64,000 nt of DNA, from assembly GCA_007695015.1 (NCBI GenBank), contig REEN01000057.1:1-64000 (forward strand). Reading direction: 5' to 3'. Under the pieces are notes generated by a model. It was not told where the DNA came from, searched no databases, and was given only the letters and a program-made list of their open reading frames with translations. Each line of letters starts with the position of its first letter. Within the stretch, counting starts at the first letter, position 1. A program made the position numbers and the translations under genes. Shown piece by piece: positions 1 through 64,000 of this stretch. The stretch comes from Marinilabiliales bacterium. GTDB lineage: Bacteria > Bacteroidota > Bacteroidia > Bacteroidales > PUMT01.

Positions 1-293
1 TTTGAGACCTTTACGGTCGCTTTTGCTATACCGGTCACACTGGCATAGAGGCTGTCAAGGATACGCCCTGCCACATTTTCAAGCAGGTGTCCGGGTATTT
101 CCATCTGCTCCTTCACTTTTTCATACGCGAGCTGGTAGTCAAGGGTGTCGGCCAGATCATCTGTTGCGGCAGCACTATCGAGGCGGGTCGATATTTCAAG
201 GTCAACCAGGAACCTGTTGCCTGTCATTCTCTCTTCCCGGTAACATCCGTGGTAAGCATGGAATTCCATGTTCTCTATCCTGATAATTCCCAT
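1..293 (-). CDS. folB: Dihydroneopterin aldolase FolB (3' end cut by window edge)
   Basis: FolB converts 7,8-dihydroneopterin to 6-hydroxymethyl-dihydropterin and glycolaldehyde in cytoplasmic folate synthesis. The visible 97 residues show the family start, an N-terminal strand followed by FHAYHGCYREE, then RFLVDLEIST, the ADTLDYQLAYE segment and the HLLENVAGRILD helix around residues 69-80. Bacterial FolB is about 120 residues, so only the last part, with the final strand, is missing beyond position 1. I chose ATG 293, which gives the usual MGIIRIENMEFHAYHG opening; an internal ATG at 269 is the alternative and has a looser purine-rich stretch upstream. It is transcribed away from glnS, with 243 bases between the two starts. 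The family call is confident; the exact start is less so. Confidence 0.85.
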   Translation of the reverse strand, partial: MGIIRIENMEFHAYHGCYREERMTGNRFLVDLEISTRLDSAAATDDLADTLDYQLAYEKVKEQMEIPGHLLENVAGRILDSLYASVTGIAKATVKVS

Positions 294-391
294 TCCTCAG
301 AGTTTTGCGCCAAAAATAGCAATTCCTTCCGTAAATATGCCGGGTATGAAAAAAAAGCCGCCGGCCGCCTGCAGTATTTATTAATTACTTT

Positions 392-399
392 TACTTTTG
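392..399 (+). promoter_or_regulatory. Possible -7 box for glnS
   Basis: TACTTTTG matches the Bacteroidota -7 consensus TAnnTTTG and lies about 137 bases upstream of the glnS start. No TTTG is present at the expected 19-21 base spacing upstream, so this is a weak call. The leader that would follow shows no recognised riboswitch. The rest of the folB-glnS spacer holds no gene that I can support. Confidence 0.35.
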
Positions 400-536
400 T
401 AACCTCTGATCGCGACAAAACAGGAACCCCGGCACAACGGCCGCAACCTTCTCTGGCAAGCTGTGACGGGAATACCAGCTGTCGCCGGTTTGGCTGACAG
501 GAGAGAACCGGGACTGGTGCACTAAAAATATGAAGA

Positions 537-2252
537 ATGGCACAGAACAGTTTCCCCGATAAGGGGAAAAAAGAGGAAGGACGCTCCCTCAATTTCATAG
601 AGCAGATAATTGAAGAGGATATACGCAACGGCAAGAACGAAGGAAGGGTACACACCCGGTTCCCGCCCGAGCCTAACGGTTACCTGCATATCGGGCACGC
701 CAAGTCAATCTGCCTCAATTACGGGCTCGCCGAAAAGTATAACGGATACTATAACCTGCGGTTTGACGATACCAATCCCCTTACGGAGGAAGTTGAATAT
801 GTTGACTCCATCATGGAGGATGTAAGGTGGCTGGGTTACGACTGGGAAGACCGGCTGTACTACGCCTCCGACTATTTCGAGCAACTGTATGAATGGGCAG
901 AGAAGCTTGTGATGAAGGGTAAGGCGTACGTCTGCGACCTCAGTGCCGCCGAGATAAGCGTGCAACGGGGAGGGCCGACCAGGCCGGGTACTGATAGCCC
1001 TTACAGGAGCCGCAGTGCTGAAGAGAACCTTGATCTCTTCAGGCGCATGCGTGCAGGAGAGTTTGCAAACGGTGAAAAGGTGCTCAGGGCAAAGATCGAC
1101 ATGGCATCGCCCAACATGCACATGCGCGACCCGGTCCTTTACAGGATCATTCATGCGCCGCATCACAGAACGGGAAACAGATGGTGCATCTACCCAACCT
1201 ACGACTACGCACACGGGCAGAGCGACTCCATCGAGGGCATCACGCATTCCATCTGCACGCTTGAATTTGAGGTTCACAGGCCTCTGTATGACTGGTTCAT
1301 CCAGGAGCTGGAGATCTTCCCGAGCCGTCAGATTGAATTCGCCAGGCTCAACCTCAGCTATACGATCATGAGCAAGCGCAAGCTGCTGCAACTGGTGAAA
1401 GAGGGGCATGTATCGGGCTGGGATGACCCGCGGATGCCGACAATAAGCGGGCTGCGCCGGAGGGGCTATACCCCGGGGTCGATCAGGTACTTTGCCGACC
1501 GCATAGGGGTTGCCAAGCGCGACAACGTTATTGATGTGGCGCTGCTGGAGCATAGCGTGCGCGAGGACCTGAACAAAAAGGCAACCCGCGTAATGGCGGT
1601 CCTAAACCCCCTTAAGATTATTATTACCAATTACCCCGAAGGGGAAACAGAAGAGGTGGAGGCCGTGATTAACCCCGAGATGCCGGAGCTGGGCAAAAGG
1701 AAGGTCCCCTTCTCGCGCGAGATACTGATCGAAAGGGATGATTTCATGGAGGACCCGCCGAAAAAGTTTTTCAGGCTGGGACCGGGCAGGGAGGTGAGGC
1801 TTAAATACGCCTATATAATAAAGTGCGAAAAGGTTGTGAAAAACGATGCCGGCGAAATAAGCGAACTGCATTGCACCTATGACCCGCTGACCAGAAGCGG
1901 CATGCCCGATGCCAACCGCAAGGTAAAAAGCACCATACACTGGGTTTCGCGGCCACATGCACAGGAGGTGGAGGTGAGGCTGTTCGACAGGCTTTTCATG
2001 AAAGAGAACCCTGACGATGCTGAAGAGGGGCAGGATTTCAAATCAAACCTCAACCCTGAATCGCTCAAGGTTACCAAAGGATACATCTCATCGGGATTTG
2101 AAGGTGCCGGCGCCCTCGATAAGTTCCAGTTCGAGCGGCTGGGCTATTTCTGCGTCGATCCCGGCTCTGCGCCCGGCAGGATGATCTTTAACCGTACGGT
2201 TACCCTGCGCGATGCCTGGGCGAGGATAGGCCATAAGGGTGCACCACGGTAA
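537..2252 (+). CDS. glnS: Glutaminyl-tRNA synthetase
   Basis: Cytoplasmic class I synthetase that charges tRNA-Gln directly with glutamine. The 571-residue product is close to the usual 550-570. The Rossmann fold carries HIGH at residues 51-54 inside [14 protein letters not shown], and the KMSKS-type signature appears as IMSKRKL around residues 277-283. The GlnRS-specific segments RFDDTNP and [18 protein letters not shown] are present, and the C-terminal anticodon-binding beta-barrels follow (PVNPL-like start at [14 protein letters not shown], ending near GRMIFNRTV). The start at 537 is the first ATG that gives the conserved N-terminus; a GAAG run lies directly upstream. A separate gltX lies 2.4 kb away, so direct Gln charging is expected rather than the amidotransferase route. 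Identification is secure. Confidence 0.97.
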
Positions 2253-2362
2253 AAAGTGCCGGGGCTCCCCCGATATGCCTTACCTTGCCGGCTGCCGTGC
2301 AGCATTGACTGCAGGATGGTGCATGCTGCCGGATGATGTCTGCTGCAGGATGGAACTGGCTG

Positions 2363-2413
2363 CGTGACTGCGCCGGCTACGTGACCGCGCCGGCTACGTG
2401 ACCGCGCCGGCTG
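2363..2413. repeat. 17-bp tandem repeat, three copies, downstream of glnS
   Basis: Three head-to-tail copies (2363-2379, 2380-2396, 2397-2413) of the unit CGTGACCGCGCCGGCTA, with one substitution in copy 1 and one at the end of copy 3. They lie in the convergent spacer between glnS and amrB. The spacer is GC-rich and no clear intrinsic terminator is visible. It is one of several CCGG-rich minisatellites in the window. Confidence 0.85.
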
Positions 2414-2432
2414 CGGAAAGTAATCAAACCTG

Positions 2433-3278
2433 CTATATGTAAAACAGCACCGAGACATAGCTTACCACACCCGAGGTGTCTCCGGCCGGGCCGGAGTCGC
2501 CCCTGCTCAGTACTCTCACCTTGTAATCAGGTTCAACAATATCCGAGTATTCCATCAGCGTCATTATGGGGCCGCACCCGCAAACGGAAAGATCATGCCT
2601 GGCAGCTTTCTCAAATACCCCACTGCTGTCTTTGTTTAGAATTGCCTTCAGTAATATGTCGTCCTTATCCCTTGCTTCAGAACGCGACACAAAATGGGAA
2701 AAATCGGAAGAGGCTATCAGCAGCACTCTCCTCCCGGTCCTCCTTACGGCGGTATGGATCCTTCCGGCAGCCTCAACCGCGGCATCATGGTCCTGGTCAA
2801 GCATATTCAGGCAGACAATCCTTGTCTTACCGGGAAAAAAATGCTTTATGTATGGCACTATCACCTCGGCAGAGTGCTCCCTGCGCTGGGCGGCCTTTGA
2901 GAAGGGCAGCTTCATCTCTGCGGCAAGCTCCAGGTCAGTCTCTGCCGTCCCGTTCGGCACCTCCCAGTACTGGTGGTCATCAACCGATATGGGCGGGCCC
3001 AGTCCGTAATGATTAGGATTCACAATGACAACCGTTTCGGCAATGAAAAGATTGTTCCGTGCCGTTTCAAAGAAATGGACAGCCTGCCTGCCGCAATATT
3101 CAATACCGGCATGTGGCACTATGCCGCCCAGCACTGCTCCGGGCACCGGGTTTTTGTCAATATCCGGCTCCTCCTCTTTCAGAAAAAGGTCAAGCAGCCT
3201 GCCAACCTCATCCCTGCCTGAGGGGTAGAACATGCCGGCAACACCGGGAGGCCTTGTATTTGTTTTATCTGCGGCCAT
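2433..3278 (-). CDS. amrB: AmmeMemoRadiSam system protein B (Memo-like)
   Basis: 281-residue member of the Memo family, related to the LigB-type dioxygenase fold. Its biochemical role in bacteria is not settled. The residues that line the metal/active-site pocket in Memo proteins are recognisable: VPHAGIEYCG (His), NPNHYG (His), SSDFSHF (Asp-His) and SVCGCGPI (Cys). The start at ATG 3278 gives the family N-terminus RPPGVAGMFYP; the open frame extends upstream to 3425, but that part is encoded by repetitive GC-rich DNA and looks non-coding. It is downstream of gltX and amrS on the same strand, separated from amrS by 322 bases. The AMMECR1 partner (protein A) is not in the window. The family call is confident; the function is unknown. 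Confidence 0.88.
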   Translation of the reverse strand: MAADKTNTRPPGVAGMFYPSGRDEVGRLLDLFLKEEEPDIDKNPVPGAVLGGIVPHAGIEYCGRQAVHFFETARNNLFIAETVVIVNPNHYGLGPPISVDDHQYWEVPNGTAETDLELAAEMKLPFSKAAQRREHSAEVIVPYIKHFFPGKTRIVCLNMLDQDHDAAVEAAGRIHTAVRRTGRRVLLIASSDFSHFVSRSEARDKDDILLKAILNKDSSGVFEKAARHDLSVCGCGPIMTLMEYSDIVEPDYKVRVLSRGDSGPAGDTSGVVSYVSVLFYI

Positions 3279-3436
3279 TGAGGGTAATGGTATTGTCTTG
3301 TTAAAACCGGTACCGTCAGTGCAAGTTAGCGAAATCATTCCCAACTGACAACAGCCACCGGGTCTGTCGCACTCTGGCATCATGCCGGTTGATCCGGGTA
3401 TAATGCCGGCCCGGACATTCTGCATCAGCCTGCCGG

Positions 3437-3536
3437 CCGGAGTTGGTCACACGGGGCCTGCCAACCGGAGTTGGTCGGCCGGGGCCTGCCGACCGGAGTT
3501 GGTCAGCCGGGGCAGATCGGCCGGGGCAGATCGGCC
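3437..3536. repeat. 28-bp and 14-bp GC-rich tandem repeats between amrS and amrB
   Basis: The 322-base gap between amrS and amrB holds three 28-bp units starting at 3437, 3465 and 3493, each opening with CCGGAGTTGGTC. They are followed by two 14-bp units, GGCCGGGGCAGATC-like, up to about 3536. Frames across this stretch are open only because of the repeat. The translated products are Gly/Pro/Ala-rich without known motifs, so I read it as non-coding minisatellite DNA. Confidence 0.85.
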
Positions 3537-3600
3537 GAAACCCCTGAGTCCGGGCCCGTCAACCAGGACCTGCCGGCCGGGGCCTGCGAGCCGGGGCCCG

Positions 3601-4611
3601 TTACCCGGCAACAACGACCTTTGTCCCGCATTTCCGGCAATTCCCATTTGGATCGATCCCGGCAGCATCGGTACTGTACCCGCTACGCCTGATCACTACC
3701 GTGCCGCAGCCTGCACACCTTGTATCGGAGCTTCCCTGCAAAGCCGGCATGTTCCCGGTGTAAACATAATCAAGGGCCCCGGCAGCGATCCCGTAAAACT
3801 TCTCCATCACGGTCAGCGGGGTTGCCGGGGCATCACAGCGCCATGAGGGGAAATACCTGGAGATATGAAGCACGGTATCGGTTCCCAGCTCACCTGCTAT
3901 CCATCGTGTCATTTCCCGGAACATTTTCTCATCATCATTCAGGCCGGTAACAACAAGGTGGGTGATCTCAAGGTGCAGGCCCCTCTTTCTTATTGCTTGC
4001 AGGGCTGACTTAACCGGTGCAAGGGATCCGCCCGCCACCTTCCTGTAAAAAACATCGCTGAACGATTTAAGGTCAATATTGAAGGCATCTGTAACTTCCA
4101 GCAGTTCGCCGAGGGGCCGGCTGTTGATATAACCGTTGCTCACAACAACGTTCTTCAGTCCCCGCTCCCTTGCCTTTACAGCAATATCATACATATACTC
4201 GTACCACACCACCGGCTCATTGTACGTAAAGGCAATACCGACATTCCCGGGCAGTTTCCGGGCTCTTTCCGCTACCTGCAACGGAGCGGTATACTCCAGC
4301 CGGGGTATGTCGTCAACAGAGGCCTGGGAAATTGTATGGTTCTGGCAGAAGATGCAATTGAAATTGCACCCCGCCGTCCCGATCGAGAGAATATCCCTTC
4401 CGGGGAAGAAATGGTAGAGGGGCTTTTTCTCAATGGGATCTGCAGCCATGGATACGGGATAGCCGTAGGCAGCCGTCAGCAGCCGGCCGCCATTGTTGAT
4501 CCGTACCCTGCATTTACCGCCGGCGCCCTCTTCCATCGAACAGGAATGCGGGCATAGCAGGCATGTCACCTTGTTGCCGGCACCGGTTTTGTAATAGCGT
4601 GCCTCCAGCAT
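3601..4611 (-). CDS. amrS: AmmeMemoRadiSam system radical SAM enzyme
   Basis: 336-residue radical SAM protein of the AmrS family, thought to act with Memo-type protein B; the substrate is unknown. An N-terminal Cys-rich signature (CLLCPHSC, then GGKCRVR) precedes the radical SAM motif CNFNCIFCQN, which supplies the CxxxCxxC ligands of the 4Fe-4S cluster. FTYNEPVVWYEYM and NGYINSRPL are typical family segments. The C-terminus has two CxxC pairs (CAGC and CRKC), a zinc-ribbon-like tail common in these enzymes. ATG 4611 is preceded by AGGA at good spacing; an upstream in-frame start at 4653 would overlap nothing but gives no conserved residues. It lies 64 bases after the gltX stop, so gltX-amrS cotranscription is likely. 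Confidence 0.9.
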   Translation of the reverse strand: MLEARYYKTGAGNKVTCLLCPHSCSMEEGAGGKCRVRINNGGRLLTAAYGYPVSMAADPIEKKPLYHFFPGRDILSIGTAGCNFNCIFCQNHTISQASVDDIPRLEYTAPLQVAERARKLPGNVGIAFTYNEPVVWYEYMYDIAVKARERGLKNVVVSNGYINSRPLGELLEVTDAFNIDLKSFSDVFYRKVAGGSLAPVKSALQAIRKRGLHLEITHLVVTGLNDDEKMFREMTRWIAGELGTDTVLHISRYFPSWRCDAPATPLTVMEKFYGIAAGALDYVYTGNMPALQGSSDTRCAGCGTVVIRRSGYSTDAAGIDPNGNCRKCGTKVVVAG

Positions 4612-4675
4612 GATTATCCTGTTATACCTGAACTCAGTGGCCAGGTATTGCAAACGTCATCCGGTATCACGGTAC

Positions 4676-6232
4676 TCAGGCTGATAGCGCTTCGACAGCA
4701 AGCCCGATCCGTTCAATTGTTTCATCACGGCCCAGCAGTTCCATTATCATGAACAGGTCAGGGCCCTTGCCCTCGCCCACGAGCGCAAGACGTGCCGGGA
4801 TCATCACGTTACCCATGCCTATACCCTCCTTTTCCAGGTATCCCTTGACCGTTGCCGAGATACTCCCGGCATCAAACGGCTCGACCTCACTGAGCAGATC
4901 AGATACCTTACGGAGCAGCATGGGTGTATCCTCCTTCCACTTTTTCTTCACCAGCTTCTCATCATACACGGCAGGCCTCTCAAAGAAAAATGATGCCTGA
5001 TCCCATATCTCATGTACAAAGTCAGCCCTCTCACGCACCAGGCTGCATATCTGTCCGGTACGTTCAGGGTCGGGCGAATGGCCTTTTTCCTGCAATATTT
5101 TCATGAATTCTCCGGCCACCCTGCCGGGACCGGCATTCTGCAGGTACTGGTGGTTGAACCAACGGGCTTTTTCAGGGTCGAAGCGGGCGCCTGCCTTATG
5201 GACCTTCTCCAGGGAGAACTGGCTAATCATCTCCTCCATGGTGAAAATCTCCTGTTCAGTCCCCGAATTCCATCCGAGCAGGGCCAGGAGGTTGACAAAT
5301 GCCTCAGGGAAATAACCTGCCTCCCGGTAACCTTCGGACACTTCCCCGGTAACGGGATCCTTCCAGCGCAGCGGGAACACAGGGAAGCCGAGCCGGTCGC
5401 CATCCCTCTTGCTCAGCTTGCCCTTGCCCCCGGGCTTAAGCAGGAGCGGCAGGTGGGCAAACTGAGGCATTCTCTCTGCCCATCCGAAGGCTTCATAAAG
5501 CAGCACGTGCAGCGGCAATGACGGCAGCCACTCCTCACCCCTGATCACATGGGTTATCTCCATCAGGTAGTCGTCGGCCACGTTGGCAAGATGGTATGTC
5601 GGCATGCCGTCTGCCTTAAATAGTACCTTGTCGTCAAGTGTGCTTGTGTTTACCCGCACTTCGCCCCTGATGATGTCACTGATGACCACTTCCCGGTTCT
5701 CCGGCATCAAAAACCTGACGACCCAGGGCACTCCTTTGTCTTTTAGCTCCTGCACCTTCCCGGGCGGAAGCACCAGTGAGTTTCTGAGAGTGTTCCTCAC
5801 CGTATGGTCATACTGGAAAACCTCTCCGTTCTTCTCCTTTTCCTGTCGAAGATGATCAAGCTCTTCGGGCGTGTCGAAAGCGATGTAGGCATTTCCGCTC
5901 TTTACAAGCCCCATTGCATAGCTGCCGTAGATATCCTTTCGCTCGCTCTGCCTGTAAGGTGCATGGGGCCCTCCTGCAGGCACTCCCTCGTCAGGCTCCA
6001 TGCCGCACCACCTCAGGGCATCGACTATATAGCTCTCTGCTCCGTCAACGTAGCGCTGCTGATCGGTGTCTTCTATCCTCAAAATGAAGGTGCCATTGTG
6101 CCGGCGGGCAAAAAGGTAATTGAATAGCGCCGTCCGCACACCGCCTATATGAAGGGGGCCGGTGGGACTTGGTGCAAAACGCACTCTTACGGTGCCTGTT
6201 ATGTCAGCTTTCGCTGCTCCGGTATCAGCCAT
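4676..6232 (-). CDS. gltX: Glutamyl-tRNA synthetase
   Basis: Class I synthetase that charges tRNA-Glu; charged tRNA-Glu also feeds haem synthesis in species that use the C5 route. The 518 residues are normal for Bacteroidota. The signature RFAPSPTGPLHIGG places HIGG at residues 28-31, and KLSKRDGD starts near residue 272. RIEDTDQQRYV and the VIRGEEWLPSLPLH segment are also typical. The C-terminal half is the alpha-helical anticodon-binding cage. The start at 6232 is supported by the extended but conserved VRVRFAPSPTG context. Upstream DNA contains a GC-rich hairpin (6258-6278) in the leader. Together with glnS this gives both direct charging enzymes in one 6-kb stretch. Confidence 0.96.
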   Translation of the reverse strand: MADTGAAKADITGTVRVRFAPSPTGPLHIGGVRTALFNYLFARRHNGTFILRIEDTDQQRYVDGAESYIVDALRWCGMEPDEGVPAGGPHAPYRQSERKDIYGSYAMGLVKSGNAYIAFDTPEELDHLRQEKEKNGEVFQYDHTVRNTLRNSLVLPPGKVQELKDKGVPWVVRFLMPENREVVISDIIRGEVRVNTSTLDDKVLFKADGMPTYHLANVADDYLMEITHVIRGEEWLPSLPLHVLLYEAFGWAERMPQFAHLPLLLKPGGKGKLSKRDGDRLGFPVFPLRWKDPVTGEVSEGYREAGYFPEAFVNLLALLGWNSGTEQEIFTMEEMISQFSLEKVHKAGARFDPEKARWFNHQYLQNAGPGRVAGEFMKILQEKGHSPDPERTGQICSLVRERADFVHEIWDQASFFFERPAVYDEKLVKKKWKEDTPMLLRKVSDLLSEVEPFDAGSISATVKGYLEKEGIGMGNVMIPARLALVGEGKGPDLFMIMELLGRDETIERIGLAVEALSA

Positions 6233-6257
6233 GGGATTCCTTTTTTATAATGAACCG

Positions 6258-6278
6258 CTCCGGGACATAGCCCCGAAG
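6258..6278 (-). other. Hairpin in the gltX leader
   Basis: Arms 6258-6264 and 6272-6278 pair over seven bases (one G-U) around a short loop, just upstream of the gltX start on the transcribed strand. A closely similar sequence with a perfect stem occurs at 27037-27053 upstream of ald. No poly-U follows, so it is not a typical intrinsic terminator. Confidence 0.4.
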
Positions 6279-6371
6279 TATCAACATGAGGGTTCAGTTA
6301 CACTTAAGATGTAAAAATACAAAAAATAGCGGAGGCCCCGGATATCGATTATGCAGGTCTGCTTAACGGTT

Positions 6372-7334
6372 TCAGATCAAGCCTTTATCATGCTTCTCCT
6401 TTATGGCGCGCAGCATATCCGCGGTCATGGCATCAAGGTCATATTCAGGCTGCCATCCCCACTCCTCGCGGGCTGCCGAATCGTCGACCGAATTTGGCCA
6501 GGAATCTGCAATATCCTGCCGGCTGTCGGGCTCATAGCTGATCTCGAAACCGGGCATCTGTTTTTTGACCGAAGCGGCCAGTTCACCCGCACTGAAGCTC
6601 ATCGCGCCAACGTTGAAGTCGCAGTGGTGCCTGAGCTTGCTGAAATCGGCCTGCATAAGGTCTATGGTCGCCTTGAGACAGTCGGGCATGTACATCATCG
6701 GCAGTCGTGTATCCTCTTTGACAAAGCAGGTGTACCTGTTGTTCTTTACAGCTTCATAATAGATTGCCACGGCATAATCGGTGGTTCCCCCGCCGGGCAG
6801 TGTTTCGTGGCTGATGATACCGGGGTAACGGAGACCCCTGACATCAAGACCGTAACGCTTTACATAATAATCTCCAAGCAATTCGCCGGCCACTTTTGTA
6901 ACACCATACATGGTAGTGGGCTTCAGTACCGTCTCCTGCGGTGTGTTGTCAGCGGGAGTTGATGGTCCGAAGACAGCTATCGAGCTTGGAACGAGCACCT
7001 GCTTCATCTTGAGCTCCCGGGCAATCTCCAGTACATTGATAAGGCCGTTCATATTGACGTCCCAGGCCAGCATCGGATTATTCTCACCGGTGGCTGATAG
7101 TATGGCAGCCATGTTAATTATCGTATCAATCCTGTATTTATTTACCACTGAAGCAAGCCCTTCAGTGTCGAGCGCATCTACCACCTCGCAGGGTCCTGTT
7201 TCAGAAAGCTTATCCGAAGGTTTTGTCTTGCGTATTCCTGCTACTACGTTTGAACCGCCATACATGTCGCGCAACAGCAGTGTCAGTTCCGAGCCTATCT
7301 GTCCGGCCGAGCCTATTACCAGTATTTTACTCAT
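6372..7334 (-). CDS. tdh: L-threonine 3-dehydrogenase, epimerase (short-chain) type
   Basis: NAD-dependent oxidation of L-threonine to 2-amino-3-ketobutyrate. The 320-residue protein has a Rossmann start ILVIGSAGQIGSEL (GxxGxxG) and the extended SDR catalytic pair YGVTK (Tyr and Lys three apart), plus a Ser-rich strand VLVPSSIAVFG. These features place it with the UDP-galactose-epimerase-like threonine dehydrogenases known from Bacteroidota, not with the zinc medium-chain type. ATG 7334 starts exactly at the first Rossmann strand; the open frame upstream to 7553 is repeat-encoded. It is divergent from kbl, whose product uses its product, which strongly supports the assignment over a generic sugar epimerase. 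Confidence 0.9.
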   Translation of the reverse strand: MSKILVIGSAGQIGSELTLLLRDMYGGSNVVAGIRKTKPSDKLSETGPCEVVDALDTEGLASVVNKYRIDTIINMAAILSATGENNPMLAWDVNMNGLINVLEIARELKMKQVLVPSSIAVFGPSTPADNTPQETVLKPTTMYGVTKVAGELLGDYYVKRYGLDVRGLRYPGIISHETLPGGGTTDYAVAIYYEAVKNNRYTCFVKEDTRLPMMYMPDCLKATIDLMQADFSKLRHHCDFNVGAMSFSAGELAASVKKQMPGFEISYEPDSRQDIADSWPNSVDDSAAREEWGWQPEYDLDAMTADMLRAIKEKHDKGLI

Positions 7335-7420
7335 CTGTTCAGGTATTTTATGATTTGTTATACTACAAATAAATACAAAATCATTGTCAATATCCTTGAT
7401 TTTTTTCATTTGTGCGCACT

Positions 7421-7582
7421 GTTTTTCAACATAAAGAGATGCCGGGGCCACATGCCACTGGCCATTCTGCCGCCGCTTACATGCCCGGTTTTTCAACATA
7501 AAGAGATGCCGGGGCCACACGCCGCAGGCCTTTCTGCCGCCGGTTCCATGCACTGCTTTTCAACATAAAAGGTAAGATGCGA
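7421..7582. repeat. 67-bp tandem repeat (about 2.4 copies) between tdh and kbl
   Basis: Copy 1 spans 7421-7487 and copy 2 spans 7488-7554; a partial third copy starts at 7555 and decays after about 27 bases. Each copy opens with TTTTTCAACATAAAGAGATG or a near match, followed by GCCGGGGCCAC. The first two copies agree at most positions. The array occupies the divergent promoter region of tdh and kbl. The third copy runs almost into the putative kbl -7 box. Confidence 0.9.
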
Positions 7583-7600
7583 TATGAGTCCGAAAAAATC

Positions 7601-7608
7601 TATCTTTG
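7601..7608 (+). promoter_or_regulatory. Putative -7 box of kbl
   Basis: TATCTTTG matches TAnnTTTG and sits 23 bases before the kbl ATG, which would give a short leader. A TTTG at the usual spacing upstream is not present, so the -33 element is weak or different. The decayed third copy of the 67-bp repeat ends just upstream of it. Confidence 0.5.
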
Positions 7609-7631
7609 TGTATCACCAATAAAAAACAATT

Positions 7632-8822
7632 ATGTACGGAAAAATAAAGGAACATCTCGAGAAAGAACTGGAGAGCATCGAGTCTGCCGGACTCTTTAAA
7701 AAGGAGAGAATCATTGTATCAGCTCAGGATGCTGAGATCACGGTCGAGGGCGGTAAGAAGGTGCTTAACTTCTGTGCCAATAATTATCTCGGACTATCAA
7801 ACCATCCCGAATTGATCAGGGCGGCCAGGGAAGGCATGGATTCTAGGGGTTTCGGCATGTCTTCGGTAAGGTTTATCTGCGGTACCCAGGACCTCCACAA
7901 GACCCTGGAAGAAAAGATTGCCGGGTTTTTCGGGACTGAAGACACCATTCTATATGCCGCCTGCTTTGACGCAAACGGTGGTGTTTTTGAGCCGCTTCTG
8001 ACCCATGAGGATGCAATCATATCAGATTCGCTTAATCATGCATCGATCATTGATGGTGTCAGACTTTGCAAGGCACAACGGTACCGCTACAATAACGCCG
8101 ATATGGCAGACCTTGAAGAAAAGCTTAAAGAGGCGCAAAGCCAGCGTTTTCGGATTATCGTCACCGACGGAGTATTCTCCATGGACGGCAATGTTGCACC
8201 AATGGACAGGATAGTGGAGCTGGCAGAGAAATACGATGCACTGGTAATGGTTGACGAATGTCACTCTGCAGGTGTGGTTGGCGAGACAGGCAGAGGCGTT
8301 ACCGAGCTTTTCGATATACGGGGAAAGGTTGATATCATTACAGGTACTCTCGGCAAGGCATTCGGCGGTGCCATTGGTGGCTTTACAACGGGCAGGAAGG
8401 AAATTATCGAGATACTGCGACAACGGTCAAGGCCCTATCTCTTCTCAAACTCACTGCCTCCTTCAGTGGTGAATGCGGGGATCAAAATGTTCGATATGAT
8501 GGCAGAGACGCATGAGCTCCAGAACAAGCTGCACAGGAATACAAAATACTTCATGGACAGGATGAAGGCTGCAGGTTTTGACATCAAGCCAACACAATCG
8601 GCCATCATTGCAGTAATGCTGTACGATGCAAAACTGTCACAGGATTTTGCCGCAAAGCTGCTTGATGAAGGGATATACGTGATCGGGTTCTACTATCCTG
8701 TTGTTCCCAAAGAGCAGGCAAGGATCAGGGTGCAGGTCTCCGCTGCCCATGAGACCGGGCATCTTGACAAGTGCGTTGATGCATTTACCAGGATCGGACG
8801 TGAGCTCGGGGTGATCAGTTGA
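7632..8822 (+). CDS. kbl: Glycine C-acetyltransferase (2-amino-3-ketobutyrate CoA ligase)
   Basis: PLP-dependent cytoplasmic enzyme that cleaves 2-amino-3-ketobutyrate with CoA to glycine and acetyl-CoA, the second step of threonine breakdown after tdh. At 396 residues it matches E. coli Kbl (398). NFCANNYLGLSNHPEL, SVRFICGTQ, DSLNHASIIDG and VDECHSAGVVG are family blocks. The PLP-binding lysine is in GTLGKAFGG at about residue 242. The C-terminal IRVQVSAAHE block is also typical of alpha-oxoamine synthases. A serine palmitoyltransferase-like or KAPA synthase role is possible for this fold, but the divergent tdh argues for Kbl. A perfect inverted repeat follows the stop. Confidence 0.95.
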   Translation: MYGKIKEHLEKELESIESAGLFKKERIIVSAQDAEITVEGGKKVLNFCANNYLGLSNHPELIRAAREGMDSRGFGMSSVRFICGTQDLHKTLEEKIAGFFGTEDTILYAACFDANGGVFEPLLTHEDAIISDSLNHASIIDGVRLCKAQRYRYNNADMADLEEKLKEAQSQRFRIIVTDGVFSMDGNVAPMDRIVELAEKYDALVMVDECHSAGVVGETGRGVTELFDIRGKVDIITGTLGKAFGGAIGGFTTGRKEIIEILRQRSRPYLFSNSLPPSVVNAGIKMFDMMAETHELQNKLHRNTKYFMDRMKAAGFDIKPTQSAIIAVMLYDAKLSQDFAAKLLDEGIYVIGFYYPVVPKEQARIRVQVSAAHETGHLDKCVDAFTRIGRELGVIS

Positions 8823-8864
8823 ACCGCCGATGATACCGGCGTTGCGGATAGCTCCATCACCATA

Positions 8865-8900
8865 AACGGATCCCGGCTTATCTATGAGCCGGGATCCGTT
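8865..8900. terminator. Bidirectional terminator between kbl and nrdJ
   Basis: Perfect 14-bp stem with arms 8865-8878 (AACGGATCCCGGCT) and 8887-8900 around an 8-base loop, in the spacer between two convergent genes. The flanks are AT-rich (ATTTGT on one side, ATAA on the other) rather than long T runs. It would serve kbl on the plus strand and nrdJ on the minus strand. Confidence 0.8.
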
Positions 8901-8955
8901 ATTTGTACACACTTAAAGCTAAGTTGTAAAACTGCGGCGCGTTTGCCCGCGCTCC

Positions 8956-11547
8956 CTAACCGCATTTGGAGTTGCCGCAATCCTTGCATGTAAGGCATCC
9001 CTCCTGGAACATAAGGTTTTCAGAATTGCAGGCCGGACATATTGTTCCCTTTTTTGGCTTAGTACCGTCGGGTATGTACTTTCGCAGTGTGCGTTCAACG
9101 CCGTTCTTCCATGTGTTTATATTCTCGCTGTCCAGCCTCAGCGACGATACCAGGTTTACCACATCGGGTATAGGCATGCCGTGACGCAGCACCCCTGATA
9201 TCAGCCTGGCATAGTTCCAGAATTCGGTGTCAAAAGTCCTTGAGAGCCCTTCGAATGTTGTCCCGTACCCGTACCTGTCGACATACCTGAAATCGTATCT
9301 CTTGGTGCTGTCAGGTTGCCTGACCTTAATAATGAAACCTTTGTTCACGGTTTTGGGAATAGGCAGCACATCGCCGTCCTCCTTACCCGTAAAGATCTCA
9401 TACGGCTTTCCGTCAAGCTTACCGACGAAAGCGATCCACTTCTCATCGCTGTTCATGAACCTGACCACATCGGCTTCAAGCACTTCGGGCCTTTTTTTCG
9501 GCACTGTGCCCTCCTTCTCTTTTTTCCCCGACAGGAGCACACCCGAACGTGAGCCGTCGCGGTAAACGGTTGCTCCCTTGCACCCGCTTTCCCATGCAGT
9601 AACATAAAGCTTGCCAACAAGGTCCTCCCTGGCTTTGGCCGGGAGGTTAATTGTCACACTGATTGAGTGGTCAACCCATTTCTGTATGGCGCCCTGCATC
9701 CTTACCTTACTGAGCCAGTCCACATCGTTTGATGTAGCCTTGTAATAAGGTGACTTCTCGACGACTTTATCTATCTCCTCATCATCATACTCCTTTACCT
9801 TTTCAACGTCATAACCATTGACCTCCAGCCAGGTGATAAACTTGTGATGGAACACATTGTACTCCTCCCACGAATCACCAACCTCATCCTCAAAGGTTAC
9901 CGTCACATTTTGGTCGTTGGGATTCACCTTCCTGCGGCGCTTGTAAACAGGCATAAACACCGGCTCAATACCTGAAGTGGTCTGGGTCATAAGGCTTGTG
10001 GTACCGGTGGGCGCAATAGTGAGCAGGGCAATGTTCCTCCTGCCGTATCTCACCATGTCGCGGTGCAACTGCTCATCCTCTGCCTTTAGCCGGTTTATGA
10101 AGGGATTGCTTTTTTCACGCTGGGCATCGTATATGGTGAACGGCCCTCTCTCCCTTGCCATGTTCACCGACGACCTGTATGCCTCCAGTGCAACCGTCTT
10201 GTGTATCTCGGTTGAAAAGTCTGTTGCATTTTCAGTGCCGTAGGTCAGTCCGAGTGCGGCAAGCATATCTCCCTCTGCAGTTATGCCTACTCCGGTCCGT
10301 CTTCCTTCCCCGGCCTTGATCTTGATGTTCTCCCAGAGCTTGCGTTCAACGCGCTTTATCTCGTCATCTTCGGGATCCCTGACTATCTTGTCGAGTATCT
10401 TGTCAATCTTTTCGAGCTCCAGGTCGATTATATCATCCATTATGCGTTGGGCGTATCCTATATGGACCCTGAACTTGTCGAAGTCAAATTTGGCATTCTC
10501 TGTGAAAGGCTCATCCACATAGCTGTAAAGGTTCACGGCAAGCAGCCGGCAACTGTCATAGGGACAAAGGGGTATCTCCCCGCAGGGATTTGTCGAGACA
10601 GTCCGGTACCCCATATCTGCATAGGAATCGGGCACCGATTCGCGGGTAACTGTATCCCAGAAAAGAATGCCGGGCTCGGCGGACTTCCAGGCATTGTGAA
10701 CAATCTTTTTCCATAGCTTGCCTGCATCTATCTCCTTCCTTATCACAGGATTGTCGGAGTGAACGGGAAACTGCTGAATATATGGCTTATTCTCCGTTAC
10801 AGCCTTCATAAACTCATCATCAATCTTGACCGAGACATTTGCGCCGGTCACCTTTCCGGCCTTCAGCTTGGCGTCGATGAATTTTTCGGCATCAGGATGC
10901 TTTATTGAAATGGTAAGCATAAGAGCGCCCCTTCGTCCGTCCTGGGCTACCTCCCTGGTAGAGTTGGAATACCTTTCCATAAAAGGCACTACACCGGTGG
11001 ATGTAAGCGCCGAATTAAGTACCGGGCTTCCCGAGGGCCTGACATGTGAAAGGTCATGACCAACCCCTCCCCGTCTTTTCATAAGCTGCACCTGTTCCTG
11101 GTCAACTTTCATTATCCCGCCATAGGAGTCGGCCCCTGAATCGCTGCCTATCACAAAGCAGTTCGAAAGGGAAGCTATCTGAAAATCGTTGCCAATGCCC
11201 GTCATAGGCCCGCCCTGGGGCACAATGTACCTGAAATCCTTCATAAGCTGATATATGTCCTCCTCGGTCATGGGATTCGGGTATTTCTTCTCGATCCTGG
11301 CGATCTCCCGGGCAAGCCTGCGATGCATATCGTCAGGGGTCAGTTCATAGAGGTTACCGTGAGAATCCTTCAGCGAATACTTGTTCACCCATACCCGTGC
11401 TGCGAGCTCATCTCCTTTGAAATATTCAAGTGAGTGTTTGAAAGCCTCATCATATGTGTAGCTGCCCGGCTGAACAGCATCCTTTTCCTTTGCCGGTGCC
11501 GGGGCAACGCCGGTCTTTTTCTGAACTGAAGTATCCTTGGCCTGCAT
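8956..11547 (-). CDS. nrdJ: Adenosylcobalamin-dependent (class II) ribonucleotide reductase
   Basis: Reduces ribonucleotides to deoxyribonucleotides using a radical generated from adenosylcobalamin, so it needs no oxygen-dependent tyrosyl radical. In the 863-residue protein I see the radical-active-site segment TNPCGEIPLCPYDSC, the phosphate-binding loop APTGTTSLMTQTTSG, and the C-terminal Cys array CPACNSENLMFQEGCLTCKDCGNSKCG with several CxxC pairs. The last is typical of long vitamin B12-dependent NrdJ and may bind zinc and relay thiols. ATG 11547 gives MQAKDTSVQKK; an in-frame upstream start at 11610 adds only an AT-rich-encoded tail. The putative -7 box at 11607-11614 lies upstream of the chosen ATG, which favours it. 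No nrdA/nrdB or nrdD is visible here. Confidence 0.95.
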   Translation of the reverse strand: MQAKDTSVQKKTGVAPAPAKEKDAVQPGSYTYDEAFKHSLEYFKGDELAARVWVNKYSLKDSHGNLYELTPDDMHRRLAREIARIEKKYPNPMTEEDIYQLMKDFRYIVPQGGPMTGIGNDFQIASLSNCFVIGSDSGADSYGGIMKVDQEQVQLMKRRGGVGHDLSHVRPSGSPVLNSALTSTGVVPFMERYSNSTREVAQDGRRGALMLTISIKHPDAEKFIDAKLKAGKVTGANVSVKIDDEFMKAVTENKPYIQQFPVHSDNPVIRKEIDAGKLWKKIVHNAWKSAEPGILFWDTVTRESVPDSYADMGYRTVSTNPCGEIPLCPYDSCRLLAVNLYSYVDEPFTENAKFDFDKFRVHIGYAQRIMDDIIDLELEKIDKILDKIVRDPEDDEIKRVERKLWENIKIKAGEGRRTGVGITAEGDMLAALGLTYGTENATDFSTEIHKTVALEAYRSSVNMARERGPFTIYDAQREKSNPFINRLKAEDEQLHRDMVRYGRRNIALLTIAPTGTTSLMTQTTSGIEPVFMPVYKRRRKVNPNDQNVTVTFEDEVGDSWEEYNVFHHKFITWLEVNGYDVEKVKEYDDEEIDKVVEKSPYYKATSNDVDWLSKVRMQGAIQKWVDHSISVTINLPAKAREDLVGKLYVTAWESGCKGATVYRDGSRSGVLLSGKKEKEGTVPKKRPEVLEADVVRFMNSDEKWIAFVGKLDGKPYEIFTGKEDGDVLPIPKTVNKGFIIKVRQPDSTKRYDFRYVDRYGYGTTFEGLSRTFDTEFWNYARLISGVLRHGMPIPDVVNLVSSLRLDSENINTWKNGVERTLRKYIPDGTKPKKGTICPACNSENLMFQEGCLTCKDCGNSKCG

Positions 11548-11606
11548 ATATTGGAAGATTTTAATGTGATTATATTGAAAAAACCAGATGACACTGGCAC
11601 GGGCTA

Positions 11607-11614
11607 CCAAAATT
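11607..11614 (-). promoter_or_regulatory. Putative -7 box of nrdJ
   Basis: On the minus strand the sequence reads TAATTTTG, a full match to TAnnTTTG. The nearest TTG further upstream is 23 bases away, slightly more than the usual 19-21. A leader of about 50 bases would result. I could not see a B12-box or other cobalamin riboswitch element between here and 12161. Confidence 0.45.
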
Positions 11615-11695
11615 AAATATTGCCTCTTACTTTATTGCCAATTCCCCTTTCCAATTTATTAACAAATACCTGCTGGTTATTAACGAATTTCGCTG

Positions 11696-11712
11696 GCCTC
11701 TGAAACAGAGGC
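11696..11712. other. Small perfect hairpin upstream of nrdJ
   Basis: Arms 11696-11702 (GCCTCTG) and 11706-11712 (CAGAGGC) form a 7-bp stem with a 3-base loop, about 150 bases upstream of the nrdJ start. It lies upstream of the putative -7 box, so it is more likely a protein-binding site or chance than an RNA element. The whole spacer from 11548 to 12161 holds no supportable gene. Confidence 0.35.
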
Positions 11713-11962
11713 ATGTTGTCAAAAAAATGATACATGGGCCATCAGGGTAACACTATTTTTATGAATGTATGAGCGGGTTGGACAAAACAACCGCTGGCAA
11801 TGATAAACGCCTGTTGTTATTTAAAAGGATTTCAATAAATGCCGTCACTGCCAATGAAATTCATGGATAAAAGGTGCGAACAGGGGACTAAAACAGGTAA
11901 TATAACAACCATTCTCATGTGGGCGACAGGTTGGCGGGACAGGGATCTGGCCGGAAGCTTGG

Positions 11963-12071
11963 CCAGAGGGAGCCGGATGACGGGCCAGGGGGGGTGTCCG
12001 GGTACTTGACCAGGGGGAACCGGGGCAAGGATAGGGGACTTGACCAGAGGGAGCCGGATGACGGGCCAGGG
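11963..12071. repeat. 28-bp direct repeat in the nrdJ-receptor spacer
   Basis: An identical 28-base sequence, opening CCAGAGGGAGCCGGATGACG, occurs at 11963-11990 and again at 12044-12071, 81 bases apart. Between them lies a third, diverged CCAGGGGGAACCGGGGC-like copy. It is the GC-rich part of an otherwise AT-rich intergenic region. Confidence 0.85.
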
Positions 12072-12161
12072 ACCTGGCCGGGGAAATAACCCAGGCAGCT
12101 TTCAGGATGACGGATCGGGAACGTGTTTATTTGCAGGGCCGGTCGGTGTGGGCAACCCTGC

Positions 12162-12227
12162 AAAAGAGAGCCGGCCCCCTGGGGAGCCGGCTCTCTTTTG
12201 GAGTAACGGACTTTTACCTGTCCGTTA
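12162..12227 (-). terminator. Terminator hairpins after the Oar-like receptor gene
   Basis: Directly after the stop of the minus-strand receptor gene there is an 8-bp stem (12204-12211 with 12220-12227). It is followed by a strong 14-bp stem (12162-12175 with 12186-12199), whose loop can itself pair CCCC with GGGG. On the transcribed strand the big stem ends in TTTT. This is a convincing intrinsic terminator. Confidence 0.8.
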
Positions 12228-12231
12228 TCTT

Positions 12232-15200
12232 TTAGTTGAACGAAAGACGCAATCCTATCTGAGCCGACCATGTCTGGCTCAGGGCATATATTGGTCTGTA
12301 TGTGGTAGTCGGGAATTCATCTGTGCCAGGGATGGTATTGATGGTGAAAATACCGTTGCCGCTGGCATCAACACCCTGGAAGTTCATCAGGTTGTTCTGC
12401 ACGTTGGTTTCTCCCACACCCCATTCGGAGTTGATCAGGTTGCCGAAGTTCAGCACGTCGAGGTATGCCTGGAGCTTATACCTGTTCGCGCCTGCCTGCA
12501 GCATGAAATCCTGGGCTACGCGCAGGTCGAAACGGTGCTGCCAGGGGAATTTGGCGCCGTTACGCTCTGCAACGCTGCCCCGGTTGGCGCTCAGGTAGGG
12601 ATCCTGGCTGATGAATTCATCAAGAATTGCCCACTGCTGTGCTGCGGTCTGGGTAACCACGCCGCCCTCAACCCTGTCGACCAGGTATGAGTCCTGCAAC
12701 GAGTTGGGTATATACATAAGGCGTGCCGCACCATCGTTGAACCTGCCCGAGTAGGTGTAGCTGTAGCGGCCCCTCTCGCCTCCGTCATAGATGATCGACA
12801 CATTGGTGTTGAGCCTGTTGCCAAGGGCCCTGGTATTCAGAGAAAAATGGGCGATAAGCCTGTTTGGCTGGTCAAACCTGGAGAACCCTATCTCAGGATT
12901 GTTCCTGTCATCCACAACAACATCCGGCCATAGTGACGCCGCCTGTGAGCCCCCAATCAGTCCGTAATCCTTGGAGACACTCCTGGTGTATGCTACCCGT
13001 GCATTGCCGTACTCACCAAAACTGCGCGACAGCTCGCCGGTTATCGATGCATAATACCCTTCATTGATATTTGTAAGAAGTATAACATCGGTAAACGCAT
13101 TGTTGTCATAGTAAGCATCTGAACTTTCCCAGTATGGGTAGGGATAGGGATTGTTCAACCGGCCGGTAGGTGCAGTTGTGTTAATATTGGCTGCAAGTGG
13201 ACTGTTTATGTCAAGTGAGTAGATACCCTCAACTGTTGCAACCAGCTCATACGGCAGGGCAATATCGGCCGCAAGGTTTGTACGCCATACCTGGGGAAGC
13301 TTGAAGTTCTCGTCGGTGATGGCAAGGTTCCTGGAGACCTGTGCTTCAAGGGTGGCCGGATCGGGACGGTAGTAGGTCACGTCGGGCTGGAAACCCTGCC
13401 ACTGGGGGTTGTCGCCAACGCCCCACTGGTCGGCTGTCAACCCGTATCCGCCTCTTGTAACCCCGTTGTTGTTAACCTGGTTGGATATCCAAACGAACGG
13501 TACGCGACCGCTGAACATGCCTGTGCCACCGCGAACCTGCAGGCTCCTGTCGCCAAACACGTCGTAGTTGAACCCGAAACGGGGCGACCACAGCGGAAGA
13601 GCCGGGGGCAGAACGCTCACGTCAGGCACTATCGTCTCGTCCGTTCTTGGATTGGTGAATGTAAGGTTCATGGCATCCAGGTTGGGATTGCTGGGCAGGT
13701 CGATCGGATAGAACGGGAAATCGATCCTGAGGCCGAATGTCAGGTTAAGCCTGTCGTTGACCTCAAACCTGTCCTGCGCATAGATGCCGAACTGTCCGAA
13801 TGCGGTCTCGTCAAGAGGAATGTCGTCCGGCCCCTTGAAGGAATACCCCTGCAGGAAAAGATCAGGCCTTACAGTGGGGTCCTGGTTGATTATAGCATCA
13901 ACAAAGTTTTCATATGAGTTAAACCGGTAAAGGCCGTTCAGGACGGGGTTAAATGCATTAGCAAAGGTCATGTACTCGAAATTCATCCCGAAGGTGAAAT
14001 TGTGCCTTCCTGCGTAATATGAAAAGTTGTTGGTAACATTGAAAACATTGTTTGCCAACTGGTTTCCAACCGTAAACAGCTCATTACCCATGGTCATGTA
14101 ATAAAGCGGTGTATCGCCATCAAACTCCAGCACCTCTATGAACGGGAAGACCTGCCCTCCCGGGACATTTCTGATGGGATCCTCAACCATATTGAATCCT
14201 ATCCTGAAGTTGTTTGCCATATTGGCGCTTATTATTGTATTAAGCTCTCCTACAATCGAGGTAACATTATTGTCAACCGTGTAGTGGCTGTTACGGAAGT
14301 TCATCGCCTCGATTCCAAATCTGTTGGTATTACGGTATCTGAGTGCAGAGGGGTTATACCGGAGGCTGTTTCCGTTAACGGTAATGTCCCTGAAAGCCTC
14401 ATAGCGGTTGAACCTGACCATCAGGTTGTTGTTGCGGTTAATGTTGAAGTCGATACGGGCATTCAAACGAAGGCCTTCGTTACCGAAATCATATCCTTCA
14501 TAGGGGCCGGTGTTGTAATCATAAAGGTTCTTCATCTGTTCACGCACAAAATCGAGCTCACTGGCAGGGACCCTTGAAACGGTGAGTCCGTCAGGCTCAA
14601 GTCCGGGACGAGCAGCCACTTTCTGCAGTCCGGGATTGGAAGCGGCCTCCTGCTCGACGCTTACAAAGAAAAACAGCCTGTCCCTTATGATCGGGCCGCT
14701 TACCGACGCACCCAGTATGCGGGTAAATGCCTCGGCTGCTGTCAGTTCAATATCGCCGATCTGAGTGCCAAGATAACTTTCGTCATTGTAATAGGTGTAG
14801 ACAGAACCCCTGTACTGGTTACCGCCCCTCCTGGTAATGGCGTTAACGTTTGCGCCCGAGAAGCCTCCCTGACGAACGTCATAGGGAGCCAGGTTGACCT
14901 GGACCTCTTCGATGGCCTCAAGGCTCAGGGGATTTGCGCCGGCAAACTGTGCCGTACCCAGTCCGAAGTTATTATTGTATATTATACCGTCAATGGTATA
15001 GTTGTTGAACCTGTTGTCCCTGCCTGCAAAGCTGGTACCGCTGCTCTGCGGGGTCAGGCGGGTAAGGTCGTTGATGCTCCTTGAGATGGTCGGCACCGAC
15101 TCAATGGCTTCTGCATCGATGTTGGTGGCAGTACCCGAGCGTCCCGAGTTGAATGTCCTGTCGGTCATTGCTGTAACAAGGACCTCCTCAAGTGCAACAT

Positions 15201-15540
15201 GATCTTCCACAAGTGTGAAGGCAAAGTTCCTGTCCTCACCAAGACTGAGCCTGATGCCGGTGAGCTCCTCGGTCCGGTACCCGATAAAGCTTACGGACAG
15301 CGTGTACGGACCGCCTGTCTGCACGTTGGCCAGGTTAAACCCGCCGTCAAGCCTGGTTGTTGTTCCGTAGGTTGTACCCGTCGGGTTATGAACCGCCATT
15401 ATTGTGGCGCCGGGAAGCGGCTGCCCCTGGGCGTCCAGAACCCGGCCGTTCATTGCCGCAGTAGTCACACCCTGCGAAAAGGAAGCGGCTGCAATACCTG
15501 CAAATGCAAGCATAACAGCCAGTTTTCTCATTATTCTCAT
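12232..15540 (-). CDS. Oar-like TonB-dependent outer-membrane receptor
   Basis: 1102-residue outer-membrane protein. A signal peptide (residues 1-22, ending ASFSQG) is followed by a carboxypeptidase-regulatory-like beta-sandwich (about 27-112: GRVLDAQGQPLPGATI, TTRLDGGFNLANV). The plug domain comes next (about 115-240: VLVTAMTDRTF, NDLTRLTPQ, NNYTIDGIIYNNNFG). The long rest is beta-barrel, ending with LRLSFN, an aromatic-containing outer-membrane terminus. This layout fits the Oar/adhesion-type receptors of Bacteroidota and Myxococcota. No SusD partner is adjacent, so the substrate is unknown and polysaccharide uptake is not implied. ATG 15540 has a second ATG three codons in. The gene stands alone, with a terminator behind it. 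Confidence 0.88.
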   Translation of the reverse strand: MRIMRKLAVMLAFAGIAAASFSQGVTTAAMNGRVLDAQGQPLPGATIMAVHNPTGTTYGTTTRLDGGFNLANVQTGGPYTLSVSFIGYRTEELTGIRLSLGEDRNFAFTLVEDHVALEEVLVTAMTDRTFNSGRSGTATNIDAEAIESVPTISRSINDLTRLTPQSSGTSFAGRDNRFNNYTIDGIIYNNNFGLGTAQFAGANPLSLEAIEEVQVNLAPYDVRQGGFSGANVNAITRRGGNQYRGSVYTYYNDESYLGTQIGDIELTAAEAFTRILGASVSGPIIRDRLFFFVSVEQEAASNPGLQKVAARPGLEPDGLTVSRVPASELDFVREQMKNLYDYNTGPYEGYDFGNEGLRLNARIDFNINRNNNLMVRFNRYEAFRDITVNGNSLRYNPSALRYRNTNRFGIEAMNFRNSHYTVDNNVTSIVGELNTIISANMANNFRIGFNMVEDPIRNVPGGQVFPFIEVLEFDGDTPLYYMTMGNELFTVGNQLANNVFNVTNNFSYYAGRHNFTFGMNFEYMTFANAFNPVLNGLYRFNSYENFVDAIINQDPTVRPDLFLQGYSFKGPDDIPLDETAFGQFGIYAQDRFEVNDRLNLTFGLRIDFPFYPIDLPSNPNLDAMNLTFTNPRTDETIVPDVSVLPPALPLWSPRFGFNYDVFGDRSLQVRGGTGMFSGRVPFVWISNQVNNNGVTRGGYGLTADQWGVGDNPQWQGFQPDVTYYRPDPATLEAQVSRNLAITDENFKLPQVWRTNLAADIALPYELVATVEGIYSLDINSPLAANINTTAPTGRLNNPYPYPYWESSDAYYDNNAFTDVILLTNINEGYYASITGELSRSFGEYGNARVAYTRSVSKDYGLIGGSQAASLWPDVVVDDRNNPEIGFSRFDQPNRLIAHFSLNTRALGNRLNTNVSIIYDGGERGRYSYTYSGRFNDGAARLMYIPNSLQDSYLVDRVEGGVVTQTAAQQWAILDEFISQDPYLSANRGSVAERNGAKFPWQHRFDLRVAQDFMLQAGANRYKLQAYLDVLNFGNLINSEWGVGETNVQNNLMNFQGVDASGNGIFTINTIPGTDEFPTTTYRPIYALSQTWSAQIGLRLSFN

Positions 15541-15604
15541 AGTTAAGATTTAAGGGTTAATAAATAATTTATACGGATATTGACGAATTTCTGTAAAGAG
15601 ATTA

Positions 15605-15612
15605 CAAAATTA
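15605..15612 (-). promoter_or_regulatory. Putative -7 box of the Oar-like receptor gene
   Basis: TAATTTTG on the minus strand matches TAnnTTTG and would give a leader of roughly 60 bases. A TTTTG occurs upstream, but only 11 bases away, so the -33 element is not convincing. Confidence 0.4.
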
Positions 15613-15809
15613 ACCTACGGTGACAAAATACCGTGCCGGATAATATTAAATAATTGTTAAACTGTCTGATGCCGGGACGCCCTGCTGCTTAAACCATAAT
15701 ACCCAGGCGCTTATCAGTATAGCCGCCTATAATCCCGCCGGGCATTACAAAGAAAAGAAATATTGAAGAACAACTGAAGTTGAACATTATTCAAGATATC
15801 ATCATTTTA

Positions 15810-17387
15810 TCAACAATGATAACGGGGATAATAAAAACAGTAAAAGAGTGTGAAAAACACAAAGAAACTATGGCCGACCTGGCTTTCCAGGGAGTTGTTG
15901 GCAAGGAAATTAATGACACAGACTATTAAAAACACATTGTATATAAATATTCTGTAAACTCCGGTTTCTTTAATAATAAATGAATACAACAATATAGTAA
16001 CGACCAGCCCGGCCAACCCCATGTTGAGCAAAATGTATATATACTGATTATGGGGTTTCATATTTTTCCCTGTTAACGCAGAATCATTTTTTTCCAGACC
16101 ATATTCCACGGCGTGCAATACACTTCCGGTACCCCAACCCAGTAAAGGGTGTTTAAGAAATGCCTGCCACGAAGCCCTCCAGAGATCAACCCTCTCGGTC
16201 AGGACGCTCCAGGCAGGGTCTGTATATGAGGTCTTTTTATAAATATAGACGCCCATCATCATTTGATGGACCCTGATAAACATTCCCGGCCATTTGAGGT
16301 ACAGGTGATTGGTTGTCCCTTTTTCAACAGCCCGGATGTCACTGTCTGTAAGTTTAACGAACCCCTGCTTGTCTTTCCTGAGCCCTTTTGACGACATGTA
16401 TCTGTACAATGTGTGCCTCAAATAGTTATTGGATAAATCATGTCCGTAATATTCCAGTTCGCTTCTCTCATTCCACAGATCTTCCAACTCATCGTCTGCT
16501 ATGTAGATATAGACCAGATGACCATTTTCTCTCAGTATGTTTGCAGTATCATGGAAGTACCGGTTCCCCTGTAAAGTGTATTCCTGTAATGCATGAAAAT
16601 CTCTTTCAGCCTCAAGATGAGCCAGTTTATACATACTTGCTGATAACCATAGTGCCAAACCGGAAAGAAGTACAACAACAGATGTAACCGATATTTTCAG
16701 AAATAAACTCCTGCGGCTCTTTATAATAAGTACCAGCAGGAATAATAAAACACCCGATAAAGATGCCAGCCCCGACAACGACCTGAGATAAAACAGGAAG
16801 AAGATCAACCAGCCGGAAATGGCCAGGCAGATAAAATACAAGATCCTGTTGCCGCTGATCTGTTTTATTAACAAGGGTAATTGAAAAGCGGCCAGAAGAA
16901 GCATCATGCTATAATATATGGCCGGCACAAATGGAGAGGCATCCCGGAAATCAACAGGTGATTGAAAGATCCTTACCGATAATCCGATAAATGAAACAGT
17001 TACAACCGAAGAAATAAAAAGTATCAGGAGTAACCTGATTTGTTTTATATCGGGCATTGGTGATGTCACAATAATTGCGGGCATGAAAAGTAACGGCAAT
17101 CTAACCAGGAGATCATTGTTAATTGCATAACCGGGATCCTTCGACCACAGCAATCCAATAGCATTTAATCCAAATATCAGGGTAAAAGCGATGGCGGGCT
17201 TACTGGATAAGTATTTCTTGATCCTCTCCCTTAAGTCAGGCTCTGCCAGCCAGTTCACGGCAAGCAGCATCAGACTGATGGTTAACATGAAGCGGGAAGC
17301 AGGCAGGGATATAACAAGCAGGCAAAAGCCAAGATAGCAGATCCAAAAATGCACTGATCTTCTTGATATGTTAACTCGTTCAATCAT
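15810..17387 (-). CDS. O-antigen ligase / polymerase family membrane protein
   Basis: 525-residue inner-membrane protein with about a dozen hydrophobic segments. The N-terminal half is nearly all membrane, and a large loop lies at about residues 250-410. The conserved O-antigen-ligase block follows: RASWQAFLKHPLLGWGTGSV, then KPHNQYIYILLNMGLAGL, where the His is the family's key residue. Such proteins either polymerise repeat units (Wzy) or attach polysaccharide to a lipid carrier (WaaL); sequence alone does not decide which. It follows the Wzi-like gene on the same strand, 89 bases after its stop, in a polysaccharide island. The DNA is clearly more AT-rich than the flanks. Confidence 0.8.
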   Translation of the reverse strand: MIERVNISRRSVHFWICYLGFCLLVISLPASRFMLTISLMLLAVNWLAEPDLRERIKKYLSSKPAIAFTLIFGLNAIGLLWSKDPGYAINNDLLVRLPLLFMPAIIVTSPMPDIKQIRLLLILFISSVVTVSFIGLSVRIFQSPVDFRDASPFVPAIYYSMMLLLAAFQLPLLIKQISGNRILYFICLAISGWLIFFLFYLRSLSGLASLSGVLLFLLVLIIKSRRSLFLKISVTSVVVLLSGLALWLSASMYKLAHLEAERDFHALQEYTLQGNRYFHDTANILRENGHLVYIYIADDELEDLWNERSELEYYGHDLSNNYLRHTLYRYMSSKGLRKDKQGFVKLTDSDIRAVEKGTTNHLYLKWPGMFIRVHQMMMGVYIYKKTSYTDPAWSVLTERVDLWRASWQAFLKHPLLGWGTGSVLHAVEYGLEKNDSALTGKNMKPHNQYIYILLNMGLAGLVVTILLYSFIIKETGVYRIFIYNVFLIVCVINFLANNSLESQVGHSFFVFFTLFYCFYYPRYHC

Positions 17388-17476
17388 ACGACCTGAGTCC
17401 GGGAATTATTTACGCAAGGCCTGTATAGGAGTAATATGACAACATACTGCATATTGCTACCGGTAAATGTACAGGT

Positions 17477-19006
17477 TTAATACCATCTTGCTCCGATGCT
17501 CCATGATGCTCCTGCCATAATACCGATACTATTGAACAGGTCTCCCTTATCGGCAGCTAAAGCAACTGAAAACTCCAGATTATCTGTTCTCCCGGGCACC
17601 CACTTTGTTTCGAGCATGAAATACCATTGCTCCCGGGCAGGATTAAAAAAATAGTCCTCAGGATCATTGTCCGGATCGTAATAACCCCATGTCTGACCAA
17701 GGTTTAATCCCTGATAGGTGCCAAAATACTGAACATACGACGTTAACAGCCTGTATGATAAATTCCCGGAAATTTTTCCGTTAATGCCAAAATGGTGTGC
17801 AATATTCCTGTTACTGACAAAAAACTGCGAACTGTATGTCCTGGCACCGGGATCTGCCTTATTCAGCTGATAATCTGTCAAAAAGAACGGGGTTCCGAAA
17901 GACATCCCGTGGTAAGAGTGCCCGGAGCGATAAACACCGTTATTGTAGTAGTTGTCGCGCCCCCCGTAGGGAAATCCACAGTTTGGTTCTTCGCAGAATG
18001 GCGGGTGGTCGCGGGGACCGGGGTCCGGGAGGCCCGGACCGGACTGGTGTTTTGTATATAACAGCTCATAAAGAATGCCTGTTACATAACTGCCGGAAAA
18101 CGGATTGTTTATGCCCAGGCCCCAAAGCCCGTCAGCCTTATTCTTATAGGTCTGGCCCGAATGGTCCGTAAATATATGCTGGTAGTAGATATGCAGATCT
18201 GTTTCGCCAATGTCGGCCCTCAAACCCCAGTCCCATACTCCGGTATGAAAACCCAGGGCGTTTAACTGGTCACCTGTCGGTGCATCTTCATCACCACCTT
18301 TTGCCAAAGCAACCTTGATAAAATCAGAAAAACCTGATGGAAGAGGGCCATGTCTCTCCGATTCCCCTCCCCATATAGCCATATGTACAAGTCCGAGATA
18401 CAATTTCAACCCGGAATTGCCGCCGGTTTGCAGATAAGCTGATTTGTCATGGAAATAGGCGTTACTGGCAAACCTTTCCTTCTCCAGCCAGCCATGGGCA
18501 AAGTGCCCCTTGAACTCCAGCCACCCGAAAGAGTAGGGCACTTCCCGGAAATCGGGGACGTATGCCGAAACCCTGGGTACAGGCATGGCGTTACGGCTTA
18601 TTCCCATTGAGCCGGATGATAATTCACCGAAAGTGATGCCGTGGGTTGATACCATCCGCCCGGCGCTGAAGTACAGAAACCCGGCTTTGGCCTCAACATA
18701 TGCCTGGTGCAGATAGATCGCCGATCCTTCCGAGGCCCTGGCCACCAGATCAATGCCGCCTCCGATATCAAATATCTTTTCATCTCTGGCCCGCAGTTCG
18801 CTGGAAAGCATTGTCAGGGCATTGGCGCTGGCATCATCAAACATCCCAAAACGATTATGGGTGAGCCAGAAAGCCTGATTCCTTTCAGTGCCAACAGTTG
18901 AGAAAACACTGATCTCATTGTTAATCCTTTCACGCAGGCTTTGAGCAGTGAGACTGCAACAACCAAAAATTGTAACCACTAAAGAAATTATCTGCAAACG
19001 AATCAT
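17477..19006 (-). CDS. Wzi-like capsule/polysaccharide outer-membrane protein
   Basis: 509 residues with a signal peptide (IRLQIISLVVTIFGCCSLTAQS) and then a beta-rich body. Repeated aromatic-ended strands (YLHQAYVEAKAGFLYFSAGR, WLEFKGHFAHGWLE, MSFGTPFFLTDY) fit the capsule assembly Wzi family of Bacteroidota. Wzi of enteric bacteria is an outer-membrane barrel that helps to anchor capsule. ATG 19006 starts exactly at the signal peptide; the frame is open to 19162 but adds an unlikely leader. The gene lies between a glycosyltransferase and an O-antigen-ligase-like gene, all on the minus strand. A Pro/Gly/Cys-rich insert (about residues 350-385) is unusual. The family call is moderate to good. 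Confidence 0.75.
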   Translation of the reverse strand: MIRLQIISLVVTIFGCCSLTAQSLRERINNEISVFSTVGTERNQAFWLTHNRFGMFDDASANALTMLSSELRARDEKIFDIGGGIDLVARASEGSAIYLHQAYVEAKAGFLYFSAGRMVSTHGITFGELSSGSMGISRNAMPVPRVSAYVPDFREVPYSFGWLEFKGHFAHGWLEKERFASNAYFHDKSAYLQTGGNSGLKLYLGLVHMAIWGGESERHGPLPSGFSDFIKVALAKGGDEDAPTGDQLNALGFHTGVWDWGLRADIGETDLHIYYQHIFTDHSGQTYKNKADGLWGLGINNPFSGSYVTGILYELLYTKHQSGPGLPDPGPRDHPPFCEEPNCGFPYGGRDNYYNNGVYRSGHSYHGMSFGTPFFLTDYQLNKADPGARTYSSQFFVSNRNIAHHFGINGKISGNLSYRLLTSYVQYFGTYQGLNLGQTWGYYDPDNDPEDYFFNPAREQWYFMLETKWVPGRTDNLEFSVALAADKGDLFNSIGIMAGASWSIGARWY

Positions 19007-19175
19007 AAGGAACGATAAAATTACTAAAACATTTAATATAATCTCAAGCCGGTGAAATACTTCACAGTTTTCTTCGACACACAGGGCATATCCGGGCATT
19101 CCTGCAACATTGACAAGGGCAACAGCCAGTATGCCATAAGCCGCAGCATGCATCCGGGGCATAAACGGTAAATTA

Positions 19176-20024
19176 CTACAGCACTGTCCTGAACCTCTCA
19201 GGAATCTTAATGACCGGTTTTTCGCTTAACATCCCCGGTTTGTTTAGTGCAAAAAATGGCCGGAAAAGGCTCTGCCTCCTTCTCGCAGTCCTGAAGAACT
19301 CATCACCATCAATGGCAGTCTTTTTTGAGATCAGGTCGAAGAGCTGGTTCCTTCTGTCAAGATGCCCTGACCAGCCGGCTTTCAGAAGCGACTGGTCACC
19401 GGTTTTGTTCATGGAGATATTATGATCAACCATGCCAAAATGAAACAGGAACAAATTCGGATCGATATGGAAGTTCCTCCCTTTGACGCGGTGAAATCCC
19501 GAGCCCCATGTAAGCGGAATAGCAGCTACAACGGGTTTGGTGTACCTGGCCGATACATGTGCATAGCTTCTCTGTTCCAGAAAAGGCCGTTCAGGGTCAA
19601 TCGGCGGTTCAAGTCCGGTATGCTGCCCCACATCCAACCCCAGGGCCGAGAGGGAGGCTGATCGTAACGGCCGCTGAAGGTATGCAGCAAGTGTTTGATC
19701 CTGATTGGGGTCAACAACCAGGAATTCATCAATATCATGGGCAATTATGATATCATACCTGTGAAACAATGCCCTGGCAAGGTGTGAGACCAGCCTTGCA
19801 CGGTTACGGTCTCCCTGCGCCCTGCTGAATTTACGGTGGGGCAGTCTCAGCACATTTATGCTTCCATGCCGTTCAGGTAAAGGCTGATCATGTCCGTCCA
19901 GTATCAAAAACAGGTTTTCCGGGCCAAACTGCAGTCCGTAATAATCAATCCATTTATCGACAAAAAAACGATCGTTCCGTGCCATGGATATCACTCCGAT
20001 CTTTTTCTGGTTGCAGCTTGTCAT
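19176..20024 (-). CDS. Glycosyltransferase (family 2 / DUF23-like fold)
   Basis: 282-residue putative cytoplasmic glycosyltransferase. The N-terminus VISMARNDRFFVDKWIDYYG and the segment DIIIAHDIDEFLVVD (a D-x-D nucleotide-sugar/metal motif near residue 95) resemble the Glyco_tranf_2_4 group. FHRVKG and FLFHFGMVDH provide later conserved aromatic/His positions. No membrane segment is present. ATG 20024 is preferred over the TTG at 20033. The gene is divergent from the Stealth-family gene, with 69 bases between the starts, and is followed by the Wzi-like gene. Donor and acceptor sugars cannot be told from sequence. Confidence 0.75.
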   Translation of the reverse strand: MTSCNQKKIGVISMARNDRFFVDKWIDYYGLQFGPENLFLILDGHDQPLPERHGSINVLRLPHRKFSRAQGDRNRARLVSHLARALFHRYDIIIAHDIDEFLVVDPNQDQTLAAYLQRPLRSASLSALGLDVGQHTGLEPPIDPERPFLEQRSYAHVSARYTKPVVAAIPLTWGSGFHRVKGRNFHIDPNLFLFHFGMVDHNISMNKTGDQSLLKAGWSGHLDRRNQLFDLISKKTAIDGDEFFRTARRRQSLFRPFFALNKPGMLSEKPVIKIPERFRTVL

Positions 20025-20093
20025 ACGTGGCAAATTAATTCACGGCGAAATTGGTAAAATAAGCAAAAAAAGCCATACTTTTAAAAATAAAAA

Positions 20094-21113
20094 ATGCCGG
20101 CAAGCGCCAGTTCCGGAAAAAACCTCCCTGTTGATGTTGTTATTACCTGGGTTGATGGAAATGATCACAGGCTAATTGAAAAAATGGAGCCTTTTTTACA
20201 GGGGCAGGACCACCGGAATGATCCGGGCACCAATCTCACACGCTTTGCCTCTGTAAATGAAATCAGGTATTGTGTCTTATCCATCCTTACTTTCGCACCT
20301 TTTGTAAGAAACATCTTTATCGTCACCGACGGGCAGGACCCCAACCTCGATGAAGATATCAGGACATGGTTCCCCGAAAGGAGAGGTTCCATCAGGATCG
20401 TTGACCATTCTGAAATATTCAGGGATTTTGAAGAATATTTGCCGACTTTCAACTCCAGGTCGATAGAGTGCATGTTATGGAGGATTCCGGGCCTTTCCGA
20501 CAATTTTGTCTATTTCAATGATGACACCTTTTTAGTCAGGAAGATACGGCCTGAAGACTGGTTCATCGATAACAGGCCTGTTTTGCGCGGAAAATGGTTG
20601 CCAATACCCTTACCATGGTTCTTCTGGGATTTTATCAGGAAGACTGTAAATAAGTGCTTCCTGAACAATCCGGATTATCAGCCCAGGCCTTCCTTTCATC
20701 TGGGCCAGTGGCTTTCTGCTTCAATTCTCGGAATGAAGTACAGGTATTTCGTATACAGTCATACACCCCATGCGATCGACCGCAGGAGGGTTGAAAAATT
20801 TTTTTCCGGCAAAAAGGAATTGCTGGAGAAAAATATTGCATACCGGTTCCGAAATCACAAACAATTCATCTTTGCGGCATTGTCCGGTCATTTGGAGCTT
20901 CTTGATGGCAATGAGCAGATCACCAGTCCCGATCTGGCTTACCTCCAGCCGCTTAATCGCCCAAAAAACTATATTGACAAAAAGATCAGATTTTGCGAAA
21001 ATAACCCCCGCATAAAATTTCTGTGTGTTCAAAGCCTGGAGATGTGCAGAAAAGAGGATCAAAAGAAACTGTTTTCCTGGATGGAGACTCTCCTGCAACT
21101 GAATAAGGTTTAA
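20094..21113 (+). CDS. Stealth-family sugar-phosphate transferase
   Basis: 339-residue member of the Stealth family, hexose-1-phosphoryl transferases that build phosphodiester-linked capsular polymers. Conserved region 1 is seen as DVVITWVDGNDH at residues 14-25. Region 2 includes RFASVNEIRYCVLSI, FNSRSIECMLWRIPGLSDNF and YFNDDTFL (about residues 49-145). Region 3 appears as VYSHTPHAIDRR. No membrane segment is visible. The presence of this gene suggests that the local polysaccharide contains sugar-phosphate links. It stands divergent to the glycosyltransferase and converges on the PAP2 gene with a 14-base gap. Confidence 0.88.
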   Translation: MPASASSGKNLPVDVVITWVDGNDHRLIEKMEPFLQGQDHRNDPGTNLTRFASVNEIRYCVLSILTFAPFVRNIFIVTDGQDPNLDEDIRTWFPERRGSIRIVDHSEIFRDFEEYLPTFNSRSIECMLWRIPGLSDNFVYFNDDTFLVRKIRPEDWFIDNRPVLRGKWLPIPLPWFFWDFIRKTVNKCFLNNPDYQPRPSFHLGQWLSASILGMKYRYFVYSHTPHAIDRRRVEKFFSGKKELLEKNIAYRFRNHKQFIFAALSGHLELLDGNEQITSPDLAYLQPLNRPKNYIDKKIRFCENNPRIKFLCVQSLEMCRKEDQKKLFSWMETLLQLNKV

Positions 21114-21127
21114 TTCGCTGCGGCCCG

Positions 21128-22027
21128 TCAGAAATTCATTCTCAGGGAAGCTCCCTGCACCTTACCATTTGTAAAGGGTGTTAAGGTCAGATTATTATCA
21201 GGCGAATACGCAAGCTTTAAAGTCAGGCTCCCGATCCCGTAACCAATAAGAGACCCCATTACAATGTCAGATGTCCAGTGTGCATCCCTGTATAACCTGG
21301 CTAATGAGACGGCAGTTGCAAATCCATAGGCCCCGTAACTTAATTTGGGATACCTGCCTGCAAACACAGTCATAACTGACCATATACCAACCGCATGACC
21401 CGAAACGAAAGATTCGTGCCCTTTATCCCTTCTGAACGGATCACGCGGACTGTTGTAGGGACGGCGTCTTGAAACAGTGATTTTTGAAAGTTCGGAAAAG
21501 CCAAGACTTACCACCAGGGATTGGAAAGAAAGCAGCATGGTGTCATGAAAATACCTGTCCCCCGAAACGATGCTTATTCCATAGACTCCGGCAAATACAG
21601 GGAAAAAGTACTTCCTGTTGCCTGCGTCATTGAGAAAACTTATTGCAAAATGTTCTCCGGCATATATTCTCTCCTGCACAAGATCCCTGATGGACTGGTC
21701 CATAGCCAGTGTGGTTGCCAGAACACACAGAACAAAAATGTTTCTTGACAAACCCTCCTCGTCTGATCTGATGATCTCCAGTCCGGCATTGTATGGAATT
21801 AACAGAAAATTGGCAAAATACCTTCTTAACTGCAAACTGTCAGTTGATATTTCTCCGGCGCCTTCTTCAAAGAGGCTCAGTCCGCTTTCAATTATCATAC
21901 TGTCATGCAGAAGAGTCCCTGGTATATTGATCTGTCGCAATAGTACCCCGGCACCTGGATCTTTCCCATAGGCGTTAAAGAATGTGACAGTGAGCCCAAA
22001 AAATAGAATTGTCAGATAATTTCGCAT
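21128..22027 (-). CDS. PAP2-family phosphatase, membrane or periplasmic
   Basis: 299 residues. It carries an N-terminal signal peptide (MRNYLTILFFGLTVTFFNAYG), an extension of about 90 residues, and then the PAP2 acid-phosphatase signature in three parts: KITVSRRRP, ESFVSGHAVG and SLARLYRDAHWTSDI. This gives the KxxxxxxRP, SGH and SRxxxxxHxxxD pattern with its catalytic His, although the first Arg region reads LAR. Such enzymes dephosphorylate lipid carriers (undecaprenyl diphosphate), phosphatidates or lipid A. In this context a role in recycling the polysaccharide carrier lipid is plausible but inferred. A near-ideal promoter lies upstream. Confidence 0.85.
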   Translation of the reverse strand: MRNYLTILFFGLTVTFFNAYGKDPGAGVLLRQINIPGTLLHDSMIIESGLSLFEEGAGEISTDSLQLRRYFANFLLIPYNAGLEIIRSDEEGLSRNIFVLCVLATTLAMDQSIRDLVQERIYAGEHFAISFLNDAGNRKYFFPVFAGVYGISIVSGDRYFHDTMLLSFQSLVVSLGFSELSKITVSRRRPYNSPRDPFRRDKGHESFVSGHAVGIWSVMTVFAGRYPKLSYGAYGFATAVSLARLYRDAHWTSDIVMGSLIGYGIGSLTLKLAYSPDNNLTLTPFTNGKVQGASLRMNF

Positions 22028-22099
22028 AGACCAGTGCTTTTGTCAAATTCCCGGGATCGTCTATTATTTGCATCACCAGGTTAAGCTGCAGGCTCCGGG

Positions 22100-22131
22100 C
22101 AAAGTTAGTCCCCGAAATTCAATAATTCAAA
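22100..22131 (-). promoter_or_regulatory. Promoter of the PAP2 gene
   Basis: On the minus strand TTTG (22128-22131) and TAACTTTG (22100-22107) are separated by 20 bases, a full match to the Bacteroidota sigma-70-type promoter. The predicted leader is about 65 bases. Confidence 0.75.
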
Positions 22132-22261
22132 GGTGACCGGTAAAACATGTACCTATTTGTTATTATTTTCGTTATTTCTACTGCCACAAGCCGTGTGATA
22201 CAGAGCCGAAAAGTTTAATACAGTCAAATAGTGCACGAACAGAATACCAAGCTGCGCCTCT

Positions 22262-25200
22262 TTGAAAAATCTATTTATCAAAATACTGATCCTCTTCCTG
22301 CCGGCAGGTATGTGCGCCCAGGAGCTGTCGGGCCTGCGGGAGAGGGTGTTTAGAGCGGACAGCGATACTGTCATACTCGATACGGCCAGGATCGTCCCCG
22401 GCACGATTGAGCTGGCTGCGGAGCACGGACAACCGGTCAGCGACACCCTCTACACTGCCGATCCCCTGAACTCCAGGCTTGTTTTTGATGAAGGCTTCCC
22501 TTACCGGGGAAAAATCCTTGCGGCCAGGTACCGTGTTTTTACACTTGACCCGGCCATGACAGCAAGCAGAAAAGATACCGCCATGATAATTCCTGCAGGT
22601 CGCGACGATGAGTTCTCCCGCCTCCATCGTTACAGTCCCCCATCCATCCCCGCTGATCTGTGGAGGGAGGAGAGCCTGACACGCAGCGGCAGCATCTCCA
22701 GGGGAGTCAGTTTCGGCAACAACCAGGATGTGATAGTCAATTCGAACCTCAACCTGCAGCTATCCGGCAAACTTGACGACAACCTCAACATAGTCGCCAG
22801 CATCTCCGACCAGAACATTCCCCTGCAGCCGGAGGGTTATTCAATGCAGATCCATGAATTTGACAGGGTCTTCATACAGCTTTACAACGACAACCTGGCC
22901 CTTACCGCAGGTGATTTCGCGGTTAGCGGGGGCGGGGGCATCTTCCTGCCGCTTGAGAGAAAAGCACAGGGATTGCAGTTCTCGTCGGTCACTGAACCGG
23001 GTAGCGGACCCTTTACAGAGATAAGCAACTCTGCCACGGCGGCAATTGCCAGGGGACGTTATGCCCGTAACAGTTTTACCGGATCGGAAGGCAACCAGGG
23101 CCCCTACAAGCTTACCGGCAACAATAATGAACTCTTCATCATCGTACTGGCAGGGAGCGAAAGGGTGTTTGTTGACGGCCGCCTGCTGACAAGAGGTATC
23201 GACGGGCACTACGTGATAGACTACAACCTGGCAGAAATAACATTTACCTCGAACATGCCCATAACCAAAGACAGGCGCATTATTGTCGAGTTCGAATACT
23301 CCGACAGGAACTATTCCAGGTACATGCTTTCAAACAGTACCGCCCTGCAAACAGGAAACGGGAATTACTTCATCAACATCTACTCCGAGCATGATGCAAA
23401 GAACCAGCCCCTGCTGCAGGAACTTTCAGAAGAAGAGACTAAGCTGCTTGCATCGGTGGGCGACAGCCTGCACAGGGCATGGATCCCCAGGGTCGACAGT
23501 GTGGAGTTCAGGAACGATGTGGTCCTTTACGAAAAGACCGATACAATTGTAAACGGGGTAATGTACACCATCTACCGGCACTCTGTCGACCCGGAGAGGG
23601 CATTTTACAGGCCCGGCTTCTCCCGTGTAGGCGAGAACAGGGGCAATTACAGGCAGGTCAGGAGCGCTGCCAACGGCAGGGTATTTGAATGGACAGCCCC
23701 GGTAAACGGTGTTCCTTCGGGTACCCACGAACCGGTAACCCTGCTTGTCGCTCCCATGAAACAACAGGTGGTCAGCATTGGAGGATCGCACCGGCTGACC
23801 GGCAATACCGGTGCATCCTTCGAACTCGCCGTGAGCAATAACGACATGAACACTTTTTCTCAGCTTGACAATGAAGACAATACCGGGATGGCCTTCCGGA
23901 CCGCCATTGACAGGGCCGTGCCTCTCAGGGATGAGGGCCGTTCCCTGGCAGGAGGTATTGACTACGAATTTGCCGGAAGCAGTTTCAGTACTACTGAAAG
24001 ATACAAGCCCCCGGAATATGAAAGGGACTGGAACCTGATCGGCCTCCGTGGTGCGGCTGACGAGCATAAGGTGGGCTGGCACGCAGATTACTCGGGCAAC
24101 ATCAGCTATGCGCGCTATCGTGGAGAGCACCTGTCGCTGCCCGGACTCTATGCCGGGTGGCGCAATTCCCTTGATGCATTTGCCATGGCTGCCGGTTTTG
24201 AAGGCAATATGAGGCTGAGCTACCTCAACACGGCCACAACCGCCGACGCGACAGGCTTCATGAGGCACGAGACTGAGCTGGCCAGGCCCGTCTGGCGTCT
24301 TATAGTTGGTATCCGCAGCGAAGGTGAGGACAACAGGAGAGAAGAGAAGGGCGAAGACACACTCTTGCCGTCAAGCTTTAACTTTCACCAGCGTGAAGTC
24401 TTCCTGAAGAACCACGATACCGCAACGTTCCATTTCCGCACAGCCTACCGGGAAAGGGATGACAGGCTGCCGGCAGATGGCCGGATGGAACACTTTTCAC
24501 TGGCGAGGGAGGTGTCGGCAGGTTTTGTGGCTCTGCCGGCTGCAGGCAACAGGTTGTCGGCCGGAATAAACTATCGCACACTTGAAGTGGACAGCGATAA
24601 ATTCAGTGACGACCTGCCTGCGCCAACGACCCCGGTTAAAAGCAAGCCCGAAAACTCGCTCAATGGCAGGCTCGAAGCAGACCTGACGGGACTGGAAGGT
24701 GCGATAAGGGGTAACCTCTTCTATGAAACGGGATCGGGACTGGAGATGAAGAAAGATTACATGTTCATAGAGGTTGCAAGGGGCCAGGGCACTCATACAT
24801 GGACCGACTACAATGAGAACGGCATAAAGGAGCTCGACGAGTTCGAACCGGCCGCTTTTCCCGACCAGGCAAATTACATCAGGGTTATGGTGCCGACCGA
24901 CGATTTTGTGCGCATACGAAGCGGCCAGTTCAGCCAGACACTTCGCCTGGGTGCCCCGCCGTCATGGCAGGATGCAAACGGGGTCAGGAGAATTGTTTCG
25001 CTGTTTTCCAGCAATGCTGCCTACCAGACCGGTTATAAAACATCAGGTAGCGGACTCATTGGTACCTCCCCCTTTCATGCCGGACTGGCCGACAGCAACC
25101 TGCTAAATCTATCCTCATCGTTCAGGAACAACCTTTCTTTCCGGTCGCGCGACCGGAGGTTTGCCCTCGAGTACCTTCACCAGGATAACAGGTCGCGCAA

Positions 25201-25750
25201 CCTGCTGGTGAACGGACTGGAGTCAAGAAGCGACCGGTCAGACGCCCTGCACGGCCGTTACGAGCATTCTCCCATGGTCACTTACACGGGCAGGATTGAG
25301 TCCGGTACCAGGATATACGTTTCCGAATTTTTCCCCGGAAGGGATTTCGAAATAGAAGCAACATCGGCAAGGGCAGGCATATCGGTACAGCCCGGCCACC
25401 TGTTCCAGGCCTCGCTCAATATTGAACACCGGAAGCAGAACAACAGCCCTGGCAATGAAACGGCGGAGCATAAAAAACTGGGTGCAGGCTTAAGCTACAC
25501 CGTGCCGTCAAGGGGCAGCATCACAGCAGGCGCTGATTACTATTATATTGAATTCGACGGCAGGGTGAACACTCCACTTGCATGGGAAATGTTGGGGGGA
25601 CTAAGGCCGGGAAACAACCTTGTGCTGAATGTACAGTGGCAGCAGACCATTGCCGGCAATATGCAGCTTAGCCTCACATACAACGGAAGGACCTCTTCAG
25701 GAAGCAACTTCATCCATACCGGGGGTATGCAGGTAAGGGCCTATTTCTGA
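22262..25750 (+). CDS. Large outer-membrane beta-barrel protein of unknown function
   Basis: 1162 residues beginning with a signal peptide (LFIKILILFLPAGMCAQ). The start codon is TTG at 22262. The body is beta-rich, with repeated amphipathic strands and the blocks SGSISRGVSFGNNQDV, NLNLQLSGKLDDNLNI and QNIPLQPEG in residues 140-195. These resemble segments of the N-terminal half of SprA-type outer-membrane proteins, but the protein is half the length of SprA. Near residues 846-860 there is a calcium-loop-like DYNENGIKELDEFE. The C-terminus ends GGMQVRAYF, typical for an outer-membrane barrel. I recognise it as a Bacteroidota family without a known function. It is convergent with ald. Confidence 0.65.
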   Translation: MKNLFIKILILFLPAGMCAQELSGLRERVFRADSDTVILDTARIVPGTIELAAEHGQPVSDTLYTADPLNSRLVFDEGFPYRGKILAARYRVFTLDPAMTASRKDTAMIIPAGRDDEFSRLHRYSPPSIPADLWREESLTRSGSISRGVSFGNNQDVIVNSNLNLQLSGKLDDNLNIVASISDQNIPLQPEGYSMQIHEFDRVFIQLYNDNLALTAGDFAVSGGGGIFLPLERKAQGLQFSSVTEPGSGPFTEISNSATAAIARGRYARNSFTGSEGNQGPYKLTGNNNELFIIVLAGSERVFVDGRLLTRGIDGHYVIDYNLAEITFTSNMPITKDRRIIVEFEYSDRNYSRYMLSNSTALQTGNGNYFINIYSEHDAKNQPLLQELSEEETKLLASVGDSLHRAWIPRVDSVEFRNDVVLYEKTDTIVNGVMYTIYRHSVDPERAFYRPGFSRVGENRGNYRQVRSAANGRVFEWTAPVNGVPSGTHEPVTLLVAPMKQQVVSIGGSHRLTGNTGASFELAVSNNDMNTFSQLDNEDNTGMAFRTAIDRAVPLRDEGRSLAGGIDYEFAGSSFSTTERYKPPEYERDWNLIGLRGAADEHKVGWHADYSGNISYARYRGEHLSLPGLYAGWRNSLDAFAMAAGFEGNMRLSYLNTATTADATGFMRHETELARPVWRLIVGIRSEGEDNRREEKGEDTLLPSSFNFHQREVFLKNHDTATFHFRTAYRERDDRLPADGRMEHFSLAREVSAGFVALPAAGNRLSAGINYRTLEVDSDKFSDDLPAPTTPVKSKPENSLNGRLEADLTGLEGAIRGNLFYETGSGLEMKKDYMFIEVARGQGTHTWTDYNENGIKELDEFEPAAFPDQANYIRVMVPTDDFVRIRSGQFSQTLRLGAPPSWQDANGVRRIVSLFSSNAAYQTGYKTSGSGLIGTSPFHAGLADSNLLNLSSSFRNNLSFRSRDRRFALEYLHQDNRSRNLLVNGLESRSDRSDALHGRYEHSPMVTYTGRIESGTRIYVSEFFPGRDFEIEATSARAGISVQPGHLFQASLNIEHRKQNNSPGNETAEHKKLGAGLSYTVPSRGSITAGADYYYIEFDGRVNTPLAWEMLGGLRPGNNLVLNVQWQQTIAGNMQLSLTYNGRTSSGSNFIHTGGMQVRAYF

Positions 25751-25786
25751 TATGCCGCAGGTTCCGGTGCGAAGATATAGCCCGGG

Positions 25787-27010
25787 TCAGAAAGCGGCCA
25801 TCAGCAGGTCAATGTCCTTGCTCGGTATGTCAAACAAATTACCTATCAGTGAGTTTGTAAGCAGTCCGTTATAAATATAGACCCCTTTCCTGAGTCCGGG
25901 ACTCTCCAGCAGTGATTGCTTTATGCCTCCCGACTCCCCGATGGAAAGCAGCAGCGGTGCAAAGATGTTGCTCAGGGCTATGGTGGCCGTTCTGGCAACC
26001 CTTGAGGGTATATTGGGCACACAGTAATGTATAACGCCGTGCTTGACAAATACAGGCGATTTATGTGTCCTGCACTCCGAGGTCTCAATACATCCGCCCT
26101 GGTCAATGCTGAGGTCGACAATCACCGCACCCTTCTTCATCTCGCTCACCATCTCACCGGTAATAAAAAACCGCGGCCCCTCGGTGCCAAGGTGTATGGC
26201 GCCGATCACCACATCGGCGCTTCTGAGGGCTTTTGCAACAACCCGGGGGTGATAGATGGATGTGTAGAGCCTCTGTCCGAGAATGTCCTGCAACCGGCGC
26301 AGCCTGTCAACCGAGTGGTCAAACACCTTCACAAAGGCACCAAGTCCGGTTGCAGCCCTGGCGGCTGATTCGGCAGCTGTTCCCGCACCCAGGATAACCA
26401 CCTCGGTCGGAGTAATACCGGTTATTCCGCCAAGCATAACCCCCTTCCCCTTGTTCTGGTTGGAAAGGTATTCGGCAGCGATGAGTATTGATGCTCCCCC
26501 TGCGATCTCGCTCATCGAACGGATAACCGGAAAGGTGTCGTCGTTGTTGCGGAGATACTCGAAAGCTATGGCGGTAACCTTTTTTTTCATGAGCCTTTGA
26601 AAGTAATCCCTCTCCTGCATCATATGACGGAGTGATGAGATCAGAACCTGGCCTCCTTTCATCTGCTCAATCTCATCATTAACGGGAGGGGCAACCTTCA
26701 GGATCACATCACAGCGTGAGAAAATACCTGCGCGTTCTTCCACGATAAATCCCCCCCGTTCACTGTAATCGGTATCGGAGTAATTTGCGGCAGCAGCTGC
26801 GCCTTTCTCAATAAGCACCTGGTGGCCGTTGCCGGTAAGAATCTCAACTGCTTCAGGCGTAAGGGCCGTCCGGCTCTCATCCTCCTGTGTCTCCTTTGGA
26901 ATTCCTATTGCGAGCTGTTTGCGTTTTCTTCCTGTTTCCAGGACCTCTTCCTGGGGCATCAGGCTACCCTTGCCAAGGGCCCAGGAGTGGGAGAATTTCT
27001 GGTGCTGCAT
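25787..27010 (-). CDS. ald: Alanine dehydrogenase
   Basis: NAD-dependent interconversion of L-alanine and pyruvate with ammonia. The 407 residues contain the family N-terminal domain (IGIPKETQEDESRTALTPEAV, GHQVLIEKGAA), substrate-site residues in FEYLRNNDDTFPVIRSMSEIAG, and the nucleotide-binding fold EVVILGAGTAAESAA. PNIPSRVARTATIALSN is the characteristic C-terminal block. The N-terminal extension of about 35 residues (LMPQEEVLETGRKRKQ) is typical of the Bacteroidota branch, which also resembles the alpha subunit of transhydrogenase. There is no beta subunit or membrane part nearby, so Ald is favoured. It lies last in the minus-strand run, 136 bases after tsaE. Confidence 0.88.
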   Translation of the reverse strand: MQHQKFSHSWALGKGSLMPQEEVLETGRKRKQLAIGIPKETQEDESRTALTPEAVEILTGNGHQVLIEKGAAAAANYSDTDYSERGGFIVEERAGIFSRCDVILKVAPPVNDEIEQMKGGQVLISSLRHMMQERDYFQRLMKKKVTAIAFEYLRNNDDTFPVIRSMSEIAGGASILIAAEYLSNQNKGKGVMLGGITGITPTEVVILGAGTAAESAARAATGLGAFVKVFDHSVDRLRRLQDILGQRLYTSIYHPRVVAKALRSADVVIGAIHLGTEGPRFFITGEMVSEMKKGAVIVDLSIDQGGCIETSECRTHKSPVFVKHGVIHYCVPNIPSRVARTATIALSNIFAPLLLSIGESGGIKQSLLESPGLRKGVYIYNGLLTNSLIGNLFDIPSKDIDLLMAAF

Positions 27011-27036
27011 TCGTTGTATTTTGAGTAAACCCTGCC

Positions 27037-27053
27037 CCGGGGCTATGCCCCGG
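27037..27053 (-). other. GC-rich hairpin between tsaE and ald
   Basis: A perfect 7-bp stem, CCGGGGC with GCCCCGG around TAT, lies 27 bases before the ald start. It is followed by GGAGTATC on the plus strand, as in the gltX-leader hairpin at 6258-6278, which is followed by GAAGTATC. No T run follows, so it may be an attenuating structure, a boundary element or a dispersed palindrome. Confidence 0.4.
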
Positions 27054-27146
27054 AGTATCGCAAGGTATTTGTTGTTTCCGGCCCAAAGGGTCGGGGCATT
27101 GAACCATTTTAAGAGTTAAGCAAGTTAAGGAAAATGGCTGACAGTT

Positions 27147-27602
27147 TCAAATCTTTTTGCCGGTGGCTGCAAACAGAGTCTCCCGCAGCCTTCTTCTTCC
27201 GTCATCAAGCACCTCCAGCTCAAGCCTGACAGTACCCGGAGGCAACAGTCCCCCGATCTTTTCAGGCCACTCTATCAGGCAGGTATCGTTCCCGAAAAAG
27301 TATTCTTCATAACCCATGTCAAGCACCTCCTCCAGGTTTTCAATACGGTAAAAATCGAAGTGGTAGCAGCTGACATTGCCGCTGCCGTCGCGATATTCAT
27401 TTACAAGTGCGAAAGTTGGACTGGTAACGGTCTGCTCAACGCCCAGTATCCTGCAAAGAGCCTTTATGAAGGTGGTCTTCCCTGATCCCATCTCACCATA
27501 GAATGCAAATATCCGGGCACCCGGGAAAGCCTCCTTTAGTCCGGCTGCGGCTTCGTCAATACTGTTCAGGTCAAATTCAACTGAAAAAACCATTTTCTTC
27601 AT
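27147..27602 (-). CDS. tsaE: TsaE, tRNA threonylcarbamoyladenosine synthesis ATPase
   Basis: Cytoplasmic ATPase partner of TsaB-TsaD, required for the t6A37 modification of ANN-reading tRNAs. The protein has 151 residues. The Walker A loop is GEMGSGKTTFIKALC around residues 36-50; SPTFALVNEY is the switch-like motif and HFDFYRIENLEEV and CLIEWPEKIG follow. This is the complete TsaE set. Its ATG overlaps the porX stop in an ATGA arrangement (27599-27602), which suggests translational coupling. The other TsaB/C/D genes are not in the window. Homologues in many Bacteroidota also sit next to porX, so this is a conserved neighbourhood (from memory, not checked). Confidence 0.93.
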   Translation of the reverse strand: MKKMVFSVEFDLNSIDEAAAGLKEAFPGARIFAFYGEMGSGKTTFIKALCRILGVEQTVTSPTFALVNEYRDGSGNVSCYHFDFYRIENLEEVLDMGYEEYFFGNDTCLIEWPEKIGGLLPPGTVRLELEVLDDGRRRLRETLFAATGKKI

Positions 27603-29155
27603 TCCCGCGGATCAAGTGAAATAAACGGCACCAGCATCTCCTCGAGCGATATCCCCCCATGCTGGAAAGTGTTCCTGTAGTAATTCGCATAATAGTTGTA
27701 ATTGTTCGGATATACAAAGAAATCCCGCCCTGTGGCAAAGATATAGGCTGAACTGACATTATTGCGTGGAAGACGGATCTTCGAAGGGTTACGTACCTCG
27801 AGCACCTGCCGGGGATCATAATCGAGATTTTTACCCTGCTTGTAACGCAAATTGGTCGTGGTATTACGGTCGCCTACCACCTTCACCGGGTTTTCCACTT
27901 TCACCGAACCGTGGTCGGAGGTCAGAAAAACCTTTACCCGCTGCCGGCTAAGCTCCCTGAGCAGGTCGAGAAGATAGGAATGTCTGAACCATGACCTGGT
28001 GAGCGACCTGTATGCAGAATCATCATCGGCCAGCTCCTTGATAACCTCCATCTCTGTACGGGCATGAGACAGCATATCAACGAAATTGTAAACAAGAACA
28101 GTAAGCGGATAGCTTGCAAGTGACGATATGTTCTCAGAAAGCTTCTTGCCGCTTGTCTTGTTCAGCACCTTTTCATAATAGAACCCGGTCTCCCTGCCCA
28201 GCCTTTTCAGCTGGTTGCCCAGGAGGGCCTTCTCATGAAGATTCTTGCTGCCCTCCTCTTCCTCATTAACCCACAGTTGCGGGTAAAGCCTTTCTATATC
28301 CCACGGCATAAGTCCGCCGAAAAAAGCATTCCTGGCAAATTGGGTGGCAGTAGGCAAAATACTGCAATAGAGCTCTTCATTTTCAACCTGGAAGTATTCC
28401 CTGATATCAGGCATTATTGCCTTCCACTGATCGTATCTCAGGTTATCTATAACTATCACCGCAACTTTGCGGGACTTGTCAAGAAGCGGGTTGATCCTTG
28501 AAGAGAACAGGGTATGTGACATCAGCGGCCTCCCGTTCTTTTCGTCTTCAAACCACACCGGGTATTCAGACTTGATGAACCTGGCAAATTCATTATTGGC
28601 CTCCTGCTTCTGGAGTGCGACAACTTCATTCATTCCGGGATCGGCTGAGTCCTCCAGCTCCATCTCCCAGTAAACGATCCTGCGGTAGATATCCACCCAG
28701 TCGCCGAAAGAAGATGCACTGTTTATTGACATGCCCAATTTTCCGAACTCAGACTGGTAGGAGGAGGTTATCTTTTTTGTAACAAGCATCCTTGTGTCAA
28801 CATTCTTTTTGATGGCCAGCAGGATCTGCTTCGGATGCACCGGTTTGATGAGGTAGTCGGAAATCTTCGACCCGATTGCCTCCTCCATTATATTCTCTTC
28901 CTCGCTCTTGGTTATCATTACCACCGGAAGGGCGGGGAATGCCCCCTTTATCTCTTCGAGTGCCTCCAGGCCGCTTTTACCCGGCATATATTCATCCAGG
29001 AACACCAGGTCGGGATTATGGGTCTTTACCATCTCCACGGCATCATGGCCGTTCGTGGCTGTGATCACCTCGTAACCTTTTGTCTCAAGAAAAATTATAT
29101 TGGGCCTAAGCAGGTCTATTTCGTCATCGGCCCAGAGTATCGTGATTTTTTTCAT
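27599..29155 (-). CDS. porX: PorX, response regulator with PglZ domain (T9SS regulation)
   Basis: 518-residue two-domain protein. Residues 1-120 are a CheY-like receiver with the acidic pocket DDE at 10-12, phosphoacceptor Asp54 in LVFLDEYMPG, and Lys in LIKPVHP. A linker and a PglZ (alkaline-phosphatase-like) domain fill about residues 200-518, with metal-site candidates in VIDNLRYDQW, TATQFARNAFF, NFVDMLSHARTEM and TSDHGSVKV. PorX controls type IX secretion with the PorY kinase and SigP in Porphyromonas, and its PglZ domain has been reported as a nucleotide phosphodiesterase. It lies 31 bases after the porW-like gene and overlaps tsaE, so the three are likely cotranscribed. PorY is not in the window. 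Confidence 0.93.
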   Translation of the reverse strand: MKKITILWADDEIDLLRPNIIFLETKGYEVITATNGHDAVEMVKTHNPDLVFLDEYMPGKSGLEALEEIKGAFPALPVVMITKSEEENIMEEAIGSKISDYLIKPVHPKQILLAIKKNVDTRMLVTKKITSSYQSEFGKLGMSINSASSFGDWVDIYRRIVYWEMELEDSADPGMNEVVALQKQEANNEFARFIKSEYPVWFEDEKNGRPLMSHTLFSSRINPLLDKSRKVAVIVIDNLRYDQWKAIMPDIREYFQVENEELYCSILPTATQFARNAFFGGLMPWDIERLYPQLWVNEEEEGSKNLHEKALLGNQLKRLGRETGFYYEKVLNKTSGKKLSENISSLASYPLTVLVYNFVDMLSHARTEMEVIKELADDDSAYRSLTRSWFRHSYLLDLLRELSRQRVKVFLTSDHGSVKVENPVKVVGDRNTTTNLRYKQGKNLDYDPRQVLEVRNPSKIRLPRNNVSSAYIFATGRDFFVYPNNYNYYANYYRNTFQHGGISLEEMLVPFISLDPRE

Positions 29156-29186
29156 TAAAGAGTCTTTTTATCTGCAAACACGGGTT

Positions 29187-31847
29187 TTACCTCACCAGGT
29201 ACTCCTCTTCAAAGAAGTTCAGGTAAGAGGCTATATTCCGGTCCTTCATGAAGATACCGTAATTATTGTCAGAGATGACAAACTGCGGAAAATCTGTCTG
29301 CCCCGTTTCGGCATAAACATCTTCCGATGCCCTGAAGCGCTTGAAATAATCCATCGAAACCGGCAGATCCGGAAGTCCCTCAACCCTGAGAATATGGTAG
29401 CTTCTCGTAAAAGACTCACTGCTTACGTTAAGGTCAAATCTTGGAAAGTTGTCGACATTGAAATTCACAATGTTGAACACCATCCTGTTAATGATATCCT
29501 GGTTGTTATCGACAATAACCACAAAATAGTGTTCGTCCTCCTTGTCATCCAGGTAAATATCGGTTTCGGTCACAACCTCGGCAAACTGGACAGCTTCAGC
29601 GTAGTCATCGTCAAGATAGGCTATGAACTGCATCGCGTTTTCTGCCATTTCAGTACCGGGATAGCTGGAAATATACTCGGTCAGCATATCCCTGAACACA
29701 GGTATGTTACCTCTTGACCCGTACGACAATGTTCGCAGGTACTCAAACCTTGGGATAAGATCACTCCCGGGCCACATGGCCGATGCATAAAGAGCTCTAT
29801 CGGCAACTTCTTCAAAATATCCGTCCCTGAAAAGATAGAATGTCTCTTCATAGTACCGTTCTGCCGCCTGCAGTTTCTCCTCATACTCCCTGAAATAATC
29901 AGGATTTGTGAGGATCGCCGCGTAAGGGCTTCCGGGATAACCGTCAACGATCATCTGTTCATACCTGCCGGCCGCACTGAGATTATTGTTATCCATGCTC
30001 ATATTATACAGGTCATACAGTGCGGGAAGGGCATAGTAACCTTCAGGGTACCTGCGTACAAGCTCAAGAAAGGCTTCCTCTGACCTTTCCAGATCACGGA
30101 GTTCATCCTTGAAGATCAGCCCCATATTGTAAAGGGCCTCCTCCAGCCTGTAATGCGAGTTCATCATGGCCTCCTCCGTAAGCGGGATATCTCTGAGGTA
30201 AAACTCCCTGCTTCCCTGTTCGGGTGCATCCTCATCTTCCTCCTCAGCATCAGCAACAGGGTCTCTCCCTGCATCTGCCATCATTGCCGGCGCGATGGTC
30301 TGCCGGCTGGACCTGCGCCAGTTGTCCTCCAGCCTCCGCTCGCCCCAGATCGACTCAAACTCATTCTGGCCGAAGGTAACGGCAGAGGGGTTGTAAAAAT
30401 ACCAGCTGCCGTCGCCTGTACGCTCGGCCTGGTAACGCGCCGACTGGGCAGTGCGGGCAGTGCGGTACTGGGGTGTTTGCTGTGCAAGCCTTTCACGCTC
30501 ACGCGCATCAGCCTCCTCCTGTCTTGCCATAGCGATGATATCGTCAATCTTCCTGTTCCTTTCTGTCTCGCTCATTGAGGCAAGAAGCTGCAGGCTGTCC
30601 TCCAGACGGTAGATCAGTATGTTGTCAACCAGCGCATTGAGAACAGCGCTTTTCGCCTGTAAGGCTTCCATGTCGGGAAAGTCCCGGTCCATATTGATAA
30701 GGGCGGAGTCGTAATATTCTGCGGCTGTGACATAATCAGGGTGCTCAAAATAGATGTCGGCCAGGGAAAGATAGGTGATTGATTTCTGAGAAGGGTTGGT
30801 CCCCCTTGCGGTTGCTGCGAGCTTATAATGCCTGATGGCATTCTCCTCATCGCCATCCCTCAGGTAGATGTTCCCCAGGGCATAATATATCTGATCCTCG
30901 AAATCCCTGTTCTTTTCATCGCGGAGCATCCTTTCGAGGGTATTTATCATCTGCCCTGTTTCACCGCTGCCGGTTTCAACAACCCCCGCCTGGCCCAGAC
31001 GTGCGTTAAACACCATTTCATACGGGGGGTTCATTCCTATAACGCGTGCGTAATAGTCGGAGGCCCTGGAATTATCCCCAATGCTCTCATAAAGCTGTGC
31101 AAGAATGTAGTTGTACCTCACCCTTGTAGACTTACCCCGGGTCTGCTTAAGGGCCCTTTCCAGATTTTCCGCGGCCCTGGCGGGCTGTCCAAGCCTGAGG
31201 TGGTAGTCGGCCACCGTTGCATATAGTTCTCCTTCAAGGTCTGCAGGAAACTCAGGGTCATCAATGATCTGTTCGAGCAACAGTCTCGCTTCGTTAAACC
31301 TTTGGCTCTCAATATATGTACGCATAAGCCAGACCCTCGCTTCATGACGCTCCTCATTCAGGGCATACTCCCTTATAACATACATGAATGCCTGGGTGGC
31401 TGACACAAAATCGTGCTTGTGGAAATGCGCCTTCCCGGCAAGAAGGTAACTCTGCCTAACCCATTTGTTATATTCATTCAGCTGGTAGAACTCCTCGTCT
31501 CTCCCAAAAAGAGAACCCCTTCCCTCTTCGGGCCTGACGGTAATACTCTTGTTGTTTATAACCTTTGACGCCTTATCGATGGCACGGTCCATATGGGGAG
31601 CAGCAGACCTTGCCAGGTCGGGATCCGTATAGAGAAATACCGGCAGAACCTTGTTGTAGTCATAGCGGAAGTCACGCTCCATGTTCCGCACCCCTGTTCT
31701 GTAACTCTCCCTGCCATTGAAAAAAGCATTGTATTTGGCAGTAACCTGGTGATATGTTCTCGTTAGCAGGGTGTTCTTCTGCGTGGAGCATGATGCCGCG
31801 AACATAATGATAAAAAGGAGTGCAGCATATCTCACAACTGGTTGCAT
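29187..31847 (-). CDS. porW: PorW/SprE-like tetratricopeptide lipoprotein (T9SS)
   Basis: 886-residue predicted lipoprotein. The signal ends in MFAASC with the lipidated Cys20, and then comes the family start TQKNTLLTRTYHQVTAKYNAFFNG. At least ten helical TPR-type repeats follow, for example HFHKHDFVSATQAFMYVIREY and AARAAENLERALKQ. A disordered acidic stretch (DAEEEDEDAPEQ) sits near residue 530. PorW of Porphyromonas and SprE of Flavobacterium are outer-membrane-linked T9SS components needed for secretion or gliding. The direct linkage to porX fits. The C-terminal part (about 770-886) is non-TPR and may be the conserved PorW tail. The family is well supported; the symbol follows the Porphyromonas usage. 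Confidence 0.85.
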   Translation of the reverse strand: MQPVVRYAALLFIIMFAASCSTQKNTLLTRTYHQVTAKYNAFFNGRESYRTGVRNMERDFRYDYNKVLPVFLYTDPDLARSAAPHMDRAIDKASKVINNKSITVRPEEGRGSLFGRDEEFYQLNEYNKWVRQSYLLAGKAHFHKHDFVSATQAFMYVIREYALNEERHEARVWLMRTYIESQRFNEARLLLEQIIDDPEFPADLEGELYATVADYHLRLGQPARAAENLERALKQTRGKSTRVRYNYILAQLYESIGDNSRASDYYARVIGMNPPYEMVFNARLGQAGVVETGSGETGQMINTLERMLRDEKNRDFEDQIYYALGNIYLRDGDEENAIRHYKLAATARGTNPSQKSITYLSLADIYFEHPDYVTAAEYYDSALINMDRDFPDMEALQAKSAVLNALVDNILIYRLEDSLQLLASMSETERNRKIDDIIAMARQEEADARERERLAQQTPQYRTARTAQSARYQAERTGDGSWYFYNPSAVTFGQNEFESIWGERRLEDNWRRSSRQTIAPAMMADAGRDPVADAEEEDEDAPEQGSREFYLRDIPLTEEAMMNSHYRLEEALYNMGLIFKDELRDLERSEEAFLELVRRYPEGYYALPALYDLYNMSMDNNNLSAAGRYEQMIVDGYPGSPYAAILTNPDYFREYEEKLQAAERYYEETFYLFRDGYFEEVADRALYASAMWPGSDLIPRFEYLRTLSYGSRGNIPVFRDMLTEYISSYPGTEMAENAMQFIAYLDDDYAEAVQFAEVVTETDIYLDDKEDEHYFVVIVDNNQDIINRMVFNIVNFNVDNFPRFDLNVSSESFTRSYHILRVEGLPDLPVSMDYFKRFRASEDVYAETGQTDFPQFVISDNNYGIFMKDRNIASYLNFFEEEYLVR

Positions 31848-31997
31848 AAATGCAGCTATTTTGTTTTAACTGACGCATAAAAACGGGAACGGTTGCACTG
31901 CACCCTCCCCGCTGGTAACGAACCTGTCTGATTTCTTTCTAATACAATAACTGCTAAAACCCCCGCATATTATTTCAGGGGCAAAAAAAACGGCCGA

Positions 31998-32234
31998 TCA
32001 GGCAGCAACGACTTCCTTAATTTCAGGTATGTCGCTTTTGATTGCCTGTTCAACACCGGCTTTCAGTGTCTGCATGCTGTACGGACAGCCATGGCATGCG
32101 CCTGTAAGACGGACTTTAAGCACATTATCGTCAGTTAGTTCAACCACTTCAATATCACCTCCGTCAGCCTGCAGATAGGGTCTCACCTTATCAAGTGTGG
32201 CTGCTACTCTCTTGAGCAATTCTTCTTTCGACAT
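31998..32234 (-). CDS. NifU C-terminal-domain (Nfu) iron-sulfur carrier
   Basis: 78-residue cytoplasmic protein consisting only of the Nfu domain. It has RPYLQADGGDIEVVEL and the cluster-binding CxxC in TGACHGCPYSMQTL. Nfu proteins accept or pass on 4Fe-4S clusters. It follows mrp by 32 bases on the same strand, a sensible pairing because Mrp-type ATPases also carry clusters. The 150-base gap to the porW-like gene has no strong terminator. Confidence 0.93.
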   Translation of the reverse strand: MSKEELLKRVAATLDKVRPYLQADGGDIEVVELTDDNVLKVRLTGACHGCPYSMQTLKAGVEQAIKSDIPEIKEVVAA

Positions 32235-32266
32235 ATTATTGGTATTAAATCTGTTATTAATGATCG

Positions 32267-33361
32267 CTACTTCTTTATTTCAACTTTTTTTGTGGGTTCC
32301 ATGGTCCTGTTTCTTTCATCCACCACTTCAACAACTTTTGCAGCAAGTCTTTCAAAGGCTGCAGCAGTCTCGTTGTTTTCAAGGGCCACCGGTGTACCAC
32401 TGTCTCCTCCCTCACAGATACCCTGTACCATCGGTATCTGCCCAAGCACGGGCAGGTCAAGCCTTTCGGCAAGTTTTTTGCAACCGTCACGTCCGAATAT
32501 GTAGTACCTGTTCCCGGGCAGCTCGGCAGGGGTGAACCATGCCATATTCTCAACCAGCCCCAGTACCGGAACCGAGATATCCTTGCTCCTGAACATTGCC
32601 ACTCCCTTGGTAACATCTGCCAGCGCCACATCCTGGGGCGTACTTACCATTATCGCGCCTGTTACGGGCAACTCCTGCACCAGGGTCAGATGAATATCGC
32701 TTGTTCCGGGAGGAAGGTCAAATATCATATAATCCAGATCCCCCCACTCTGCATCACCAATAAGTTGTTTCAAAGCACCTGTAGCCATAGGCCCACGCCA
32801 GATCAGCGCATTATCGGCAGGCACGAATAACCCTACCGACAGAAACTTTACCCCGTATTTCATCTCAGGAATAATGAGGCTCCTGTCACCCTCTTTCCTC
32901 ACCTTTGGCCTTGAATCCACCGCTCCCATCATCTTCGGCACCGAGGGCCCGAATATGTCAGCATCCAGGAGCCCGACCCTGTAACCCTTTTTGGCCAGTG
33001 CCACGGCCAGGTTGACAGCAACGGTGCTCTTGCCCACACCTCCCTTGCCCGAAGCCACGGCAATTACGTTTTTGACGCCCGACAGCAGTGGTGGCGGTGT
33101 CTTCTGTTTCGGCGCATCCATAATGATCCCTATTTCCAGTCCGGGTCCCTCACCAAAAGCCGATCTCAGCGCCTTTTCACAGGCCATCTTGACCGCCCTC
33201 ACAAAAGGGTCTCTCCGGCCGCCGGTATCAAGGCTGAAACTGATGAATTTTTCATCAACCGACAGGTCCCTTAACATTGACAATGTCACAATATCCTTCC
33301 CTGCACCAGGATGGTTGATCTTTTTCAGTATTTCAACCACTTTGTCTTTTGTCGGTACCAT
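32267..33361 (-). CDS. mrp: Mrp/ApbC-type iron-sulfur carrier ATPase
   Basis: 364 residues. An N-terminal MIP18/DUF59 domain (about 1-90, VVEILKKINHPGAGKDIVTLSML) is fused to a deviant-Walker P-loop ATPase. The loop is ASGKGGVGKSTVAVNLA and is followed by GLLDADIFGPSVPKM, IWRGPMATGALKQ and FDLPPGTSDIHLT. These proteins load Fe-S clusters onto targets. The C-terminal CxxC that bridges the cluster in many family members is absent: the region reads VENMAWFTPAELPGNRYYIFG, with a single later Cys in GRDGCKK. Other Bacteroidota Mrp proteins look alike in my recollection. ATG 33361 is close to a putative -7 box (33366-33373). Confidence 0.93.
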   Translation of the reverse strand: MVPTKDKVVEILKKINHPGAGKDIVTLSMLRDLSVDEKFISFSLDTGGRRDPFVRAVKMACEKALRSAFGEGPGLEIGIIMDAPKQKTPPPLLSGVKNVIAVASGKGGVGKSTVAVNLAVALAKKGYRVGLLDADIFGPSVPKMMGAVDSRPKVRKEGDRSLIIPEMKYGVKFLSVGLFVPADNALIWRGPMATGALKQLIGDAEWGDLDYMIFDLPPGTSDIHLTLVQELPVTGAIMVSTPQDVALADVTKGVAMFRSKDISVPVLGLVENMAWFTPAELPGNRYYIFGRDGCKKLAERLDLPVLGQIPMVQGICEGGDSGTPVALENNETAAAFERLAAKVVEVVDERNRTMEPTKKVEIKK

Positions 33362-33490
33362 AAGACAAAATTATCAATATTTAAACTAAATATAACCAAC
33401 TGCAAATGTATAAAAAAAAACCGACCGGTCACGGCAGCGAACCTGAGCTGTCGCATCAGGACCGGCTCAAGGCCCGCTTTAAAGACTGCA

Positions 33491-33826
33491 TCAGCGCCCG
33501 TTGCAGGGATCCCAGAAAAGTTCACTGAACCTGACCACCCTGTCGTCTGCAACCTTTATGTTCTCATTTTCCAGAAGTTGCTGCATAGCAGTGGGCGTCC
33601 CGAAATGGTATTTCCCTGTCAAATAACCGTTGCGGTTAACCACGCGGTGAGCCGGAATGAAATCCTCCCGGCTGTGACAGTTATTCAGCGCCCATCCCAC
33701 CATGCGCGCCGAACCTGACGAGCCCAGGCAGCGCGCTATCGCACCGTAGGTGGTAACCCTTCCGAAGGGAATACGGGATGTCACCCTGTATACCCTTTCA
33801 AAAAAGCTCTCTTTATCACTGGTCAT
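33491..33826 (-). CDS. Alkyltransferase-like (ATL) protein, MGMT family
   Basis: 111-residue relative of the O6-alkylguanine DNA methyltransferase C-terminal domain. It keeps the helix-turn-helix RVTTYGAIARCLG, the arginine finger region SARMVGWALNNC and the active-site loop, but the nucleophilic Cys of PCHR is replaced by Ala59: IPAHRVVN. Such ATL proteins cannot transfer alkyl groups. They bind O6-alkylguanine in DNA and hand the lesion to nucleotide excision repair. The ATG at 33826 overlaps the trmB stop by 11 bases, suggesting coupling, and mrp follows. Confidence 0.9.
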   Translation of the reverse strand: MTSDKESFFERVYRVTSRIPFGRVTTYGAIARCLGSSGSARMVGWALNNCHSREDFIPAHRVVNRNGYLTGKYHFGTPTAMQQLLENENIKVADDRVVRFSELFWDPCNGR

Positions 33827-34511
33827 CCGGCTCGTTTATTGATTTGTTTCCGTCAATCCTGAACCTGATATAGCATATAGGCTTGCCGTGCTTCAGAAAC
33901 TTCTTTTCATAGAAAGTGCGTATGTCAAGTACAGGGTCGCCTGTACCGTTACCGTACAGATCGTTAGTATGAGCATCTATTTCCAGCCGGTTACCCTCCA
34001 GCAATGACAGGGTATATTCATAAAGCACAGCACTGTCTGTCTTCAGGTGTACAAGTCCCCCCGGCTTCAGGAAACCCCTGTATCTGCAAAGGAACTGGGG
34101 TGCGGTAAGCCTCTTCCTTGCCTTTTTTACCTGGGGATCAGGAAAGGTCAGCCATATTTCATCAACCTCATCCTGTGCAAAAAAAGAGGAGATCATCTCT
34201 ATACGTGTCCTCAAAAAGCCAGCATTTTCAAGGCCGTTGTCAAGGGCATACCTGGCCCCTTTCCATATCCTCGCCCCTTTTATGTCCACTCCCAGGAAAT
34301 TCTTCTCCGGCATCATCTTTGCCAGTTCAATAGTGTACTCCCCTTTTCCGCAACCAAGCTCCAGCACCAGGGGGCCGCTACGCCGGAAGAAAGCTTCAGC
34401 CCACTTGCCGCAGAGCGGGTGCCTTTCGCCGTACACCTGATCCGCTCCGGCCTGCACCACATTCTCAAAATCCCGCATTTCGGCAAATCTCAGCAGCTTC
34501 TTCTTTCCCAC
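33816..34511 (-). CDS. trmB: tRNA (guanine-N7-)-methyltransferase TrmB
   Basis: S-adenosylmethionine-dependent enzyme that makes m7G46 in the variable loop of tRNAs. The 231 residues contain the Rossmann SAM site LVLELGCGKGEYTIELA, FLGVDIKGARIWKGA and the TrmB-specific DEIWLTFPDPQVKKARKR. The start codon is GTG at 34511, giving GKKKLLRFAEM, which corresponds to the usual N-terminus. The gene sits 20 bases after the gldH stop and overlaps the ATL gene. The product length agrees with homologues. Confidence 0.95.
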   Translation of the reverse strand: MGKKKLLRFAEMRDFENVVQAGADQVYGERHPLCGKWAEAFFRRSGPLVLELGCGKGEYTIELAKMMPEKNFLGVDIKGARIWKGARYALDNGLENAGFLRTRIEMISSFFAQDEVDEIWLTFPDPQVKKARKRLTAPQFLCRYRGFLKPGGLVHLKTDSAVLYEYTLSLLEGNRLEIDAHTNDLYGNGTGDPVLDIRTFYEKKFLKHGKPICYIRFRIDGNKSINEPDDQ

Positions 34512-34531
34512 AACAGTATGATTATCCAGGT

Positions 34532-35038
34532 TTATATACCGGCCTTTTCGACCCTGAGCCCGATATCGGTTATTCCCGGCAAATCTGCGATTCTCATTGC
34601 CTGTTCTATTTCAAAAACATAAATACCCCTTTCGGGGAACCGTACGTTCCGCCTGTAATAGAACCTGTTCTGCCAGATGCTCCCAAAACCACTGCCTTTC
34701 CATTTCCCGGATGGCTCGGCCAGTACAAGCTCAAGGGTGTCGCGGGTGGACGACCCGCCGGGCGATGTAACCGAGATAAAGAGAAAAAGGTTGCTCCTGG
34801 GGTATTCACCGGTATTCCGCACATTAATGAGCAGGTTGTGCAGGCTCAGGGTATCGTCAATATTTACCCCGAACACAGGTACATTGTCCCTGTCCCATAC
34901 GGTGCCGGGAATGCGGCGGTTCTCCTCGTAAACAACGCCCGGGTTACAGCCGGCAGCAAAAACCATGAAGGCAATTGATAGCAAAAAAAGGCCTGCAGGC
35001 ACCCTGCCGTAATTGGAGTCGGTATAACTGTCATTCAT
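34532..35038 (-). CDS. gldH: GldH-like gliding motility lipoprotein
   Basis: 168-residue predicted lipoprotein; the signal ends FMVFAAGC with Cys31 as lipidation site. The mature part has the GldH blocks VYEENRRIPGTVWDRD, HNLLINVRNTGEYPRSNLFLFI and FGSIWQNRFYYRRNVRFPERGIYVFEI-like strands. GldH of Flavobacterium johnsoniae is required for gliding, and homologues also occur in non-gliding Bacteroidota with T9SS. The ATG at 35038 overlaps the 3' end of the upstream PSP1-domain gene by 8 bases. The neighbourhood holB-PSP1 gene-gldH seems typical for the phylum (recollection). Confidence 0.85.
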   Translation of the reverse strand: MNDSYTDSNYGRVPAGLFLLSIAFMVFAAGCNPGVVYEENRRIPGTVWDRDNVPVFGVNIDDTLSLHNLLINVRNTGEYPRSNLFLFISVTSPGGSSTRDTLELVLAEPSGKWKGSGFGSIWQNRFYYRRNVRFPERGIYVFEIEQAMRIADLPGITDIGLRVEKAGI

Positions 35039-36182
35039 TTTTCGGCCTTTTTATCTTTTTCTTTTTCCTGCGGCCCTTCTTTTTCTTGCGGCCGCCAGCA
35101 CCTTCAAACCTCGTCAGGCTGTCGTCTGAAAAATATTCTGTTCCCACGGCAGGCAGGTCTTCAGTCATTGCGGCATTCTCAATCAGCCTGACCGGTTTCT
35201 TACCGCTTTTGTTGAGCACGATTATCTCCTTTACCCTCTCTATGCTTAGTGACGCCATGTTGACCGGAGCATCGGGATCTGATGAGTACCAGATGAGCTT
35301 CTTAAAAATATCTGCCTTCTGGAAATAATAGCTGCCCTCATTTGTCTCAAGGACCCGGCTAAGGTCAGGGAACTCTTTTTTGGCATCACTGTAAACCTCA
35401 ACTTCATAATTGATACAGCACTTCAGTTTACTGCACTGTCCGGCCAGCTTCTGGGGGTTAAGAGAGATATCCTGCACCCTTGCAGCATTGGTGGTAACAG
35501 ATGAGAAGTTAGTCAGCCATGTGCTGCAGCAGAGCTGCCTGCCGCAGGCTCCTAATCCTCCAATCCTTCCGGCCTCCTGACGCGCCCCCACCTGCCGCAT
35601 CTCGATCCTTACCCTGAACTCCCCGGCCAGCACCTTGATAAGCTCCCTGAAATCAACCCGCTCCTCTGCAATATAGTAGAATATTGCCTTGGTTTTGTCA
35701 CCCTGGTACTCCACATCGCCAATCTTCATATCCAGTTTGAGTGACTCCGATATCTCACGGGCCTTGAGCATGGTAGGGATCTCAAGCGCGATAGCCTCTC
35801 TCCACTTATCAATATCGGCTGGCTTGGCCTTACGGTAAACCTTCTTAAGACTCTCATCATCAGGCCCGACACGGTATTTTTTCATCTGTTCCCTCACCAG
35901 CTCGCCCCTCAGCGATACAATGCCTATATCATGGCCGGGCGATGATTCCACAGCTATAACATCTCCCTTGCAGAGCTTCAGCTTGTTGACGTTCCTGAAA
36001 AACCCCTTTCTTGTATTCTTGAACCTTACCTCGACAATATCATTACCGCCCGGAGTATCGTGAAGATCGTCGAGCCAGTCATGCACATCCAGGCTTTTGC
36101 ATGACAAATGGCCGTACTGACCTGTCTCCTGTCCCGTTAGAATGGCTGAGCAGCCCCTGCAATATATTGTATTGTCGGTCAT
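35031..36182 (-). CDS. PSP1-domain (RicT-like) protein
   Basis: 383 residues with a PSP1 domain (about 60-250) and a Cys-rich core: GGLGACGRQLCCSTWL, then QCSKLKCCINYE. In Bacillus RicT this region takes part in binding 4Fe-4S clusters and in RNase Y-dependent processing. An extra CRGC lies near residue 8. The C-terminal tail after about residue 355 is almost only Lys, Arg and Gly (GRKKKKGRRKKKK), which suggests nucleic-acid contact. Partners RicA and RicF are not known in Bacteroidota to me, so the function is open. ATG 36182 is preferred over the TTG at 36212. It lies between holB and gldH and overlaps gldH. Confidence 0.85.
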   Translation of the reverse strand: MTDNTIYCRGCSAILTGQETGQYGHLSCKSLDVHDWLDDLHDTPGGNDIVEVRFKNTRKGFFRNVNKLKLCKGDVIAVESSPGHDIGIVSLRGELVREQMKKYRVGPDDESLKKVYRKAKPADIDKWREAIALEIPTMLKAREISESLKLDMKIGDVEYQGDKTKAIFYYIAEERVDFRELIKVLAGEFRVRIEMRQVGARQEAGRIGGLGACGRQLCCSTWLTNFSSVTTNAARVQDISLNPQKLAGQCSKLKCCINYEVEVYSDAKKEFPDLSRVLETNEGSYYFQKADIFKKLIWYSSDPDAPVNMASLSIERVKEIIVLNKSGKKPVRLIENAAMTEDLPAVGTEYFSDDSLTRFEGAGGRKKKKGRRKKKKIKRPKNE

Positions 36183-36224
36183 TACAACTACTGGTTTAAA
36201 CCTGTGCAACAAAAGTAATAAAAA

Positions 36225-37352
36225 CTAGGTTTTCAGCAACCTGGCTGTTTTGATGGCAAGGTCGAACAAAACAAGGCGGCTGTAGCCGTTGTGCTCGATG
36301 TGCAGTGATGCCCTGCCGAATTCGTCGTACAATGTATGAACGTTCCCGGGATGGATAAATTTTGAAAACTTTAGCGACCACTCTTTTTCTTCATCAGGAA
36401 GAAGGTCTATATCACCGGCATTCACATTCATCATCAGGTTGCCCCTTATAAGCCGGAGTGCCGTTTCAAGAAAATGTTTCTGTCTCTCCCTGCCTCTTGC
36501 CCCCATCTCCTCGGTCCATTGCATGATCCCGGCAAAGTCGGGTATAAAGCAGAGCCGCATGAACTTCACGAACATTGAAAAATTGTAACTGTTTTCATCT
36601 CCCTCTTCCAGCAGTTCCTGCAGTTTAAGGTAACTGCCTTCAGAGAGCCTTGCCAGCCGCCCGGCCATGCCAGGATCACTGATCCCCTTCTCACCGATCA
36701 GACTCTCCATCGACTCCTTATCTATCGGAGGCACCCTGAAGATTTGTGTACGTGAAAGAATGGTAGGAAGTATCCGGCCCGTATCCTCGGCAATCATAAT
36801 GAACACCGTTCCCGCCGGAGGTTCCTCGAGAATCTTGAGTAACTTGCCACTGGCCGCCGGGTTCATCTTCTCGGCCATCCATATTATCATTACCTTGTAC
36901 CGTGCCTCAAAGCTTTTCAGGGAAAGTTTCTTCATTATCTGCTGGCTCTCCCTGATGCTTATAAACCCCTGGCTGTTCTCCACACCGAGCTTTTCCATCC
37001 ACATATAGAGGCTCAGATAGTGGCTCTCCAGCACCGCCTCACGCCATCGTGAAATATAGGTGTCGCTCACCGGGTCCTTTTCCCCGTTTTTCAGTTTCGC
37101 CACGGGGAAGACCAGATGGAGGTCGGGATGCTGTAATTTAGCATATTTCCTGCAGGAGCGACACTCATTACAGGCATCATCAGCACCGGGAGCCTCACAG
37201 TTGAGGTACCTGGCGAACGCGAGCGCCAGTCCCAGTTTCCCGGTTCCCGGCCTGCCCGTAAATATGATCGCATGCGGAACGCAGTTCTCCGAGGCAATCT
37301 GCAGCAGATTGCCCTTCAGCTCCTGACATCCGGCAACATCTCTGAAAAGCAT
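36225..37352 (-). CDS. holB: DNA polymerase III delta' subunit
   Basis: Clamp-loader subunit of the replicative polymerase; 375 residues. The AAA+ domain begins FRDVAGCQELKGNLLQ. The P-loop reads GRPGTGKLGLALA, with Leu in place of the Ser/Thr after Lys. A zinc-type cluster follows (CNECRSCRKYAKLQHPD). LLKILEEPPAGTVFIMI and ILSRTQIFRV mark sensor 1 and the SRC-like motif. Together these fit HolB rather than DnaX, which is longer and has an intact loop. A putative -7 box lies about 60 bases upstream. It leads the eleven-gene minus-strand run that ends with ald. Confidence 0.92.
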   Translation of the reverse strand: MLFRDVAGCQELKGNLLQIASENCVPHAIIFTGRPGTGKLGLALAFARYLNCEAPGADDACNECRSCRKYAKLQHPDLHLVFPVAKLKNGEKDPVSDTYISRWREAVLESHYLSLYMWMEKLGVENSQGFISIRESQQIMKKLSLKSFEARYKVMIIWMAEKMNPAASGKLLKILEEPPAGTVFIMIAEDTGRILPTILSRTQIFRVPPIDKESMESLIGEKGISDPGMAGRLARLSEGSYLKLQELLEEGDENSYNFSMFVKFMRLCFIPDFAGIMQWTEEMGARGRERQKHFLETALRLIRGNLMMNVNAGDIDLLPDEEKEWSLKFSKFIHPGNVHTLYDEFGRASLHIEHNGYSRLVLFDLAIKTARLLKT

Positions 37353-37412
37353 ATCACTTTTGGTAATCTGATCAAAAAATTACGGGAAATATTTTCCAAT
37401 AACATCCCTGCA

Positions 37413-37446
37413 CAAAGTTAAAATAAAAAATAGTTTTTTACTTTTG
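37413..37446. promoter_or_regulatory. Divergent -7 boxes for holB and pgk
   Basis: On the minus strand TAACTTTG (37413-37420) faces holB. On the plus strand TACTTTTG (37439-37446) faces pgk. Both match TAnnTTTG and only 18 A/T bases separate them. Neither has a clear TTTG at 19-21 bases, so the -33 parts are weak. The pgk leader would be about 120 bases. Confidence 0.5.
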
Positions 37447-37570
37447 CACATGCCATCGCCACGGCAGGTAAATAATTAAAGTGCCGTAAGAGGCGGCATC
37501 AACACGGGGCGCTTATAAAACCTTTTACCTACTGATGTTAAAACCGGAATACTAACAATAAACAGCAGCA

Positions 37571-38761
37571 ATGACGACAATTGAGACATTTGACTTTAAA
37601 AAGAAGAAAGCCCTTATCAGGGTTGATTTCAATGTTCCTCTTAACAGCAACTTTGAAATAACCGATGACAACCGGATCAGGGCGGCAATACCAACGATAA
37701 AAAAAATACTCGCCTCAGGTGGCTCGGTAATACTCATGTCGCACCTGGGAAGGCCCAAGACCGGTTATGAGGAGAAGTTTTCGCTCAAGCACCTGGTAAA
37801 GCACATTTCGAAACTGTCAGGGGCAAATGTGAAGTTTGCGGGCGACTGCATAGGCAATGAACCGCATGAATTGGCTGAGAACCTGAAGCCGGGAGAGATA
37901 TTGCTGCTTGAAAACCTGCGGTTCCACAAGGAAGAGGAAAAGGGTAATGAAGAGTTTGCCGCAGAACTTGCTTCGCTGGCCGACGTCTATGTGAACGATG
38001 CATTCGGTACCGCTCACAGGGCACATGCATCAACTGCCATTGTTGCAAAATTCTTCCCGGAGAACAAAATGTTCGGATACCTCATTGAAAATGAGCTGAA
38101 AAGCATGGACAAGGTGCTGAAGGATTCACAGAAACCCTTTACAGCCATCATGGGAGGGGCAAAGGTATCCGACAAGATCCTGATAATCGAGAACCTGCTT
38201 GACAGGGTAGACAACCTTGTGATAGGCGGCGGCATGGTCTACACCTTCATCAAGGCCCGGGGCGGCAGCATCGGATCGTCAATCGTTGAAGAGGACAGGC
38301 TGGACATGGCCCTGGAGCTGTTTGAAAAGGCAAAGAAAAAGAATGTTAATCTCGTCCTGCCCGTTGACAACGTGGTGGCTGACAAGTTCGACGCCGAAGC
38401 GTCGGTCCGGAAGACAGCCGTTGACAGCGTACCTGACGGATGGATGGGCCTCGATATTGGCGAAGAATCAATAAACATGATATCCGATATAATAAGGGAT
38501 TCGAAGACCATCCTCTGGAACGGGCCCATGGGCGTTTTCGAGATGGAGAAATTCGAGGCAGGGACCAGGAGCGTTGCCCTGGCAATAGCCGAAGCCACAT
38601 CAAGGGGGGCATTCAGCCTCATCGGGGGTGGCGACTCCGTGGCAGCGATAAACAAATACGATCTGGGCGATAAGGTTAGTTACGTATCGACCGGTGGCGG
38701 TGCAATGCTTGAATACATGGAAGGCAAGGAGCTGCCGGGTATCAAGGCCATCAGTGGATAG
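37571..38761 (+). CDS. pgk: Phosphoglycerate kinase
   Basis: Glycolytic enzyme that transfers phosphate from 1,3-bisphosphoglycerate to ADP. At 396 residues it is normal. N-domain signature RVDFNVPL and SHLGRPK bind 3-phosphoglycerate; [14 protein letters not shown] and [14 protein letters not shown] follow. The C-domain nucleotide site is seen in [21 protein letters not shown] and [12 protein letters not shown]. The C-terminus [14 protein letters not shown] is typical. It stands alone between divergent holB and a convergent cyclase gene. Confidence 0.97.
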
Positions 38762-38886
38762 GGCCGCGCCAGAGACCACCATCGCAAAATAATCGGACAA
38801 GGGGCCCGTTTTGGCGCCTTAACCAATAGAGCAGCCCGCTGATAATGGCAATTGTCCCCTGTAAGGATATATCCTGGCCGGGGCAA

Positions 38887-40299
38887 CTAGTCCTCCTCTA
38901 TCAGGCTCTTAATTCTCTCTATCTGTTTCTGCTTGTTGACCTCCCTGAGGTTACGGGCGGTTTCGGTAAAGTACTGGTGACCCGATATGAACTTTATCTG
39001 CAGTTTGTTCCAGTCATTCAGCGTTCCGATCTTTTCCTGTTCCCTGAGCTCCTTGTAAAGGGTATTCGAAACCGGAATGAAATCACTTCGCCCAAGATAG
39101 TCGAGATCGGAATCGCACATTATCTTTTCAAGAAGGTTTCGCGGCCTGGGCGGCATCTGGGTCGCCATTATCAGCTCGCACACCCTGTCAATCTGCTCAT
39201 CTGAAAAATTATACCCTGGCAGGTACTGCCTGGCCAGTTCGCATCCAAGCTCCTCATGCCTGTCATATCCCACCGTGTGGCCTGCGTCGTGAAAGAGGGC
39301 AGCCGTCTTAAGTATAAGCACTTCCTCCTCTGATACCCCTTCTGCCCACCCTATCAGCTCAACTTCGGTAACCACGTCGATCGTGTGCTTAACATTGTGG
39401 TAATAGAGATACGCCGGCAGCTCTTTTTCAAGCTTGTCGAGAATGATCTCCTGCAGGTCTACAAACTGGATCAGCTTAAACTTGGTGTCGAACCGGTGAT
39501 CCGGCTCAAGGCCCTTACCATTGACAGACATCTCGGGAATTATGCCCCTCACGTAATACATCTCAAGGTCGCCAAGATACTTTACAGGGATCTTGCCGTT
39601 ATACTCGCATGCGAAAAACTCCTTAACGAGCTCGTAGGTATTGGCAGAGATGTTTATTTTTCCAACATCGCATGATGAACTGAGCCGGCTTGCAATATTG
39701 ACAGTATCTCCCTTCAGCTCCCATGACACCTTTTTCTTGCCGGTGGCAATGGCAGTTACAGAGCCGGTATGCACACCGGTACGTATATCCCAGACCTTGT
39801 TCTTGTCAGACCTGTTCTTCAGTTCATCCAGGTAGAGTGTCATCTCCAGCGCTGCCATCACCACATCGATCGGGTTGGTGCTGTTCTTGGCCGGCACACC
39901 CCCGGCACACATGTAGGAGTCACCTATGGTCTTTATCTTTTGCAGCTTATATTTTTTTACTATCGAGTCAAAATGAAAAAACAGATCATCAAGCTCATCC
40001 ATCATCGATTGTGTATCCATCTCCTCGGTGAGTCGCCCGAAACCCTGGATATCGGCAAACAGGACAGTACCCATCTTGAATTTAAGGATACCGGACTGGT
40101 CATCCGGATCTTCACCTTCTCCCTCGCCTGCCTTCAGCCTTGCCAGCCTCCGTTCATATTTATCAACAAGCTCTGCGAGCTTGTCATTGCTTTCGGCAAG
40201 CTGCCTGATCTGCTCTTGAAGATCCTTGTTCTGCTTCACCAGCCTGGCAATCCTTTTAAGCAGTTCCTTGTCCTGGTGTCTTTCCGTCTCTTTAACCAT
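38887..40299 (-). CDS. Class III nucleotide cyclase fused to an HD domain
   Basis: 470-residue soluble signalling protein. A coiled coil fills about residues 1-55. A class III cyclase homology domain spans about 75-250 and has metal-binding Asp83 (VLFADIQGF) and Asp127 (IKTIGDSYM), plus catalytic Asn201 and Arg205 (KGDTVNIASRL). The Lys in IKTIG and Asp in KGDT favour ATP over GTP. An HD phosphohydrolase-type domain follows (about 300-440: YHNVKHTIDVV, ALFHDAGHTVG, CDSDLDYLG). Synthesis and breakdown or sensing of a nucleotide signal could thus sit in one chain. ATG 40299 is downstream of a near-ideal promoter, and the frame upstream of it is excluded by that promoter. It is divergent from the LuxE-family gene. 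Confidence 0.88.
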   Translation of the reverse strand: MVKETERHQDKELLKRIARLVKQNKDLQEQIRQLAESNDKLAELVDKYERRLARLKAGEGEGEDPDDQSGILKFKMGTVLFADIQGFGRLTEEMDTQSMMDELDDLFFHFDSIVKKYKLQKIKTIGDSYMCAGGVPAKNSTNPIDVVMAALEMTLYLDELKNRSDKNKVWDIRTGVHTGSVTAIATGKKKVSWELKGDTVNIASRLSSSCDVGKINISANTYELVKEFFACEYNGKIPVKYLGDLEMYYVRGIIPEMSVNGKGLEPDHRFDTKFKLIQFVDLQEIILDKLEKELPAYLYYHNVKHTIDVVTEVELIGWAEGVSEEEVLILKTAALFHDAGHTVGYDRHEELGCELARQYLPGYNFSDEQIDRVCELIMATQMPPRPRNLLEKIMCDSDLDYLGRSDFIPVSNTLYKELREQEKIGTLNDWNKLQIKFISGHQYFTETARNLREVNKQKQIERIKSLIEED

Positions 40300-40355
40300 G
40301 GAGTTAGAATGTTTATCTTTGTAACGATGACAGCATCCTGAAAAATTTATGCACA

Positions 40356-40387
40356 CAAAATTAATCATTATAAGTTGATCTGTCAAA
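40356..40387 (-). promoter_or_regulatory. Promoter of the cyclase-HD gene
   Basis: Minus-strand TTTG (40384-40387), 20-base spacer, then TAATTTTG (40356-40363): a full match to the Bacteroidota promoter. The predicted leader is about 50 bases, and the position supports ATG 40299 as the start. Confidence 0.75.
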
Positions 40388-40456
40388 ATACCGGCTTGTC
40401 TAAAGCGCCGGTTAATAATAACCGGGCGCAATTGCTGCCATTATAAGGTTGCCTGA

Positions 40457-41656
40457 ATGCAAAGTGATATCCGGAAAGAGCTGATAAAAGGGATCTTCGC
40501 CATAAGAACGCAGGGTGAGTTTGAGGATATGGCCCTGCGGGTGTTCTCATATCAGTGCGGTAACAACGAGCTGTACCGCACTTACCTGGATATCCTGGGC
40601 ATAGATCCCTCATCGGTTGACCGCATCAGCCGGATCCCCTGCCTGCCTGTTTCATTTTTCAAAACCCATGCAGTTTACACGGGGACTGCTCCCGGCGAGA
40701 AGGTTTTCAGGAGCAGCGGAACAGGAAGGGGAAGCGGAGCGGCGAACCCGGGAAGCGGCAACACCTCCGGGAACAGCAGGACCGGCGACGGAAGCAGAGC
40801 GGCAAACCCGGAAACCGGTTTTCCATCCGGAAGCAGCGGGACAGGCTCAGCGAACCCGGGAAGCGGCAACACCTCCGGGAACAGCAGGACCGGCGACGGA
40901 AGCAGAGTGGCGAGCAGCGGTACCGCTCCTGCTGTCAGGTCGGCCCATTACGTTGCCGACACCGCGCTTTACGAAAAAAGTTACCTGAGATGCTTTGAGA
41001 TCTTTTACGGCGACCCGGCCGGTTACTGCTTCCTCGCACTGCTTCCCTCCTACCTCGAAAGAGGTGATTCATCGCTGGTTTATATGGCCGGGGGACTTAT
41101 CAGGAAGAGCGGCAGGCCCGAAAGCGGCTTTTACCTGGATGACCTTGATTCACTTGCCTCAGTCATCCGGTCCAACGAAAAGAGGGGCATCAAAACATTC
41201 CTTTTGGGGGTAAGCTTCGCCCTGCTCGACCTGTTCGGCCGGTACGGTTTCAGGCTCGGGAACACTATTGTTGCAGAGACAGGAGGGATGAAGGGCAAAA
41301 GGAAGGAGATCACCCGGGAGGAGCTGCATGACCTGATCAGGCGGGGAAGCGGACTTCAGCATATACATTCGGAATACGGCATGACCGAGCTGCTTTCCCA
41401 GGCATGGTCACGATCGGGCGGCATATTCCACACCCCTCCATGGATGAAGGTCATGATAAGAGACGCCTATGATCCATTCTCCTGCCTTGAACAGGGCCGC
41501 AGCGGGGGAGTTAACATCATCGACCTGGCCAACATCGATTCATGTGCTTTCATAGAGACGGCCGACCTTGGCAGGATGCATCCGGGGGGCGGGTTCGAGA
41601 TACTGGGGAGGTTTGACAATGCCGATCTGCGCGGTTGCAACCTGCTTTCCGAATAG
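40457..41656 (+). CDS. LuxE-family acyl-protein synthetase-like protein with repeat insertion
   Basis: 399-residue member of the adenylating LuxE family. In this family LuxE activates fatty acids; the Bacteroidota members have no established substrate. Recognisable parts are PCLPVSFFKTHAV (about 61-73), the Ser/Thr/Gly ATP-loop SSGT, SAHYVADTALYEKS, LLPSYLERGDSSLVYM, ETGGMKGKRKEITREEL and HSEYGMTELLSQAWS, then the C-terminal LGRFDNADLRGCN. The family is about 325-330 residues. The excess sits in the ATP-loop: SSGT occurs at 86-89, 126-129 and 153-156, separated by Gly/Ser/Asn repeats encoded by direct DNA repeats. Whether the enzyme is active is uncertain. It is divergent from the cyclase-HD gene, with 157 bases between starts. 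Confidence 0.8.
   Translation: MQSDIRKELIKGIFAIRTQGEFEDMALRVFSYQCGNNELYRTYLDILGIDPSSVDRISRIPCLPVSFFKTHAVYTGTAPGEKVFRSSGTGRGSGAANPGSGNTSGNSRTGDGSRAANPETGFPSGSSGTGSANPGSGNTSGNSRTGDGSRVASSGTAPAVRSAHYVADTALYEKSYLRCFEIFYGDPAGYCFLALLPSYLERGDSSLVYMAGGLIRKSGRPESGFYLDDLDSLASVIRSNEKRGIKTFLLGVSFALLDLFGRYGFRLGNTIVAETGGMKGKRKEITREELHDLIRRGSGLQHIHSEYGMTELLSQAWSRSGGIFHTPPWMKVMIRDAYDPFSCLEQGRSGGVNIIDLANIDSCAFIETADLGRMHPGGGFEILGRFDNADLRGCNLLSE
40742..40907 (+). repeat. Direct repeats inside the LuxE-family gene
   Basis: A 58-base sequence opening GCGAACCCGGGAAGCGGCAA is present identically at 40742-40799 and 40850-40907, with a diverged copy (from 40802) between. The offset of 108 bases is 36 codons, so loss or gain of a unit would keep the frame. 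The repeats encode SANPGSGNTSGNSRTGDGSR-type peptides. Their CCGG-rich composition resembles the intergenic minisatellites. Confidence 0.95.
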
Positions 41657-41823
41657 TTGAGACTTTCATGTTATTTTGTGTGCGTCAGCACATGGGGGGC
41701 ATCTACCTTCCGGTCACGGCAGCAGTCGATATTATATATTACATCAAGGCTGGTCCCGGCCCCCTCCATACTGATTTTACCTGCCGGTCCACATCCGTGT
41801 ACAACGAAGTGATGCCTGGATCT

Positions 41824-42186
41824 TCACCCTACTGCTGAAAATGCATTCTCCATATGTTCGATCCTGTACTGGTCACCTTCAAAGATCACCGTTATGATAT
41901 CAAAACGAACGTCAACATCGAGGTCATTCTTCAGGATATAGCTATTGGCAGCCCTTATAAGCAATTTCTGCTTCCGTTTGTTCACAGTGCCTGTAAGTGT
42001 TTCAAGAAAACCCCGGGTACGTGTCTTCACCTCTGCAATGATCAGCTGGTTGCCCTTTCGCGCTATGATATCCACCTCCAGATGGCCCGACCTCCAGTTC
42101 TTCTCCAGGATGGAGTAAGAGCCGGCGGCAAGGTGGGATGCAGCGATATCCTCTCCGCGTATACCCAGTTCATTGTGCTCAGCCAT
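41824..42186 (-). CDS. YraN family (UPF0102) protein
   Basis: 120-residue protein with the restriction-endonuclease-like YraN fold. GIRGEDIAASHLAAGSY is the start. The catalytic-type residues are seen in HLEVDIIARKGNQLIIAEVKTR (D-x-x-A and E-x-K pattern), and RFDIITV closes the fold. The cellular role is unknown; a nuclease or Holliday-junction-related role has been suggested for the family. It is the third gene after ahcY and ldcA, 26 bases after the ldcA stop, and converges on the LuxE-family gene. The 167-base spacer between them holds nothing that I can name. Confidence 0.9.
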   Translation of the reverse strand: MAEHNELGIRGEDIAASHLAAGSYSILEKNWRSGHLEVDIIARKGNQLIIAEVKTRTRGFLETLTGTVNKRKQKLLIRAANSYILKNDLDVDVRFDIITVIFEGDQYRIEHMENAFSAVG

Positions 42187-42212
42187 ATCAGTCTGCCGGC
42201 CCGGCCGGTTCG

Positions 42213-43127
42213 TTACCTGAATGTTATGCTGCCTGTTCTCTCTTCCACCGACAATGTGACCTCGCGGCCCATAATAAGAGGGTGGTTGTCCGGCTGGTGT
42301 CCTGCCGGGAACCCGAACATTACCGGGAAATCATACTCAGACACCGTTCGTGCAATTATCTCTGCGGTTGTTTCCCCGAAAGGGACCTCGTTGTCGTTCA
42401 TACCGGTCATCCCCCCCACAACAAGTCCCGCAACCGATTCAAAAACACCGCTTCGTTTCAGGGCCATCATCATACGGTCCAGGTGGTAGAGGTACTCACC
42501 CACCTCCTCGATAAAGAGAATGCAGCCCCTTGTATCCGGAGCCGAATTTGACCCCATGATGCTGCAGAGAACAGACAGATTGCCACCGGCAAGAACACCC
42601 GTAGCCCTGCCCGTTCGTGAAAGTTTATGGTTTGGCAGGTAATAGGCAGGCAGTGTGCCGAAAAGCGCCTCCCTGAGTAGTTCCATAGAGCGCCCGGAAA
42701 CAGGCTTCTTTTTACCAGGAGCCAGCTCAGCCGCCATGGGGCCGTGTATCGTCTCAACACCGCATATTCTGTTGATATGGCTGTGAAGTACGGTAACATC
42801 GCTGTATCCGACAAGCCATTTGGGCTTATTCATGAAGCTGCCGAACTCCAGCTCATCGACAATTCTCACACAGCCGTATCCCCCCCGGGAACATATAACC
42901 GCACCGACCGATTCATCATCGAGCATGGCCTGCAGGCCGGAAACCCTGACTTTGTCGGAACCGCCGAACTGGTTGAATACAGAATAGACCCCCGATGCCA
43001 TCACCACCTCCAGTCCCCAGTCGCCGAAACATTTCACGGCATTATCCAGGGCGCCGCCGGGAATTCTGCCGGCTGGCGTCACAATGCCGATCCTGTCTCC
43101 TTTCTTCAGCGCAGGTGGTGTGATCAT
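42213..43127 (-). CDS. LD-carboxypeptidase (peptidase family S66)
   Basis: 304 residues. Family S66 enzymes remove the terminal D-Ala from murein tetrapeptides during cell-wall recycling; some members cleave microcin C7 (MccF). The blocks are KKGDRIGIVTPAGR, CSRGGYGCVRIVDEL, the nucleophile Ser in LVGYSDVTVLHSHI, Glu in LFIEEVGEYLYHLDRMM, and His in FGFPAGHQPDN. There is no signal peptide, which suggests a cytoplasmic recycling role. It lies 16 bases after ahcY and before yraN on one strand. Confidence 0.92.
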   Translation of the reverse strand: MITPPALKKGDRIGIVTPAGRIPGGALDNAVKCFGDWGLEVVMASGVYSVFNQFGGSDKVRVSGLQAMLDDESVGAVICSRGGYGCVRIVDELEFGSFMNKPKWLVGYSDVTVLHSHINRICGVETIHGPMAAELAPGKKKPVSGRSMELLREALFGTLPAYYLPNHKLSRTGRATGVLAGGNLSVLCSIMGSNSAPDTRGCILFIEEVGEYLYHLDRMMMALKRSGVFESVAGLVVGGMTGMNDNEVPFGETTAEIIARTVSEYDFPVMFGFPAGHQPDNHPLIMGREVTLSVEERTGSITFR

Positions 43128-43143
43128 CGGACAAAAAGATTTT

Positions 43144-44559
43144 TCAGTAACGGTAATGATCGGATTTATATGGGCCCTCTACCGGCACGCCTATATATTC
43201 AGCCTGATCCTTTGTCAGCTTTGTGAGCTTTACCCCAATCTGCTCCAGGTGTAGCCTTGCCACCTCTTCATCAAGTTCCTTGGATAGCCTGTACACCCCT
43301 GTTTTATACTTGTTCTTCCAGAGGTCGATCTGTGCAAGCACCTGGTTGGTAAAGGAGTTGCTCATAACAAATGACGGGTGCCCGGTTGCACAGCCCAGGT
43401 TGACAAGGCGCCCCTCGGCCAGCAATATGATCGCATGTCCCCAGGGGAAGACGTACTTGTCGACCTGTGGCTTGATATTTATCTTTTGAATATCCGGATA
43501 GGCTTCAAGCTTGTCAACCTGTATCTCGTTGTCAAAGTGGCCTATATTGCAGACTATAGCCTGATCCTTCATCTTGGCCATGTGCTCAACAGTGATCACA
43601 TCTTTGTTGCCGGTGGCGGTAACAAAGATATTCCCTTCATCCAGGGCCTCTTCGACTGTCTTAACCTCAAAGCCCTCCATGGCAGCCTGCAATGCACATA
43701 TCGGGTCAATTTCGGTTACTATCACCCTGGCGCCGTATGCCCTCATTGATCTTGCAGAGCCCTTGCCCACATCGCCATATCCAAGCACGACAACGACCTT
43801 GCCGGCAAGCATCACATCGGTGGCACGTTTGATGCCGTCGGCCAGCGACTCACGGCATCCGTAAAGATTGTCAAACTTGGACTTTGTAACAGAGTCATTG
43901 ACATTAATGGCAGGGAACAGGAGTGTTCCTTCCGTATGCATCCTGTAAAGCCTGTTAACTCCCGTGGTTGTCTCTTCAGAAACGCCCCTGATACCTTTAG
44001 CCATCCGGTGCCACTTACCGTGGTCAGCCTCCAGGTACTCCGCGAGTATACTGAGCACCTCAGCCTCTTCAGTGCTTTCGGGTTCTTTGTCAAGCACAGC
44101 CGCATCCTCTTCTGCCTCATATCCCTTATGAATTAGCAGGGTGGCATCGCCGCCGTCATCAACAATTATGTTGGGCCCCTTGCCGCCCGGAAAGGTAAGG
44201 GCCTGTGCCGTACACCACCAGTATTCACGGAGCGTCTCACCCTTCCATGCAAAAACCGGTATGCCGGCCTCTGCCATTGCTGCCGCCGCATGGTCCTGTG
44301 TGGAAAAAATGTTGCAGCTTGCCCAGCGAACCTCTGCACCGAGTTCTGCAAGTGTCTCGATAAGGACTGCCGTCTGGATGGTCATATGGAGAGACCCCGT
44401 GATCCTGGCGCCCTTAAGCGGCTTTTCATCTGCATATCTCTCCCTGACAGCCATCAGCCCGGGCATCTCCTTTTCTGCAATATCTATCTCTTTCCTGCCC
44501 CATTCTGCAAGGCCTATATCCCTGATCTTGTATGGCAGGGCATCGGTAATTGTTTCCAT
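43144..44559 (-). CDS. ahcY: Adenosylhomocysteinase
   Basis: NAD-dependent hydrolysis of S-adenosylhomocysteine to adenosine and homocysteine, which relieves product inhibition of methyltransferases. The 471 residues are normal for the bacterial type with insertion. Signatures are [32 protein letters not shown], the NAD fold [17 protein letters not shown] and [10 protein letters not shown]. The C-terminal KSDHYRY carries the Lys and Tyr typical of the family. The leader is very short (about 15-20 bases), so no SAH riboswitch is present directly upstream. It heads an ahcY-ldcA-yraN unit. Confidence 0.97.
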
Positions 44560-44580
44560 AACTTAAGTGCTGTTTTATTG

Positions 44581-44588
44581 CAAAGATA
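44581..44588 (-). promoter_or_regulatory. Putative -7 box of ahcY
   Basis: TATCTTTG on the minus strand, a full TAnnTTTG match, 21 bases before the ATG. No TTTG at standard spacing upstream. The upstream DNA to 44735 is GC-rich with short imperfect repeats around CTTGCAGGG. Confidence 0.45.
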
Positions 44589-44735
44589 ATAAAAAAAAGG
44601 CGGTGATCCGCTCTCAGCCGGTCCCTGCCGGGCGGCAGGAGGTCAGGCGATTTGGCAGCTTGCAGGGGCTATGGGGACTTTGCGGCTTGCAGGGTGCGCT
44701 CGAGCAGCATGACGGGCAAGGGCAGCCCCGGGCGG

Positions 44736-45716
44736 TCAATGTGGCAAATCAGGCTGCCTGTTTTCGCCCGGCTCATGATCCCGGCAATTCGCCGTTGCCC
44801 TGAGTGTATTTACCCGGTCCTTTTCAAGCTGCTTCGTCAGAAGTCCGATTGAACCAAAACGCTTCTCATCGCGCAGGCGTTCGATGAAACTTATCCCTAT
44901 CACGCTGTCGTATATATCACCTTCAAAGCCTATGATGTGAACCTCAAGAGTTCGCTCCCCGGATGAGTGGGAAAGTGTGGGCCTGAAACCGATGTTCATC
45001 ATGCCCGGGTAGCTTGTGCCCCCTATTTCAGTACAAACAGCATACACGCCATCGGCCGGTATAATCTTGCCGGGGTCCTCCGGAGTTATGTTGGCGGTGG
45101 GATACCCTATCGACCTTCCCAGCCGCAGGCCTCCTGTTACCCTGCCCCGGAGGCTGTAGTGCCTGGAAAGCATCCCTGCAGCTTCCCTTACATTCCCTGC
45201 CGAGAGCATCTCCCTTATAAGGGATGAACTGACCGGCCGGTCTCCCCCGGTCACAGAGCCCAGTTGCTCAACTGAAAAACCATACAGGCGGGCACAGCTT
45301 TGCAGGCTCTGATAGTTACCCTCACGCCTGTGCCCGAAATGATGATCAAACCCAAAAACAAGGTGAGCGAGTCCGGTCCGCTCCACCATGTACTCCCTGA
45401 TAAAACGGCACGGAGGTATCCTGGAAAACTCGCTGGTGAAGTTGATCACGATCAGATGATCAATGCCGTGTTTGCCGATCAGGGCGGACTTTTCATCCAG
45501 GGTGGTAAGAAATCCGGGATTCTCTCCCCTGCCCCCGGTAACTATTCTTGGGTGAGGGTCGAATGTCACAATTGCTGATTCTCCACCCGTTTCGACAGCC
45601 CGCTTTTTCAGTAATGAAAAGATGGCTGCGTGCCCACGGTGGACGCCATCAAAGACGCCTATTGATATCACAGGTTTGTTAAGCCTTCCGGGCAATTCGC
45701 CTTTATGTACCTTCAA
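44736..45716 (-). CDS. ribF: Bifunctional riboflavin kinase / FAD synthetase (TTG start)
   Basis: 326-residue enzyme that turns riboflavin into FMN and then FAD. The N-terminal adenylyltransferase half has VISIGVFDGVHRGH and SSSLIREMLSAGNV; the C-terminal kinase half has RLGRSIGYPTANI and MMNIGFRPTL. There is no ATG near the family start. The open frame continues upstream through the end of araB without homology, whereas TTG 45716 gives LKVHKGELPGRLNKPV (read as Met first), exactly the usual opening of Bacteroidota RibF. It begins 16 bases after the araB stop, so it may be read through from araB. The start is inferred from homology. Confidence 0.9.
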   Translation of the reverse strand: MKVHKGELPGRLNKPVISIGVFDGVHRGHAAIFSLLKKRAVETGGESAIVTFDPHPRIVTGGRGENPGFLTTLDEKSALIGKHGIDHLIVINFTSEFSRIPPCRFIREYMVERTGLAHLVFGFDHHFGHRREGNYQSLQSCARLYGFSVEQLGSVTGGDRPVSSSLIREMLSAGNVREAAGMLSRHYSLRGRVTGGLRLGRSIGYPTANITPEDPGKIIPADGVYAVCTEIGGTSYPGMMNIGFRPTLSHSSGERTLEVHIIGFEGDIYDSVIGISFIERLRDEKRFGSIGLLTKQLEKDRVNTLRATANCRDHEPGENRQPDLPH

Positions 45717-45732
45717 GTCTTTCTGCTTTGGT

Positions 45733-47409
45733 TCAGTGGTGCAATTTCTCAATTTTTCGGGCGAAATCCAGATATTTCCTGTATAATTTTGAATAAACCT
45801 CTGCAAAGCCTGCCCTTGGTGTATACTCCTTCTCGAATCCGCCGCCCATAACCTTCTGTGCCTCCACGAATGAGCCGTGCATGCCTGCAGCAACCGATGC
45901 AGCCATGGCAGATCCCAGTGCACAGGTCTCATTGCTTTGCACCACCGACACCGGCATATCAAGCACATCGGTCACGATCTGCATGACAAAGGGTGACTTC
46001 TTTGCTACACCCCCCAGTGCCACCACTCCGTCTATCCTCACGCCCTCGCTCACGAACCTTTCGATAATGGCTCTTGCCCCAAATGCCGTAGCTTCAACAA
46101 GGGCCCTGAATACCGCCGGGGCATCGCTGCCCAGGGTGAGTCCCCCGACAGCCCCCTTAAGCACCTGGCTGGCATCTGGCGTGCGGCGGCCGTTCAGCCA
46201 GTCGACAGCGATCAGTCCGCTCTCCTCCGGATCAACCTTTTCAGCAGCTTCAGCCAGCCGGCCAATAAGATTTGCGGCAACTTCCTCCCTGAGCTTCTTA
46301 AGATCCTCTTCCTGCAGTCCCCCAACACCCGCAGGCAGATTTTCAAGCGGCCACATGAGAAGATCCCTGAACCAGGCATAAACATCGCCAAAAGCTGACT
46401 GTCCCGCCTCCAGCCCTATCATTCCTGGTATTATGGAGCCATCAACCTGGCCGCAAATACCAGGAACAAGCCTGTCTCCAAACTCGTCGGCAGGCACCGT
46501 CACCATATCACAGGTAGAAGTCCCCATCACCTTGCTCATATAATAGGGCCGGATCTCTCCGCCTACCGCCCCGAGGTGGGCATCAAAGGCGCCAACCCCT
46601 ACCGTAACACCCCGGGGCAGGCCCAGCCTCTCCGCCCATTCATCGGTCATTATGCCTGCCGCCACATCGCTGGTATATGTATCTGTGTAAAGCCTTTCAC
46701 GAAGCCCCCTAAGCAGGGGATCCAGTTTCTGAAGGAATTCTTCCGCCGGAAGGCCTTCCCAGTCAGGGTGCCACATGGCCTTATGTCCGGCTGCACACCG
46801 GCTCCTTTTCACTCCGGCAACCTGGCTGACTCCGGTGAGCAGGGCAGGTATCCAGTCACAATGCTCTATCCATGACCATGCCCCTTTGCCTATTTCGCTG
46901 TCTTGTCTCAGCACATGCAGTATTTTGGCCCAGAACCACTCAGAGGAGTATATACCGCCTTCGTATTTCGTATAATCGGGACCGCCCCAGCTTCTTGCCA
47001 GATTGTTAATCTCTTCAGCCTCTTTTACGGCAGTATGGTCCTTCCACAAAATGAACATGGCGTTGGGGTTCTCTTCATACCCCGGCTTCAATGCCAGCGG
47101 GATGCCAAACTCATCAACTGCAACCGGGGTCGAGCCGGTGGTGTCGGCCGTTATCCCGGCTATATTATCCCTTACTTCCCGGGGTAACCCTGACAACGCC
47201 TGACTGACCGATTTTTCAAGTCCCTCGATATAATCAAGCGGATGCTGCCTGAACATGTTCCTGGCGGGATCACAATACCGTCCCTTTTTCCAGCGGGAAT
47301 ATTCCCATACCCCGGTGCCGGCCTCTTCGCCGGTATTTACATTCACAACAAGCGCCCTGACCGAATCGGTGCCATAATCAAGTCCGATAACATATTTTTC
47401 CTTATCCAT
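45733..47409 (-). CDS. araB: L-ribulokinase
   Basis: Phosphorylates L-ribulose, the second step of arabinose catabolism. The 558 residues fit AraB of the FGGY kinases. The start YVIGLDYGTDSVRALVV is the phosphate-1 loop; ITADTTGSTPV and KRSRCAAGHKAMWH are AraB-specific, GVGAFDAHLGAVGG holds the catalytic-base region, and VALGGVAKKSPFVMQIVTD binds adenosine. The gene is separated from araD-araA by 8 kb that carry glgB, a plug-domain protein and a rhamnosidase. No copy of the inverted repeat at 60071-60085 is visible in its upstream region. ribF follows closely. Confidence 0.95.
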   Translation of the reverse strand: MDKEKYVIGLDYGTDSVRALVVNVNTGEEAGTGVWEYSRWKKGRYCDPARNMFRQHPLDYIEGLEKSVSQALSGLPREVRDNIAGITADTTGSTPVAVDEFGIPLALKPGYEENPNAMFILWKDHTAVKEAEEINNLARSWGGPDYTKYEGGIYSSEWFWAKILHVLRQDSEIGKGAWSWIEHCDWIPALLTGVSQVAGVKRSRCAAGHKAMWHPDWEGLPAEEFLQKLDPLLRGLRERLYTDTYTSDVAAGIMTDEWAERLGLPRGVTVGVGAFDAHLGAVGGEIRPYYMSKVMGTSTCDMVTVPADEFGDRLVPGICGQVDGSIIPGMIGLEAGQSAFGDVYAWFRDLLMWPLENLPAGVGGLQEEDLKKLREEVAANLIGRLAEAAEKVDPEESGLIAVDWLNGRRTPDASQVLKGAVGGLTLGSDAPAVFRALVEATAFGARAIIERFVSEGVRIDGVVALGGVAKKSPFVMQIVTDVLDMPVSVVQSNETCALGSAMAASVAAGMHGSFVEAQKVMGGGFEKEYTPRAGFAEVYSKLYRKYLDFARKIEKLHH

Positions 47410-47547
47410 AATCTCAGATTTTTTAAGTTTTCAATATACAATCAAAATATTATTATTCAAAAAACATTAAGTAAATTATCACTCTCTCTGCCGGGGTCCC
47501 GGATTTTAACTATTTTTACCTTAATAGATCATTAAACGGAGCGACAA

Positions 47548-49575
47548 ATGGAAACACCCGGCATCATAAAAACAGACCCCTGGCTTAAGCCCTGGGAAAA
47601 AAAGATTGTTGCCAGGCAGAGGAAAGCCGCCTTAATGGAAGAGCAGCTTACCGGCGGGATACCGCTGAAGGAGTTTGCCAACGGGCACCTTTTTTTCGGG
47701 GTTCACCGGGAAGGCGGCAAACTGGTGTTTCGAGAGTGGGCGCCAAACGCTGAGAAGATATTCCTTACAGGAAGCTTTTCAGACTGGCGTGAGAGCGATG
47801 AATATTCATTTTCAAGGTCTGACAACGGTGTATGGGAGCTCAGCCTTGAGTCCGGCATTTTAAACCACACCGGACTTTACAGGCTTTCGGTCAGCTGGAA
47901 GGGAGGCAGGGGGAGCCGCATACCGGCATATGCAAGGAGGGTTGTACAGGACCCCGATACACTTATATTCAATGCCCAGTACTGGGATCCTCCCGACCCC
48001 TATAAACCCGTTAATACTGCTCCTGATCTTTCATCGGGCCCCCTGCTGATATATGAAGCCCATACCGGTATGGCGACTGAGGAGCAGAGAACCGGTACAT
48101 TCAATGAGTTCAGGGAACAGGTGCTGCCATACATACACCGTGCCGGATATAACACAATCCAGCTGATGGCCGTACAGGAGCATCCGTACTACGGTTCTTT
48201 CGGATACCACGTATCCAACTTTTTTGCCGCATCGTCCCGTTTCGGGACACCCGATGAGCTAAGAAGGCTCATCGATGATGCCCACGGAATGGGAATGGCA
48301 GTGATCATGGACCTGGTCCATTCCCATGCGGTAAAGAATGTGAACGAGGGTCTTGCAGAGCTTGACGGTACCGGCTGGCAATATTTCCATTCAGGGGCAA
48401 GAAGGGAACATGCGGCATGGGATTCACTGTGCTTCAACTACGGCAAACCCGAGGTGGCCCATTTCCTGCTTTCCAACTGCAAGTTCTGGATCGATGAGTA
48501 CGGTTTTGACGGGTACCGTTTTGACGGGGTTACAAGCATGCTCTATCTGGATCACGGACTTGAAAGGAGATTTACCGGTTATGATGACTATTTTGACGGG
48601 AACCAGGACGAAGATGCCATTGCCTACCTGACCCTTGCCGGCAAGCTTATCCACCAGGTAAAGCCGGGGGCATTATGCATAGCGGAAGAGATGAGCGGAA
48701 TGCCCGGACTGGCAGCACCTGCCGAAAATGGCGGCATAGGGTTTGACTACCGGCTGTCAATGGGAATTCCCGATTACTGGATAAAGATAATAAAGGAGCT
48801 TCCCGATGAAAGATGGAACACGGGGGAGATATGGCACGAGCTTACGCAAAAAAGGGTCGAGGAAAAGACCGTTTCATACGCCGAATCGCATGATCAGGCG
48901 CTTGTAGGCGACAAGACCATTGCCTTCAGGCTGATGGACAAAGAGATGTACGATCACATGGACAAGTCCTCCCAATCCCTTATAATAGACAGGGGCATGG
49001 CCCTGCATAAGATGATCAGGCTTGCCACCATAGCTACTGCAGGCGGGGGCTACCTGAACTTCATGGGTAACGAGTTCGGTCACCCCGAATGGATCGATTT
49101 TCCCAGGGAAGGCAATAACTGGTCATATTTCTATGCAAGGAGGCAATGGAGCCTGGCCGGCGACAAAAGGCTGCGGTACCATCAGCTCGGCGATTTTGAC
49201 AGGGAAATGATCTCACTGATCAGGAGCGATCCGGCCTGGTACACCTATCAGCAGCATCTTGTGCATAACAATGAAGTTGACCAGGTCATGGCCTTCACCC
49301 GCGGGTCATTGCTTTTTGTGTTTAATTTCAACCCCTCAGCCTCGTTTTCGGGATACGGCATCAAGATGACACCGGGCCGCTACAGGGTGAAGCTCACTAC
49401 AGACAAAGCAGAATTCGGGGGTTTCGGACGCATTGATGAAAACATTGAGTATGTAACGGAATGGAACGGCAAGGTTAATTCGCCCCACTTCCTGAACCTC
49501 TATATTCCAAGCCGCACTGCGGTGGTTTTTGAGAAACAGAAGGCCAAAAGCATCTATGACAGGGGTCGGGCCTGA
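47548..49575 (+). CDS. glgB: 1,4-alpha-glucan branching enzyme (GH13)
   Basis: Makes alpha-1,6 branches in glycogen. The 675 residues start with an N-terminal CBM48 (about 45-145: GVHREGGKLVFREWAPNAEKIFLTGSFSDW). The GH13 barrel follows, with nucleophile Asp326 in GYRFDGVTSML, acid/base Glu380 in IAEEMSGMPG and Asp449 in YAESHDQALVGDK. The sequence resembles the eukaryote-like GH13_8 branching enzymes. The ATG at 47548 has AGCGA/GGAG purines upstream. It is divergent from araB. Together with the fusion enzyme at 60319-64000 it provides glycogen metabolism. Activity is predicted with good confidence. Confidence 0.92.
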   Translation: METPGIIKTDPWLKPWEKKIVARQRKAALMEEQLTGGIPLKEFANGHLFFGVHREGGKLVFREWAPNAEKIFLTGSFSDWRESDEYSFSRSDNGVWELSLESGILNHTGLYRLSVSWKGGRGSRIPAYARRVVQDPDTLIFNAQYWDPPDPYKPVNTAPDLSSGPLLIYEAHTGMATEEQRTGTFNEFREQVLPYIHRAGYNTIQLMAVQEHPYYGSFGYHVSNFFAASSRFGTPDELRRLIDDAHGMGMAVIMDLVHSHAVKNVNEGLAELDGTGWQYFHSGARREHAAWDSLCFNYGKPEVAHFLLSNCKFWIDEYGFDGYRFDGVTSMLYLDHGLERRFTGYDDYFDGNQDEDAIAYLTLAGKLIHQVKPGALCIAEEMSGMPGLAAPAENGGIGFDYRLSMGIPDYWIKIIKELPDERWNTGEIWHELTQKRVEEKTVSYAESHDQALVGDKTIAFRLMDKEMYDHMDKSSQSLIIDRGMALHKMIRLATIATAGGGYLNFMGNEFGHPEWIDFPREGNNWSYFYARRQWSLAGDKRLRYHQLGDFDREMISLIRSDPAWYTYQQHLVHNNEVDQVMAFTRGSLLFVFNFNPSASFSGYGIKMTPGRYRVKLTTDKAEFGGFGRIDENIEYVTEWNGKVNSPHFLNLYIPSRTAVVFEKQKAKSIYDRGRA

Positions 49576-49600
49576 TCCTGACAGATGGAGTGCATAATGA

Positions 49601-52009
49601 TCATTCAATGTCAAGGGTAAAGGTGGAATAGCCCGGCAATCCGTTACGTCCTATACCCTGAATGGTGAATGTCAGCCTGTCTGCTCCCTCACTGAAGGGC
49701 AGGCGCAGGCCGGCCCTGCCTTTTTCACCCGTTACAATTTCAGGTTCCCAGTAGACGGTCGCTTCCACATCATCGCCGCTGCGTACGCCGGGCAGGGTTA
49801 TTCTGTCGCTGTAGAATTCACGGGCTTCGTGGTACCCAAGCATTGACAGCTCCATCACATCTTCCAGGCCGCTGTATCCGGGCCTCCTGGTATATGCCAG
49901 GATGACCCCGGTACCGCCCCTTACACCAAAGATAGCCGCACTGGTACCCCTGAAGATCTCGACACGCTCAACCTCGCGGGGGTACATACTCAAAAAGGCG
50001 TCCCGGTGCACAAAAGCACCGTCAAGCATGAACCTTGCCTCATTGGAGCCTTGTATGCTTGACGGACCGCGGATGATGATCTGGTTACCATCAAAATAGA
50101 GTCCGCTAGCCCTGTTTCTCAGAACCTCGAAAAGGGTCCTTTCAGTAAATGTTTCGTAATCGATATAGATGGTCTGGTCGGGTGTCCCGTAAACCCTGGG
50201 CGCTGTTCTCCTCACGGGAGCCCGGGCATATGGTGATCGCCCGGCGCTTCTGTCACGGCTCCAGTTGTCGCCCCGTGCAACCACCTCGTGCCTCCGGGTA
50301 TTAACACCCAATTGATACTCGAATTTACCGGCGGACTGCAACGTAAGCTCGAACTCCGGGGGATAGTTGCCCGGCAGCCGTCGGCTGGAAAGCTCAGCTG
50401 CAACCTCTCCCTTATAGAACAGTCCGGAGAACAGGAAATAACCGTTCCTGTCGGTAACGGCTTCATAAAGGCTGTCATGACCGCTTCTTATCCTGAGTCT
50501 CACGGGATAATTGCTGATGACCTCATCCTTTGAAGGGTCCCTTAGCCTTCCTGCCACAGTGATTCCGGGATCCCCGGAATATCTTATCTCAGGCAGCACA
50601 CCGGCGGCAACATCATCCCAGTTAAACCTTCTCCATCCGTAGGTCATAAGAAGCATGTCAGCTACATCTGCCCTGTCATCCGCCTGCTCAAGATAAACGA
50701 GCGGGTCACCGTTCATACCTTCCAGATCGGAGCTGAAGAGGAGATAAGGAACGATGCCTGCCTGTCTGCCGTTTGTGCCGGATCTGCCGGAAACAGCAGA
50801 AAGGGAAAACTCTCCTTCAACGGGGTGACCGTTCTTATCTGTCACGGCCAGGCTCATCTCCATGAACCTGTCGTCTCCATCTGAAGAGATGCCCACCTCG
50901 GGAGCAATATGAAGTGCGTCACCCCTGTCAACGAACAGAAGTCTTTCTGCAACCGGAATGTGATCTGCTGTAAAAATGGTAAAATGGGCAATGCCTGAAG
51001 GGAACAGCTCCCTGTCAAGTTCCACCTCAAAACTTCCTTCAGATAGAAGGTGGCTGCCCGCGTACCGGGGTTTGCCCCTGGTATGGCCTACAACAATGAG
51101 CTCTTGGGAGTAAAGGGGGTTCTGTGCCGTTACATTGGCGAATACCTGCAGCCTGATCCGTTTTTCATCCTGATCTGCCCTCAGGACATATCCCTCCTCC
51201 AGCAGCTGTGGCAGTTCATAAGTATCTGCCCTATCGCCGTTAACCGACACCCTGGCCCGGTACTCCCCGCCGGCGACCGGCTCGAGGTTGAAAACCCCGA
51301 TCCCCTGCACACCGGTTTCCAGCACAGCGACCACATTTCCTGACCCGTCTGTTATCTCTCCTTTGGCATCATGTCCCCTCCCGAGTCCATCAAAAGCCCT
51401 GAACGCAACCCTGTTGACAGTTCCTGCCACCAGGTTGCCTCCCTCGGGGAAGAATGCAACGTCATATGAACTCTCCTGCCGGCCCAGTCGCCAGTTGAAT
51501 ATCCGGTTCCTGAATATATCTATCCGGGGGATCATGTTCTCCCATGACGGATTGCTGATATAGAGGTTACTGGTGAAAAAATTATCCTCACCCGAATTTC
51601 TCATCCATGCAGAATAGGCCCTGAGAACATAATTACCTTCAGGCAGGTTTCTGGAGAGCCTGATATCTCCTTTGGCAACACCATCCCTTGCCAGCAGCAG
51701 CCTTATGGCCATCGGTTTCCCGTCGGTACCCAGGAGCTCGACAAAAATGTTGTTCATGCCGGCAGCCGGCCGGTGGCTTACCGCATCGACAAGGTAAGCC
51801 CTGAACCATATTGTTTGTCCCGTCTGATACCCCGACTTATCAAGGTGCAGAAAAACCTTATGGTCGGCCAGGTGTTCGGTATATGAGTGAAGGTTGGCTG
51901 CCAGCACCGAACCGTGGTCATCATCATCTGCCGCCGGCGAAGGCTGGAACAGAAATGCCAGGGTAATGAAAAACATCCAAAATATCTTGACTCCCATAAC
52001 GGAGAACAT
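49601..52009 (-). CDS. Outer-membrane protein with MG2-like N-terminus and TonB plug, without a barrel
   Basis: 802 residues with a signal peptide (VKIFWMFFITLAFLFQPSPA). Beta-sandwich domains follow that resemble the MG2 macroglobulin type: HKVFLHLDKSGYQTGQTIWFR, LPEGNYVLRAYSAWMRN. A carboxypeptidase-regulatory-like repeat occurs at about 490-560 (YPVRLRIRSGHDSLYEAVTD). Then a TonB-receptor plug domain follows: TLFEVLRNRASGLYF, IIIRGPSSIQGSNEARFMLDG and VERVEIFRGTSAAIFGVRGG-like text near residues 640-710. No complete barrel follows, only about 80 residues. The family is known in Bacteroidota but its function is not. The start codon at 52009 is preferred to the TTG at 52015. Convergent with glgB. 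Confidence 0.75.
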   Translation of the reverse strand: MFSVMGVKIFWMFFITLAFLFQPSPAADDDDHGSVLAANLHSYTEHLADHKVFLHLDKSGYQTGQTIWFRAYLVDAVSHRPAAGMNNIFVELLGTDGKPMAIRLLLARDGVAKGDIRLSRNLPEGNYVLRAYSAWMRNSGEDNFFTSNLYISNPSWENMIPRIDIFRNRIFNWRLGRQESSYDVAFFPEGGNLVAGTVNRVAFRAFDGLGRGHDAKGEITDGSGNVVAVLETGVQGIGVFNLEPVAGGEYRARVSVNGDRADTYELPQLLEEGYVLRADQDEKRIRLQVFANVTAQNPLYSQELIVVGHTRGKPRYAGSHLLSEGSFEVELDRELFPSGIAHFTIFTADHIPVAERLLFVDRGDALHIAPEVGISSDGDDRFMEMSLAVTDKNGHPVEGEFSLSAVSGRSGTNGRQAGIVPYLLFSSDLEGMNGDPLVYLEQADDRADVADMLLMTYGWRRFNWDDVAAGVLPEIRYSGDPGITVAGRLRDPSKDEVISNYPVRLRIRSGHDSLYEAVTDRNGYFLFSGLFYKGEVAAELSSRRLPGNYPPEFELTLQSAGKFEYQLGVNTRRHEVVARGDNWSRDRSAGRSPYARAPVRRTAPRVYGTPDQTIYIDYETFTERTLFEVLRNRASGLYFDGNQIIIRGPSSIQGSNEARFMLDGAFVHRDAFLSMYPREVERVEIFRGTSAAIFGVRGGTGVILAYTRRPGYSGLEDVMELSMLGYHEAREFYSDRITLPGVRSGDDVEATVYWEPEIVTGEKGRAGLRLPFSEGADRLTFTIQGIGRNGLPGYSTFTLDIE

Positions 52010-52264
52010 TTTCAAAGCAACACAAGACCTGTTACTGGCATTTATGCGCTTTACCGGTTTTGATATCTTCTAATAGAACAGGAACAAACGGCAAAATGTT
52101 TTACCGGGGAATAAAAAAACAGGTAAAAGTCACTTCTTTTTGGAAATATCCCTCCAGCCCGGTATATTTATCATCAAATCAGCTTTGTCTGGTATCCCAT
52201 CCACCGGCAGGTTTTTATCAACCCGAACTGCCGTGTGGCATTGTTAAACGTAAACCACAAAAAG

Positions 52265-55200
52265 ATGCAAACTGCCATGAACAACCGTGCAATGATCCTG
52301 ATCCTTATCATCAGCATGGCAATGCCCTCCGCCGCCATTATCAGGGCACAGGACCTTGCACCACTTAGTGCCGGGAACCTCAAAACCAACTATTACACAA
52401 ATCCTGTTGGCATTGACACACCCGTGCCGGCATTTTCATGGATCATTTCAGGCGATCTGCAGAATACCCTGCAGACAGCCTTCCGAATCCAGTCGGCCCT
52501 GTCGCCTGAAAAGCTCGAAGAAGGAGACCTTGTATGGGACAGCCACAGGGTCGAAGCAGGAACCTCAGTGCATAACCGGTGGAAAGGCCCCGGACTGGAG
52601 CCGGCCACCCGCTATTACTGGAGGGTAAGGGTATGGGATAACCATGGCAGGGTATCGCCGTGGAGCGAGACGGCTTTTTTTGAGACCGCCCTGCTCAGTC
52701 CCCAAAACTGGCAGTCATCCTGGATAGAGCCGGACATTGAAGAGGACTTTTCAGTCTCCCAGCCAGCCCCCATGCTGCGGTCTGAATTTGATGCCGGTAG
52801 CGGGATCGTTTCTGCCAGGGCCTACGTCACCGCACACGGTGTTTACGAGATGCATATCAACGGCCGCAGGGTCGGAAATGAGCTTTTCTCACCGGGATGG
52901 ACAAGTTACCACAACAGGCTGCAGTACCAGACTTATGATATAACAGGCCACCTGCAACAGGGAAGCAATGCCGTGGGTGTATACCTTGGCGACGGATGGT
53001 TCAGGGGCTTCATAGGGTGGGGCGACCAGCGCAACTATTACGGAGAGACCCTTGCCCTCCTTGCCCGGATAGAGATAACCTATGCAGACGGTTCAACACA
53101 GGTCTACGGCACCGGCGAGGAGTGGCGGTCATCAACCGGGCCTATCCTCTGGTCGGATATCTACAACGGCGAATACTACGATGCCCGGCTTGAAAAAGAG
53201 GGGTGGACGATGCCCGGTTATGATGACGGGGACTGGCATGGGGTAAGGATTGCCGGCCACGGCAAGGAGAAGCTCATTGCACAGCAGGGTCCGCCGGTGC
53301 TAAAGATACAGGAGCTGAAACCCATCAATATCTTCACCACCCCCGAGGGCGACCTGGTGGCTGACATGGGCCAGAACATGATCGGATGGATAAAGCTGCG
53401 GGTCGATGGCCCGGCAGGGACCAGGGTCACACTCAGGCATGCAGAGGTACTGGACCGCGAAGGTAACTTCTACACTGAAAACCTGAGATCGGCCGACCAG
53501 ACCAACACGTATGTCCTTAAAGGGGGCGGGGAGGAGATATGGGAACCCCGCTTTACCTTCCAGGGCTTCAGGTATGTTGCCATAGAGGGTTATCCCGGCC
53601 GGCTGACACCTGAAGCGCTGACCGGAGTGGTTATTCACTCTGATATGGAGCCGACAGGCCATTTCCAGAGTTCGCACACGCTTGTCAACCAGCTGCAGCA
53701 CAATATCGTGTGGGGGCAGAAGGGTAATTTCCTCGAGGTTCCGACCGACTGCCCACAGAGGGATGAAAGGATGGGGTGGACAGGCGATATCCAGGTGTTC
53801 GCCCCAACCTCCAACATAAACATGAACACTGCCGGTTTCCTGACCAAGTGGCTGGGCGACCTGGCAGCCGACCAGAATGAGCAGGGCAGTGTTCCCCATG
53901 TGGTGCCCAACGTTCTCGGCGACGGGGCCTACGGTTCAGCAGGATGGGGTGATGCCGCCCTTATAGTGCCATGGTCACTTTACAACTACTTTGGCGACAC
54001 GGGAATCCTGGAAAAACAGTATGAAAGCATGAAGGCCTGGGTTGAGTTCATGAGGAGGCGGGCCGCCACCAACGACAGGCCATACCTGTGGGATGTCGAT
54101 TTCTCCTTCGGCGACTGGCTCTCTTACAGCACCCACAGCAATGCCCATTACCCCGGCGCCTACACTGATTTCCACATGATCGCCACCATGTTCTTTGCAC
54201 GTTCGGCCGACCTGCTTCGCCGATCGGCCATGGTGCTCGGCAAAGATGATGATGCAGAAGAGTACGGCGCCCTGTTTGAAAAGATAAGGGAGGCGTTCCT
54301 TCATGAATACGTCACCGCGGGAGGCAGGGTGATGTCAGATACCCAGACCTCGTACCTTCTTGCCCTGGCCCATAACCTGCTGCCTGCAGATAAAATACCG
54401 GTGGCCGTTAACCGTCTTGTTGATGATGTAAGGGGCAGGGGTCACCTCACGACAGGCTTCCTCGGCACGCCTCACCTCAACCCGGTGCTCAGCAGTTACG
54501 GTCACCACGATGTTGCATACAACCTGCTTCTCAGGGAGAGCTATCCCTCCTGGCTCTATCCTGTAACCATGGATGCCACCACCATATGGGAGAGGTGGGA
54601 TGGCATACAACCCGACGGCTCCTTCCAGAGCGAGGGGATGAACTCCTTTAACCATTATGCCTACGGTGCGATCGGCGAATGGCTTTTTGAAACTGTCGCA
54701 GGTATCAGCCCGGATCCCGGCTCAGGTTACAGAACATCACAGATCAGTCCCATACCGGGCGGGGGGATGGACCATGCAAGGGCGATGATAGTTACGATGT
54801 ATGGCAAGCTGGAATCAGCATGGGAGCTTGACGGCAACAGGTTCAGCATTGATGTGGAGGTGCCGCCAAACACCAGCGCCACACTCACCCTGCCAGCGGC
54901 AAGGCTTGAAGATGTCGGCGGCAGCGCCGCCGGGGAATCAAATCCCGGTATCCTGGGCATGTCCCAATCGGGTAACGACGTCATTGTCAGGCTGGGATCA
55001 GGCCGGTACACCTTTTCATACGAATCGGACGAACTGGCACAACTGGCCGGAAGCCGGGAGCCGGAGATGCAGCCGATAGTGCGGACAGGAAACAAGATAG
55101 GCGAACTGCTGGCGGTAAAATACTCCCGCGAGATCCTTTACAGGAACCTGCCTGAGCTTACCGGCTCGCCGTGGCTCAGCCAGGTGATGGGCTTTACCCT

Positions 55201-55294
55201 GGAGCAGGCGGCATCGGCCCTGCCTCCTCACCTGAGGCCCTCTAATGAAATTATCAGGCAGATCGGCAGGGAACTGGAGCAGGCCTCAAGGTAG
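52265..55294 (+). CDS. Alpha-L-rhamnosidase (GH78)
   Basis: 1009 residues, secreted or periplasmic, with a signal peptide (ILILIISMAMPSAAIIRAQ). Beta-sandwich domains fill the first ~400 residues (LKTNYYTNPVGIDTPVPAFSW, RYYWRVRVWDNHG, YVTAHGVYEMHINGRRVG). The (alpha/alpha)6 catalytic barrel includes VPTDCPQRDERMGWTGD, whose Glu is the general acid of GH78. NSFNHYAYGAIGEWLF is the C-terminal GH78 hallmark. It releases terminal alpha-L-rhamnose from glycans. No SusC/D pair is next to it and no rhamnose catabolic gene is in the window. Starts at 52265 and 52277 are both possible; 52235 gives no better signal peptide. Confidence 0.92.
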   Translation: MQTAMNNRAMILILIISMAMPSAAIIRAQDLAPLSAGNLKTNYYTNPVGIDTPVPAFSWIISGDLQNTLQTAFRIQSALSPEKLEEGDLVWDSHRVEAGTSVHNRWKGPGLEPATRYYWRVRVWDNHGRVSPWSETAFFETALLSPQNWQSSWIEPDIEEDFSVSQPAPMLRSEFDAGSGIVSARAYVTAHGVYEMHINGRRVGNELFSPGWTSYHNRLQYQTYDITGHLQQGSNAVGVYLGDGWFRGFIGWGDQRNYYGETLALLARIEITYADGSTQVYGTGEEWRSSTGPILWSDIYNGEYYDARLEKEGWTMPGYDDGDWHGVRIAGHGKEKLIAQQGPPVLKIQELKPINIFTTPEGDLVADMGQNMIGWIKLRVDGPAGTRVTLRHAEVLDREGNFYTENLRSADQTNTYVLKGGGEEIWEPRFTFQGFRYVAIEGYPGRLTPEALTGVVIHSDMEPTGHFQSSHTLVNQLQHNIVWGQKGNFLEVPTDCPQRDERMGWTGDIQVFAPTSNINMNTAGFLTKWLGDLAADQNEQGSVPHVVPNVLGDGAYGSAGWGDAALIVPWSLYNYFGDTGILEKQYESMKAWVEFMRRRAATNDRPYLWDVDFSFGDWLSYSTHSNAHYPGAYTDFHMIATMFFARSADLLRRSAMVLGKDDDAEEYGALFEKIREAFLHEYVTAGGRVMSDTQTSYLLALAHNLLPADKIPVAVNRLVDDVRGRGHLTTGFLGTPHLNPVLSSYGHHDVAYNLLLRESYPSWLYPVTMDATTIWERWDGIQPDGSFQSEGMNSFNHYAYGAIGEWLFETVAGISPDPGSGYRTSQISPIPGGGMDHARAMIVTMYGKLESAWELDGNRFSIDVEVPPNTSATLTLPAARLEDVGGSAAGESNPGILGMSQSGNDVIVRLGSGRYTFSYESDELAQLAGSREPEMQPIVRTGNKIGELLAVKYSREILYRNLPELTGSPWLSQVMGFTLEQAASALPPHLRPSNEIIRQIGRELEQASR

Positions 55295-55405
55295 AGGTTG
55301 CCGGGTGCCCCCCGATTGCAGGCATCGGCTTTCAAACGGGGCTGACCGCGGCGAAAGGTGGCCGGAGTTGCCCGCATCAGGCCCCACCCGGGGGCTCCCT
55401 TCCTG

Positions 55406-56098
55406 TTATTTCTTTTTCTGCCCGTAGTAGGCGCCGCTGCCATGCTTGCGCAGGTAATGGATGTCGAGCAGGTGACCGGCCACGGAGTACCGGTTTCCAA
55501 GAACCTCGGTGCGGAAGGCCATTTTGGCCACCTCTTCCAGCACAAGCGCACTTTCAAGCGCCTGCCCGGCATCCCTGCCCCAGGTAAAGGGTGCATGCGC
55601 ATGCACCAGTACCCCCGGCATCTCAAGGGGATCTAGGTCCTTAAACCTTTCGACAATGACCCGTCCCGTGTTCAGCTCATAATCAGACGCTGTCTCTTTT
55701 TCAGAAAGGGGGCGTGTGCACGGCACCTCGCCATAGAAGTAGTCGGCGTGCGTGGTCCCGTAAACAGGTATTCCCCGTCCTGCCTGTGCCCAGCTTGTGG
55801 CCCACTCAGCATGGGTATGTACCACCCCTCCGATACCCTCAAATTTTCTGTAAAGCTCAAGGTGAGTAAGGGTATCGGAAGATGGTTTCCACTTCCCTTC
55901 AACTGTTCTGCCCTCCATATCAACAACCACCATATCGTCGGGCCCCATTTCATCATACGGGACTCCGCTGGGCTTTATGACCACAAGCTGCCCTGCACGG
56001 TCAATACCGCTGGCGTTGCCCCAGGTCATAATTGCAAGTCCCCTGTCCCTTAAGGCTAAGTTGACTGCCAGAACCTCTTTTTTCAGCTCTTCAAGCAT
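55406..56098 (-). CDS. araD: L-ribulose-5-phosphate 4-epimerase
   Basis: Converts L-ribulose 5-phosphate into D-xylulose 5-phosphate, the last specific step of arabinose breakdown. The 230 residues fit AraD. TWGNASGID and KPSGVPYD form the phosphate and metal site. Zinc ligands are the two His in VVHTHAEWATSWAQAG and the His in HAHAPFTWG. TTHADYFYGEVPCTR and YYGQK complete the match. It is the last gene of the symporter-araR-araA-araD unit, 12 bases after the araA stop. Confidence 0.95.
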   Translation of the reverse strand: MLEELKKEVLAVNLALRDRGLAIMTWGNASGIDRAGQLVVIKPSGVPYDEMGPDDMVVVDMEGRTVEGKWKPSSDTLTHLELYRKFEGIGGVVHTHAEWATSWAQAGRGIPVYGTTHADYFYGEVPCTRPLSEKETASDYELNTGRVIVERFKDLDPLEMPGVLVHAHAPFTWGRDAGQALESALVLEEVAKMAFRTEVLGNRYSVAGHLLDIHYLRKHGSGAYYGQKKK

Positions 56099-56110
56099 AT
56101 CAGTAAAGTT

Positions 56111-57628
56111 TCACTTCATTTTATAGTACAGCTCGTTCCACCTCAGCTCGTTTTTAAGCTCCCTTATGCTGGTATCCGCATCTATAAGCAGGTATTCAAT
56201 GCCGCACATCGAGGCAAAATGTTCCATATGCACAGGCCTGAGCGCCAGGCTGAACCCGGTGTGATGCGCACCACCGGCCAGGATCCAGGCGGTTGCCGCC
56301 ACCCTCAGGTCGGGGTCAGGCACCCATAGCGCCCTGGCAACCGGCAGTTCGGGCAGGTCGGGAGATTCGACGCTGGTAACGGTGTTCAGCACCAGCCTGA
56401 AACGGTCGCCCATGTCAAGGAGAGTGGCATTAAGCGCCTTGCCCGTTGTCACGGGGAAAACCAGCCTGGGCGGGTCATCCTTGCCTCCAATGGAGAGGGG
56501 GTGCAGCTCAAGGGAAGGCTTAGCCGACGCTATCGACGGACACACCTCCAGCATATGTGCACCCAGCACCTTCATGCCCGAGGGGTCGAGATGGTAGGTA
56601 TAGTCCTCCATAAACGAGGTCCCTCCTCCCATTCCCCTGCTCATGATCTTCATGCACCTTACCAGTGCCGCCGTTTTCCAGTCGCCCTCCGCTCCGAAAC
56701 CGTAACCTTTCTCCATCAGTCTCTGTACCGCCAGTCCAGGCAATTGACTCAGTCCGTGAAGATCCTCGAAAGTGGTAGTAAAGGCCCCGAAACCACCATC
56801 CTCCAGGAATCCCTGGAGTCCCCGTTCGATCCGTGCAGATTCCTCCAGGCGCCGTACTGCAGCCTGATCGTTCGTTATCTTCCCCGAAAGGGAATAGGTG
56901 TCCTTATATTCGGCAACAAGTGCTTTCACATCGCTATCGGACACAGCCCCGGCAGCTGCGGCAAGTTCGCCGACGCCGTAACCCCTGGTTGACCATCCCA
57001 TCTGCATCCTGGCCGCTACCTTGTCGCCCTCGGTAACCGCCACGTCGCGCATATTGTCGCCAAAACGCGCTATTTTGAGTGAGAGGGACTCGTCTCGGCC
57101 CAGCGCTGCCCTGGTCCACTGGCCAATATCATCCATTACATCAGGGTCCTGCCAGTGGCCCGTCACCACGTGACGGTCAATACGCATACGGCTGCATATA
57201 AACCCGAACTCCCTGTCGCCGTGAGCGGACTGGTTCAGGTTCATGAAGTCCATATCGATGTTTTTCCACGGGATGTCGCGGTTGTGCTGGGTGTGCAGGT
57301 GCAGCATGGGTTTCGTCAGCTCCCGCAGGCCCGCGATCCACATCTGTGCAGGCGAGAAGGTGTGCATCCAGCATATCACTCCAATACATGCAGGATCGCT
57401 GTTAGCCTCACGGCAGGCCGCCAGTATATCCTCGGAGGTTGTCAGAACGGGCTTTGGCAACACCTGTGCCAGGGGTTGCGTTTCCCCGGGGGTAAGCTGC
57501 CCGATGCCCTTCCCCACGGCCGAAGCGATCTCCATTGAATTCGTGTCAACCTTTTTAAGGGTCTCATCTCCGTACAGGTGCTGGCTCCCGGTAAGGAACC
57601 ACAAAGTTCTTGCTTCTTTTTTATGCAT
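56111..57628 (-). CDS. araA: L-arabinose isomerase
   Basis: Isomerises L-arabinose to L-ribulose with a divalent metal. 505 residues, as in E. coli AraA (500). The N-terminus LWFLTGSQHLYGDETL, the middle CIGVICWMHTFSPAQMWIAGL, and the metal site EGDWKTAALVRCMKIM plus LGAHMLEVCPSIA are all AraA signatures. AGGAHHTGFSLALRP is in the last domain. It lies between araR and araD on one strand. The spacing to the araR stop is 64 bases. Confidence 0.97.
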   Translation of the reverse strand: MHKKEARTLWFLTGSQHLYGDETLKKVDTNSMEIASAVGKGIGQLTPGETQPLAQVLPKPVLTTSEDILAACREANSDPACIGVICWMHTFSPAQMWIAGLRELTKPMLHLHTQHNRDIPWKNIDMDFMNLNQSAHGDREFGFICSRMRIDRHVVTGHWQDPDVMDDIGQWTRAALGRDESLSLKIARFGDNMRDVAVTEGDKVAARMQMGWSTRGYGVGELAAAAGAVSDSDVKALVAEYKDTYSLSGKITNDQAAVRRLEESARIERGLQGFLEDGGFGAFTTTFEDLHGLSQLPGLAVQRLMEKGYGFGAEGDWKTAALVRCMKIMSRGMGGGTSFMEDYTYHLDPSGMKVLGAHMLEVCPSIASAKPSLELHPLSIGGKDDPPRLVFPVTTGKALNATLLDMGDRFRLVLNTVTSVESPDLPELPVARALWVPDPDLRVAATAWILAGGAHHTGFSLALRPVHMEHFASMCGIEYLLIDADTSIRELKNELRWNELYYKMK

Positions 57629-57692
57629 AACAACTATTTTTTATTCCGGCCGGAGCCGGGGTTCATAATCTACCTCCAGGAATTAGCCAGAC

Positions 57693-58388
57693 CTACATTT
57701 CAAAATGGTCGCCGCTCCCTATGAGCCTGTCATATTTTTCGCTGTCAAACCTGTAGAGCCATGCCCCCCTTTTGGAGCTGACCCTGTCCTTCTCATCCAG
57801 CCGGGTCAGCACATCCATTGAAAGGATCCTTTTGCGGAAATTGCGTTTATCCAGTTTCCGCTGGTGTATAGCCTCATACAGCTTCTGAAGCTGTGTCAGG
57901 GTGAACTTTTCAGGAAGCAATTCAAAACCCACCGGCTGGATTAGTGATTTGCGCCTTAATCTTTTTATCGCCTTATCAACCATTTCGGCGTGGTCGAATA
58001 CGAGCTCCGGCAATGAGTCGAAGGAGAACCACCTTGCCGGATTGCCGTCACCGGCACTTTCATCCAGCCTCTCCGTCCGGATAAGGGCGTAATAGGCCAC
58101 CGAGATGACCCGGCCTCCCGGGTCGCGGTCCGGCTCCCCGTATGTATAGAGCTGTTCCAGGTAAACATCATCCAGCCCGGTAAGCCTGTTCAGTATCCTG
58201 GCTGCCGCATCGTCAAGGTTTTCATCGCTCCCTACAAATCCGCCCATCAGCGACCAGCAGTTCCTGCAGGGCTCAAACATCCTTTTAACAAGCAGAAGCT
58301 GCAGCCTGTCGTCATCAAATCCGAAAACGATGCAGTCCACCGCAACATTGAACCTTCCGCTTTCAGGATATTTGTTTTCGCCAAACAC
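57693..58388 (-). CDS. araR: AraR, Nudix-family transcriptional regulator of arabinose genes
   Basis: 231 residues. A Nudix-like N-terminal domain (about 10-145: VAVDCIVFGFDDDRLQLLLVKR, SLMGGFVGSDENLDDAAARIL) lacks a clean Nudix box, as REXXEE is replaced by ENLDDAAARIL, so hydrolase activity is unlikely. A winged-helix C-terminal domain follows (EKFTLTQLQKLYEAI, NFRKRILSM). This matches the AraR regulator described in Bacteroides thetaiotaomicron (BT0354), which responds to L-arabinose. The start is GTG 58388 with AGGAAAAA upstream, 6 bases after the symporter stop. Its likely operator is the inverted repeat at 60071-60085. Confidence 0.9.
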   Translation of the reverse strand: MFGENKYPESGRFNVAVDCIVFGFDDDRLQLLLVKRMFEPCRNCWSLMGGFVGSDENLDDAAARILNRLTGLDDVYLEQLYTYGEPDRDPGGRVISVAYYALIRTERLDESAGDGNPARWFSFDSLPELVFDHAEMVDKAIKRLRRKSLIQPVGFELLPEKFTLTQLQKLYEAIHQRKLDKRNFRKRILSMDVLTRLDEKDRVSSKRGAWLYRFDSEKYDRLIGSGDHFEM

Positions 58389-58394
58389 TTTTTC

Positions 58395-60044
58395 CTACCA
58401 GAAGTATATATAGAAAAGGCCAATAACACCCAGGATGATGACGGAATGTACAACGTCCCACCTGTTCCAGCTCGCCCTGGTTTCCAGCTTCTGCTCCTCG
58501 TTGGCCGATCCGTATGTAAGTCCCACTGTCTTCGACCTGTCTGCCGGCTTTGTGAAGAACGAGACCACCACTATGACCAATATGCACAGGAAAAACAGGT
58601 AAATGGAATAGTGCAGCCAGTTATGTTGCAGGATGACCTGGTAGAACAATCCCTGCGGATCGAGATACGGCTCCATGATATTTGCCGCAAGCCTTGTCAT
58701 ACCCAGTATAAAGCCTGTCATCAGTCCCGCAAACCCGGCCGCCGGCGTGGCCCTTTTCCAGAACACCCCCAGAAGGAATACAGATGCGATACCTGGTGAT
58801 AAGAGCGACTGCACATCCTGCAGGTACTGGTACAGAACCTGCCCGATCCCCCGCATTACCGGGATCCATAATATCCCAAGGACCACGATCACCGTGGTCG
58901 CCCACCGGCCCACATAAACAAGGTGTTTTTCAGATGATTCCGGTTTGAACCTCTTATAGAAATCCACCGTGAAGAGTATTGCCGACGAGTTGAACAGCGA
59001 GGCCAGCGAGCTCATTAGCGCTGCAATCAGTCCGCCCACAACCACTCCTTTAAGTCCGGCAGGCAGAAGGTTGCTGACAAGCGCCGAGAACGCGGCATCT
59101 GAAGAACTGAGCTCCATCATGCCTTTCTGATGCAGGGCGTAGGCTATCATACCGGGTATCAGGAATATGAAGACGGGAAGAAGCTTCAGGTATGCCCCGA
59201 AGATAGTGCCTCTCCTGGCCTGTTTCTGATCGCGTCCCGAGAGCACGCGCTGCACGATATACTGGTCGGTGCACCAGTACCAGAAGCCGATGATAGCAGA
59301 TCCCAGGAGAACACCGGTCCACGGGAACTCCGAATCCCTGTGCGATCGCATCAGGCTTGTCATCGAATCCCCATGCACTGTCACATTGGCACTGCAGATC
59401 TCTATCAGCTCGTTCCATCCTCCAAGCTCCCTGAGTCCCACGATAAGGATCACTACAGACCCCAGCAGCAGCACCGGCATCTGGAGTATCGATGTATAGA
59501 GCACCGACTTCATGCCGCCTATAACGGTGTAGATACCAGTTACAACAACGAGCCCGATCGCCCCGATCCAGAAAAAGTCTATCCCCATCCACTCGTCAAT
59601 GCCAAACACCTCCTTGAAAACAATACCGCCTGCATAGACCGTAACGGCAACCTTGGTAAGAACGTAGCTGACCAGCGAGATTATCGACAGGAAATTACGG
59701 GATGCTGAATTGTAACGTCTTTCCAGGAATTCGGGCATGGTGAACACCCTGCTACGCGCATAGAATGGAACAAACACCCAGCCCAGTACAAGGATCATCC
59801 ATCCGTGCATCTCCCAGTGCGCCATGGCCATACCTGTTTCAGCGCCGGCCCCGGCAAGTCCCACCAGGTGTTCAGAACCGATATTGGATGCAAATATTGA
59901 TGCTCCAATGGCAAGCCATCCGGCGTTCCTGCCGGCAAGGAAATAGTCGGTCGAGGTCTCCTCCTTTTGTCGGATAACCCACCATACAACCCAGAAAAGC
60001 AGAACAAAGAATGCTCCCAGTACAATCCAGTCAATTGTAGTCAT
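58395..60044 (-). CDS. Sodium/sugar symporter (SSS family), probably for L-arabinose
   Basis: 549-residue inner-membrane protein with about 14 hydrophobic helices. SSS landmarks are TDYFLAGRNAGWLAIGASIFASNIGSEHLVGLAGAGAETG in the first helices (shown here only in part by name), GLIAALMSSLASLFNSSA, and VGGLIAAL before it. The Asn-Ile-Gly-Ser-Glu stretch and the Ser pair of SSLASLFNSS correspond to the Na2 site of SglT-like symporters. Family members carry galactose, glucose, xylose or inositol. The operon with araR, araA and araD points to L-arabinose. ATG 60044 is preferred, since the frame upstream to 60149 contains the promoter. Confidence 0.9.
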   Translation of the reverse strand: MTTIDWIVLGAFFVLLFWVVWWVIRQKEETSTDYFLAGRNAGWLAIGASIFASNIGSEHLVGLAGAGAETGMAMAHWEMHGWMILVLGWVFVPFYARSRVFTMPEFLERRYNSASRNFLSIISLVSYVLTKVAVTVYAGGIVFKEVFGIDEWMGIDFFWIGAIGLVVVTGIYTVIGGMKSVLYTSILQMPVLLLGSVVILIVGLRELGGWNELIEICSANVTVHGDSMTSLMRSHRDSEFPWTGVLLGSAIIGFWYWCTDQYIVQRVLSGRDQKQARRGTIFGAYLKLLPVFIFLIPGMIAYALHQKGMMELSSSDAAFSALVSNLLPAGLKGVVVGGLIAALMSSLASLFNSSAILFTVDFYKRFKPESSEKHLVYVGRWATTVIVVLGILWIPVMRGIGQVLYQYLQDVQSLLSPGIASVFLLGVFWKRATPAAGFAGLMTGFILGMTRLAANIMEPYLDPQGLFYQVILQHNWLHYSIYLFFLCILVIVVVSFFTKPADRSKTVGLTYGSANEEQKLETRASWNRWDVVHSVIILGVIGLFYIYFW

Positions 60045-60070
60045 CTGTTTGAGTTTAAGGATTATTATTA

Positions 60071-60085
60071 GTGTACCTGGTACAC
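60071..60085. promoter_or_regulatory. Inverted-repeat operator, probable AraR site
   Basis: GTGTACCTGGTACAC is a perfect 7-1-7 inverted repeat. It is about 14 bases downstream of the -7 box of the symporter promoter and 26 bases before its ATG, a position that suits a repressor. The first unit under it codes for the symporter and AraR, so autoregulation is suggested. The same sequence is not visible elsewhere in the window, including upstream of araB. Confidence 0.75.
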
Positions 60086-60098
60086 CTTTTGATAAACC

Positions 60099-60129
60099 CA
60101 AAACTAAGGCTTTAATCCAAAAAATCAAA
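60099..60129 (-). promoter_or_regulatory. Promoter of the symporter-araR-araA-araD unit
   Basis: Minus-strand TTTG (60126-60129), a 19-base spacer, then TAGTTTTG (60099-60106): the full Bacteroidota promoter consensus. The predicted start lies just before the inverted repeat. This is the best promoter match in the window. Confidence 0.85.
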
Positions 60130-60318
60130 TAGTCCCGCGAAAAAAACAATAAATTGATCTGGTTCCCGGGCTATCAGCCCTTTACATTGTATGCGACTGA
60201 GAATGCCTGTCCACTTTCAGCAGTGGCCGGCGGCAGGCCCGGGCAGATCCAGACAGTTCCCGGCAGCCCCGGACAACACAGGGCGGCTCCGGTCGGCCCC
60301 GGCAGCCCGGAGCCGCGC

Positions 60319-63300
60319 CTAGATCCACTTCACTATTGCCAGATCCTGCCTGTGCGGAATATCGGGGTGCTTCGGAAAGATTCTGATACCGTAATGGAAT
60401 GCCCCGGCCCGCGTAGGGTAGATCTGGAGACTGTACCGTGCCAGTCCCCCTTCTATATTCTCAAGCCGTAGCTCCTGAACATCGGGTTTTGCCATAGTTC
60501 CGTTTTTCGGGTTCTTTTCGGCAACGACCAGTTCAACACCTACCGACGATACATTCAGGTCCTTCAGGTCCAGCACCACATATCCGGCATGTTCCTGTCC
60601 GAGCATCAGTGGCTTTCCTGAAGTATCGGGGTAGATAACCTCAACAACCTCGATGCGGTCCCATCCCATTATCATCCTCTGTTTCCAGGATGCAAGCTGT
60701 TTTGCCAGCTCGTAGCCATTGCTGCAAAGCCTTACCGATCGCTCATGCAGCTTGTTGTAGAACCTGCCGGCATAATCATTCAGCATACGCCTCATCGTGA
60801 ACAGAGGGGCAATTCCGCTTACCGAATTCTTGATGGTACTGACCCACTCCTGCGGGACATCCGATTTGTCTCTTTCGTAGAACATCGGAATTATCTCATC
60901 TTCCAGTATACTATATATGGTGTCGGCATCGAGCTCGTCCTGAAAATCCTGGTTGTCATATACCCTCTCTTCAGGAAGCGCCCAACCGGCACCCGGGCGG
61001 TAACCCTCCACCCACCATCCGTCAAGCACGCTGAAATTGAGCACCCCGTTCATCACAGCCTTCATCCCGCTGGTACCCGACGCCTCCAGGGGCCTGGTTG
61101 GTGTGTTAAGCCACACATCGACTCCCTGGACAAGCATCCTTGCCAGCTCAACATCATAATTCTGAAGGAATAGAATCCTCCCTGAAAATTCGGGCCGTTT
61201 CGATATGGTGATAATATGTTTCATGAGCTCCTGCCCGGCCTTGTCATTGGGATGTGCCTTGCCGGCAAAAAGGAACTGTACCGGCCGGTCAGGGTTGTTC
61301 ACTATGGAGGCAAGCCGGTCGACGTCCCTGAAGAGCAGCTGAGCTCTCTTGTATGTGGCGAAGCGCCGTGCAAAACCCACGGTGAGGTGTTGGGAAGAAA
61401 ACTTTTCCCTGACGTTCAGATAGTATCGGGGACTCTCCTGGCGGTTATGCCAGCTTGCCCGGGTACGCTCAATAATGTGGTCGGCCAGCCTCTTTCTGAG
61501 CAGCTGCCTGATCTCCCAAACCCTTGCGCTGTCAGCTTCCATAACAGGCTGCCAGGTTTCGGGCAGATGCTGCTGTTCCCGGTAACCTGCTCCCATCAGC
61601 TCTTCATAAAGGCCTTTCCATTCGGCTGCAGTCCACGTATCATGATGAACCCCATTGGTAACATAGCCAATGTGCAGTTCCTCCGGAAGGTATCCATTCC
61701 ACAGATCGTTGAAAATATTCCTGCTAACCGCACCGTGAAGGCGGCTTACACCGTTAACCTCCTGTGACAGGTTGGCTGCCAGGTAAGACATTGAGAATTT
61801 CTCACCGGGGTCATCGGGATGTATCTTGCCCAGGTTCATGAACTGGCTCCAGCTGATATTGAGCCTCCGGGGATAATGTGCGATATAGGTCCGCAGCAGG
61901 TTTTCATCAAATGCATCATGCCCTGCAGGAACCGGGGTGTGGGTAGTGAAGAGGGTTGAGGCCCTAACGACCTCAAGAGCCTGGTAGAATGACAGCTTAT
62001 GATCATTAACGAACCTGTTCAGCCTTTCAACACCTATGAATGCTGCATGTCCCTCGTTACAGTGGTAAATATCAGGCTTCTCGCCAATTGTCCTCAAAGC
62101 CCTGATACCTCCGATACCCAGGATCATCTCCTGCCTGAACCTGTTCTCCCAGTCTCCCCCATAAAGGTGATGAGTTATTGCCCTGTCCTGCTCCCTGTTA
62201 TCATCAAAGTCGGTATCAAGAAGGTACAACGGTACACGCCCCACATCGACCCTCCATATCCTCGCCTTTACTGTGCGCCCGGGGAAAGCGATGCTGACCA
62301 CGGCCCACCTGCCATCATCATGGCGCACCGGCCTGGCCGGGATCCGGGTAAAGTCTGTGGCATCATAATTTGCAACCTGATCGCCTCCGGCCGAGATCTG
62401 CTGCCTGAAATAACCATACCTGTAAAGCAGCCCCACGGCAACCATATCGGTTCCCGAATCACTTGCCTCCTTAAGGTAGTCGCCAGCCAGTACACCAAGT
62501 CCCCCGCTGTATATCGGGAGACTCCCATGAATTCCGTATTCCATGCTGAAATATGCTATACGGTATCCGTTGCCGGGCCTTTCCATATAGTTTCTGAAAT
62601 TCCCGTAGACCCTGTCCAGTTCAGCCAGAAATCCCTCATCCTTCTCAAGTAACATGAGCCTCTTGTAGCTCACCTTCTCAAGAAAATCGACCGGGTTCCC
62701 TCCTGTTTCGCCCCACAACCCCGGGTCGACCAGCCTGAATAGCTGACCGGCATCTTCATTCCAGCTCCACCAGAGGTTCCTTGACAGCTCATCAAGAGCC
62801 GAAAGACGCCCGGGCAGGTTCTTATGCACGAATATGGTTTTCCATCTGGGGTCATGCAGGCTGCTGAACTTATATACAGACGGAAGTATCTCAGGAGTCA
62901 CAACCGGTTCTATCTCTCTCACTCTTGGTGCGCAATTCTCATAAGCGGTATGCCAGGCCCTCAATAAGTATCCGATCTGCCTGCTCCAGTCCGTTACCTC
63001 CATCAGGGCCTCTGCATTCTCTTTCATGCCGGCTCCCTGTCTGCCTGCATCGGACAGGGAGATCACTGCACCGGCAATTTCTGAGGCCACCCGGTCATAA
63101 TTGTCATCGTCCCTCTCAATGATATGCAGGGCCTGGATATCGCCTTTGTACTGACTTTTTATCCACTGTGCATAACCGCAAAGGCTGGTGGTTATTACAG
63201 GCACCCCAAAAGCTATACTTTCCATTGGCGAATACCCCCATGGTTCATAATATGAGGGGAAGACGGCCATGTCAAAGCCGGGAAGCAGATCGTTGTATGG

Positions 63301-64000
63301 AATATCCAGAATACCGTCGTTCCCGTCCAGGTAACTCGGTACAAAAATAACACTGACCCTGTCGCCCGGATCATTGTTAATTCCCTTCCTGCGAAGCATG
63401 TTCAGGATCGGGTCGTGTTCATGTTCATGAAGAAAATGAGTTACCACCCGGTTACCGGCAACGGGATCTGAATTTGAACCGTCCAGAACACCTGCAAGGT
63501 CGGTCCGCCCGCCGGTCTGGCCGGCAGGTACCAGCATGAATGCGACCACTTCACGATCGGCTGGCAGCTGGTCCCTCAGGATGGACATCGAATCTATGAA
63601 CAGGTCTATCCCTTTGTTCCTAACCTCGTATCTTCCGCTATGCGCCAGGAAGGTTACATTGTCATCAATCGGCCTGCCCAGCAGGGCGCCTGCAACCGCA
63701 CGGAGCTTTGCCCTGGCAGCAGACCTTTTAGCCGCCAGCTCATCGTCACCCGGGACAAGCCTTCTCTCGAAACCGTTGGGTGTGACCAGGTCGGCCTCCC
63801 TGTTCAGGAACTGGCCGCATTCTCTGGCCACCGGGAGGCTTACTGTTGTGAACACATCGGCATTCGCCGCTGCGAGCCTTTCAAGCGATAGTTTGGAAAC
63901 AATATTCATCTCTTTTGCAACGGCATCGGTGTCAAACTTCCCGAAATCCCTGTACAGGGCCCTGTCATCCATGGCAAGGGATCTGCCGGTTACCGTGGCA
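60319..64000 (-). CDS. Glycogen synthase (GT3) fused to alpha-glucan phosphorylase (GT35), N-terminus cut off
   Basis: 1226 visible residues, open to the window edge; the true start is beyond 64000. The first part reads as the C-terminal half of a eukaryote-type GT3 glycogen synthase: ATVTGRSL, DFGKFDTDAVAKEMNI, ADVFTTVS, LVTPNGFE, and the E-x7-E stretch FPSYYEPWGYSPMESIAFG. A phosphorylase N-terminal domain follows (ALDELSRNLWWSWNEDAGQLF) and then GT35 blocks: AYFSMEYGIHGSLPIYSGGLG, HCNEGHAAFIGVERL, YVTNGVHHDTW and the PLP-lysine region EASGTSGMKAVMNG. One polypeptide could both extend and phosphorolyse glycogen; such fusions are known from Bacteroidota. The 274-base gap before the symporter start (60045-60318) holds a promoter, an operator and GC-rich repeat-like DNA at 60230-60310. 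Confidence 0.92.
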   Translation of the reverse strand, partial: ATVTGRSLAMDDRALYRDFGKFDTDAVAKEMNIVSKLSLERLAAANADVFTTVSLPVARECGQFLNREADLVTPNGFERRLVPGDDELAAKRSAARAKLRAVAGALLGRPIDDNVTFLAHSGRYEVRNKGIDLFIDSMSILRDQLPADREVVAFMLVPAGQTGGRTDLAGVLDGSNSDPVAGNRVVTHFLHEHEHDPILNMLRRKGINNDPGDRVSVIFVPSYLDGNDGILDIPYNDLLPGFDMAVFPSYYEPWGYSPMESIAFGVPVITTSLCGYAQWIKSQYKGDIQALHIIERDDDNYDRVASEIAGAVISLSDAGRQGAGMKENAEALMEVTDWSRQIGYLLRAWHTAYENCAPRVREIEPVVTPEILPSVYKFSSLHDPRWKTIFVHKNLPGRLSALDELSRNLWWSWNEDAGQLFRLVDPGLWGETGGNPVDFLEKVSYKRLMLLEKDEGFLAELDRVYGNFRNYMERPGNGYRIAYFSMEYGIHGSLPIYSGGLGVLAGDYLKEASDSGTDMVAVGLLYRYGYFRQQISAGGDQVANYDATDFTRIPARPVRHDDGRWAVVSIAFPGRTVKARIWRVDVGRVPLYLLDTDFDDNREQDRAITHHLYGGDWENRFRQEMILGIGGIRALRTIGEKPDIYHCNEGHAAFIGVERLNRFVNDHKLSFYQALEVVRASTLFTTHTPVPAGHDAFDENLLRTYIAHYPRRLNISWSQFMNLGKIHPDDPGEKFSMSYLAANLSQEVNGVSRLHGAVSRNIFNDLWNGYLPEELHIGYVTNGVHHDTWTAAEWKGLYEELMGAGYREQQHLPETWQPVMEADSARVWEIRQLLRKRLADHIIERTRASWHNRQESPRYYLNVREKFSSQHLTVGFARRFATYKRAQLLFRDVDRLASIVNNPDRPVQFLFAGKAHPNDKAGQELMKHIITISKRPEFSGRILFLQNYDVELARMLVQGVDVWLNTPTRPLEASGTSGMKAVMNGVLNFSVLDGWWVEGYRPGAGWALPEERVYDNQDFQDELDADTIYSILEDEIIPMFYERDKSDVPQEWVSTIKNSVSGIAPLFTMRRMLNDYAGRFYNKLHERSVRLCSNGYELAKQLASWKQRMIMGWDRIEVVEVIYPDTSGKPLMLGQEHAGYVVLDLKDLNVSSVGVELVVAEKNPKNGTMAKPDVQELRLENIEGGLARYSLQIYPTRAGAFHYGIRIFPKHPDIPHRQDLAIVKWI

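Follow-up and report, generated by a model that had tools for sequence, protein, structure and literature searches.

In-frame tandem repeats in the ATP-binding loop of a putative LuxE-family adenylate-forming enzyme

We found that a LuxE-family gene of a Marinilabiliales bacterium, for an enzyme of fatty-acid-activating type in a Bacteroidales genome of soda-lake type, carries an in-frame array of tandem repeats at the tip of the loop predicted to bind the phosphates of ATP. The reading that we favour, at a probability of about 0.7, is that of a tolerated, frame-preserving minisatellite that lies in the catalytic loop and is still changing, the first of its SSGT motifs being most likely the catalytic one. 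The gene (40457-41656, forward strand, 399 aa) belongs to a 64,000-nucleotide stretch of contig REEN01000057.1, hereafter the window, and was recognised from its open reading frame, family profiles and a PDB match. It runs without stop or frameshift between two opposite-strand genes. Its neighbours encode a cyclase/HD protein, a UPF0102 protein and an LD-carboxypeptidase, all on the opposite strand, and no luxC, luxD or luxAB was found beside it.

Family and fold of the encoded protein

The protein scored 26.1 bits against the LuxE family profile (PF04443), just above the cut-off of 24.9; a six-frame search of the genome with this profile gave no match at E<=0.001, so that membership of the family is marginal. 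Its 34.7 bits for the NF052244 equivalog, whose cut-off is 550, indicate that it is not a true luminescence LuxE. The only match among PDB sequences was LuxE (7xc6 chain E, E 9e-11). In the family alignment, S86, S87, T89, S162 and H164 fell in invariant columns, reproducing the LuxE arrangement of a strand, the SSGT motif and then S.H, and the remaining invariant family columns were also retained. Structural comparison revealed an ANL/PaaK-like fold, with PaaK1 in complex with ATP as the match (2y27_A; Z 25.2, rmsd 3.1, 295 residues aligned), and the P-loop of PaaK1 binds the ATP phosphates (PMC8388817). Judged by its sequence and modelled fold, the gene product is a PaaK/LuxE-like adenylate-forming enzyme with putative activity.

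This protein resembles the LuxE long-chain-fatty-acid--protein ligase (PF04443, NF052244, PDB 7xc6 chain E) in profile, PDB match and SSGT loop, but its gene stands alone, falls short of the NF052244 cut-off and carries a 67-residue insert in the P-loop. Similarly, it has the fold and the place of the P-loop in common with the PaaK phenylacetate-CoA ligases and PaaK-like adenylating enzymes (2y27, 4r1m, 6six), although it is shorter, shows only ~14-17% identity to them and contains the insert. The broad family and the phylum are also those of AS87_03730, a non-luminescent LuxE homologue from Riemerella anatipestifer (Bacteroidota), of which a deletion mutant has been studied and the biochemistry is not established (PMC4772473). 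Our literature search for P-loop insertions in the PaaK-like adenylating superfamily found nothing on point.

A tandem array lies between two SSGT motifs

The proteins of same-genus relatives have 330-332 aa and the Bacteroidota homologues mostly 320-345 aa, nearly all with one SSGT-type loop of ~10 residues. In G007 and G011, two insert-free members of the genus, this loop reads FRSSGTGST(S/V)PSVH, while in the window FRSSGT is followed by 67 residues, the last four of which are again SSGT, and then by APAVRSAH. The length excess over the 332-aa relatives (67 codons; about 70 had been anticipated) is located entirely between the first SSGT (residues 86-89, 40712-40723) and the last one (residues 153-156, 40913-40924), the latter forming the end of the insert (residues 90-156; 40724-40924, 201 bp, forward strand like the other features of this gene). 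The insert is hydrophilic and rich in Gly, Ser, Asn and Thr, and a further SSGT occupies residues 126-129 (40832-40843).

Tandem Repeats Finder reported a 60-bp unit present in 3.3 copies (40730-40913). Within the array, a 58-bp block occurs twice without any difference (40742-40799 and 40850-40907, offset 108 bp), and a diverged copy of the ~60-bp unit, which holds the second SSGT, is placed between them (40790-40846). Exact repeats never exceeded 15 bp when the codons of the insert were shuffled 300 times, indicating that the duplication did not arise by chance. The original prediction of a LuxE-family gene with a repeat expansion placed precisely in the SSGT ATP loop, with these three motifs and this repeated block, was borne out. 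Made of tandem units whose length is a multiple of 3 and contained in an open reading frame, the insert is an in-frame intragenic minisatellite. As in previously described bacterial intragenic minisatellites and satellites (PMC6749651), the product is hydrophilic and of low complexity and the sequence is unique to the locus, but the array here lies in a catalytic loop and not in a linker or surface repeat domain. We found no further copies of the array elsewhere in the genome, which ruled out a dispersed element. DNA folding of the array was no better than that of shuffles (z 0.65), giving no sign of a hairpin. An overlapping frame (40617-40988) was rejected as a gene, since it is probably open only through the lack of stops in the repeat.

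The original prediction also held that the SSGT motif had been tripled, and this was true only in part. The chance that an insert of the same composition ends in SSGT was low (P = 0.0015), so that the insert seems to be bordered by duplicates of the motif, and two or more SSGT in such an insert were also rarely expected (P = 0.003). In contrast, the DNA likeness of the middle SSGT to the first was within the codon-shuffle expectation (P = 0.43), and this copy may be a by-product of the Gly/Ser-rich repeat. Amplification of an 18-nt RSSGTG segment as the source of every unit was likewise discarded, as its fit did not exceed that of codon shuffles (P 0.43).

A rearranged insert in a sister species

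Alignment with close relatives showed that the insert was absent from the other members of the genus except for a sister species, G004 (contigs SLOE01, isolate CSSed165cm_433, where CSSed presumably stands for Cock Soda Lake sediment), which carries a different version. At the order level, 217 genomes had a match, and among the ~155 matches listed there was no further insert of this kind. The G004 insert occupies the same place as that of the window and reads RSSGTGSGGSEAVYGGGSTNTGSRNPSGNSGTGAANP and, on another contig, ANPVSGNTYGSSATGSGIRSAHYV, a related but rearranged array whose first motif is SSGT and whose last is SSAT. A stretch of 38 bp aligned to the array of the window with a match of 89% (E 1.5e-7), which suggests that the inserts of the two species probably share a common origin.

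The G004 gene is cut within the array, where the end of one contig and the start of the next share a 10-base sequence, GCGAACCCGG. As the assembly has 170 contigs in 2.5 Mb, simple arithmetic gives any particular 200-bp stretch a ~1.4% expectation of containing a contig break, which makes the repeat the likely cause here. Read through the 10-base overlap, the G004 version would be 24 codons shorter (51 vs 75 codons, counted from the first SSGT up to RSAHYV), a value that depends on a split assembly and may differ from the real length. An assembly artefact, in which the repeat was collapsed or expanded, would agree with this break in the same array, and tandem repeats are a known source of assembly errors (PMC6868369). 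The independent assembly of another species nevertheless has an insert of related units at the same place. Moreover, the 58-bp exact repeat is shorter than an ordinary short read. We regard an artefact as the least probable of the explanations considered here: an assembly error could have made the copy number wrong, but would hardly account for the presence of an insert.

In another genome, G084, a LuxE-family gene (L030) contains a non-repetitive insertion of 16-20 residues in the same P-loop, SSGTTASAKSKLQKLNISSIANSRSIHYV. This insertion is independent of that in the window, which points to a site that tolerates length. Long open frames in G097, G137, G372 and G232 were discarded as P-loop inserts since they read past the gene ends, and 20 extra residues in G313 were positioned elsewhere in the protein. 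SSAT and SSGI variants of the P-loop were observed in otherwise intact homologues, at L197 (G313) and L198 (G097).

The insert is predicted to be disordered and the first SSGT to be the working motif

The AlphaFold model of the window protein (49 sequences, pLDDT 82.9) contained confident strands at residues 82-85 (KVFR, 40700-40711) and 163-166 (40943-40954), while residues 91-153 had pLDDT values under 50. The insert-free protein of G007, modelled as control (pLDDT 90.7), showed the same strand at 82-85 and the counterpart of the second one at 96-99, with exactly 67 fewer residues in between. The insert is therefore predicted to be a disordered segment, from residue 91 to 153, located at the tip of the loop that binds the ATP phosphates in the PaaK-like adenylating fold.

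Either the first or the last SSGT had been proposed as the real loop. The last motif keeps the family-normal spacing to the conserved S.H. The first one keeps its strand register, was modelled more confidently (mean pLDDT of 84 for residues 81-90 and 61 for residues 151-160) and is conserved as SSGT in G004, where the last motif is SSAT. Taken together, these sequence and model data suggest that the first SSGT is most likely the working motif.

The enzyme is constrained while the array probably still changes

Outside the insert, the window gene and that of G004 were 88-91% identical, with a dS of 0.30 and a dN/dS of 0.18. Because the insert is present in both species, this constraint postdates the insertion, and the comparison implies that the rest of the enzyme has been constrained since then. 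The insertion of 67 residues at a catalytic loop might be taken as an early sign of a gene that is losing its function. This is very unlikely given the purifying selection since the split from a sister that itself bears the insert, the retention of the other invariant columns, and the lack of stops and frameshifts.

Synonymous divergence between the window and G004 amounted to 0.245 per site (about 24%), and the chance of finding zero differences over 58 bp was 8e-8 if the sequence was unconstrained and 0.017 if synonymous sites alone were free. Compared with the divergence of the sister, the identical copies are either younger than the species split or were homogenised afterwards. An insert maintained by selection, as a flexible Gly/Ser lid that alters ATP handling, partner binding or behaviour at high salt, would be consistent with a hydrophilic segment retained in two species across a dS of 0.30. 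Between them it is conserved in neither sequence nor arrangement, however, and comparable inserts occur in unrelated genes (see below), which makes selection for the insert unlikely, even if it is the strongest of the alternatives.

Similar arrays in other genes

We surveyed 353 kb of the window genome and found 23 arrays of at least 60 bp (6.5 per 100 kb); the units listed for them look unrelated by eye. Seven were contained in open frames of 250 aa or more, and all 7 had periods of 30, 36, 39 or 60. The rates were 2.2 and 2.0 per 100 kb in G004 and G007, in short-contig samples from which arrays may be lost, and 7.0-7.5 per 100 kb in two more distant genomes, so these figures do not establish a raised rate in the window genome. 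One array adds ~28 residues of 12-residue repeats to the interdomain linker of MetH (named by eye; L111:15976-16069, G000 C34) and is private to the window genome, being absent from G004 and the other genus members.

Other in-frame arrays were located in a beta-lactamase-like serine hydrolase (L103:642-701), a SPOR-like repeat protein (L116:13829-13977) and the tail of a glycoside-hydrolase-57-like protein (L118:748-949), all named by eye. The window itself contains apparently intergenic minisatellites at 2309-2412, 3428-3537 and 7416-7569, with units of 17, 28 and 67 bp, and in G004 ~1.2 kb replaces the ~150 bp that hold the first of them. An array of G007 with a 21-bp unit, which encodes AGTTTRP repeats (L154:6913-7218), exceeds 14 copies and runs off the contig end.

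These arrays bear on the proposal of a contingency locus, in which changes of copy number within the population would tune or switch the enzyme and generate phenotypic variants. A recent exact duplication, together with an array that differs in the sister, is what such a locus would produce. As predicted, however, the steps of 108, 60 and 48 bp are all multiples of 3, so every change of length keeps the frame and no off state is available. Similar in-frame arrays are present in MetH and other unrelated proteins, and a LuxE-family enzyme should reside in the cytosol and play no part at the cell surface. We consequently consider a contingency locus improbable. We give slightly less weight still to a rheostat, that is, an evolving minisatellite in the active site that differs in length from one individual to another and thereby tunes the use of ATP.

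Discussion

The other possibility raised initially, a tolerated insertion, fits relatives that lack the insert, a sister with a different version at the same place and purifying selection on the rest of the gene. We propose that a short tandem duplication occurred at the tip of the P-loop in the common ancestor of the window species and G004, and that it would have grown by slippage or unequal recombination in whole-codon steps. The outcome would be a disordered Gly/Ser/Asn/Thr loop with an SSGT copy at each end. The array would still be changing, as suggested by the identical 58-bp copies despite ~24% synonymous divergence and by the different arrangement in the sister. It may be tolerated because it protrudes as a loop between two strands whose positions are unchanged, and the first SSGT, still attached to its strand, would most likely perform catalysis. 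In this reading the enzyme would be active and the insert neutral. Against it, 67 residues placed after SSGT could impair ATP binding, since the residues at this position of the P-loop are normally important in the superfamily (PMC8388817), and the insert is present in two species only, that of the sister being split over two contigs.

Linkers, tails and surface repeats are where expanded repeats are usually retained, and the one described here is found in the phosphate-binding loop of a putative ATP-using enzyme that is still under purifying selection. This gene offers a naturally occurring case in which to ask what length a catalytic P-loop can accommodate, and whether a catalytic motif, once duplicated, can swap roles with the original one.
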